The notes under the pieces: generated by a model
The model's input: only the letters and a program-made list of their open reading frames with translations
The model's database searches: none
Told to the model about the DNA's origin: nothing
Source: Chloroflexota bacterium
GTDB taxonomy: Bacteria; Chloroflexota; Dehalococcoidia; Dehalococcoidales; RBG-16-60-22
Length of the DNA: 42,144 nt
Assembly: GCA_018829775.1 (NCBI GenBank)
Contig: JAHJTL010000019.1
Span: forward strand, 1 to 42,144
Direction: 5' to 3'
Program-made: the position numbers and the translations under genes
Part shown: positions 1-42,144 of the stretch, in pieces
Layout of the letters: each line of letters opens with the position of its first letter
How positions within the stretch are numbered: the first letter of the stretch is position 1

Positions 1-1439
1 ACCATCATCTGCTCGGCCTGCTGGTAAAGCGTCAGGCTGGTTTCATAATCAAGCTCAACACCCGCCCGGTCCAGAATATCGTCCACTTCAGGGTTGCTGT
101 ACTCGCCGGCGTTATTGTCCCCGCCGGTCCGGAACAGGATTTCGAGGAAGTTCTGGGGGTGGGGATAGTCGGCTACCCAGCCCATATGATATAATTCGTC
201 CTTTTCTTCCTTCAGGTGGTAGAGGAACTGTTCCGGCTCCAACTGCCTGACCGTGACCTCCACGCCCAGGTTCTGCCGCCACTCGTGGACAATCGCTTCC
301 AGGCTGCTCGATATCAATCCTCCCCAGCCCATCGTCGTCACCGTAATCGGCGGCAGGTTGTCCACGCTGCCATAACTGGAGCTGGCAATAAGTTCTCTCG
401 CCTTCTCGATATCGAATTCCAGCCCTTTCAGGTCTTCATTGAAGCCGGGAATGCCCGGCGGCAGAATGCCATCGGCCCGCTCCATCATTTCCTTGAAGAC
501 CAGCGAAACCAGCTTGTCCTTGTCCAGTGCCATGCTGAAGGCACGTCTCAGGTTGGCATCGTCGAACGGCGGCCTGGTTTGATTGAAGCCGATGTAGCTG
601 AAGCTCAGCTCCGGTACAATCTGCAGTTCCTGGTAAAAGTTGCCGGCTGGGTCGGTAACCTTATCAACATAATTGATATTGGCATCGGTGGCATCGATTT
701 CCCCGACTTCATACATATTCATCGGCACACCACCCCACAGCTGAAAAACCACCTTGCCAACCTTGGCTTTTTCTTCGTAGTAATGGTCGTTCCTTTCCAG
801 AACGAGCAGATTTTCCTCCTCCCACGTCTTCAGTTGAAATGGGCCAGTGCCATTGGGCTCCCGCCACCACTCTCCACCCAGCTCTGCCTCATTTCTGTCC
901 ACCACAAATGCTACCGGATAGGTCATCTTGGACAGAAAATAGGATTTAGGGGTGTCAATGGTTATCTGGAGTGTATAATCATCAACGACCTTGATGCCGC
1001 TTATTTCCTCCGTTTGACCAGCCAACACCTCCCTGACGCCGACAATGTCCCCCAGGTAGGTAGCCGCGGTCAATGACCCGGTGGCAGGACGGCAGGCGCG
1101 CTCCAGTGAATACTTGACGTCATGAGCGTCGACCTTCCGACCATCCTGGAACTTGACATCTTCGCGCAGGTAGAAAGTATAGGTGCGCCCGTCCGGACTC
1201 ACCTCCCAGCGCTCGGCAATATCCGGGGACGGCTCCAAATTTTCACCGAGGCGCACCAGCCCGTTGTAAATCTGCTGGATATATTCATGCGAAATCATCT
1301 CCCCGGAGACCGCCGGGTCGAGGGTAATCGGGTCGATATCGTAGAGATTCAGTGTCGTGTCCGGGCCGCGCTGGCAGCCCACCAGAAGCAGGCTGCCCAG
1401 CATTATAGTAGTAAAAAGGACATAGATTTTATGTTTCAT
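1..1439 (-). CDS. Peptide/nickel-type ABC transporter substrate-binding lipoprotein (family 5), C-terminus cut by window edge
   Basis: The frame is open from the ATG at 1439 to the left edge, giving 479 residues without a stop, so the C-terminus lies outside the window. The N-terminus is a lipoprotein signal: KHK, a hydrophobic stretch, then the lipobox LLVGC with the lipidated Cys at residue 22. The body has features of solute-binding protein family 5 (DppA/OppA type): ISHEYIQQIYNGLV, the PDIAERWEVSPDG region, TYTFYLREDVKFQDG, and later RRAFSMALDKDKLV. Such proteins capture oligopeptides, metals or other small ligands outside the membrane and hand them to an ABC permease; the ligand cannot be read here. 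The gene follows the dehydrogenase at 1463 by 23 bases on the same strand, so the two are probably co-transcribed. No strong ribosome-binding site is seen. The permease genes would be expected beyond the left edge. Confidence 0.88.
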   Translation of the reverse strand, partial: MKHKIYVLFTTIMLGSLLLVGCQRGPDTTLNLYDIDPITLDPAVSGEMISHEYIQQIYNGLVRLGENLEPSPDIAERWEVSPDGRTYTFYLREDVKFQDGRKVDAHDVKYSLERACRPATGSLTAATYLGDIVGVREVLAGQTEEISGIKVVDDYTLQITIDTPKSYFLSKMTYPVAFVVDRNEAELGGEWWREPNGTGPFQLKTWEEENLLVLERNDHYYEEKAKVGKVVFQLWGGVPMNMYEVGEIDATDANINYVDKVTDPAGNFYQELQIVPELSFSYIGFNQTRPPFDDANLRRAFSMALDKDKLVSLVFKEMMERADGILPPGIPGFNEDLKGLEFDIEKARELIASSSYGSVDNLPPITVTTMGWGGLISSSLEAIVHEWRQNLGVEVTVRQLEPEQFLYHLKEEKDELYHMGWVADYPHPQNFLEILFRTGGDNNAGEYSNPEVDDILDRAGVELDYETSLTLYQQAEQMM

Positions 1440-1462
1440 ATCTCGCACCGATTTACATTTTA

Positions 1463-2524
1463 TTACAGGTTGCCCTTAACCGCTTCGCAAAAATCGGTGG
1501 TGGAAGCGCTTCCCCCCTGGTCCCGGGTGAGGTATTTACCGTCCTGGTAGACCTTGTATACCGCTGTCTCCAGGCGGGCTGCCTCTTTCTCATAGCCGAG
1601 ATGTTCCAGAAGCATACCGCCGGCCAGGAGCATGGCGGTGGGATTGATGATGTTCTTACCGGCGATATCGGGCGCCGTGCCGTGTACCGAGCCGAAGTAG
1701 GCAAATTCCTTGCCAACACAGGCATTTGGCGTCAGCCCCAGCCCACCGATAAGTGCCGACGCTTCGTCCGCCAGAATGTCGCCATGCTGATTGCCCATAA
1801 CCAGCACATCGAACTGCTGCGGGTTGATGACCAGCTGCTGGGCACAGTTGTCAATTATCAGCTGGCTGAACGTCAGCTCGGGGTACTGTTTGACCGTTTC
1901 CTCAGCGATGCGGCGGAACATCTCATCCACCTGCGTCAGCACATTGTACTTGCTGGACACGGTTACTATTCCTCTGCCGCCCTTGGCCTTTCGCTTCATA
2001 GCCAGTTCGCAGGCAAACTGACATATATCTCTGGTTATCGCTTCCGTGTTTACTTTAACGGCGAATTTACCTTTCGGGGTGGTGTCCAGCATCACACCCA
2101 GCATATCATTCTTCAGCTTCAATGGTGCTAGCTGTGCGATATCACCTTCCCAGCCGGGGTAAAGCCCTTCGGTATTCTCTCGCAGGATAATAAAATCGAT
2201 ACCTTCAGGATTTTTCAGCGGACTTCGCAGGCCCGGCACGTATTTCGTCGGACGGATATTGGCAAAACACTTCTTGCCCCACCGCAGGTAGCCATGTACG
2301 CCCCTCAGGTCGCGGGTGGAACCCATAATGGCACAGTCAGTGCCATCAAGCATCTTTTTCGCCGATTCCGGAAAGCTGGTGCCATATTTGGCGACTGCTT
2401 CATCGCCGGTCTCTATCCGGATAAATTCTATGTCAAGGTTCATTCCTTCCAGAATCTGAACCGTGGGCACGATCACCTCCGGCGCCGCATCATCTCCCTT
2501 CACTACGCATACTCGTCTGGTCAT
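1463..2524 (-). CDS. Isocitrate/isopropylmalate dehydrogenase family protein
   Basis: This 353-residue protein is a decarboxylating beta-hydroxyacid dehydrogenase. Family marks are the substrate-loop motif RENTEGLYPG, the metal-binding segment GDILADEASALIGGLGL, and the cofactor-loop block GSVHGTAPDIAGKNIINPTA. RENTEG with a second Glu resembles NAD-isocitrate, homoisocitrate or tartrate dehydrogenases more than isopropylmalate dehydrogenase, which usually has REL(T/S)GG. The exact substrate is therefore open, and isocitrate is a reasonable first guess. The start is the ATG at 2524, preceded by a G-rich ribosome-binding site (agggggt). Upstream is a weak extended -10 element and a short palindrome. 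The ABC binding protein follows on the same strand after 23 bases. Confidence 0.9.
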   Translation of the reverse strand: MTRRVCVVKGDDAAPEVIVPTVQILEGMNLDIEFIRIETGDEAVAKYGTSFPESAKKMLDGTDCAIMGSTRDLRGVHGYLRWGKKCFANIRPTKYVPGLRSPLKNPEGIDFIILRENTEGLYPGWEGDIAQLAPLKLKNDMLGVMLDTTPKGKFAVKVNTEAITRDICQFACELAMKRKAKGGRGIVTVSSKYNVLTQVDEMFRRIAEETVKQYPELTFSQLIIDNCAQQLVINPQQFDVLVMGNQHGDILADEASALIGGLGLTPNACVGKEFAYFGSVHGTAPDIAGKNIINPTAMLLAGGMLLEHLGYEKEAARLETAVYKVYQDGKYLTRDQGGSASTTDFCEAVKGNL

Positions 2525-2549
2525 TCATACCCCCTGTTTAAGATTGAGA

Positions 2550-2584
2550 TGTTATCAATCGGATAACAACTAATTAGTGTAGCA
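2550..2584 (-). promoter_or_regulatory. Possible extended -10 promoter with adjacent palindrome, for the dehydrogenase gene
   Basis: On the minus strand TGCTACACT (2584-2576) resembles an extended -10 element. Just downstream, at the predicted transcript start, lies a 7-bp inverted repeat with a 5-base spacer (TGTTATC at 2550-2556, GATAACA at 2562-2568). It could be an operator or a small leader hairpin. No -35 is clear, so this is a weak call. Confidence 0.25.
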
Positions 2585-2702
2585 TATACGCTTTACCTCT
2601 GCCTACTTTGATGCCTGATATGCTGCTGAGACGGCCCCAAATTGGTATACAGAGGCACTCATGCGGTATTATAATCTAGGTTTAAATGAGGTGAATGAAC
2701 CT

Positions 2703-3212
2703 ATGCATTTTGGCTTCTGGGATTCAGTGAGAAGGCGACTTTACCGCATACGCCGCGAGTTCAAACGATTATGGCTCAACTATATCTACCAGAGCCTTCT
2801 GGCTACGGCAGTTATTTTCATCATCCTCCTCTTGCTGAACCGGGAGCATGCGGTGGTTATTGCCTCCATTGGTGCCACCGCTTTTATCGTTTTCACCATG
2901 CCCCGCAATATCACCGCGGCTCCGCGGCGGGTAATCGGCGGGCATATCATCGGTTTTCTCTGCGGTTCCGCCTTTGCCTTTATCCCGCACCCAACTGCCA
3001 TCATCGCGATTCTCGTCTATTCACTGGCCGTGGGGGCAACCATTTTTCTCATGGTAGCCCTCGATGCGGAGCATCCTCCCGCCGGCGGCACGGCACTTGG
3101 GGTGGCCATCACCGGCTTTTCCGTCAGCGTCATGGTAGCCGTTCTGACCAGCAGCATTGCGCTCTCGCTGGCACACCGCTTCTCCAAGAAGTTTCTGAAA
3201 GACCTGACCTAG
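2703..3212 (+). CDS. HPP family integral membrane protein
   Basis: The protein has about four hydrophobic segments after a basic N-terminal stretch (RRRLYRIRREFKRLW). It carries the features that define the HPP family (PF04982): MPRNITAAPRRVIGGH and the eponymous HPP in AEHPPAGGTALGVAIT. HPP proteins are inner-membrane proteins; some plant and cyanobacterial members are linked to nitrite transport, but most bacterial ones have no assigned role. I chose ATG 2703 because GAGGTGA lies 8 bases upstream. The in-frame ATG at 2661 lacks a ribosome-binding site, and a TATAAT (2670-2675) lies just after it. The protein is 169 residues from this start. It is convergent with the aldo/keto reductase gene, whose end is 9 bases away. 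Confidence 0.85.
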   Translation: MHFGFWDSVRRRLYRIRREFKRLWLNYIYQSLLATAVIFIILLLLNREHAVVIASIGATAFIVFTMPRNITAAPRRVIGGHIIGFLCGSAFAFIPHPTAIIAILVYSLAVGATIFLMVALDAEHPPAGGTALGVAITGFSVSVMVAVLTSSIALSLAHRFSKKFLKDLT

Positions 3213-3221
3213 CCGGTAGCC

Positions 3222-4364
3222 CTATTCGAAGATTTCCACGGCCCGATTCATATTGGCGATTACGTCAACGCCGAAAGGGCAGCGTTCCATACAGACGCCG
3301 CACTCCGTACAGGCTGAAGCTTTTACCGACAGTGCCTCATACTCAGCCACCACGGTACCACCCATGCTAAAATCGGCGGTATCCACTATTTTAGTTAGCG
3401 TTCCGATGTCGATACTGACCGGGCAGGGCAGGCAGTGGTTGCAGTACATGCAGTTGCCCTTTAATTTCCACATGGGATTGCTGTCGATGGCACTGAAGTC
3501 TTTCTCTTCATCGGTGGCCTCAAGAAAGGCCAGTGCGGCCTGCATTTCTGACACATTTTTGCATCCCGGCACCACCGTGCAGACCGCCGGCTGCGAAAGG
3601 GCATAGCTCAGGCACTGGATGGGTGTCAATATAATTGAGCTTGGATTTTCTCGAAACAGCACCCCGGCGGCATAAGGTTTCATGGCCACCACGGCAACAT
3701 TCTGCGCTGCGCAGGCATGGTACAGGGCCTGGCGCGCCGACACAGCCTCATCAATCGCAAAAGGCGGCTGGCGGTCCAGGATTTCCTTCAATGATACGTC
3801 GGGCACAACCTCTTCGGGCAGGGTGTCAAAAGCCGGGTTTAACGAAAACATCAACACGTCGATGTAACCGCTATTCACCGCCTGTAAAGAGGTGGGTACA
3901 TTATGGCTGCTCATGCCGATAAAACGGGCTTTACCCTGCTGTTTCAGCTTCTGCGCCAAGTCCAGCAGTCCTCCAGAGCTAAAAACGCGCTCGTAATCTT
4001 CCCGTCTGTCCACAAAATGGAGCATGAGCACATCAACATAGTCAGTCCTCAGCCTGGTCAGGAGGTCATCAAAGAACGTCTGACATTCGGTGTTGTCCCT
4101 TGACCGGCTGTACTTACCGTCCCGCATAACTGTCCCGATATGCCCGGCAATAATCACCTTCTGCCTCTTATTTTTCAAAGCTTTGCCGAAATTGTCACGT
4201 ATCCCGGGCGACGCCATGAACAGGTCGATATAGTTCACGCCATTGTCGATTGCTTCGTGCACCACGGATACAACCGTTTTTTCCGGCTCGAACTCAAGGT
4301 ATTCCAACCCCAGCCCCACAATTCCGACGTCAAGGCCAGTTCTACCCAGCTTTCTGTATATCAT
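3222..4364 (-). CDS. Aldo/keto reductase with C-terminal 4Fe-4S ferredoxin domain
   Basis: This 380-residue protein has an AKR barrel over about residues 1-280 (YRKLGRTGLDVGIVGLG at the start; VPGCKNVSEMQAAL near the barrel end). A ferredoxin-like tail follows with two cysteine clusters, CMYCNHCLPCP and CTECGVCMERCP, enough for two 4Fe-4S clusters. This is the COG1453-type arrangement, usually linked to electron transfer with ferredoxin-like partners. The usual AKR tetrad looks changed. Asp47 (NYIDLF) and His116 (LMLHFVD) are present, but the position normally held by Tyr falls in ASPGI and the normal Lys falls in IIAGHIG. Classical NADPH carbonyl reduction is therefore uncertain. The start has AGGTGG close upstream. 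The alpha/beta hydrolase precedes it on the same strand by 31 bases, suggesting an operon. Confidence 0.9.
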   Translation of the reverse strand: MIYRKLGRTGLDVGIVGLGLEYLEFEPEKTVVSVVHEAIDNGVNYIDLFMASPGIRDNFGKALKNKRQKVIIAGHIGTVMRDGKYSRSRDNTECQTFFDDLLTRLRTDYVDVLMLHFVDRREDYERVFSSGGLLDLAQKLKQQGKARFIGMSSHNVPTSLQAVNSGYIDVLMFSLNPAFDTLPEEVVPDVSLKEILDRQPPFAIDEAVSARQALYHACAAQNVAVVAMKPYAAGVLFRENPSSIILTPIQCLSYALSQPAVCTVVPGCKNVSEMQAALAFLEATDEEKDFSAIDSNPMWKLKGNCMYCNHCLPCPVSIDIGTLTKIVDTADFSMGGTVVAEYEALSVKASACTECGVCMERCPFGVDVIANMNRAVEIFE

Positions 4365-4395
4365 AAAACCACCTCAAAACATGAATACGCGGTTT

Positions 4396-5211
4396 TCAAT
4401 CTTCTTTCAGACGCCTTACGTATTGGTCTATCACCTCCAGAAACCGTTCCGGTGCCTCGAGATGAGTCCAGTGGCTTCTGACCGGGATAACCTCCAGTGC
4501 GGCTTTGGGAATATGCTCCACCATGAAACGTGAGCACTCCACCACCGGTGTATCACCGTCACTCATCACCACCAAGGTTTCCACCGACAGTTGTTCCAGT
4601 TTGGGCGCCAGTTCGAAGATGCTGGTACGTTTTCTCTGTATCCCCCGGATTATATTGGCTATGGCTATCGGTGAGTTAGTGAGTTCAGCCTGGATAAGCG
4701 GCTTTCCCATTATGGGGTCGGCAAAAGCAGTACCCCAGGCAGGTAACTTCTGCATTTCCTCTACATAGGCACCGATTCCTTCCTTTTCCGCGGTGTCCGC
4801 CAGATGCTCCCACCATTCCCCCCACCACTCGCGGTCTGAGGAACCGGACCCGATACCCACGGGGATGAGACCGACACATCGTCCGGGGTAGCGGAAGGCG
4901 AAGTTGAGCGCTACATTCGCCCCCATGGAATGCCCACCAACGATGGCCTTGTTTATGTCAAGTGCATCCATTAGGCCACGCATATCCTCAACCATGATGT
5001 CCTGAGAGTATGCTTCTGACTTATCCGGTTTTTCTGATTGTCCGTGGCCCCTAGCATCATAGGCGACCACCCGGTAGCTGTCCTGAAAGAATTCCATTAC
5101 TCTTCCCCACTCCTGCCAGATCCCACCAAGCCCATGCGCCCAGACCATGGCCGTTCCTGAACCTCGCTCCTCATAGCGAATTCTGACGCCATTAGCCTTG
5201 ATATCCGGCAT
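4396..5211 (-). CDS. Alpha/beta hydrolase
   Basis: This 271-residue protein shows the alpha/beta hydrolase fold. An oxyanion region HGLGG occurs near residue 26, followed by DARGHGQSEKP and the nucleophile elbow GGHSMGAN with Ser95. An acidic residue lies in MSDGDTPVV and the catalytic His in SHWTHLEAPERF near the C-terminus. The length and motif order match esterases, lactonases and C-C bond hydrolases, and the substrate cannot be told from sequence. A good ribosome-binding site (AAAGGAGG) lies about 9 bases before the ATG at 5211. A perfect extended -10 sequence lies upstream on this strand, divergent from the DapA-like operon. The aldo/keto reductase gene follows in the same direction. Confidence 0.9.
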   Translation of the reverse strand: MPDIKANGVRIRYEERGSGTAMVWAHGLGGIWQEWGRVMEFFQDSYRVVAYDARGHGQSEKPDKSEAYSQDIMVEDMRGLMDALDINKAIVGGHSMGANVALNFAFRYPGRCVGLIPVGIGSGSSDREWWGEWWEHLADTAEKEGIGAYVEEMQKLPAWGTAFADPIMGKPLIQAELTNSPIAIANIIRGIQRKRTSIFELAPKLEQLSVETLVVMSDGDTPVVECSRFMVEHIPKAALEVIPVRSHWTHLEAPERFLEVIDQYVRRLKED

Positions 5212-5240
5212 TCTCCAAACCTCCTTTCGGGTATCTGTGT

Positions 5241-5249
5241 ATTATATCA
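5241..5249 (-). promoter_or_regulatory. Extended -10 promoter for the alpha/beta hydrolase - aldo/keto reductase genes
   Basis: On the minus strand the sequence reads TGATATAAT, a perfect TGnTATAAT extended -10, 30 bases upstream of the hydrolase start. No convincing -35 is present, which is normal for this promoter class. Confidence 0.5.
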
Positions 5250-5290
5250 CGCTTTTCCCTGAGTTTATAAATGAGGAAAATTGACAGAAA

Positions 5291-5299
5291 TGCTATAAT
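5291..5299 (+). promoter_or_regulatory. Extended -10 promoter for the DapA-like / enolase-superfamily / phosphotriesterase operon
   Basis: TGCTATAAT is a perfect extended -10, giving a predicted transcript start near 5306 and a leader of about 47 bases. A TTGACA at 5281-5286 is too close (7 bases) to act as its -35. It lies about 42 bases from the divergent hydrolase promoter, so the two could share regulation. Confidence 0.5.
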
Positions 5300-5352
5300 T
5301 ATTTGACTTTTACGCTGACAAACCAAATTTTATATCATCAGGAGGAAAAACC

Positions 5353-6246
5353 ATGGGCAACACGATGAGTTTCAATGGAATTATCCCGGCAATGCTGACC
5401 CCTTTTACCAAGAGTGGAGATTTGAACCTGGATGGCTTAAAGAAGAATGTGGATTTTCTGGTTGAAAACGGCGTGAGTCAGATCATGTGTCTCGGCAGCA
5501 CCGGTGAAGCCGCTACTCTGACCCGGGAGGAGTGCGTGAAGGTAATTGAGGCAACGGTAAAAGCGGCCGGTGGCCGAGTTCCCATCATGGCCGGTACCGG
5601 TGCCACCAGTACCCGGGAGGTTATCGAACGCTCCAGGGAAGCCAAAAGCGCCGGCGCCGATTCGGTCATGATTGTGACCCCGTTTTACGAGATACCCAAT
5701 CAGGAGGGTTTATATCAACATTATGCCACCATCGCGGAAGCGGTAGACATCCCCATCTGCCTCTATAACATCCCGCCGCACACCCAGGTTGAGATTGCGC
5801 CCGAGACACTGGAAAAGCTGGCTAAAATAGGCAACATCCAAGCGTTGAAGGACAGCAGCGGCAACCTGAGCTATTTTGCCGAGGTTATGCGAAGGGTCGG
5901 TGATAAAATGTCGATTCTGAACGGCGGCGACGATATTACTCTGCCCTGCTTCGCCCTCGGCTGCCATGGTGCCATCCTGGCGCTGGCCAATATCGCACCG
6001 CGGATGGTGGTCGACCTCTTTCAGGCGATGCAGCAGAAAGAGAAGGAGAAATCGCTGGACATCTTTTTCAAGCTGCTGCCCCTTGCTCGCGCCATAAGCG
6101 TGCCCCAGAATTTCCCCGCCCCGGTGAAAGAGGCGGTCAATATGCTCGGCAGACCGGCCGGGCCGGCTCGCAGCCCCATAGTGCCGGTGGACAACGCGGA
6201 AAAAGAAGAGATTAAAAAGACACTGCAATACGCCGGACTGCTATAG
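5353..6246 (+). CDS. DapA-like (dihydrodipicolinate synthase / N-acetylneuraminate lyase family) aldolase
   Basis: This 297-residue TIM-barrel aldolase has the expected Schiff-base Lys166 in IQALKDSSG, Tyr138 in LYNIPPHT, and a pyruvate-binding loop GSTGEAATLTREE. In true DapA the residue five after the Tyr is an Arg (E. coli Arg138) that binds aspartate semialdehyde. Here that position is His143. I therefore read it as a pyruvate-dependent aldolase or dehydratase of sugar-acid or hydroxy-acid catabolism and not the lysine-pathway enzyme. The start is well supported by AGGAGG about 7 bases upstream. It is the first gene of a + strand operon with the enolase-superfamily enzyme (18-base gap) and the phosphotriesterase-like hydrolase. 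Confidence 0.92.
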   Translation: MGNTMSFNGIIPAMLTPFTKSGDLNLDGLKKNVDFLVENGVSQIMCLGSTGEAATLTREECVKVIEATVKAAGGRVPIMAGTGATSTREVIERSREAKSAGADSVMIVTPFYEIPNQEGLYQHYATIAEAVDIPICLYNIPPHTQVEIAPETLEKLAKIGNIQALKDSSGNLSYFAEVMRRVGDKMSILNGGDDITLPCFALGCHGAILALANIAPRMVVDLFQAMQQKEKEKSLDIFFKLLPLARAISVPQNFPAPVKEAVNMLGRPAGPARSPIVPVDNAEKEEIKKTLQYAGLL

Positions 6247-6264
6247 GAAAGAAGCATAATTATT

Positions 6265-7383
6265 ATGAAAATCACGGGAGTTGAAGGCATTGAACTGCGC
6301 CTTCCTGAATCATACGTCGGGCCGCGCTTAACCGTCCGCCAGACGCTGATTGTGAAAGTCCATACCGATGAGGGCATTGTCGGTATCGGTGAGGTCGACT
6401 CCTGTCCTGCGGTGGTCAAGGCAACCATCGATGCTCCACCGGGCTTCAGTCCCATCTCCGGCCTCGCCAGTGTCATTATCGGCGAGAACCCGCTGGAAAT
6501 CCGCCGTCTCAACGACCGAATGTATGAGGCCAGTTTTGACTACGGTCGAAGCGGCGTCGTCCTCCATACCATCGGAGGTATCGATATCGCGCTCTGGGAT
6601 ATTGCCGGCAAATACTACAACCAGCCGGTGTATCGATTGCTCGGCGGTCCGTTGCACACCAAGGTACGTGCCTATGCCAGCACCCTCTTCGGCAGCAATG
6701 GACAGGAGACCGCAGAAGCGGGGAAAAAGTGGGCGGGCAAAGGTTTCACCGCGGTCAAGTTCGGCTGGCACCCGATGGGGCAGAGCGAGAAGCTAGACCT
6801 AGAGCTGGTCGAGGGTGCTAGACAAGGAGTCGGCGATAAGTGCAGCGTAATGGTCGATGCCGGCTGCTGCTGGGACACCGCCACCGCCATCAAGCGCGCC
6901 CAGCAGTTCGAGGACTACAATCTCTTCTGGCTGGAAGAGCCGCTCGCCCGGGACAACGTTGACGGATACCGGCAACTGGCCGGCGTTTCCCGAATACCGA
7001 TTGCCGCCGGTGAGGGAGAAGCGGGCAGATATGCCTTCAGAGACCTGATTGAGCGCGGTGGCATCCACATCGTGCAGATTGACCTTGTCCGCAATGGCAT
7101 TACCGAGTCGATGCGGGTTGCTGATTTGGCTGAAGACAGGGGGCTGAAGGTGGTCAATCACCACTGGACCTCCGATATTAACCTTGCTGCCAGCCTTCAC
7201 TTTCTGGCAGCCCGTAAAAGCACCTTCATCCTGGAGTACTGCGTGTCCGAGAGCCCGCTCCGATGGGAAGTGACCAGGGGAAAAATGGAGGTTGACGCCG
7301 AGGGCTGTGTTGCCGTACCTTACGGGCCGGGCCTGGGCATCGAACTGAATGAAGAGACGATAGAACGCTATCGAGTTAATTAA
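6265..7383 (+). CDS. Mandelate racemase/muconate lactonizing enzyme family protein (enolase superfamily)
   Basis: The 372-residue protein has an enolase-superfamily capping domain (about 1-125) and barrel. Probable Mg ligands are Asp198 (VMVDAG), Glu224 (WLEEPL) and Glu250 (AAGEGE). Lys165 in FTAVKFGW and the His pair at 299-300 (VNHHWTSD) are the likely acid/base residues, which points to the mandelate racemase subgroup of acid-sugar dehydratases and racemases. These enzymes abstract the proton alpha to a carboxylate. The exact sugar acid or hydroxy acid cannot be assigned. A dehydratase product fed to the upstream DapA-like aldolase would be a common catabolic logic; that is inference. A weak ribosome-binding site (aggaaag) lies upstream. 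Confidence 0.9.
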   Translation: MKITGVEGIELRLPESYVGPRLTVRQTLIVKVHTDEGIVGIGEVDSCPAVVKATIDAPPGFSPISGLASVIIGENPLEIRRLNDRMYEASFDYGRSGVVLHTIGGIDIALWDIAGKYYNQPVYRLLGGPLHTKVRAYASTLFGSNGQETAEAGKKWAGKGFTAVKFGWHPMGQSEKLDLELVEGARQGVGDKCSVMVDAGCCWDTATAIKRAQQFEDYNLFWLEEPLARDNVDGYRQLAGVSRIPIAAGEGEAGRYAFRDLIERGGIHIVQIDLVRNGITESMRVADLAEDRGLKVVNHHWTSDINLAASLHFLAARKSTFILEYCVSESPLRWEVTRGKMEVDAEGCVAVPYGPGLGIELNEETIERYRVN

Positions 7384-7396
7384 AAAGAAGGGGTGC

Positions 7397-8464
7397 ATGA
7401 TGGAGAAAAAACTTGCCGGGAAAGTGCAGACGGTGCTGGGACTGATTGATGGTGATGAGCTGGGGTTAACCACACCTCACGAGCACCTTCTCCTTGATTT
7501 GACCGTGCGTTTTAAACTGATGGAGGAGAGTGTTACCGCCAGGACCATGGCGGAAAGGCCGATGACGCCTGATATGGCGGGCTGGATACGCTTCCACCTC
7601 TTCGAGAACCGGGACAATCTACTGCTTGACGATGAAGAACTGGCAATCGAAGAGATTATGCGTTTCAAGTTGGCGGGAGGAAAGAGCGTGGTCGACGTGA
7701 CCAACTGGGGAATCGGACAGGACCCGCACGCCATGACCCGCATCGCTCGCTCCACCGGCCTCAATATCATCATGGGCACCGGCTACTATACGATGGACTC
7801 GGGCTGCGCTGAAGTGCTGACCAGAAAATCCGAGGATGAGATTTGCCAGGAAATCATCAATGATATCATGGCAGGGACTGATGGTATCTGTGCCGGCATC
7901 ATCGGTGAGATTGGCGCTGACTCCTGGCCGCTCCACGAGATCGAGATAAAATCGCTGCGGGCTTCGGTCCGGGCACAGCGGGCCACCGGCGCGGGACTGA
8001 CCATCCATCCCGGTCGACTTGACGAGTCACCGCTTCAGATTATTGATATCATCAAAAAAGCCGGTGCCGATATGAGCCGGGTGGTTATCGAGCACATTGA
8101 CCGCACCGCCTACTCCTTCGAGACCATGGTGGAAATCGCCAAGGCCGGTTGCTGCCTTGAGTTCGACTGCTTCTCCATGGAAGGCTATTATCCGACGCGC
8201 TACGGCGTGTTCGATATCCCCAATGATGCCCAGCGCGTCAATTACATTATCCGCCTTATCGAGCTGGGCTACCTGAACCAGGTCCTCATCGCTACGGACA
8301 CGGCAATGAAATCAAGGCTCACGGTCTATGGGGGACCCGGCTACGCCCATATTCCGGAAAATGTCATCCCCTGGATGCGCGCCAAGGGCATGTCCGAGGA
8401 GGTCATCCGCGCCATTACCGAGGAGAACCCCAAACGCATCCTGACCTTCGTTGCGCCATCCTAA
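7397..8464 (+). CDS. Phosphotriesterase-family (PHP/lactonase-like) metal-dependent hydrolase
   Basis: This 355-residue amidohydrolase-superfamily protein has the family metal ligands: H28 and H30 (TPHEHLLLD), H204 (LTIHPGR), H233 (VIEHID) and D301 (LIATDT). The metal-bridging residue, a carbamylated Lys in phosphotriesterase itself, falls on Glu171 (GIIGEIGADS). E. coli PHP (YhfV) also has Glu there. A lactonase or esterase role is therefore more likely than true phosphotriester hydrolysis. As the last gene after an acid-sugar enzyme and an aldolase, it could open a sugar lactone. The start is ambiguous: AAGGGG lies 3 bases from the ATG at 7397 and 6 bases from the one at 7400. It converges with the methyltransferase gene, 19 bases away, and no terminator is visible between them. 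Confidence 0.88.
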   Translation: MMEKKLAGKVQTVLGLIDGDELGLTTPHEHLLLDLTVRFKLMEESVTARTMAERPMTPDMAGWIRFHLFENRDNLLLDDEELAIEEIMRFKLAGGKSVVDVTNWGIGQDPHAMTRIARSTGLNIIMGTGYYTMDSGCAEVLTRKSEDEICQEIINDIMAGTDGICAGIIGEIGADSWPLHEIEIKSLRASVRAQRATGAGLTIHPGRLDESPLQIIDIIKKAGADMSRVVIEHIDRTAYSFETMVEIAKAGCCLEFDCFSMEGYYPTRYGVFDIPNDAQRVNYIIRLIELGYLNQVLIATDTAMKSRLTVYGGPGYAHIPENVIPWMRAKGMSEEVIRAITEENPKRILTFVAPS

Positions 8465-8483
8465 GGAAAACCCGCCAGGTACA

Positions 8484-9869
8484 TTATAGATAAGGCGAGG
8501 TAAGCGGCAGTTTGAGGCCGAACTGCTCGGAAAATTTTTGCCTCATCTTCCGGTAGAATTCGATACATTCTTTGTTCGGCCTTCCGGAAGCGATATCGAA
8601 ATAGTCCGGCAATTTCTTACCCAACGGTGGGTCCTGCAGTTTGTCTTCGTAATTTGCCAGCAGCGCGGCTACAATCTTGTTGGCCTCTTTCCGGCTCATG
8701 CCTGCGGCCGCATAAGCTACGGCGTTGCTGAAAATGTTTTCCAGGGGGTCACTGTAGTCCTCCATAATACCTTTTGAGGGAGGCCCAACCTCCACGGAGC
8801 CGCCGGATACCACAGTCGCTATCACCCAGGCAGCGAATTCCTGGTAGCACATTTCGGTCATCGGTCCGGCCGAGGTATAGCCGGGGGCAACGATGGGCAG
8901 CGGGCTGTTTCGGGTTGCTGCCTGAATACCCGCGCTCCGGGCCCAGATGATTCCTCGGGTGGATGTGGTGCCTCCTTCGATGGGAACCGCCAGCGGGTGC
9001 TGTACCACGCCGCGTATAACCAGCAGGTCAACCGGATGGTAGGCAGCACACACCACCGCCACCCCCGCCGGGCCACCGGCGTAGCCGCCCAGAATCACGC
9101 CGTTCTCCGCAAAGGTCAGGTTCCCCACGGCCTGGCAGTAAGCCACTTTGTTCAGGGCGTCAAAGTCGACCTTCAGCTCATGAATGGTGCCGATTTCCAG
9201 GACATCGGTCTTCGGATTGCCGAAGGCATGGCCGGCGATATGCTCCGTCGCCCGTACCGCCGAGGCCACCTCATTGACCACCGGCATCCCGGGACGTCCC
9301 GCCCGGCGCAGCGCCTCACGCACCAGAAGCACCGTCCTGATGGCGCCTTCCACACCTCGCGGGCTGCCCGCGACCAGGTCTCCGCCATCGAGGTTGGTTA
9401 AACAAGGAGCGGTAATACCGTATGACAGCGGGTCCTCGGCATACGTCTTCACCACATTGATAAGGTTCCACTCGGTGGAGACCGGGCCAGCCCCACAACC
9501 GGAGCACCAGGGAGGCGTCTTATCTTCAGGGACACGCCTCGGCATCAACCGGGCATCTTTCCCCTCCCCGTACACCACATTGCTTGGTGCCGACTCGATG
9601 GCACCATCTATCTCTTCCCGCGTGAACAGGATACGTCTTTCGGTATCCAGGCAGTAAACGCCGGTTTCGACCAGAAACTCCATGCCTGCTTGCCAGATAC
9701 GGTCAGCCAGGTCATCATCGGAGGGCACCGGGTTTTGAGGGTCATACTTAATACCATATTTTTCAATCACCTTGCGCAGGTTGGGCACGAAAATGCCGAG
9801 GTCAAAGTCCTTTTCCGTGCATATCGGGCCGGTCAATGCCCTCTCCACAACCGTATTAAAACTGAGCAT
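8484..9869 (-). CDS. MtmB-family (monomethylamine methyltransferase-like) corrinoid-dependent methyltransferase, Val at the pyrrolysine position
   Basis: The 461-residue protein resembles archaeal MtmB along its length, as recalled: KYGIKYDPQN, then AGMEFLVETGVYCLDTERR, AGRPGMPVV, an ILGGYAGG loop, GPMTEMC and LPDYFDIASGRP. In MtmB the segment AGRPGMGV is followed by pyrrolysine-202; here AGRPGMPV is followed by Val198. The frame has no internal amber codon, so the protein is a pyrrolysine-free homologue. Such enzymes move a methyl group from a substrate to a cob(I)alamin protein. Without pyrrolysine a different methyl donor, or a different activation chemistry, is likely. It is the downstream member of a tandem pair with the gene at 9912-11300 and is preceded by GGGAGA 7 bases from the ATG. 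The corrinoid protein is encoded two genes upstream. Databases may label it a trimethylamine or monomethylamine methyltransferase family protein. Confidence 0.85.
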   Translation of the reverse strand: MLSFNTVVERALTGPICTEKDFDLGIFVPNLRKVIEKYGIKYDPQNPVPSDDDLADRIWQAGMEFLVETGVYCLDTERRILFTREEIDGAIESAPSNVVYGEGKDARLMPRRVPEDKTPPWCSGCGAGPVSTEWNLINVVKTYAEDPLSYGITAPCLTNLDGGDLVAGSPRGVEGAIRTVLLVREALRRAGRPGMPVVNEVASAVRATEHIAGHAFGNPKTDVLEIGTIHELKVDFDALNKVAYCQAVGNLTFAENGVILGGYAGGPAGVAVVCAAYHPVDLLVIRGVVQHPLAVPIEGGTTSTRGIIWARSAGIQAATRNSPLPIVAPGYTSAGPMTEMCYQEFAAWVIATVVSGGSVEVGPPSKGIMEDYSDPLENIFSNAVAYAAAGMSRKEANKIVAALLANYEDKLQDPPLGKKLPDYFDIASGRPNKECIEFYRKMRQKFSEQFGLKLPLTSPYL

Positions 9870-9911
9870 AATCCGTCTCCCTTGTGTTACTTGTATTCTG
9901 TCCTATTCAAA

Positions 9912-11300
9912 TCAAAGGTAAGGCGAGGCACTGGTAAACCGAATGCCAAATTCGTCTGTCATTTCCTGCCTGATTTCCCGATATAGCTGTAGAAACTCCT
10001 GCTTCGGCTTACCGGTCGCGGTATCACAGCATTCCTGGTATTTTTGCCCGACCGGAGGCTCGCGGAGCTGTGATTCATATTTTTCCAGGAGAGCCTTTAC
10101 GATTTCATTGGCTTCCCTGCGACTCATGCCCGCCACGGCGTGAGCTACTTCACTGGCCAGAAGAGGCTCCACAGGGCTGGTGTAGTCGAGGGCGGTACCC
10201 CTTGCCGACGCCCCCACCTCAACCGAACCACCGGAAACCACCGAGGCGATGACCCAGGCACAGTGCTCATAGAAGAGCATTTTGGTCATCGGTCCGGCGG
10301 CGGAATAGCCGACGTTTACCACCGGCAGGGTGCTGTTTCGAGTAATGGCCTGATTGGACACGCTCCGTGCCCATACGGTGTCCCGCGCTGAGGTAACACC
10401 AAGGTCGAAATGGGTGGGGAAAGGGTGCTGCACGGCGCCGCGCAGAACCAGCAAGTCCACCGGATTGTAGGCGGCCGTTACCACAGCCACGCCCGCCGGC
10501 CCGCCGGCCAGCCCACCCAGTATGACTCCGTTCTCGGCAAAAATCAGGTTTCCGGCGGCCAGAGAATAGGCAACCTTGTTCATGGTATCGAAATCAACCT
10601 TCATCTCGTGGGTGGTCCCGATTTCCAGCGCGTCCGTTTTGCGAATTCCAAATCGATGGGCGGCAATATGCTCCTGTGCCCTTGACGCCGTAGTGACGCC
10701 ATTGACGATGGGCATCCCCGGACGCCCGGCACGGCGCATACCCTCACGGGTCAGCAGGACCGCCCTGATGGCGCCCTCTATCCCCAGCGGACTGCCCCCA
10801 ACTATCGGCTGTCCGTTCACCTGCGTTAAGCAGGGTATGGTTATGCCATCTCCCAGCGGATTCTCGGCATGTGCCTTGACCAGGTTGACGTAGTATAACT
10901 CCGATGAAAGCGGTGAGGAGGTCGGCCCGACCGAACACCACGGCGGTGTTTTGTCCTCCGGTACCCGCCTGGGCATGACACGGGTATCTTTTCCCTCGCC
11001 GAAGATACGACCGCACGGACCTGACGCCAGCGCGCCATCTATTTCCTCTCGACTGAAAATTATCCGGCGTTCGGTATCAACACAATAGACGCCGGTTTCG
11101 GCAATGAACTCCATCCCCGCCTGCCAGACGCGGTCAGCCAGGTCATCATCAGATGGCACCGGATTCTGGGGGTCATATTTAATGCCATACTTTTCAATTA
11201 CTTTGCGCAAATTGGCGACAAAGATACTGAGTTCAAAATCCCTTTCCGTGCAGATCGGGCCGGCTAACGCCCTCTCCACAACCGTCCAGAAACTTAACAT
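9912..11300 (-). CDS. MtmB-family corrinoid-dependent methyltransferase, second paralogue, Val at the pyrrolysine position
   Basis: This 462-residue paralogue of the neighbour at 8484-9869 differs from it at only 7 of the first 60 residues, but diverges more around residues 121-170 and in the C-terminal half. It shares AGMEFIAETGVYCVDTERR, AGRPGMPI followed by Val199 where MtmB has pyrrolysine, an ILGGLAGGPAG loop and GPMTKML. No internal amber codon is present. The Cys pair WCSGC of the neighbour is replaced by WCSVG here, so the two proteins may differ in metal or substrate handling. GGAAGGAG precedes the ATG at 11300 by 8 bases. The corrinoid protein gene lies 14 bases upstream, so the pair are almost certainly co-translated partners. 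The substrate is unknown. Confidence 0.85.
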   Translation of the reverse strand: MLSFWTVVERALAGPICTERDFELSIFVANLRKVIEKYGIKYDPQNPVPSDDDLADRVWQAGMEFIAETGVYCVDTERRIIFSREEIDGALASGPCGRIFGEGKDTRVMPRRVPEDKTPPWCSVGPTSSPLSSELYYVNLVKAHAENPLGDGITIPCLTQVNGQPIVGGSPLGIEGAIRAVLLTREGMRRAGRPGMPIVNGVTTASRAQEHIAAHRFGIRKTDALEIGTTHEMKVDFDTMNKVAYSLAAGNLIFAENGVILGGLAGGPAGVAVVTAAYNPVDLLVLRGAVQHPFPTHFDLGVTSARDTVWARSVSNQAITRNSTLPVVNVGYSAAGPMTKMLFYEHCAWVIASVVSGGSVEVGASARGTALDYTSPVEPLLASEVAHAVAGMSRREANEIVKALLEKYESQLREPPVGQKYQECCDTATGKPKQEFLQLYREIRQEMTDEFGIRFTSASPYL

Positions 11301-11314
11301 GCACTGACTCCTTC

Positions 11315-11968
11315 CTACTTTTGCGAGAGCGCCTTCAATGCCAGAGTTGCCGCATCACCGGCGGTTCTGCCATATCCGTCAGCACCGATGCTGTCGGCCC
11401 ATTCCTGCGTGGTCGAGCCGCCACCGACCAGGAAGCGGTACTTGCCACGTGCGCCACGCGCCTCAAGGTGCTCAATGATGTTCTTCTGCTGCGGTATGGT
11501 GGTGCTCATCAGCGCTGAAGCAGCAATGATATCGGCACCGACTTCCTCGGCTTTGTTAACAAAGGCAGAAGCGGCGACATCAACCCCGAGGTCGAAAACC
11601 TCAAAGCCGTTCATTTTAAGCATCGCCCCAACGATATTTTTACCGATGGAATGGATATCCCCCTTTACCGTGCCGATGACCACCTTCCCCACTTTCTTAC
11701 GTTCTTCCCCGGACTCCAGCAGCTTTGGCTCCAGAATTTTCATCGCGCTCTCCCAGGCCTCCGCCGCCATCATCATTTCCGGCAGATAAATCTCATACCG
11801 GGCGAACCGGTCGCCCACCTCTTTCATACCCGGCGACATTCCTTTTTCGATGATATCAGATGGTCTGATGCCCTCTTTCAGGGCCTCTCCAATCGCCTGC
11901 CCCAGACCACCCGTGTCGCCGGCGATAATGGAATTGTACAACTGTTCAAAAATAGCCTTGTCTGTCAT
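11315..11968 (-). CDS. Corrinoid (cobalamin-binding) methyl-carrier protein, MtmC/MtbC-like
   Basis: This 217-residue protein has an N-terminal helical cap (about 1-90) and a Rossmann-like B12 domain. The axial His lies in the motif GDIHSIGKN (DxHxxG type), followed by the SALMSTT and GGGSTTQEWADSIGADGY loops that hold the nucleotide tail of the cofactor. It carries the methyl group from a substrate-specific methyltransferase to an acceptor enzyme. Its place directly before two MtmB-family genes fits this role. No reductive activase (RamA-like) or second methyltransferase (MtbA/MtrH-like) is present in the window, so those would have to come from elsewhere. AAAGGAG lies 8 bases before the ATG. 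The 28-base gap to radC has no visible promoter and no cobalamin riboswitch. Confidence 0.93.
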   Translation of the reverse strand: MTDKAIFEQLYNSIIAGDTGGLGQAIGEALKEGIRPSDIIEKGMSPGMKEVGDRFARYEIYLPEMMMAAEAWESAMKILEPKLLESGEERKKVGKVVIGTVKGDIHSIGKNIVGAMLKMNGFEVFDLGVDVAASAFVNKAEEVGADIIAASALMSTTIPQQKNIIEHLEARGARGKYRFLVGGGSTTQEWADSIGADGYGRTAGDAATLALKALSQK

Positions 11969-11996
11969 TATGAACTCCTTTCTTAATTTATCAGTA

Positions 11997-12704
11997 TCAG
12001 AACAGACCTTCCCGCTTCAGGCTCAGGTATTTTTGCTCTCCGATAATAATATGGTCAAGGACATCAATGCCCATTATCTCACCTGCTTCAGCCAGTCTTT
12101 TGGTCAAATTTATATCATCTTCTGAAGCCTCCGGGTCGCCGGAGGGATGATTATGGGCAAAGAGCACCGAAGCCGCACTGGCGGACACCGCTTCTTTGAA
12201 TACCTCTCTGGGATGGACAATGCTGCTGTCCAGGCTGCCTACCGATATCTCAGCTACCCGGATAAGCTGATTTCTGGTATCCAGCAGCAAGGCCAGAAAA
12301 TATTCCTTCTTTTTCCCCTTCAGTCGACTGCGGATGAGCGCCACGACGTCCTCAGGCGTTTTGACCGTTTCGCGCTTTCCGCTTTCCTGGTAGCCTTCGA
12401 GCCGGCTGGCCAATTCAAAAGCGGCGCTTATCTGCGCCGCCTTGGCGAGGCCAATTCCTCTGACCTTGGACAGCTCTTCAATCGAAGCGCCGGCAATTCC
12501 CTTGAGGCTGCCGAACTGGCTCAAAAGCCTCTGGGCGGTTACCATCACCGACTCGCCAGCGATGCCTCTGCCCAGAATAAGCGCCAGAATCTCCTGCGCG
12601 GAAAGGGCCTCGGCACCGAACTTCTGCAGCCGTTCTCTCGGCCGTTCGGAAACCGGTAAATCGTGGATGGTGAATGACTTCTGGACTTTATCTTTTTCCA
12701 TCAT
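11997..12704 (-). CDS. radC: RadC family protein (JAB/MPN domain)
   Basis: This 235-residue protein has an N-terminal helix-hairpin-helix region (IAGASIEELSKVRGIGLAKAAQI) and a C-terminal JAB-domain metal site, FAHNHPSGDPEAS, with its HxH and Asp ligands. This is the usual length and layout of RadC/YicR. The family was named for DNA repair, but that role is disputed and the biochemical function remains unclear. Two start codons are possible, 12704 (MMEK) and 12701; neither has a strong ribosome-binding site. It sits 20 bases after the peptidase gene and 28 bases before the corrinoid protein on the same strand, so it may be read through into the methyltransferase genes. Confidence 0.92.
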   Translation of the reverse strand: MMEKDKVQKSFTIHDLPVSERPRERLQKFGAEALSAQEILALILGRGIAGESVMVTAQRLLSQFGSLKGIAGASIEELSKVRGIGLAKAAQISAAFELASRLEGYQESGKRETVKTPEDVVALIRSRLKGKKKEYFLALLLDTRNQLIRVAEISVGSLDSSIVHPREVFKEAVSASAASVLFAHNHPSGDPEASEDDINLTKRLAEAGEIMGIDVLDHIIIGEQKYLSLKREGLF

Positions 12705-12724
12705 GCCATTGCAACGAGATGGGC

Positions 12725-13816
12725 TTATCTCGTAATAAAGCTGAGCCAGAGGGCATTTAAGTCGTCCATGTCCAGCCCGTACACTTTCTGCAGGGCTTCG
12801 TCGTAGCCGCTTCCTTCACGGAAGGTATTCAACAACTCAAGCATCTGACTCTGGCCATAATTGTTTATCAATAAATCAACCAGGCTGTAGCTCTGGGCGT
12901 AGGCCAGCACCGATTCTTCAGCATAGGCGGAGAATGGGCTGGACAGGCTGCGCACGGTTATCAGTTTATCTTCATTGATGGCATTTACCAGCAGGTTGAC
13001 GAATACCGGCTCAAGCGGCCCTTCTGCCCACATGGCAAGCCCTTCGTCGAGCCAGGTGGGCAGGTCATTATAGGGGTTGAAGACCACCTGGTGGACCACC
13101 AGATGCGTCAGCTCGTGGGTCATCGCCCGCTTGCCCCAGTCAAGAGTGTCCGGGGAAATGCCGATGGCAATGGTACTGAACCTGGTATAGGCAACGCCTC
13201 CCGTCCATTCCTGAGGGAAAATCATAGCACCGAGCAGGTCTTCGGACTTGGCGTAAATGTATATCTCAGCCGGACTTTCCAGCTCGGCACCGGTGTAATT
13301 GGCCAGACGTATCAGTGCCTGCTGAGCGGTATACATTAGCTCCCCGGCGAAGGACTCATCTCCCTCATACCAGTGCAGCGTCAGCAATCCCTCGCTCAGG
13401 CTGCGCCAGGGATAGCGGTCGTCATCGACCTGAACCATGGTCGGCTCGGTTTCAATTTTCTTGCTGTTGGCATCTTCAAGCGTCCACCAGTAGCTCACGC
13501 TGCTGCCCGGGGGCAGGCCACCGGTCTTCCTCATATCCCAGCTCCACCCCACATCGACCATGGTCGCCGGTTCAAATTTCAGCGTCACCTCGCTGACGAC
13601 CTCGGCGTGACTCATACGGTCGACGGTATAGTGCAGGCGGATATCGGTGATATCGGCATCACCGGTCGCGGAGAGACCGAAGTTTACTCTCATCGGAAAA
13701 TCAACTTCAACACGGCTCTCCAGAACCTGCAGCCCGTCAACAGCTTGAACGGTTATTGGGCTCAATGGTATCAAGAGCAAAGTGGTTACTACAATTAAAA
13801 ACACTACCCTTTTCAT
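12725..13816 (-). CDS. Secreted peptidase MA-like metalloprotease
   Basis: The 363-residue protein begins with a Sec signal (KR, then a hydrophobic core, ending near VQA at about residue 25). An extracellular beta-rich domain follows (about 28-130). The zinc-protease helix is MTHELTHLVVHQV, with the HExxH motif at 234-238, and WLDEGLAMWAEG probably supplies the third ligand. This is the peptidase MA/gluzincin arrangement. The substrate and the cleavage role are unknown. Its ATG overlaps the prfB stop codon by the ATGA arrangement, so it is translationally coupled to release factor 2, a partner with no obvious functional link. Confidence 0.85.
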   Translation of the reverse strand: MKRVVFLIVVTTLLLIPLSPITVQAVDGLQVLESRVEVDFPMRVNFGLSATGDADITDIRLHYTVDRMSHAEVVSEVTLKFEPATMVDVGWSWDMRKTGGLPPGSSVSYWWTLEDANSKKIETEPTMVQVDDDRYPWRSLSEGLLTLHWYEGDESFAGELMYTAQQALIRLANYTGAELESPAEIYIYAKSEDLLGAMIFPQEWTGGVAYTRFSTIAIGISPDTLDWGKRAMTHELTHLVVHQVVFNPYNDLPTWLDEGLAMWAEGPLEPVFVNLLVNAINEDKLITVRSLSSPFSAYAEESVLAYAQSYSLVDLLINNYGQSQMLELLNTFREGSGYDEALQKVYGLDMDDLNALWLSFITR

Positions 13817-14914
13817 AATTCCTCCCTCCCCAGACCGGACCGGTGATAGGCTTCCAGAAAACCGTCCAGTTCGCCATCAAGCACCGCATCAGGATTGCCC
13901 GTCTGATAATCGGTCCGGTGGTCTTTGACCATCTTGTACGGATGCAGGACATAACTCCGGATCTGGTTTCCCCAGCCCGCAGCGATGCGCTTGCCTTTAA
14001 TCTTGGCTTTTTCCTCGGCGCGTTTCTTCAGTTCCAGCTCCAGCAGGCGCGACCGGAGTATGGTCATGGCGGTTTCCTTGTTCCGATATTGAGACCGCTC
14101 GCTCTGGCAGGTAGCGGCGAGCCCCGTGGACAGGTGGGTCAATCTGACCGCGCTGCTGGTCTTCTGCATATGTTGCCCGCCCGGCCCGCTGGACCGAAAC
14201 GTTTCCACTTTCAAATCATCGGGCTCGATTTTAATATCAACGTCCGCCTTGGCCTCCGGTATTACCTCCACCAGAGCGAACGAGGTATGCCGGGCGTGGT
14301 CAGCATCAAATGGGGACAGCCGAACCAGCCGGTGAACACCATGCTCCGCTTTTAAATACCCGTAGGCATAGTCGCCGCCAATCTCAATGACCGCGCTTTT
14401 CATCCCGGCTTCCTCACCCGATGTACTCTCCAGGATTTCCGCCTGATAGCCACGACGCTCGGCCCAGCGGAGGTACATCCGCATCAGCATCTCCGCCCAG
14501 TCCTGAGACTCGGTGCCCCCGGCACCGGCATGGACTGCCAGAATGGCATTGCGCTCATCATATTCACCGCTGAAAGCGAGCTGGAATTCGAGCTGCGCGA
14601 GAGCTGCCTCAACCTGTGCTGTCTCCGACTCTATTTCCGATTGAAGCGATTCATCTTCTCCAGTTAGATGGGCCAGTTCCGTCAGGTCAGCCACTCTTTT
14701 TTCCAGCCCTCGCCACCGCTCCACCGCCCTCTTTTGCTCTGCTAATCGACGCATGGTATCCTGTGCTTTAACCTGCTCAAGCCAGAAGTCCGGCTGTGCC
14801 GATTCTTTCTCTAGCCTGCCGATTTCCACTTCCTTGCCGGCAATGTCAAAGATGCACCAGTGCCATGGAAATTCGAGAGCGCAGGTCTTCCAGCTTGTCC
14901 AGTAACTCCTGCAT
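13813..14914 (-). CDS. prfB: Peptide chain release factor 2, with +1 programmed frameshift
   Basis: The mature protein is about 366 residues. It carries the RF2 anticodon-like motif SPF in LVRLSPFDADHARHTSFA and the catalytic GGQ in GPGGQHMQ, and it releases peptides at UGA and UAA. Reading starts at the ATG at 14914 (GGAGAGG upstream) with MQELLDKLEDLRSR and reaches an in-frame TGA at 14848-14846. The site reads CTT TGA C, the classical RF2 slippery sequence. A +1 shift on CTT continues as DIAGKEVEIGRLE into the main frame, which ends at 13813. The preceding GGTG, 3 bases before CTT, could serve as a weak internal Shine-Dalgarno element. RF2 would therefore limit its own synthesis. The gene follows nfi by 17 bases and overlaps the peptidase gene by 4. 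Confidence 0.95.
14846..14851 (-). promoter_or_regulatory. RF2 autoregulatory frameshift site (CTTTGA)
   Basis: Codon 22 (CTT) is followed by the in-frame stop TGA and then C. This is the recoding site known from most bacterial prfB genes. The zero frame carries a normal RF2 N-terminus and the +1 frame carries the rest of the protein, so this is recoding and not gene damage. Confidence 0.93.
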
Positions 14915-14931
14915 TTAATATGCCTCTCCGC

Positions 14932-15651
14932 CTATAATGATTTTCCCTGCAAAGTCGGCTCGCGAGAAGGGATATATTCTTTCTCTTTTATGCTTCCTCC
15001 GGCGACCAGATGGGCAAACCGTAGCGGCTCCGGAATACGGTAGCCGCGGCAACATGCAAGCACCCAGTGAATAGCAGCCTCAAGGTCAACTTTATGGCCA
15101 ATGGAAATATAGAGCGGTCTGGTATTCTCCTTTGTGTGCAGGACAGCCCCGACCACTTCACCCTTGTCCACCAGTTCTGTATAGCTGCCCGGCTCATCGC
15201 CCGGTTCCCTGTGATGACCACACAGTCGCGACTTGGCACAGCCTATGGTCGGCGTGTCCAGCAGCAGTCCCAGATGGGAGGCCAGCCCGAGTCGGCGGGG
15301 GTGGGCCAGCCCCTGACCGTCCACCAGAATGAGGTCGGGCGTTACGGTCAACCTCTCGCAAGCGGCCAGAACCAGCGGCGACTCCCGGAAAGAGAGAAGG
15401 CCCGGAATGTAGGGAAAGGCCAGTTTTTCATTAACCGTTTTCACTTCCACCAGCTTCAAATCAGGGTAATCCATGATGACCACCGCCCCGGTAGCCATAC
15501 CCTGGGCACGGCCGGCGGATATATCAACGCCGGCAACAAAGCGGGGCTCACCGATTTCGTTGATGCGGGAAACCCTGGCGGCCAGCTCTCGCTGGATGTC
15601 GAAAGCCTGTGGAGTGCTGACCTGCCAGTCGTGCAGTTTATGCACTTCCAT
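14932..15651 (-). CDS. nfi: Endonuclease V (deoxyinosine 3'-endonuclease)
   Basis: The 239-residue protein has the endonuclease V core. The first catalytic Asp is in VAGVDISAG, followed by TVNEKLAFPYIPGLLSFRE, the second acidic site DLILVDGQGLAHPRRLGLA, and DTPTIGCAKSRL. It nicks DNA near deoxyinosine and related lesions to start repair. The C-terminus is slightly long for the family. The ATG at 15651 lies exactly where transcription should begin (TATAAT ends 7 bases before it) and has no ribosome-binding site, so the mRNA is probably leaderless. It heads a minus-strand series nfi-prfB-peptidase-radC. Confidence 0.93.
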   Translation of the reverse strand: MEVHKLHDWQVSTPQAFDIQRELAARVSRINEIGEPRFVAGVDISAGRAQGMATGAVVIMDYPDLKLVEVKTVNEKLAFPYIPGLLSFRESPLVLAACERLTVTPDLILVDGQGLAHPRRLGLASHLGLLLDTPTIGCAKSRLCGHHREPGDEPGSYTELVDKGEVVGAVLHTKENTRPLYISIGHKVDLEAAIHWVLACCRGYRIPEPLRFAHLVAGGSIKEKEYIPSREPTLQGKSL

Positions 15652-15657
15652 ATCCCG

Positions 15658-15686
15658 ATTATAACCGCAATAATATCATCTGGCAA
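15658..15686 (-). promoter_or_regulatory. Sigma-70 promoter for nfi, predicting a leaderless mRNA
   Basis: On the minus strand, TTGCCA (15686-15681), a 17-base spacer and TATAAT (15663-15658) form a strong promoter. The expected first transcribed base falls on the A of the nfi ATG at 15651. It is divergent from the rpsP promoter 19 bases away. Confidence 0.65.
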
Positions 15687-15704
15687 CTGATTCACTCACT
15701 GCCA

Positions 15705-15734
15705 TTGACAGGGACTAGAACAATAGTGCATAAT
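15705..15734 (+). promoter_or_regulatory. Sigma-70 promoter for rpsP-khpA-rimM
   Basis: A consensus TTGACA (15705-15710), an 18-base spacer and CATAAT (15729-15734) give a predicted start near 15741, about 19 bases before the rpsP ATG. Confidence 0.6.
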
Positions 15735-15759
15735 AATAATTTAGAGAGCTAGATAACAC

Positions 15760-16035
15760 ATGGTAAAAATCAGACTACGCCGCACCGGAGCCAAGGGCAA
15801 GCCAAACTATCGACTGGTTGTTGCTGACTCCCGCTCACCCCGTGATGGAGCCTTCATCGACATTATCGGTCATTTCAATCCCCTCACCGACCCGGAAACC
15901 GTGGTTATTAACGAAGAAAAAGCACGCCACTGGTTAAGCAAGGGCGCCCAACCGACAGATACCGCCGCCAGGCTGCTGAGCAAGGCAGGCATTCTACAGA
16001 AATCCAATACAAGTAAGGAGAACCCCAAATCATGA
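15760..16035 (+). CDS. rpsP: 30S ribosomal protein S16
   Basis: The 91-residue protein begins [25 protein letters not shown] and contains [19 protein letters not shown] and the [16 protein letters not shown] end of S16, a small-subunit assembly protein. Its C-terminal tail ([11 protein letters not shown]) runs into a 36-bp tandem repeat shared with khpA. Its stop overlaps the khpA start as ATGA. It is the first gene of an rpsP-khpA-rimM operon. The usual downstream partners trmD and rplS are not in this window. Confidence 0.97.
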
Positions 16036-16148
16036 GTAAGTCCGAGGAACAGGAAGAGCCCCAAATCATGAGTGAACCCGAGGAGCAAGAAGAGCCTCAA
16101 ACCACGAGTGAACCCGAGGAGCAAGAGAAGCCTCAAACCACGCGGGAA
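16023..16148 (+). repeat. 36-bp tandem repeat, 3.5 copies, across the rpsP/khpA junction
   Basis: Units begin at 16023, 16059 and 16095, with a half unit at 16131. Each unit encodes a 12-residue step of the type EEQEEPQ(I/T)(M/T)SEP. The first two units both contain CCCCAAATCATGAGT, so the khpA start codon itself (16032) is repeated in frame at 16068; the third unit has ACG instead. The length is a multiple of 3, so copy-number change would keep the frame. Confidence 0.9.
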
Positions 16149-16400
16149 CTCACTGCGCAAGGAGAAAGCATGAAAGAACTCGTCGAATACATTGCCAAAT
16201 CAATCGTCGATGAACCCGATGAAGTAAAAGTTGAAGAGGAAACTGACGAAGAAGGCCTGCTGACACTGAAGTTGCAGGTCGCTGATGAGGATAAGGGAAG
16301 GGTCATTGGCAAGCAGGGCCGAATCGCTGAAGCCATGCGTGCTCTGCTCAGGGTAAAAGCCGCCAAGGCTTCCTCCCGGGTTAGACTTGAAATTATCTGA
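16032..16400 (+). CDS. khpA: KhpA family KH-domain RNA-binding protein with repetitive acidic N-terminal extension
   Basis: The KH core starts at [19 protein letters not shown] (residue 47) and has the RNA-binding GxxG loop as [16 protein letters not shown]. KhpA proteins bind RNA broadly and, with KhpB, affect cell division and translation in some bacteria. The usual protein is about 75-80 residues. Here a 46-residue Glu/Pro/Gln-rich extension precedes it, made by the 36-bp repeat. A second possible start at 16170 has its own AAGGAG 7 bases upstream and would yield the normal 76-residue protein. The 16032 start is overlapped by the rpsP stop and has AAGGAG about 10 bases before it. Both starts may be used. 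The gene is followed by rimM, which overlaps by 14 bases. Confidence 0.9.
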
Positions 16401-16959
16401 TTTCGCCCCATCTGAAAATCAAGAACCAGAAACAGAAACGTTCGATTCGGACTTCATTACTATCGGGCGTATTATCGCCCCTTGGGGAGTCAAGGGCCAA
16501 GTAAGCGTCAAGATAGAAACTGATTTCCCCCAGCGGTTTTCCCCCGGCGCACAGGTATTTATCGACGGTAAACCGGTGACCGTTGTTGATGTGTCATGGC
16601 ACCGCGGCCGGCCGTTAATAAAGTTCAATACTATCGACTGCACTGAAGATGCCCGGCAGCTACGGGGCAAACCCATAGAGATACCGCAGAGTCAGCTCCA
16701 ACCGTTGCCGGAAGACCATTACTATTATTTTCAGCTCATCGGGCTGGAGGTAAAGACCGCCGGAGGAGAGCATCTGGGTAAAATCAGGGAAGTCCTGGGT
16801 GGTAAGAGCAACGATACCTACGTTGTACAGGGAACAGAAGGCGAAATCCTTATTCCGGCCGTTGAAGATGTGGTCAAGTCAATAGATTTAGAGCACGGAT
16901 ATATGGAGATTGAGCCCATCGCGGGGCTTCTGGAATTAAACCGGAAAAAGACCGATTAG
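16387..16959 (+). CDS. rimM: Ribosome maturation factor RimM
   Basis: The 190-residue protein has the RimM N-domain (ITIGRIIAPWGVKGQVSVKIETDFPQRF) and a PRC-barrel C-domain (YYFQLIGLEVKTAGGEHLGKI, then YVVQGTEGEILIPAVEDVV). RimM helps mature the 30S head with S19 and 16S rRNA. The only plausible start is the TTG at 16387, inside the khpA end; no ATG or GTG occurs before the conserved region. The first about 24 residues are acidic and not conserved. The gene ends 7 bases from the end of atpC on the opposite strand. Confidence 0.93.
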   Translation: MKLSDFAPSENQEPETETFDSDFITIGRIIAPWGVKGQVSVKIETDFPQRFSPGAQVFIDGKPVTVVDVSWHRGRPLIKFNTIDCTEDARQLRGKPIEIPQSQLQPLPEDHYYYFQLIGLEVKTAGGEHLGKIREVLGGKSNDTYVVQGTEGEILIPAVEDVVKSIDLEHGYMEIEPIAGLLELNRKKTD

Positions 16960-16966
16960 CTTCCCG

Positions 16967-17392
16967 CTAACGCCTTGCTTTTCTTCTTCGCGCTGTCTCT
17001 GCCACCCTCAGACGTGCCAGCGAACGGCGGAGCGCTGCCTCCGCACGGGCGCCATCGATGCCAGGTTCAAGCTCCTGGGACAGCCTATCCCGGGCGCGTT
17101 TTCGGGCCTCCTCCGCCCGCTCTACATCGATTTCCTCCGCCCGCTCCGCAGCGTCGGCCAGAACAACCACCCTGTCGGGGCGTACCTCAAGGAAGCCTCC
17201 GGATATCGCCAGCGATACTTCCTCGTCGCCCTTTTTTACCCGCAGCTCGCCGGGCAGCAGCGTTGTCATCAATGGGGTATGGTGGGGCAGAATCCCGAGC
17301 TGGCCTTCAAAGCCAGGCGCAATTACCATATCCACATTGTCGGAATAGACCATTCGTTCCGCAGTTACAATATCAAGTAATATACCTGGCAT
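16967..17392 (-). CDS. atpC: ATP synthase F1 epsilon subunit
   Basis: The 141-residue protein has the epsilon N-terminal beta-sandwich ([39 protein letters not shown]) and a C-terminal helical hairpin rich in Arg, Glu and Ala. Epsilon links the rotor to the c-ring and can inhibit ATP hydrolysis. It is the last gene of the operon, 3 bases after atpD. The intergenic space to rimM is 7 bases, with only a 5-bp hairpin, so no clear terminator is present. Confidence 0.95.
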
Positions 17393-17395
17393 CGC

Positions 17396-19779
<2,384 letters not shown>

Positions 19780-19789
19780 TCTTTACCTC

Positions 19790-21310
19790 TTAAAACAACT
19801 CGGTATTATGGAGCTCCTTGAACTCCTTGATAGCCTTGATTAAAGCCCTTTCCGTCTCCGAACCGATTTTTTTGTCTTGGACAAGAGATTTAACTATCTC
19901 AGGATGTTTTTCATCCATGAACTGATAAAATTTGGTTTCGAAAAGGGCGACTTTGTCGATAGCAATATCATCAAGATAACCGTTAACCGCGGTATAAAGA
20001 ATCATAATTTGCCTTTCCAGTGGCACAGGTACGAACTGAGACTGCTTCAGAACCTCGGTGAGCCGTTGCCCACGTTCAAGCTGGGCCCTGGTCGTTTTAT
20101 CCAGCTCGCCGGTGCCGAACTGGGCAAAGGCAGCCAGTTCGCGGTATTGGGCCAGTTCCAGGCGCAGCTTGCCGGCCACCTGCCTCATCGCCTGCGTTTG
20201 GGCTTTGCCTCCAACACGAGATACCGATAAACCGACGTTCAACGCCGGCCTGATACCAGCATTGAAGAGGTCGGTTTCCAGGTACATCTGGCCGTCGGTT
20301 ATGGAGATCACGTTGGTTGGAACATATGCTGAAAGGTCGCCGGCCTGCGTTTCGATGATGGGCAGCGCGGTCAGTGAACCGCCACCGTATTCCGGCGCAT
20401 ACTTCGCTGCCCTCTCCAGCAGCCGACTGTGCAGGTAGAAAACATCGCCCGGATAGGCCTCCCTTCCCGGCGGTCGGCGCAGCAGCAATGATAGCTGCCG
20501 GTATGCCCAGGCGTGTTTGGTGAGGTCGTCATAGACAACCAGGGCATCCTTGCCATGCTCCATGAACTCTTCGCTGATGGCGCATCCGGCATACGGCGCC
20601 AGGTACTGAAGGGCAACGGAATCGGAAGCGCTGGCCATCACCACGATGGTATGTTCCATAGCGCCGTGGCTTTCCAGTGTAGCCACCAGGCGCGCCACCT
20701 TGGACACCTTCTGGCCAATGGCAACATAAATACAGGTAAGGTCACCGTCTTTTTGATTAATTATCGTGTCAACGGCGATTGCCGTTTTACCGGTGGAGCG
20801 GTCGCCGATTATCAGTTCCCGTTGGCCCCGGCCAATGGGAATCATGCTGTCGATTGCCTTGATTCCGGTCTGTACGGGGGTATCCACGGACCGGCGCAGC
20901 ACCACATTGGGCGCCACACGCTCCACTGGACGGGTCCTCTCGGCTTTAATGAGGCCTTTGCCGTCCAGAGGTCGACCCAGAGGGTCAACAACCCGTCCGA
21001 TAAGCGCTTCACCTACGGGCACCTCAGCAATTCGCCCGGTACACCGCACCTCATCGCCTTCTTTAATCTTAAGGTAGCCCCCGAGAATTATCGCCGCCAC
21101 GCTGTCCTCTTCCAGGTTCAATGCGATTCCCATAACATCATTGGGGAATTCAAGCAGTTCATTGTATTTGGCTGAGGTCAATCCGTGAATGCGGGCAATA
21201 CCGTCACCAACCTCAATCACCGTGCCCACATCCACCATAGCGACGGTACTGCCAAACTGTTTGATTTGCTCTTTCAGCACCGATACGATTTCCTGCCCTT
21301 TGGTCGACAC
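19790..21310 (-). CDS. atpA: ATP synthase F1 alpha subunit
   Basis: The 506-residue protein has the non-catalytic nucleotide site [15 protein letters not shown], the [45 protein letters not shown] block, and [15 protein letters not shown]. The P-loop reads GDRSTGKT where many homologues have GDRQTGKT. The start is a GTG at 21310 with GGAGGT about 8 bases upstream. The gene directly upstream is acs and not atpH, which is unusual. Downstream are atpG, atpD and atpC. Confidence 0.97.
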
Positions 21311-21352
21311 CGGAGCTACCTCCTCTCCGAGTTAATTCTTTGCTCTTTTATA

Positions 21353-23323
21353 TTACAGCCTGCCCTCGACAAGGCTCTCAACTACCGACGGGTCGGCCAG
21401 CGTGCTGGTATCTCCCAGATTGCTGACATCTCCCGCCGCAATCTTGACCAGAATACGGCGCATGATTTTTCCGCTCCGGGTCTTGGGTAGGCCCTCAGCA
21501 AACTGGATTCTATCCGGCGTGGCGATGGGCCCGATTTCCTTGCGGACGTGGGCCACGAGCTCCTTTTTGAGGTCATCACCGTCTTCCATGCCTGCCACCA
21601 GAGTTACGTAGGCGTAAATGCCCTGTCCCTTTACCTCATGGGGCATGCCGACCACCGCCGCCTCGGCCACCTTACCATGTGATACCAGTGCGCTTTCAAC
21701 CTCGGCGGTACCGATGCGATGACCGGAGACATTGATAACGTCATCGATACGGCCCATCAGCCAGTAGTAGCCGTCCTCGTCTATCCTGGCCCCGTCACCG
21801 GTGGTGTAAACGCCCGGGAAACGGACAAAATATGTTTCCTTGAATCGTTTCGGGTCACCGTAAACACCGCGCATCAGGCCAGGCCAGGGCCGTTTCATCA
21901 CCAGGTAACCGCCCTCATTCACCCCCACGGTTGAGCCGTCTTCACGCAGTATTGCCGGCTCCACGCCGAAGAAAGGCACGCCGGCTGAGCCGGGCTTGGC
22001 TGGCATGGCGCCGGGGAAAGTGGTGATAAGAACGCCTCCCGTTTCGGTCTGCCACCAGGTATCGATAATCGGGCACTTTCCCTTGCCGATAACGTTGTAA
22101 TACCACATCCAGGCTTCGGGGTTTATCGGCTCACCCACTGTTCCCAGAAGCCGTAACGAGCTCAGGTCGTGTTTGTTGGGCCACTCCTCACCCTCGCGCA
22201 TGAGGGCGCGTATCGCAGTGGGTGCGGTATAGAAGATGGTAACCTGATATTTCTCCACGATATCCCAGAACCGGTCGACATGCGGATAGGTGGGGACACC
22301 TTCGAACATAATACACGTGGCGCCAAGGGCCAGGGGCCCGTAGACAATGTACGAATGACCGGTCACCCAGCCGATGTCCGCCGTGCACCAGTAAACATCC
22401 TCTTCCTTGGCATCGAAAATCCACTTGAACGTCTGATAGGTGTGCAGCAGATAGCCCGCCTGGGTGTGCATCACGCCCTTCGGTTTGCCGGTACTGCCGC
22501 TCGTGTAGAGGATGAAGAGGGGGTCTTCTGAATCCAATACCGCCACATCGCACACGGGCTTGATTTCCACGCCGGCCATAAGGTCATGCCACCACCGGTC
22601 ACGGCCTTCCTGCATGGGTATGCCGATATCCGCCCGCTTAACCACGATGACGTTATTTACATCAGGGCAGGACTCAAGCGCCTGGTCGGCATTATCCTTG
22701 CTGCGGATGACACGGCCGCCGCGATAGTAGCCATCACAGCAAATGAGCGTTTCCGAGCCGCAGTCCAGTATCCGGTCGCGCAGGGCTTCTGCACTGAAGC
22801 CGCCGAAGATGACGCTGTGAATGGCGCCGATACGCGCACAGGCCAGCATGGCAATGGGCAATTCCACTATCATGGGAAGATAAATGGAAACACGGTCGCC
22901 CTTCTTAACCCCCAGCTTCCGCAGAACGTTGGCGAATTTGCACACCTCGCGGTAGAGCTGCTGGTAGGTCACTACCCTGGTATCACCGATGTCGCCTTCC
23001 CAGATGAGCGCCGCCTTGTTTTTACGCCACGTACCTATATGACGGTCAATGCAGTTATAGCTCACATTCAGCTTGCCGCCGACGAACCACTGATGCTTCC
23101 CTTCGCCAAAATCAGCTTCCACGACCTTGTCCCACTTCTTGAACCAGTCGAGCTGTTCCGCCATTTCACCCCAGAACCCCTCCGGATCATCTATGGAACG
23201 CCGGTATAGCTTCTTATATTCATCCATGCTCTGGATGTATGCTGCCTCTCTAAATTCCTTCGGGGGATTGAAACTTCTCTTTTCCCCCATCATCGAAGTA
23301 ATCCCTTTTACTTCGTTCATCAA
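21353..23323 (-). CDS. acs: Acetyl-CoA synthetase (AMP-forming), inside the ATP synthase operon
   Basis: The 656-residue protein matches full-length Acs. It has the N-terminal domain [21 protein letters not shown], the P-loop-like [15 protein letters not shown], the WWQTETGG core motif and the C-terminal [13 protein letters not shown], whose Lys is the usual acetylation switch. It makes acetyl-CoA from acetate, CoA and ATP. It lies between a cNMP-domain gene (48-base gap) and atpA (42-base gap), on the same strand and with a good GGAGGA ribosome-binding site. This suggests it is transcribed with the ATP synthase. The operon position is atypical; the enzyme itself looks normal. Confidence 0.96.
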
Positions 23324-23371
23324 ATCCTCCGTCCAATTCTCAACCGCTAACTACAAAATATCTGCTATTAA

Positions 23372-23827
23372 TTAGTCCTGTGCGGTAACGCCCATCAACT
23401 GCGTATAGGCGCTATTGAGCCTGGTGGCAATTGTCTGGGCGACGCCCCGGTTTATTTTGCACCCAATCTGGGGATGAGTCTGGCAAAGCTGAGCGAGCTC
23501 CTTGCCCTTGAATGCCAGCACCTTCGTGGTCTCGATTGCCCTTACCGTGGTGTACATACGATGGGGAGGCAATATTGCCGACCAGCACACCAGTTCAAAG
23601 TTCGATGCCGCCTGTATCTGGCGGTGCATCATCGGGCCCAGTTCCAGGTATATGCCAACAAGACCGTCCTCAATGATGAATACCTTCTCCTGGCTCCTGC
23701 CCTGCTTGCCCAGGCTCTCCCCAACTTCATAGACTTCACTGGTTGCCATGTCGGCAATTATTTTCAATTGCTCCTCATCTAACTCATGAAACATGGGACA
23801 TCGCTTCAGTACCTCAATCTTTTCCAT
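23372..23827 (-). CDS. Cyclic nucleotide-binding (Crp-like) domain protein without DNA-binding domain
   Basis: This 151-residue protein is a single cNMP-binding beta-barrel (IEVLKRCPMFHELDEEQLKIIADMA at the start; EVGESLGKQGRSQEKVFIIEDGLVGIYLE in the barrel) with a short C-terminal helix and no helix-turn-helix. The phosphate-binding cassette looks degenerate. Where cAMP binders have Gly-Glu and then Arg-Ser/Thr-Ala, this has CWSAILPPHRMYTTVRA, keeping an Arg but not the Gly-Glu. It may bind another ligand or act as a protein-interaction module. It sits between atpH (41 bases) and acs (48 bases). A role in controlling Acs or the ATP synthase is suggested only by position. Confidence 0.82.
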   Translation of the reverse strand: MEKIEVLKRCPMFHELDEEQLKIIADMATSEVYEVGESLGKQGRSQEKVFIIEDGLVGIYLELGPMMHRQIQAASNFELVCWSAILPPHRMYTTVRAIETTKVLAFKGKELAQLCQTHPQIGCKINRGVAQTIATRLNSAYTQLMGVTAQD

Positions 23828-23868
23828 TCTCGAACCTCCACACTATTTCTAGACCAGGCTTTTAAAGC

Positions 23869-24408
23869 TCACCTTTCAGCGCCAGCCATTGCCTTTTTTA
23901 ACGCCGCCAGTTTGCCCCGGATGCTGCCGTCAAGTAACCTGTCTCCAATCCGGGCAACGAATCCGCCGATTACACCCGGATTTATATCTGCCTTGATTTC
24001 AATTTTCTTGCCCACAATACGGCCGAGATGTCTGGCCAGCTTCTGTTCGTCCTCCTTGGTCAGCGGAACCGCCGTGGTCACCTCAGCTATCTCTATACCG
24101 CGGTGGCTGTTCAACAACCGCAGATACCCGTCAGCGATTTTACCAATCATATCCAGCCTGCCCCGGCTGATTAGCAGAAGGAGCAGGTTCAGCAACATTG
24201 GGTTCGCCTCTTTCATTTGCCCGGACAGCAATTTCGTTTTTTCGCTAAAATGAACCTTCGGGCTTTCCAGTACCGCCGAAAAATCCTCGTCGCTTACCAC
24301 CCGGACAATCTTTTGCAGGTCAGATTGCCAGCGTTCCAGCTCGCCTGCTTCCAGTGCGATTTCAAACACCGCCTGCGCATATCGTTTCGAATATGGTCTT
24401 CTCGCCAT
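23869..24408 (-). CDS. atpH: ATP synthase F1 delta subunit
   Basis: The 179-residue protein has the delta/OSCP pattern: RPYSKRYAQAVFEIALEAGELERW at the N-terminus, a LLLLLISRGRLDMI segment, and a C-terminal INPGVIGGFVARIGDRLLDGSIRGKLAALKK. It joins the peripheral stalk to the top of F1. It follows atpF by 20 bases. Its normal neighbour atpA is displaced by two inserted genes. Confidence 0.95.
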   Translation of the reverse strand: MARRPYSKRYAQAVFEIALEAGELERWQSDLQKIVRVVSDEDFSAVLESPKVHFSEKTKLLSGQMKEANPMLLNLLLLLISRGRLDMIGKIADGYLRLLNSHRGIEIAEVTTAVPLTKEDEQKLARHLGRIVGKKIEIKADINPGVIGGFVARIGDRLLDGSIRGKLAALKKAMAGAER

Positions 24409-24428
24409 GTCCGTTCTTTAACCAGTCT

Positions 24429-24938
24429 TTATTTCTCTTTCAGAGCATCGCTCTCTTCCAGGACTTTATCAATAAGCTCGCGATACGCCTTCTTATCCAG
24501 AGACCGGTCAATGACCTTCTCCGCCGCCATGATGGTGATGTCGACCACTTCCTTTCGTAATTCGCTGATGGCCTCGTCCCGCTCCCGCTGTATCTCGCCG
24601 CGCGCCCTAGTAATAAGGGCCTCGGCTTCCTGCCTGGCGCTTTGCTTGGCTTTCTCCCTGATTTCTTCGCCGGCCTGCGCAGCCTGGGCAATGCGTTTCT
24701 GCCCTTCCTTGCCAGCCGCTGCCAGTTGCTTCTTCACTTCTTCTTCGGCACGGGCAGCCTGTTCTTTGATGGCATCGGTCTGTTCCATGCTGTCCTTGAT
24801 TCTTTTGGAACGCTGGTCAAGCATCCTCATCACCGGCTTGTAGGCAACAAAGTAGAGGACCACGAGCAGAATCACCACGTTCACAATCTGCGCCAGCAAT
24901 ATGGGCACATTAATGCCGAGTCCGGCAAGTCCCTCCAT
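24429..24938 (-). CDS. atpF: ATP synthase F0 b subunit
   Basis: The 169-residue protein has one N-terminal membrane helix (about 10-30, ILLAQIVNVVILLVVLYFVAYKPV) followed by a long charged Ala/Glu/Lys-rich coiled coil that forms the peripheral stalk. AAGGGG lies about 8 bases before the ATG at 24938. Only one b gene is seen, so the stalk is probably a homodimer. Confidence 0.95.
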   Translation of the reverse strand: MEGLAGLGINVPILLAQIVNVVILLVVLYFVAYKPVMRMLDQRSKRIKDSMEQTDAIKEQAARAEEEVKKQLAAAGKEGQKRIAQAAQAGEEIREKAKQSARQEAEALITRARGEIQRERDEAISELRKEVVDITIMAAEKVIDRSLDKKAYRELIDKVLEESDALKEK

Positions 24939-24966
24939 TCTTTGCCCCCTTCTGTCCAGTATTAAA

Positions 24967-25074
24967 TCAAATGGCGAGAATCGCCGCCACCACCAGGCCG
25001 GCGAAAATTAGCGCCCCCAGCACCACGGCGGCAATGATAACACCGATAGACAGAGGTATTCTATCCTGTTCCAT
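24967..25074 (-). CDS. 35-residue predicted single-pass membrane protein between atpE and atpF
   Basis: An ATG at 25074 with AGGAGG about 5 bases upstream opens a 35-residue frame that begins MEQDRIPLSIG and ends in TGA at 24967. Residues 8-35 are almost entirely hydrophobic (Ile, Val, Ala, Leu and Gly), enough for one membrane helix. It lies 18 bases after atpE and 28 bases before atpF on the same strand. The ribosome-binding site is as good as that of its neighbours, so it is probably translated. I know of no named ATP synthase subunit that it matches. It might be a small assembly or accessory subunit of F0; that is inference from position and size. Confidence 0.7.
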   Translation of the reverse strand: MEQDRIPLSIGVIIAAVVLGALIFAGLVVAAILAI

Positions 25075-25092
25075 AATTACCTCCTAAATACG

Positions 25093-25329
25093 CTAGACAA
25101 TCAGCGCCAGGATAATGGCGATAATAAGCGCGTAAATACCGATCGCCTCGCAGAAAGCAGTCACCAGAATCATGTTGGTCATTATCGGACCGCTTGCCTC
25201 CGGGTTACGGGCTATTCCCTGCAGTGCCGAGTAGCCGATAAGCCCGATTCCCAGTGCCGGTCCCAGCAACCCCAGCCCGGCCGTCAGACCCACGGCCAAC
25301 ATCTTCATCGTTACTGGATCCATATTCAA
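25093..25329 (-). CDS. atpE: ATP synthase F0 c subunit
   Basis: The 78-residue protein is a two-helix hairpin with the polar loop ARNPEASGP. The ion-binding carboxylate is the Glu in AFCEAIGIYALI. Sodium-type c subunits have a Gln in helix 1 and Glu-Ser/Thr in helix 2. Here the equivalents are Ile (GPALGIG) and Glu-Ala, which points to a proton-driven ring. This ion assignment is by motif only. Confidence 0.96.
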   Translation of the reverse strand: MNMDPVTMKMLAVGLTAGLGLLGPALGIGLIGYSALQGIARNPEASGPIMTNMILVTAFCEAIGIYALIIAIILALIV

Positions 25330-25368
25330 CCTCCTTCAGCGATTTGCCCAAAGCACATATATTTTATG

Positions 25369-26328
25369 TCAAGCCGATTCTTCCCCATGATGCGTTACGG
25401 CCAGAGTCAGAAAGACCAGAGTTAGCCCACCGAAGATGAGCGCCTGAACAAAGCCAACGAGCAACTCGAGCCCGTAGAACGGCAGGGCGAACACCCATGG
25501 CACCAGAAATGCCGCGATAAGCAGCAGCATTTCGCCGGCGGTCATATTGCCAAAAAGACGGAAGGTAAAACTGACAATTCGCACCATCTCGCTCAGCGCC
25601 TCCAAGAGCCCGACAAAGATATGGATGAATCCGGTGAAAATTCCGCCAAGCCCGGCCCGCAGCCGGCCCCTGACGATGTGCCCGATGCTCTGGAAAAACT
25701 GGTTCACATTGAAAAATTTGCCCACATAGCGGAGCCCCAGCGACCTCAGACCGAAGTATTCGACAAAGACAAATGAAATCAGCGCCAGGGCCAGAGGCAT
25801 GTTGATATCTGTATTGGCACCGCGGAGCAGATGTACGTGTTCACCCTCAGCAGTGGTTACCATTATCGAGCCAAAGCCCGGTATCAGGCTCAGCCAGGCG
25901 TTGAAGGCAACGAAAAGAAAGATGGTAGTTACGATGGGAAAGAATCGCCGTCCGTTTTCCTCTCCGGCAACTCTCCGGCAGAGGTCATAGAGCCAGCCCA
26001 GTAATGCTTCAAATGCGCTCTGCAGCCTCCCGGGGACAACCTTCATGCGACGCGTGATTAAATATGACAGGCATATCAGGACGGCCATCGTTATCCAGGC
26101 ACCGATAATGCTGTTGGCAACGGGAAAGCCGAAGAGGTGGAATGCCGTTTCTGCCGGGAGCTTGAATTCTGGCTGAGGCAGGCTGAGCCACGCCGGCAGC
26201 CCCAGGTCACCAAACATACTTCTTCCCAGAGGTCCAACCAGAAAGCCAACGACGAGCAGAAGAACGAAAAGGGACAGCACCCCCACCAGAAGAGGCCGCG
26301 ACATCCCCAGAGCACCTCGCTTTGCCAT
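25369..26328 (-). CDS. atpB: ATP synthase F0 a subunit
   Basis: The 319-residue protein has several membrane segments and the proton-channel helix with the essential Arg in VSFTFRLFGNMTAGEMLL. The C-terminal helix reads ELLVGFVQALIFGGLTLVFLTLA. It is somewhat longer than the common 230-270 residues because of an N-terminal stretch that contains an extra hydrophobic segment. Its start overlaps the last base of atpZ. Confidence 0.95.
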   Translation of the reverse strand: MAKRGALGMSRPLLVGVLSLFVLLLVVGFLVGPLGRSMFGDLGLPAWLSLPQPEFKLPAETAFHLFGFPVANSIIGAWITMAVLICLSYLITRRMKVVPGRLQSAFEALLGWLYDLCRRVAGEENGRRFFPIVTTIFLFVAFNAWLSLIPGFGSIMVTTAEGEHVHLLRGANTDINMPLALALISFVFVEYFGLRSLGLRYVGKFFNVNQFFQSIGHIVRGRLRAGLGGIFTGFIHIFVGLLEALSEMVRIVSFTFRLFGNMTAGEMLLLIAAFLVPWVFALPFYGLELLVGFVQALIFGGLTLVFLTLAVTHHGEESA

Positions 26329-26552
26329 CAGTCACTCTCCCCGTTCTTCTTGTTCTTCATAAGCGGTATCAGCATCCGGTATACTCCGTAGAAAGCAACC
26401 ACAATTCCGAGGAACAGCCCCACTATCGCTATAGCAGGACCGGTATTCAGTCTGCTATCCAGCCAGAGACCTGCCGCCACACCCAGCACAATAGAGCTGC
26501 CGATGAAAAATCCCACCCCCACCAGCCGCAGGGCCGCCATCCATCTGCTCAT
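26328..26552 (-). CDS. atpZ: AtpZ/AtpI-like small membrane protein of the ATP synthase operon
   Basis: The protein has two membrane helices: GFFIGSSIVLGVAAGLWLD and AIAIVGLFLGIVVAFYGVY. This is the AtpZ/AtpI pattern, linked to c-ring assembly or ion uptake. The frame could also open at ATG 26600, but that start lacks a ribosome-binding site and overlaps a promoter-like element. ATG 26552 (MSRWMAALRL) has GAGG 5 bases upstream and gives 74 residues, a normal length. It is the first gene of the operon. Confidence 0.85.
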   Translation of the reverse strand: MSRWMAALRLVGVGFFIGSSIVLGVAAGLWLDSRLNTGPAIAIVGLFLGIVVAFYGVYRMLIPLMKNKKNGESD

Positions 26553-26590
26553 ATTCGCCTCGATACTTGCGCTGACGCGCAACCCAGTAT

Positions 26591-26599
26591 ATTGTATCA
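26591..26599 (-). promoter_or_regulatory. Extended -10 promoter of the ATP synthase operon
   Basis: The minus strand reads TGATACAAT, an extended -10 with a predicted transcript start near 26584. It lies between the terminator of the upstream unit and the atpZ ATG at 26552. No clear -35 is visible. Confidence 0.4.
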
Positions 26600-26632
26600 T
26601 CCTGAATTGAAATAAACTACCAGATACTGTGG

Positions 26633-26668
26633 AAATAAAATAGCCCTAACCTTCTACTGTTAGGGCTA
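26633..26668 (-). terminator. Rho-independent terminator after the zinc-ribbon gene
   Basis: A perfect 10-bp stem (TAGCCCTAAC / GTTAGGGCTA) with an 8-base loop is followed on the minus strand by TTTTATTT. It separates the zinc-ribbon/nuclease genes from the ATP synthase operon. Confidence 0.88.
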
Positions 26669-26707
26669 TCTATCATTACAAATGATTGCCGTTATCATAG
26701 GGCCAGT

Positions 26708-27040
26708 CTAGCGGAGCTTCCCCTGGCTGAATAGCCGTGAGAAGTCACCATCGAAATCTGTCAGGAAATTGTGCATATCGAGCATGTCGTCAACTACAAT
26801 CGTTTCACGCTGGTGTTCACCCATCTCGGTATCGGTGAAGTCGTTCACCTCTTCAAGCACTTTCTCTTCTTTGACAACTGCCGCCACCAGGCATTGAGTA
26901 TGGCACGTTGGGCAGTGCACTCTCAAAAACCACATGTCTTCGCGGTGACCGAGCACATCAACGTTGTAGGATTCATAGTTCTGACCGCATTCTTCGCATT
27001 TCATTGAGGACATAAGTTTTTTAATCAGTCTCTCTTCCAC
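26708..27040 (-). CDS. Uncharacterised zinc-ribbon-like protein
   Basis: The 110-residue protein has two Cys pairs, CEECGQNY at about residues 14-17 and CPTCHTQC at about 43-46, spaced as in a zinc ribbon. An acidic C-terminal part follows (DFTDTEMGEHQRET and DDMLDMHNFLTDFDGDF). I do not recognise a named family. The start is a GTG at 27040 with GGAG 8 bases upstream; an in-frame ATG at 27013 lacks one. It follows the BFN-domain gene by 35 bases and is closed by a terminator, so these two form one small transcription unit. Confidence 0.8.
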   Translation of the reverse strand: MEERLIKKLMSSMKCEECGQNYESYNVDVLGHREDMWFLRVHCPTCHTQCLVAAVVKEEKVLEEVNDFTDTEMGEHQRETIVVDDMLDMHNFLTDFDGDFSRLFSQGKLR

Positions 27041-27075
27041 CGCTCAGGCTCCAATTAAGTTGCTCCTGATTATCT

Positions 27076-27624
27076 TCATGATTTGCGCTTATCAAAGTCA
27101 TCCATGTCAAGCGTATTGATGAAGTCATGGAAAGCCGACAGCTTTCTCATCTCTTCTTCACTCACTTTTTTATCCTTGGTGTCAACCTCTTCCCCTTCCT
27201 CCATAATCGGTTTTCCGGTCTCTTCATCAAGCAGGATGCCGGCTTTATCCAGTACGGCTTCTTCGGCAAATATGGGTGCGTCAGTTCGCACCGCCAGGGC
27301 AAGCGCATCACTGGGACGCGAGTCAATCTCCATCTGCTCGCCATTGACGCTGAGGATAATCTTGGCATAGAAGGTGTCGCTCTTCAGGTCGCTGACAATA
27401 ATGGAATCTATACCTGCCCCCAGCGAATCGATTACCGAACTGAGCAGGTCGTGGGTGAGGGGCCGCGGCACCGTTACGCCCTGCAGTTTTACCGCAATAG
27501 CATCAGCCTCTGCTGGCCCGATCCAGATAGGGAGGTATCGCTTGGCCAATTTTTCCTTCAGGATTACCACCCGCTGGTAATTCATCAAACTCACTCGAAT
27601 GCTGTCGATGCTCATTTCAATCAT
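27076..27624 (-). CDS. Bifunctional nuclease (BFN/DUF151) domain protein
   Basis: The 182-residue protein has the BFN domain: VVILKEKLAKRYLPIWIGPAEADAIA, RPLTHDLL, FYAKIIL, and the conserved EIDSRPSDALALAVRTDAPIFA. Plant and some bacterial members show DNase and RNase activity, but the role in most bacteria is unknown. An acidic tail (about 130-182), partly DEETGKPIMEEGEE, follows the domain. GGGAGGT lies 7 bases before the ATG. A near-consensus promoter stands upstream. Confidence 0.92.
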   Translation of the reverse strand: MIEMSIDSIRVSLMNYQRVVILKEKLAKRYLPIWIGPAEADAIAVKLQGVTVPRPLTHDLLSSVIDSLGAGIDSIIVSDLKSDTFYAKIILSVNGEQMEIDSRPSDALALAVRTDAPIFAEEAVLDKAGILLDEETGKPIMEEGEEVDTKDKKVSEEEMRKLSAFHDFINTLDMDDFDKRKS

Positions 27625-27659
27625 ATCCGTACCTCCCCGATTAATCAGCCAGCAATTTA

Positions 27660-27688
27660 ATTCTACGGCAGACTATTATGCTTGTCAA
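27660..27688 (-). promoter_or_regulatory. Sigma-70 promoter for the BFN-domain and zinc-ribbon genes
   Basis: On the minus strand a consensus TTGACA (27688-27683), a 17-base spacer and TAGAAT (27665-27660) predict a start near 27653, about 30 bases before the ATG. Confidence 0.65.
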
Positions 27689-27785
27689 CCAGAATTGGTA
27701 CGGCATACTTTTTACCGTTATTCCTGTATTTAATCCTTTATTCAATTGTTATGTTAAATTCTAAAGAGATTTGCACTACCAAATG

Positions 27786-27794
27786 TGGTATAAT
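27786..27794 (+). promoter_or_regulatory. Extended -10 promoter for dgt-dnaG-rpoD
   Basis: TGGTATAAT is a perfect extended -10 with a predicted start near 27801. TTGCAC at 27771 is too close (12 bases) for a normal -35. The position argues for a dgt start at 27841, not at the upstream ATG at 27682. Confidence 0.5.
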
Positions 27795-27840
27795 ATTGGT
27801 GTCTACTTTTCAATATTCCGGCAGAGAGATTGAAGCCTCC

Positions 27841-28884
27841 GTGATCAGGCGTCGTGCGATTCGTCAGCTCAGTGAAGAAAGGGAGGAAAGCCTTTCACCT
27901 TACGCGGTGAAAAGCAGGCTCTCGAAAGGCAGGCTGAAAGACGAAGAACCCTGCGCAATAAGGACCGCCTTTCAGCGTGACCGCGACCGAATTATCTACA
28001 GCAAGGCGTTCCGCCGCCTCAAGCACAAGACGCAGGTCTTCATCGCACCGCTGGGCGACCATTACGTGACCCGGCTGACCCATACCCTGGAAGTCTCACA
28101 GATAGGTCGCACCATAGCCCGAGCTCTTTACCTGAATGAAGACCTGACCGAGGCAATTGCCCTTGGTCATGACCTGGGACATACTCCTTTCGGTCACGTC
28201 GGAGAAGACGTGCTCAATGAGCTCTACGCGCCGGGCTTCCGCCACAACGAACAAAGCCTGCGAGTCGTTGACCTGCTGGAAAATGACGGTCGTGGGCTCA
28301 ACCTTACTGTAGAGGTCAGGGACGGCATCCTGAACCATTCAAAATCGAGAAGCGATGTCCTCAGCAATGCCTGGGGGAAAGTAGACACCCTTGAAGGTGA
28401 GATTGTCAGGATGGCGGATATTATCGCGTATATCAACCATGATATTGGCGATGCTATTCGAGCCGGTGTTATTAGGGAAGGCAATTTGCCTCTCGACGCG
28501 GTGAAAGTGCTGGGTATTTCACATTCACAGCGCATCAATACTATGGTCGGTGACATTATCGATAGCTCGTGGGGAGCCAGCGGTTATGCTAAAATAGGAA
28601 TAGAGAACCCGAAGATAACCATGAGTTCCGAAATATTGGATGCCACCAACGTGCTCCGCGAGTTCCTTTTTCAACAGGTGTACTACGTGAAGTCCGCTGA
28701 GGAGGAAAGCGAGAAGGCAAGGGCAGTGGTCTGCCGCCTTTACGAGTATTTTACCAGGCATAAAGACAAATTGCCGCCGGAATACCTGACCTACAGTGAA
28801 AACACCGAGCGGAGGGTCGTCGACTATATAGCTGGTATGACTGACCAGTACGCCCAACGGGTAGCCGCAGGTCTCAAGCAATGA
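27841..28884 (+). CDS. dgt: Deoxyguanosinetriphosphate triphosphohydrolase-like protein
   Basis: The HD-domain dNTPase has RTAFQRDRDRIIYSKAFRRLKHKTQVF, the first His in RLTHTLEVSQI, and the HD pair in ALGHDLGHTPFGH. These enzymes cleave dNTPs to a nucleoside and triphosphate. The open frame extends upstream to 27682, but the promoter at 27786-27794 and the lack of conservation in those first residues favour the GTG at 27841 (347 residues). The ribosome-binding site is weak. dnaG follows after 25 bases and then rpoD, a known replication-transcription gene order. Confidence 0.9.
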   Translation: MIRRRAIRQLSEEREESLSPYAVKSRLSKGRLKDEEPCAIRTAFQRDRDRIIYSKAFRRLKHKTQVFIAPLGDHYVTRLTHTLEVSQIGRTIARALYLNEDLTEAIALGHDLGHTPFGHVGEDVLNELYAPGFRHNEQSLRVVDLLENDGRGLNLTVEVRDGILNHSKSRSDVLSNAWGKVDTLEGEIVRMADIIAYINHDIGDAIRAGVIREGNLPLDAVKVLGISHSQRINTMVGDIIDSSWGASGYAKIGIENPKITMSSEILDATNVLREFLFQQVYYVKSAEEESEKARAVVCRLYEYFTRHKDKLPPEYLTYSENTERRVVDYIAGMTDQYAQRVAAGLKQ

Positions 28885-28909
28885 TTGATAAGGGGAAATA
28901 GCTTGCCAG

Positions 28910-30691
28910 ATGAGCGTTGTTGACGAGGTCAAACAGAAAACAGATATTGTAAGCGTCGTCGGCCAGTACGTGGCGTTGAAAAAGGCGGGTCGCAACCTCG
29001 TCGGACTGTGTCCCTTTCACGGCGAAAGAAATCCCTCCTTCTTCATTTACCCGGAACAGCAGAGCTGGCACTGCTTCGGCTGCAATACCGGCGGCGACGT
29101 TTTTTCTTTCATTATGAAGAAGGAAGGACTGGACTTCGGTGAAACGCTGCACCTTCTTGCTCAGAGGGCAGGCGTTACCATCCCCACCCGACCCGGCAGA
29201 GATGAAGAAAAAGAGGAGAAGGAGCAGCTTTACAAAATCAATGAGGCGGCTGCCCAGTATTTCCATAACCTGCTGCTCAACTCCCCGGAAGGGAAAAGAG
29301 CCAAGAACTATCTTGAAAGCCGCGGTTTCACCGACAAAACCGCAGCCGAATTTCAGCTGGGTTACAGCTCCAGTAAATGGGACGACCTGAAAAAGTACCT
29401 CCAGGAGCGAGGCCACACAGAGGAAGAACAAGCAAAAGCGGGCCTGCTCGCTGAGTCGGAGAGCGGCCGGATTTATGACCGCTTCCGCAACAAGCTGATG
29501 TTCCCCATCTGGGACATAAGAGGGCATGTGATTGGCTTCGGCGCCCGCGTGCTTGACGACTCGTTGCCCAAATATATCAACTCACCGCAGACACCTGCTT
29601 TCAACAAGAGCAGCAGTCTCTACGGCATCAACCTGGCTGCCCCCAGCATCAGGCAGCAGGAAATGGCGGTCATCGTCGAAGGCTATGTCGATGTTATCAC
29701 CGCCCATCAGAACGGTTTCAATAACGTGGTCGCCTCCATGGGCACCTCGGTTACCGAGGCACAGGTAAGCTCACTGAAAAGGCTGACCCGGAATCTGGTG
29801 CTGGCACTTGATGCTGATGCTGCCGGCGAGGAAGCCATGTTGCGGGGTGTGAGCTATGAAAACATCCTTGAGTCTGAGATAAGGGTTGTCATTCTGCCTC
29901 AAGGAAAAGACCCGGACGATGTAATCAAGGAAAATAATGATACTTGGCGACAACTATTGGATAAGGCAACGCCAATTGTGGATTACACCATTAACATGAT
30001 TACGAGCAAGCTTGACCTGGATACTGCCAGAGACAAGTCGCTAGCAGTAAAGGAACTGCTGCCAGTAATCAGCGAAATGAAAGACAAAGTCCGTCAGGCG
30101 CACTATGTGCAGAAGCTGGCACGCCTGGTCAATGTTGGCGAACGCACCATAGAAGCCGAACTGAGTCGATTAAAACCATCACCGGAACGGAAAAGGGTTA
30201 CGGCACCAGCGCCGGAGAAGGCTACGTACACACCACGCACATTATCATCCAATCGCCTTGAGGAAGACTACCTTACCCTGATACTACAACATCCAGAGCT
30301 GAAAGCGAATACGACGGTCATCTCCTCAGAATACTTCCTAAACAGTGAAAACAGAGAGGTATTTAATAGTTGGAATAAGGTGGGCGACCTGGATAAACTC
30401 AAAGATATGCTGGACCCAGTATTACATGAGCATCTTGACGTAATGGCCCACCGGGAGTTACCATCTGACCGTCTGGACGAAAGGGATGCCGATTACCGCC
30501 AGCGTCTTGAGGAGCGATACTATAAAAAATTAGCCGAGGAAATAGGTGGAATATTAGCCGCCGAAGCTGGAGAAAAAGGTGTCGGCGCCGATATTGCCAA
30601 GCTTGCAAATGAGATAGGAATAGAATATTCACTGCGTTTAAATGAGCTATACAAGCGCAAAATGCAAAGGCGGTTGGAAAGCAGGAGGTAA
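28910..30691 (+). CDS. dnaG: DNA primase
   Basis: The 593-residue protein has the CHC2 zinc domain (CPFHGERNPSF ... WHCFGCNTGGDVFSF). Its TOPRIM catalytic core has VIVEGYVDVITAHQ and LALDADAAGEEA. A C-terminal helical region would bind DnaB helicase. It makes RNA primers at the replication fork. The ATG at 28910 has AAGGGG about 13 bases upstream, which is far but the best available. The gene lies between dgt and rpoD. Confidence 0.96.
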   Translation: MSVVDEVKQKTDIVSVVGQYVALKKAGRNLVGLCPFHGERNPSFFIYPEQQSWHCFGCNTGGDVFSFIMKKEGLDFGETLHLLAQRAGVTIPTRPGRDEEKEEKEQLYKINEAAAQYFHNLLLNSPEGKRAKNYLESRGFTDKTAAEFQLGYSSSKWDDLKKYLQERGHTEEEQAKAGLLAESESGRIYDRFRNKLMFPIWDIRGHVIGFGARVLDDSLPKYINSPQTPAFNKSSSLYGINLAAPSIRQQEMAVIVEGYVDVITAHQNGFNNVVASMGTSVTEAQVSSLKRLTRNLVLALDADAAGEEAMLRGVSYENILESEIRVVILPQGKDPDDVIKENNDTWRQLLDKATPIVDYTINMITSKLDLDTARDKSLAVKELLPVISEMKDKVRQAHYVQKLARLVNVGERTIEAELSRLKPSPERKRVTAPAPEKATYTPRTLSSNRLEEDYLTLILQHPELKANTTVISSEYFLNSENREVFNSWNKVGDLDKLKDMLDPVLHEHLDVMAHRELPSDRLDERDADYRQRLEERYYKKLAEEIGGILAAEAGEKGVGADIAKLANEIGIEYSLRLNELYKRKMQRRLESRR

Positions 30692-30694
30692 GGT

Positions 30695-32224
<1,530 letters not shown>

Positions 32225-32227
32225 AGA

Positions 32228-33556
32228 CTAGCGGAACATTCCCATCAGGTCTCGGGGCAGTTTCCCCTTAACCCCCATCTTCATCAGTTTTTGCATCTGG
32301 TGAAACTGATTAAGTAATTGATTCACGTCATGGGGCTGCACGCCGCTGCCACGGGCAATGCGACGCCGGCGGCTCCCCCCGATAATTGTCGGATTGTGGC
32401 GTTCCTGTGGCGTCATGGAGAGTATCATGGCCTCCACTTTCTTCAACTGCTTTTCCTCGGTGCCCTCAGGGAGCTTGGCCGCGAAACGGGATACGCCGGG
32501 AAGCATATCCAGCAGTTGCCCCACCGGCCCCATATTTTTAATTGCCCCGAGCTGCGATAGGAAATCCTCAAGGTCAAAGCTTTCTTTTTCTACCTTCTTT
32601 TTCAGCTCTTCGGCCTGACTCTCGTCAAAAGCCGCCTCCGCCTTTTCGATAAATGTAAGTACGTCCCCCATCCCCAGAATGCGCGACGCTAGGCGGTCGG
32701 GATGGAATGGCTCCAACGCATCCACCTTCTCCCCGATGCCGATGAACTTTATCGGCACGCCGCTCACCCAGCGGATGGAAAGGGCAGCCCCACCCCTTGC
32801 ATCACCATCCATCTTGGTCAGGATGAGCCCGGTGAGATTTACCTGGGAATGGAAACCCTCGGCGCTGCGCACCGCATCCTGGCCGGTCATGGCGTCGACC
32901 ACGAGCAACACTTCAGCTGGATGCAATGTCTTCTTCACCTCGGCAAGCTCTTTCATCATCTCTTCATCGATGTGGAGTCGGCCCGCCGTATCCACCACCA
33001 CCCAGGTGGCGGCCAGCGATTTTGCTTTAGCCAGAGCATGAGCGCAAACGTCTTTGCTCGGCACGCTGGTGCCTTCACTGTAAACCGGAATATCCAGCTG
33101 ATTTCCCAGGGTAACAAGCTGTTCGATAGCCGCCGGGCGCCGATTGTCCGCCGCTACCAGCAAGGGACTCTGGCCGGAACGTTTCAGATGGAGTGCCAGC
33201 TTGGCGGCGGTGGTCGTCTTACCACTGCCCTGCAGCCCGACGAGCATGGCTATAAAAGGCGGCTGGCCGGATGTGCTTAATCGGCCCGGCTCCCTGCCCA
33301 GCGTGGCAATAAGCTCCTCGTTGACAATTTTCACCACCTGCTGGCCGGGGGTCAGGCTCTGCTGGACTTCCACACCGAGGGCACGCTCCCGCACCCGCCC
33401 GACAAAGTCTTTGACCACCTTGAAGTTGACGTCGGCTTCCAAGAGGGCCAGACGCACCTGCCGCAGGCCATCGTCAATGTCTTTTTCCGTCAGCCGACCC
33501 CGGCTGCCCAGGGCACGGAATACCTTGCTTAACTTATCGCTGAGAATCTCAAACAT
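32228..33556 (-). CDS. ffh: Signal recognition particle protein (SRP54/Ffh)
   Basis: The 442-residue protein has an N-domain helix bundle, the GTPase P-loop GLQGSGKTTTAAKLAL, DNRRPAAIEQL, DTAGRLHIDEEMM, TKMDGDARGGAALS, and a C-terminal M-domain with GSRRRRIARGSGVQ. It targets nascent membrane proteins to the translocon together with SRP RNA and FtsY. The start at 33556 has AGGTAG right next to the ATG. A TTGACG-18-TAGAAT promoter would leave only about 6 bases of leader. Confidence 0.96.
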   Translation of the reverse strand: MFEILSDKLSKVFRALGSRGRLTEKDIDDGLRQVRLALLEADVNFKVVKDFVGRVRERALGVEVQQSLTPGQQVVKIVNEELIATLGREPGRLSTSGQPPFIAMLVGLQGSGKTTTAAKLALHLKRSGQSPLLVAADNRRPAAIEQLVTLGNQLDIPVYSEGTSVPSKDVCAHALAKAKSLAATWVVVDTAGRLHIDEEMMKELAEVKKTLHPAEVLLVVDAMTGQDAVRSAEGFHSQVNLTGLILTKMDGDARGGAALSIRWVSGVPIKFIGIGEKVDALEPFHPDRLASRILGMGDVLTFIEKAEAAFDESQAEELKKKVEKESFDLEDFLSQLGAIKNMGPVGQLLDMLPGVSRFAAKLPEGTEEKQLKKVEAMILSMTPQERHNPTIIGGSRRRRIARGSGVQPHDVNQLLNQFHQMQKLMKMGVKGKLPRDLMGMFR

Positions 33557-33568
33557 CTACCTGATTTC

Positions 33569-33598
33569 ATTCTAGTTGGGTATTCATCTGGCCGTCAA
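33569..33598 (-). promoter_or_regulatory. Sigma-70 promoter for ffh
   Basis: On the minus strand TTGACG (33598-33593), an 18-base spacer and TAGAAT (33574-33569) predict a start near 33562, giving a leader of about 6 bases. Confidence 0.6.
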
Positions 33599-33657
33599 GC
33601 AACCGCGCTTAAATAAAAATATTATTCCTGATAATAATCAAAAGGTCTATATGATTA

Positions 33658-33666
33658 TGCTAAAAT
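33658..33666 (+). promoter_or_regulatory. Extended -10 promoter for the SbcC-like gene
   Basis: TGCTAAAAT is a good extended -10, giving a start near 33673 and a leader of about 26 bases that includes GGAG before the ATG at 33699. Confidence 0.4.
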
Positions 33667-33698
33667 AGTTACCAAATGAAGTTTACCGGAGCCGGTAT

Positions 33699-36272
33699 AT
33701 GATTCCCCTGAATCTGAAACTGCGCAACTTCATGTGCTATCGCGATAACGTGCCGCCGCTTTCCTTCAACGGCATTCACACCGCCTGCCTTGCCGGTGAT
33801 AACGGCAACGGCAAATCGGCGCTCATCGACGCCATGACCTGGGCGCTCTGGGGAAAGGCCAGGGCCAAGAGCGATGATGAACTTGTTCACACCGGCCAGA
33901 AAGAGATGGAAGTGGAGTTTGACTTTGCCGTTGGGGGACAACCATACCGCATTATCCGTAAGCGCGCCCGGCCCAAGCGCTCCAGCGGCGCCGGTCAGTC
34001 AATACTCGAATTTCAAATGGCCACCGACGGTGGCGGTTTTAAATCAATCAGCGGCAACAGCATCGCCCAGACGCAGCAGAAAATCTCCAGCACATTGCAC
34101 ATGGATTATGACACCTTCATCAACAGCGCTTTCCTGCGTCAGGGCCGTGCCGACGAATTCACCACCAAGCGCCCCATCGAGCGCAAGGAAGTATTGGCCA
34201 ATATACTGGGGCTTTCCTACTACGAGCAACTTGAGGATAAAGCCAAAGAACTTGCCAGGCAGCAGGAGTTTGAAAAGGCACAACTGGAAAGCACGCTGCG
34301 GGACATCAGCGATGAGCTGGCCCTGAAACCCGTCTATGAGATAGAGCTGGAAAAGGCACAGCACACTTTCACCCAGATTGAAGAAGTAGTTAAAGAGAAA
34401 GAAGCCAGGCTCAATGAGCTGCGCCAGCAAAAGGACGTGCTGGAGAAAAAGAAAGTTCAGCTCGACCAGCTGGAAACAAGCATAAAAGAACGGACTACAA
34501 GCCTTAGACTGCTGAATGAACAGGTCAGCCAGCTTCAATCGCGCATCAATGAGTATGAGACACTCATCGCCCAGCGCGACAAGATAGAATCGGGCTATAC
34601 ACAGTATAACGAGGCCAAAAAACGTTATGATGAGCTCGATCAGAAGTTCCGCCAGTCGGTGAACTTGGAAAAGCAGAAAACTCAGCTGGAAAGCAGAATA
34701 AAGGAGGCCGGCCAGAGCCTGCTCACGGAGCATGCCGTTGCATTAGAACGGGTCAATAAACTGGAAAACACGTTAACGGAATTCGCGCAGAAACAGGGGC
34801 AGATTCAGCAGCTACAGACACAGCTGGGCCGGCTGACCGAAAACGAGGCAGTGTTAAGCCAGAAGAAGCAGCTGATTCAGGAGCTACAGACGGCGGTCAA
34901 CTATCTGGAATCAAATATAAGCCAGGTTGAACGAGAGATGAAAGAGCTCGGGGAGAAAATCGACCTTCTGGCCACGCAGACGGAAGCCAGATGCCCTCTC
35001 TGCGAGACGGAACTCGGCGCCGAAGGCCTCAAACTCATTGAATCCAAATATACCGCCGATAAACAGAATAAAACCGATTCGCTGACGTCGAATCAGGCCG
35101 AACTTGAAAACAAAAGAGGCGAGCTTGATTCACTGAGCAGTGAAGTCGCCCATCTGGAGGCACAACTAAGCCAGGAGAAAATCGCCCTGCAGAGCCAGGC
35201 CAGCGTTCTCAATAAAGAGGCCAATGAAGCTGCCGACGCGAAAAAACAGTTGGCTGTGGAGAGAAATCGATTGTCCGAGATTGAAGGGCAACTGGCGAAA
35301 AAAGACTTCGCCAGCCGGGAGCAGGCAGCGCTGGAGGAACTGGAACGACAACTGGCCGCGATGGAATATGACGCCGGCCAGCACGAGCAGCTGAGGCAGC
35401 AACTTACCGAACTGGAACAATATGAAAGCCCGATGCGGAAACTGGAAGAAGCCGACCGACTCATCGAGCCGGAGAAAGCGTCGATGTCGCAGGCGGAGAC
35501 CCATGCCCGGGAATTGCGAACCAGCGTGGAAACGGATAACCAGAAAAGAGAGGAATTGGCCGGAGAGCTTGAAGTCCTGCCCCGGTTCAGCGCCGAGGTA
35601 GTTGACGCCGAAAACGAGTACCGGGAATTGGAGCAGCAGCAAAAAGGGGCGCAGGAAGCATTGTGGAATGCCAAAGCCAGGCTGCAGCACTGCGCCGAAC
35701 TGGAGACGAGGAGAAAGGAGAAGGAAAAAGCGCTGGCTCAGGCAGCGAAAGAGGAAAACATTTACCGAGAACTGGCCAGAGCCTTCGGCAAGGGCGGCAT
35801 ACAGGCCTTGCTCATTGAAATGGCGCTCCCGGAGATTGAAATCGAGGCCAACCGGCTCCTCGGGCGGATGACGGATAACCGGATGCACGTTAAGTTTGAG
35901 ACGCAGCGGGAGACCAAGAAAGGCGATGTCATGGAAACTCTGGATATCACCATTTCCGATGAACTCGGCACCAGGAACTACGAAATGTTCAGCGGCGGCG
36001 AAGCGTTCCGCATCAACTTTGCCATTCGCATTGCGCTTTCAAAGCTGTTGGCCAGACGGGCCGGGGCACCGCTGCCCACACTGATTATCGATGAAGGCTT
36101 TGGCACACAGGACAGCACCGGCATCGAGAAACTGAAAGAAGCGATTAATTCCATTCAGGATGACTTCGAGAGGATACTGGTCATCACCCACATTGAAGAA
36201 CTGAGGGACGCCTTCCCCACCCGCATTGATGTGGTCAAAACGAGCGAAGGCTCAACGCTATCGGTCAACTAG
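33699..36272 (+). CDS. sbcC: SbcC/Rad50-like SMC-type ATPase
   Basis: This 857-residue protein has the Rad50 layout. Walker A is GDNGNGKS (33-40), long coiled coils flank a zinc hook CPLCETEL (Cys432 and Cys435), and the ABC signature FSGGEAFRINFAIR and Walker B LIIDEGFGTQD lie at the C-terminus. With the SbcD nuclease, SbcC processes DNA ends and hairpins. SbcD is normally encoded next to it, but here both neighbours are on the opposite strand (ffh and uvrA), so SbcC stands alone in this window. GGAG precedes the ATG at about 9 bases. Confidence 0.92.
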   Translation: MIPLNLKLRNFMCYRDNVPPLSFNGIHTACLAGDNGNGKSALIDAMTWALWGKARAKSDDELVHTGQKEMEVEFDFAVGGQPYRIIRKRARPKRSSGAGQSILEFQMATDGGGFKSISGNSIAQTQQKISSTLHMDYDTFINSAFLRQGRADEFTTKRPIERKEVLANILGLSYYEQLEDKAKELARQQEFEKAQLESTLRDISDELALKPVYEIELEKAQHTFTQIEEVVKEKEARLNELRQQKDVLEKKKVQLDQLETSIKERTTSLRLLNEQVSQLQSRINEYETLIAQRDKIESGYTQYNEAKKRYDELDQKFRQSVNLEKQKTQLESRIKEAGQSLLTEHAVALERVNKLENTLTEFAQKQGQIQQLQTQLGRLTENEAVLSQKKQLIQELQTAVNYLESNISQVEREMKELGEKIDLLATQTEARCPLCETELGAEGLKLIESKYTADKQNKTDSLTSNQAELENKRGELDSLSSEVAHLEAQLSQEKIALQSQASVLNKEANEAADAKKQLAVERNRLSEIEGQLAKKDFASREQAALEELERQLAAMEYDAGQHEQLRQQLTELEQYESPMRKLEEADRLIEPEKASMSQAETHARELRTSVETDNQKREELAGELEVLPRFSAEVVDAENEYRELEQQQKGAQEALWNAKARLQHCAELETRRKEKEKALAQAAKEENIYRELARAFGKGGIQALLIEMALPEIEIEANRLLGRMTDNRMHVKFETQRETKKGDVMETLDITISDELGTRNYEMFSGGEAFRINFAIRIALSKLLARRAGAPLPTLIIDEGFGTQDSTGIEKLKEAINSIQDDFERILVITHIEELRDAFPTRIDVVKTSEGSTLSVN

Positions 36273-36323
36273 CCGTTACAGACCTAGGTCAGCCGCAATC
36301 CCCTTCATTATCTAGTCTGCCAT

Positions 36324-39170
36324 TCAGGAGCCGGGCAGGGCTGGCTCAACATCCCGGTGCAGCACTCTGCCCAGATACTGTCCGGTTGCCGAGCCTTTCG
36401 TCTTCACTATCTCCTCCGGGGTCCCGGTGGCGACCACGTATCCCCCCAGGTCCCCGGCACCAGGGCCAAGGTCGATAATGTGGTCAGCGTTCTTGATTAC
36501 ATCCAGATGGTGCTCGATAACCACCACCGTATTGCCCGCCTCGACGAGTCGCTGCAGCACCCTCAGCAGTGCCGCGATATCTTCAAAAGAGAGTCCGGTG
36601 GTAGGTTCATCCAGAATGTAAAGCGTTCTCCCGGTTGCCCGCCGTGACAGCTCGGTGGACAGCTTCACCCGTTGCGCCTCACCGCCGGAAAGCGTTGGCG
36701 CCGGCTGACCAAGACGGATATACCCCAGCCCGACGTCCCGCAGCGTTTCCAGTTTGTTCCTTATCTTGGGGAAGTGGGTAAAAAATGTTAGCGCTTGCTC
36801 TACCGTCATATCGAGGACTTCAGCGATGTTTTTATCTTTGAACCGTATCTCCAGCGCCTCCCGGTTATAGCGCTGGCCCTTGCACACCTCGCAGGGGACG
36901 GTGACATCGGGGAGGAACTGCATCTCAATCTGGGTAAATCCCTCCCCGCGGCAGGCCTCGCAGCGTCCGCCTTTCACATTGAAGGAGAAGCGACCGGGCG
37001 CATAACCCCGCATCCGGGCTTCGGGAACGGTGGCAAAAAGCTCGCGAATCGGTGTAAACGTACCGGTATAGGTAGCCGGGTTGCTCCGCGGCGTTCGGCC
37101 TATCGGCGACTGGTCAATATTGACCACTTTATCGATATGCTCCATACCGGTGATTTCATCGCAGTCGCCGGCCCTCTGCCTCGACCGGTAGAAAACCTGG
37201 GCCAGCTTACGGTACAGGATTTCGTCAACTAGTGTGCTTTTCCCGCTGCCGGAGACGCCGGTAATGCAGACAAATTTGCCCAGTGGAATAGGGACATCTA
37301 TATCCTTCAGGTTATTCTGCCTGGCCCCTCTGACCACGATTTCACCGCCGTTGCCAGACCGTCGCTTGCTGGGCAACGGAATCTGCCTCGTGCCGCTGAG
37401 ATACTGGCCGGTGACCGATTCCTTGCTGGCCATAATATCCGCCAGCGTGCCCGTGATAACGATTTTTCCACCGTGCCGCCCCGCCCCCGGTCCCATATCG
37501 ATGATATGGTCAGCGGCACGCATCATCGCTTCATCGTGCTCCACAATCAGTATCGTGTTGCCCAGGTCTCGCAGTCGCTTCAGCGTATTGATGAGACGGG
37601 CATCATCTGCCGGATGCAGCCCCACGGTGGGCTCATCGCAGATATAGAGCACGCCCATAAGTCCGCTGCCGATCTGTGTGGCCAGACGGATACGCTGTGC
37701 CTCACCACCGCTCAGCGTGGCAGCGGCGCGGTCAATGGTCAGATATTCCAGGCCCACGTCCTTCAGGAAGCCAAGCCGGGCCTGTATCTCTTTCAGAATC
37801 TCCCGGGCAATCATCTTTTCCCGTTCACTGAGCACCTTATTGCCGATTTCGGTTATCCACTCCAGCTCGTGCACCACGGACATCTCGCCGACGTCCATGA
37901 TGTTTCTGTCGCCGATGGTCACCGCCAGCCATTCCGGCTTCAGCCGCTTGCCCTGACAAACGGGACACGGCGTGGAGACCATGTAGCGTTCGATATCGAC
38001 GCGTGAGTTTTCCGATTCAGTGTCACGGTGGAGGCGCTCCATCCTGGGAATCACACCCTCAAAACCGGTGAAATGCTCCCTGACCCGCCCGAAACGGCTT
38101 CGATAACGGTACCATTCTCCCTCCTCACCATAAAGCAACAGGTTCATTTGCTTCTCCGTGAGTTTCTTTACCGGGGTGTTCAACGAGAAGTCGTAACGTC
38201 TGGCCAGAGAATCGAGCTGGTAGAAGTACCATGACTGAAACTGCCAGGGACGTATGGCCCCCTCAGCGATGGGTAGTTCTTTGTTGGGAATGACCAGGTC
38301 GGGGTCTATTTCAAGTTTGACACCGAGGCCGGAACATTCGGGGCAGGCACCGTGAGGACTGTTGAAGCTGAAGGTGCGGGGGGTTATCTCACCCAGGCTG
38401 ATGCCGTCGTAGACACAGGCAAAATGCTCGGAGAAGAGCAGCTCCTCACCATCAATGATGGAAACAAGCACCACTCCCGCCCCCAGCTTGAGGGCGGTCT
38501 CCACCGAATCGGCAATCCGCTGCCTTTCACCCTGCCCGACGACCAGACGGTCGACCACCGCCTCAATGGAGTGCTTCTTATTTTTACCCAGCTGGAATTC
38601 CTCGGAAAGGTCATGAATCTCGCCGTCGACCCTCACCCGGACGTAGCCCGCTTTACGCAAATCGGCAAACACCTGCTGGTACTCCCCCTTGCGGTCACGG
38701 ATAAGCGGCGCCATAATCATGATGCGTTTGCCCTCCGGGAGGCCCTGAACCGCGTCCACGATCTGCTGTACCGTCTGGGTGGTGATTTCCCGGCCGCACT
38801 CGGGGCAGTGTGGGTGACCTACCCTGGCGAAGAGCAGCCGCAGGTAATCGTAGACTTCGGTGACCGTGCCCACGGTGGAACGAGGATTTTTGCTCGGGCC
38901 TTTCTGGTCGATGGAAATGGCCGGGCTCAGGCCCTCAATATAGTCGACGTCCGGCTTCTCCATCCTGCCCAGAAACTGACGGGCATACGCAGACAGCGAC
39001 TCCACATACCGACGCTGGCCTTCAGCATAAATGGTATCAAAGGCGAGCGAGCTTTTCCCAGAGCCGGAGACACCGGTGATAACGACCAGCTTATCACGGG
39101 GGATGGTTACGTCTATATTCTTCAGATTGTGCTCGCGGGCACCTTTAACAACGATGGAATCCAGTGGCAT
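36324..39170 (-). CDS. uvrA: Excinuclease ABC subunit A
   Basis: The 948-residue protein has two ABC ATPase halves with Walker [15 protein letters not shown] and [14 protein letters not shown]. Both halves carry a LSGGEAQR signature. The second zinc module is CEACRGEGF ... CEVCKGQRY. It recognises DNA damage for nucleotide excision repair, and full length is normal. GGGAGG lies about 9 bases before the ATG at 39170. It converges with the SbcC-like gene, 51 bases away, with only a short palindrome between. Confidence 0.97.
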
Positions 39171-39201
39171 ATCTTAAAACCTCCCCGAACCGTCCAGAAT
39201 A

Positions 39202-39210
39202 ATTCTAACA
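39202..39210 (-). promoter_or_regulatory. Extended -10 promoter for uvrA
   Basis: The minus strand reads TGTTAGAAT, an extended -10 about 32 bases upstream of the uvrA start. No good -35 at the right distance is visible. Confidence 0.35.
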
Positions 39211-39285
39211 CTGGAGTGGCGACCCTCACAAGGATTTGTCAATACTATTGCATAAAATATATCCAGTAAATAATAATAATAGGGC

Positions 39286-39314
39286 TTTACAAAGAGCTAC
39301 ATACGCTATATAAT
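39286..39314 (+). promoter_or_regulatory. Sigma-70 promoter for the AAA ATPase gene
   Basis: TTTACA (39286-39291), a 17-base spacer and TATAAT (39309-39314) form a strong promoter. Its predicted start, about 39321, coincides with the ribosome-binding site AGAGGTGA (39321-39328). Confidence 0.6.
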
Positions 39315-39335
39315 TAACATAGAGGTGATAATGGT

Positions 39336-40559
39336 ATGGCTACTGCTAATCAAATTATGGCGATAGACCGACTACAAAAATGGTTTACTCCTAATCGACC
39401 AATCGATTTGCCGGAATACATGTCTGGTAGATTAGACTTAATATTTAATGTGAAAGAGGCAATAAATACTCAAGGCCTCCATGTAATTCTTTACGGAGAC
39501 CGAGGAACGGGCAAGACATCTATAGCACATGTGATAGCCAATATGATTCAAGAGCCAGACAGGAAAGATGGAAGACGAGTAATCTTGGTTTCGTGCGATT
39601 CTAGCGATACCTTCTCTTCTATGTGGCGTAAAGTGTTTCAAGAAATAATGTTAACTCAGCGACAACTAGGCTTTGTTCAGCAAAGTGCTGCTGCAATTAC
39701 AGGAACAATGGATAACCAAGTGTCTGTTACAACTCCAAATGACGTTCGGCTTCTTATCAAATCATTCCCAAATCCTACTGTAGTCATTTTCGATGAATAT
39801 GATAGAATACCCGAAACTAGCAACGCTCGTCACCTAATTGCAGATACAATCAAATTATTTTCAGATACCAATGTGAAGGCTACCATCCTATTAGTTGGAG
39901 TCGCCACTTCAATTAATGAACTAATTCATGAACATCAGTCAATTGGCAGAAATATATCACAAATATTGGTTCATCCAATGGATAACGCAGAGTTAGCAGA
40001 AATCATACAAAAGGGATATTCGAATAGTGGATTTACGTTTGAAGACGGCATAGATTATAAAATAGCTGCCTTATCTCAAGGCTATCCTCATTATGCACAT
40101 CTTTTAGGGCTTTGGGCTGGTAAAAAAGCGGTAGAGGCAAAAAGAGATAGGGTAACTCATAAAGACTTGGAACAAGCTATTACGGCTGCAATACAGAATG
40201 TCGCTGGCGGTATTAGGGAAGATTATGAAATTGCCATAGCCTCGTCCCAACCGGATAACCTTTTTAAAGATGTACTCTTAGCTTGTGCAATTGCCGATAA
40301 AGACTCGTTGGGTAGGTTTAGCATAAAGGCATTGCGTGAGCCGCTAAGCAATATCTTGAATAAACCGAATATTCGTGCAGTTGCGTATCAAGGACATTTA
40401 TATAAATTCTGTGAACTCAATAGAGGGCCAGTATTAAAGAGGACAGGGAATCGCCGTAATTATCGCTGGCAATTCGTAAATCCACAACTGATTCCATACA
40501 TTAAACTTGATGCAATAGAGAGAGGAAAGTTTACCTCTGATTCTGCCCGCGTGCTTTAG
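39336..40559 (+). CDS. AAA-type ATPase, Orc1/Cdc6-like, uncharacterised, probably acquired
   Basis: The 407-residue protein has Walker A GDRGTGKTS (54-62), Walker B VVIFDEYDRI (about 149-156), a possible sensor strand ATILLVGVATS, and a C-terminal region that could be a winged helix (SIKALREPLSNILN ... YKFCELN). This layout resembles Orc1/Cdc6-type or STAND-type AAA ATPases; I cannot name a close family. The gene is clearly more AT-rich than its neighbours and uses many AGA, TTA and ATA codons. That suggests transfer. AGAGGTGA lies 7 bases before the ATG. Its 3' end overlaps an unrelated gene-end remnant on the other strand, so the C-terminus may have been changed when the island landed. Confidence 0.85.
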   Translation: MATANQIMAIDRLQKWFTPNRPIDLPEYMSGRLDLIFNVKEAINTQGLHVILYGDRGTGKTSIAHVIANMIQEPDRKDGRRVILVSCDSSDTFSSMWRKVFQEIMLTQRQLGFVQQSAAAITGTMDNQVSVTTPNDVRLLIKSFPNPTVVIFDEYDRIPETSNARHLIADTIKLFSDTNVKATILLVGVATSINELIHEHQSIGRNISQILVHPMDNAELAEIIQKGYSNSGFTFEDGIDYKIAALSQGYPHYAHLLGLWAGKKAVEAKRDRVTHKDLEQAITAAIQNVAGGIREDYEIAIASSQPDNLFKDVLLACAIADKDSLGRFSIKALREPLSNILNKPNIRAVAYQGHLYKFCELNRGPVLKRTGNRRNYRWQFVNPQLIPYIKLDAIERGKFTSDSARVL

Positions 40560-40602
40560 CAGCCTTTTGGGCTATCTCTTCGCGCTGTTGGGGTGTCAGG
40601 TG
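40531..40602 (-). pseudogene. Possible C-terminal gene remnant on the minus strand
   Basis: The minus strand encodes HLTPQQREEIAQKAAKARG and then a short basic tail with a stop, without an initiation codon and with a stop directly upstream. As recalled, LTP-x-QR-x-EIA-x-KAA-x-AR is a common C-terminal motif of small bacterial proteins. The base composition switches from AT-rich to GC-rich here. It may be what remains of a gene cut by arrival of the AAA ATPase gene. Confidence 0.35.
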
Positions 40603-40609
40603 TTACAAT
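40601..40609 (+). promoter_or_regulatory. Extended -10 promoter for the Smr-domain gene
   Basis: TGTTACAAT is a good extended -10, predicting a transcript start near 40616. This supports translation from the ATG at 40626 and not from the GTG at 40593. Confidence 0.35.
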
Positions 40610-40625
40610 CAAGGCACGGGTCTTG

Positions 40626-40910
40626 ATGCATAAACACGACTTTCAAAGTAGAAAACTAACGGTGCCGGACGAGATACGCGTTCGACAGCTCACCGTTGAC
40701 GAAGCAATGCTGAAGCTCGATAAATACCTGCATGATGCTTTCATGGCCGGGCTCTATCAGGTCAGAGTGGTTCACGGTAAGGGCACCGGGACATTGCGCC
40801 GGGCCATTCAGGAACAACTGCGCGGGCATCCGCTGGTGAAATCATACCGCACCGGCGAATACGGTGAGGGAGGCACCGGGGTGACCATCGTTCAGCTCGC
40901 CGACAGGTAA
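40626..40910 (+). CDS. Stand-alone Smr-domain protein
   Basis: This 94-residue protein is almost only an Smr domain. It has QLTVDEAMLKLDKYLHDAFMAGLYQVRVVHGKGTGTLRRAI and ends HPLVKSYRTGEYGEGGTGVTIVQL, close to the C-terminus of MutS2. Smr domains nick DNA or RNA or bind them; in MutS2 they help suppress recombination or rescue ribosomes. No MutS2 body precedes it here. The frame is open back to the stop of the AAA ATPase gene and is in the same frame as that gene. A GTG at 40593 and a TTG at 40623 are other possible starts. Confidence 0.85.
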   Translation: MHKHDFQSRKLTVPDEIRVRQLTVDEAMLKLDKYLHDAFMAGLYQVRVVHGKGTGTLRRAIQEQLRGHPLVKSYRTGEYGEGGTGVTIVQLADR

Positions 40911-40937
40911 TTGGACAGACACGGGCCCTGTATCAAT

Positions 40938-40967
40938 TTGAAAGCACGGCTGTTTTTCCGCTATAAT
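40938..40967 (+). promoter_or_regulatory. Sigma-70 promoter for tRNA-His
   Basis: TTGAAA (40938-40943), an 18-base spacer and TATAAT (40962-40967) place the predicted start near 40974, 7 bases before the tRNA. Confidence 0.6.
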
Positions 40968-40980
40968 AGCTTTGGCCTGT

Positions 40981-41058
40981 GGTGAGTGTAGCCGAGTGGT
41001 TTAAGGCGCCAGGTTGTGGCCCTGGAGAACGAGGGTTCGAATCCCTCCACTCACCCCA
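40981..41058 (+). tRNA. tRNA-His (GTG anticodon)
   Basis: The acceptor stem GTGAGTG / CACTCAC starts at 40982. The anticodon loop TTGTGGC carries GTG between CCAGG and CCTGG, and the T-arm is GAGGG TTCGAAT CCCTC. The encoded G at -1 (40981) pairs with discriminator C73, the identity mark of tRNA-His. CCA is encoded at 41056-41058. Confidence 0.96.
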
Positions 41059-41063
41059 CCTTT

Positions 41064-41894
41064 TTATTTCTTTTCCTTCCTCTTTTCCGCCCGCTCTTTC
41101 TTTATCGCCGTGTAGGCATCCCAGTCCACACCGATGGCAATCGGCACGGTAACGCCGCCGTCTACCGCCAGATTGATACCGGTTATCATCCGGGCACGGT
41201 CGGAGGCAAGGAAAACCGCCGCATCGGCGATATCTTCCGGCGTCGGCATGTCCTGCAACGGATACCACTTCTTCATTTCCTCCAGGCGCTGCGGCGTGGT
41301 GCCGGCCTTGAGCATCGGGGTGATGACATTGCCCGGAGAAATGCCATTGACCGTAATCTGGTACGCTCCAAGTTCAAAGGAAAGCTGGCGGGTCAGTCCC
41401 CAGATGCCTGATTTGGACGAGGTGTAAGAAACGCCGCCAATCATCGTCATTCTCTCACCGGAATATGAAATCGTATTGATAATCCGGCCGCCGCCCCTCT
41501 GTCTCATCGTGGGAACCACCGACTTGCTGCAATTGAAGGTGCCGCTTAAATTAACCGACAGGACCCGCTCCCACTCCTCTTTCTCCGTGTCTTCAATGAG
41601 AAGGTGGTCGGCCAACCCGGCGTTGTTTACCAGTATGTCAATGCCTCCCCACTCCGCCACTATACGGTCGACCATCCCTTTGACTTCAGCCTCACCGGCC
41701 ACACTGGCTATCACCACCATGGCACGACCGCCCATCCCCTGTATCTCAGCCACCGTACCTTCGGCATTCTGTTGATTCACATCATTAACCGCGATGTCCA
41801 CGCCTTCCCTGGCCAGACCGAGTGCTATCGCCTTCCCGATACCACTCCCGCTGCCGGTAACCAGCGCGACTTTTCCTTTTAAACCTGTTTCCAC
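41064..41894 (-). CDS. Short-chain dehydrogenase/reductase (SDR) family oxidoreductase
   Basis: The 276-residue Rossmann protein has the cofactor motif TGSGSGIGKAIA (13-24), NDVN after strand 2, NNAG (90-93), and the catalytic set Ser143 or Ser145 (NTISYSG), Tyr157 and Lys161 (YTSSK). An Asp after strand 2 (AVNDVN) suggests NAD(H) preference. The substrate is unknown; the classical SDR length with a basic C-terminal tail (KKERAEKRKEKK) is slightly long. The start is a GTG at 41894 with AAGG 6 bases upstream. The gene ends 5 bases from the tRNA-His CCA end, on the opposite strand. Confidence 0.92.
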   Translation of the reverse strand: METGLKGKVALVTGSGSGIGKAIALGLAREGVDIAVNDVNQQNAEGTVAEIQGMGGRAMVVIASVAGEAEVKGMVDRIVAEWGGIDILVNNAGLADHLLIEDTEKEEWERVLSVNLSGTFNCSKSVVPTMRQRGGGRIINTISYSGERMTMIGGVSYTSSKSGIWGLTRQLSFELGAYQITVNGISPGNVITPMLKAGTTPQRLEEMKKWYPLQDMPTPEDIADAAVFLASDRARMITGINLAVDGGVTVPIAIGVDWDAYTAIKKERAEKRKEKK

Positions 41895-41966
41895 AGATAC
41901 CTTACCCCCCGCTTGATTAGAGCAGGATACCTATTTGTTTGTCAAGACAGACAGAGCGGTAAGGCA

Positions 41967-41995
41967 TTGCTGCGGTAGCACCCATCGGGTATAAT
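41967..41995 (+). promoter_or_regulatory. Sigma-70 promoter for tRNA-Arg
   Basis: TTGCTG (41967-41972), a 17-base spacer and TATAAT (41990-41995) place the start near 42002, almost at the tRNA 5' end. Confidence 0.55.
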
Positions 41996-42003
41996 TGGAA
42001 CGT

Positions 42004-42079
42004 GCGCCTATAGCTCAGCGGACAGAGCATCGGTCTTCGGAACCGAGGGTCGTGGGTTCGAATCCCTCTAGGCGTGCCA
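42004..42079 (+). tRNA. tRNA-Arg (TCG anticodon), with a T-stem mismatch
   Basis: Acceptor stem GCGCCTA / TAGGCGT (one G-T pair), D-stem GCTC / GAGC, anticodon stem TCGGT / ACCGA with loop CTTCGGA (anticodon TCG), discriminator G at 42076 and encoded CCA at 42077-42079. The T-stem GTGGG / CCCTC has a T-T mismatch at its second pair, which is unusual. Confidence 0.92.
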
Positions 42080-42106
42080 CTTTTTGAAGCTAAAACGACA
42101 AACCGG

Positions 42107-42131
42107 AAGACCTCATTGTTGAGGTCTTTTT
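42107..42131 (+). terminator. Rho-independent terminator after tRNA-Arg
   Basis: A 9-bp stem (AAGACCTCA / TGAGGTCTT) with a TTGT loop runs into TTTTT. It ends the tRNA-Arg transcript 28 bases after the CCA end. Confidence 0.88.
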
Positions 42132-42144
42132 GATTTTTGCTAAC

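Follow-up and report, generated by a model that had tools for sequence, protein, structure and literature searches.

A pyrrolysine-free pair of MtmB-family methyltransferases encoded with a corrinoid protein in Dehalococcoidia

MtmB-family methyltransferases without pyrrolysine (Pyl) have been in the literature since at least 2010, and amber-free homologues of the monomethylamine methyltransferase were noted already in PMC2933860. The first non-Pyl MtmB with a demonstrated function is MtqB of Methanococcoides methylutens Q3c, reported in 2026, which demethylates tetramethylammonium and choline, and whose docked pocket was described as rich in methionine, cysteine and aromatic residues and not acidic (PMC13044021). 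The remaining non-Pyl members of the 1,061-sequence Pyl/non-Pyl MtmB tree in the same study are of unknown function. A bacterial homologue without pyrrolysine, Ga0180325_111810 of 'Ca. Formimonas warabiya' strain DCMF, comes from a host with the Wood-Ljungdahl pathway and is strongly induced on dichloromethane (PMC9768040). In the MttB superfamily, the glycine betaine methyltransferase MtgB (2qne, 9yce) is likewise a Pyl-free, corrinoid-dependent and folate-linked TIM barrel. A sequence-only reading of the DNA analysed here had stated that pyrrolysine-free MtmB-type enzymes are little described, which these reports make out of date. We describe two such proteins, A and B, from a Chloroflexota bacterium; they are real enzymes of a kind already known, and new members of it.

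The window, i.e., the whole stretch of 42,144 nucleotides that was analysed, is contig C19 of a draft genome (2.16 Mb in 118 contigs, 95.6% complete). Three consecutive genes on its minus strand form an operon-like row, consisting of a gene for an MtxC-type corrinoid protein (11315..11968), which comes first and lies 15 bp upstream of the next, the gene for methyltransferase A (9912..11300; 462 aa) and the gene for methyltransferase B (8484..9869; 461 aa). The two methyltransferase frames are full length, and the internal stop count was 0 for both, which confirmed the absence of an amber codon reported from the sequence alone. The corrinoid protein matched PF02607, PF02310 and TIGR02370 (methyltransferase cognate corrinoid protein; 217.1 bits vs a cut-off of 215.3), and it is likely the methyl acceptor. 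The neighbours of the row on the plus strand are DapA-family, enolase-superfamily and phosphotriesterase-family genes, which suggests sugar-acid-like catabolism; neither a quaternary-amine transporter nor a product-processing gene was found beside the row. At 21353-23827 of the window, within an F-type ATP synthase row, the genes for the delta and alpha subunits are separated by one gene each for an acetyl-CoA-synthetase-like protein and a cNMP-binding-domain protein.

The PF05369 profile covered the whole length of A (307.1 bits) and B (284.6 bits) against a cut-off of 25, and no second Pfam family was detected in either protein at E 0.001. The two proteins are 65% identical to each other, and each is about 30% identical to MtmB1 of Methanosarcina barkeri over the whole chain. 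The AlphaFold2 prediction of A had a pLDDT of 93.5 and a pTM of 0.93, and its closest solved structures were the three M. barkeri MtmB entries (1nth, 1l2q and 1tv2), with TM 0.94, Z 57.9 and an rmsd of 1.5 Å over 451 residues for 1nth. The fold match was obtained with the model of A, and B is taken to share it from its identity to A. The match of the A model to MttB and MtgB (Z about 24; 13% identity to MtgB) was far below that to MtmB. Furthermore, no PF06253 match was found in A, in B or anywhere in the genome, and membership of the MttB superfamily was therefore ruled out. The assignment to the MtmB family thus held against the MttB profile, by both profile and predicted structure. As PF05369 proteins without pyrrolysine that have a cognate MtxC corrinoid gene, A and B are non-Pyl MtmB homologues, like MtqB, which also has its own corrinoid protein gene nearby.

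Because Pyl-encoding systems were found in some Chloroflexi in a 2017 study (PMC5424206), the absence of pyrrolysine here needed to be checked rather than assumed. Of the genes pylT, pylS, pylB, pylC and pylD, for which a genome search had been proposed, PylS and PylD were covered, and neither was detected above the cut-off in the 95.6% complete genome. The best weak PylS match is located in an ORF that, by inspection, resembles a lysyl-tRNA synthetase. No internal stop occurred among the PF05369 matches listed for 400 genomes of the phylum and 393 of the class. From these results, cryptic use of pyrrolysine was rejected; the in-frame amber codon that marks a Pyl-dependent MtmB sensu stricto is absent from A and B, and the accompanying PylS and PylD were not detected above the cut-off.

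The motif of M. barkeri MtmB around this position is AGRPGMGV-Pyl202-GPETS, while the two window proteins read AGRPGMPIVNGVTT and AGRPGMPVVNEVAS and are one residue longer. The sequence-only reading had placed Val199 of A and Val198 of B at the pyrrolysine column. Opposite Pyl202, valine was found with five of eight MAFFT settings and asparagine with three, and the phmmer alignments disagreed in the same way, giving valine for B and asparagine for A. In the AlphaFold2 model of A, the strand is formed by residues 198-200 (I-V-N). In that of a relative without the extra residue (L026), which aligns to MtmB free of gaps in this region, the strand is formed by residues 199-201 (A-I-G), and the third residue is the pyrrolysine column. 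The next helix begins 8 residues past the end of the strand in both models, while the distance from the preceding helix to the start of the strand is 8 residues in A and 7 in L026. The extra residue should therefore precede the strand, which makes asparagine the likelier equivalent of pyrrolysine. From these secondary-structure boundaries of two predicted models, compared without coordinate superposition, Asn200 of A, rather than Val199, is the likelier counterpart of Pyl202, and by homology with A the same would hold for Asn199, rather than Val198, of B. The placement of valine at this column is thus doubtful. In the L-INS-i alignment, the asparagine was present in every one of the 27 rows that make up the window clades, L035 and the archaeal sister clade, and the residue before it was Val, Met or Ile.

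Positions 229, 259 and 335 of M. barkeri MtmB are presumably cavity-lining in the MtmB structures. In the L-INS-i alignment, the Glu, Glu and Tyr at these positions were retained in 16 of 16 rows of the A and B clades and in L035, and they correspond to Glu226, Glu256 and Tyr332 of A and to Glu225, Glu255 and Tyr331 of B. Both glutamates occurred only in the A clade, the B clade and the near relative L035 (17 rows of the alignment); two Bathyarchaeota rows had Glu259 without Glu229, and Tyr335 was retained also in the archaeal and L028-type rows. The retention of these residues, the MtmB fold and the slight monomethylamine activity of MtqB (PMC13044021) would fit a pair of monomethylamine methyltransferases after all, in which Asn or Val dispenses with pyrrolysine, but Pyl202 and Gln333 are both replaced in the A and B clades, and we consider this very improbable. 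In our reading of the alignment, a pocket that retains the acidic residues of MtmB may still suit a cation. The two glutamates of the window clades, compared with the published description of the sulphur- and aromatic-rich pocket of MtqB, suggest a different pocket, and the substrates of MtqB may therefore not carry over to A and B.

In the phylogenetic tree, A and B fell into two distinct clades with good support (98/92 and 100/99), and both clades include orthologues from other Dehalococcoidia. The closest relatives of A and B came from MAGs labelled Dehalococcoidia or Chloroflexi, which makes a Dehalococcoidia host very likely. A third MtmB-family copy of the same genome, on contig C6 (L039), fell with the B clade. 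The PF05369 family is sparse, being present in 7 of 400 sampled Chloroflexota genomes and in 11 of 393 sampled members of the class. The dN/dS values against orthologues were 0.05-0.09 within each close clade and up to 0.15 overall, and this purifying selection indicates that A and B are working genes. Both in the window and in each of the seven relatives for which the upstream sequence was long enough (L004-L009 and L057), the corrinoid gene precedes A at a distance of 15-53 bp, and many MtmB genes of archaea and of other Chloroflexota likewise have a corrinoid gene next to them. The full order corrinoid-A-B was found in the window, L004, L005, L006 and L057, a count that leaves out L010, in which the sequence ends there. 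Contamination or a pseudogene is countered by this conserved gene order and by the dN/dS of 0.05-0.15.

The neighbouring genes differed between the related loci. In two of them, at L005:7284-8891 and at L006:6952-8352, the site beside the MtmB pair that holds the enolase-superfamily and phosphotriesterase-family genes in the window is taken by a gene for a conserved protein (466-535 aa) that matches no Pfam family. In two Bathyarchaeota (L011:10001-11377 and L013:9977-11371), an MtmB homologue with no adjacent corrinoid gene follows a shikimate-pathway operon that spans DHQ synthase II to prephenate dehydrogenase.

The genome encodes five MtxC-type corrinoid proteins in all. Contig C8 carries acetyl-CoA synthase, an AcsE-like pterin-binding methyltransferase and a RACo activase. 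A corrinoid cluster on C82 (L050, G000:C82:1-20000) carries a second RACo, a pterin-binding methyltransferase, an MtxC corrinoid protein, four URO-D-family proteins, an ADP-ribosylglycohydrolase and a class III aminotransferase. These two gene sets are the requirements of a folate-linked methyltransferase economy, and their pterin methyltransferases are on contigs other than that of the window. Class III aminotransferase genes are located also near the Pyl-free MtmB genes of L008, L009 and L039, and ornithine-cyclodeaminase-family genes near those of L008 and L039. Together with the C82 aminotransferase, these neighbours would fit a pair that acts ahead of transamination and removes methyl groups, without the help of pyrrolysine, from methylated amino acids or from other metabolites with an N-methyl group (secondary or tertiary amines). 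We regard this as unlikely: the association is a raw co-occurrence without a background rate, neither kind of gene adjoins the window pair, and pyrrolysine is thought necessary precisely for simple amines (PMC9842639, PMC2933860).

With moderate confidence, we propose that A and B are corrinoid-dependent methyltransferases whose donor does not require pyrrolysine and is probably a cationic quaternary amine, and that the methyl group passes to folate and the Wood-Ljungdahl pathway. The two TIM barrels would take up a methylated donor, probably one with a positive charge, in a pocket that has retained acidic residues of MtmB but not pyrrolysine, and a methyl group of this donor would go to Co(I) of the corrinoid protein whose gene lies directly upstream. 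A separate pterin-binding methyltransferase would then pass the methyl group to tetrahydrofolate, from which it would enter the Wood-Ljungdahl pathway, while a RamA-like activase would maintain the reduced cobalt. In the case of MtqB, on the other hand, the methyl groups go to coenzyme M and methane. A and B probably have different substrates. The quaternary-amine reading is supported by the demonstrated substrates of MtqB (PMC13044021). The sequence-only reading had already suggested a quaternary amine or another methyl donor that does not need pyrrolysine. As a proposal this is sound, given the Pyl-free proteins and the MtqB precedent. The quaternary-amine reading is weakened by the surroundings of the row, in which neither a transporter nor a product-processing gene for such a donor was found, by the non-acidic pocket described for MtqB and by the location of the pterin methyltransferases on other contigs.

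Dehalococcoidia are known for organohalide metabolism, which is in favour of a non-amine donor, such as a halogenated methane, demethylated by the same corrinoid chemistry. The most induced protein of strain DCMF on dichloromethane, with a log fold change of +11.87, is its non-Pyl MtmB-superfamily protein (PMC9768040). However, CdmB, which acts on chloromethane, belongs to the URO-D family and has a hydrophobic channel (PMC13222342), the two barrel glutamates of the window clades fit a cation better, and neither the window nor the regions read showed a mec- or cdm-like cassette. A halogenated donor is thus quite unlikely, and a cationic quaternary amine is still the donor that we favour.

What is notable in the A and B clades is the retained glutamate pair, the likely asparagine at the pyrrolysine position and the two conserved paralogues per corrinoid gene. 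It is possible, though we hold it only tentatively, that they represent a Pyl-free MtmB clade of Dehalococcoidia with an acidic pair and a new methyl donor, in which two paralogues act on one corrinoid protein and feed the Wood-Ljungdahl pathway. If this is true, an undescribed methylated compound would be tied to the Wood-Ljungdahl carbon metabolism of uncultured Chloroflexota. A Pyl-free clade that retains the acidic residues of MtmB is a good test case for the role of pyrrolysine and for alternative substrates, and the pair suggests that uncultured Dehalococcoidia obtain carbon by methylotrophy.
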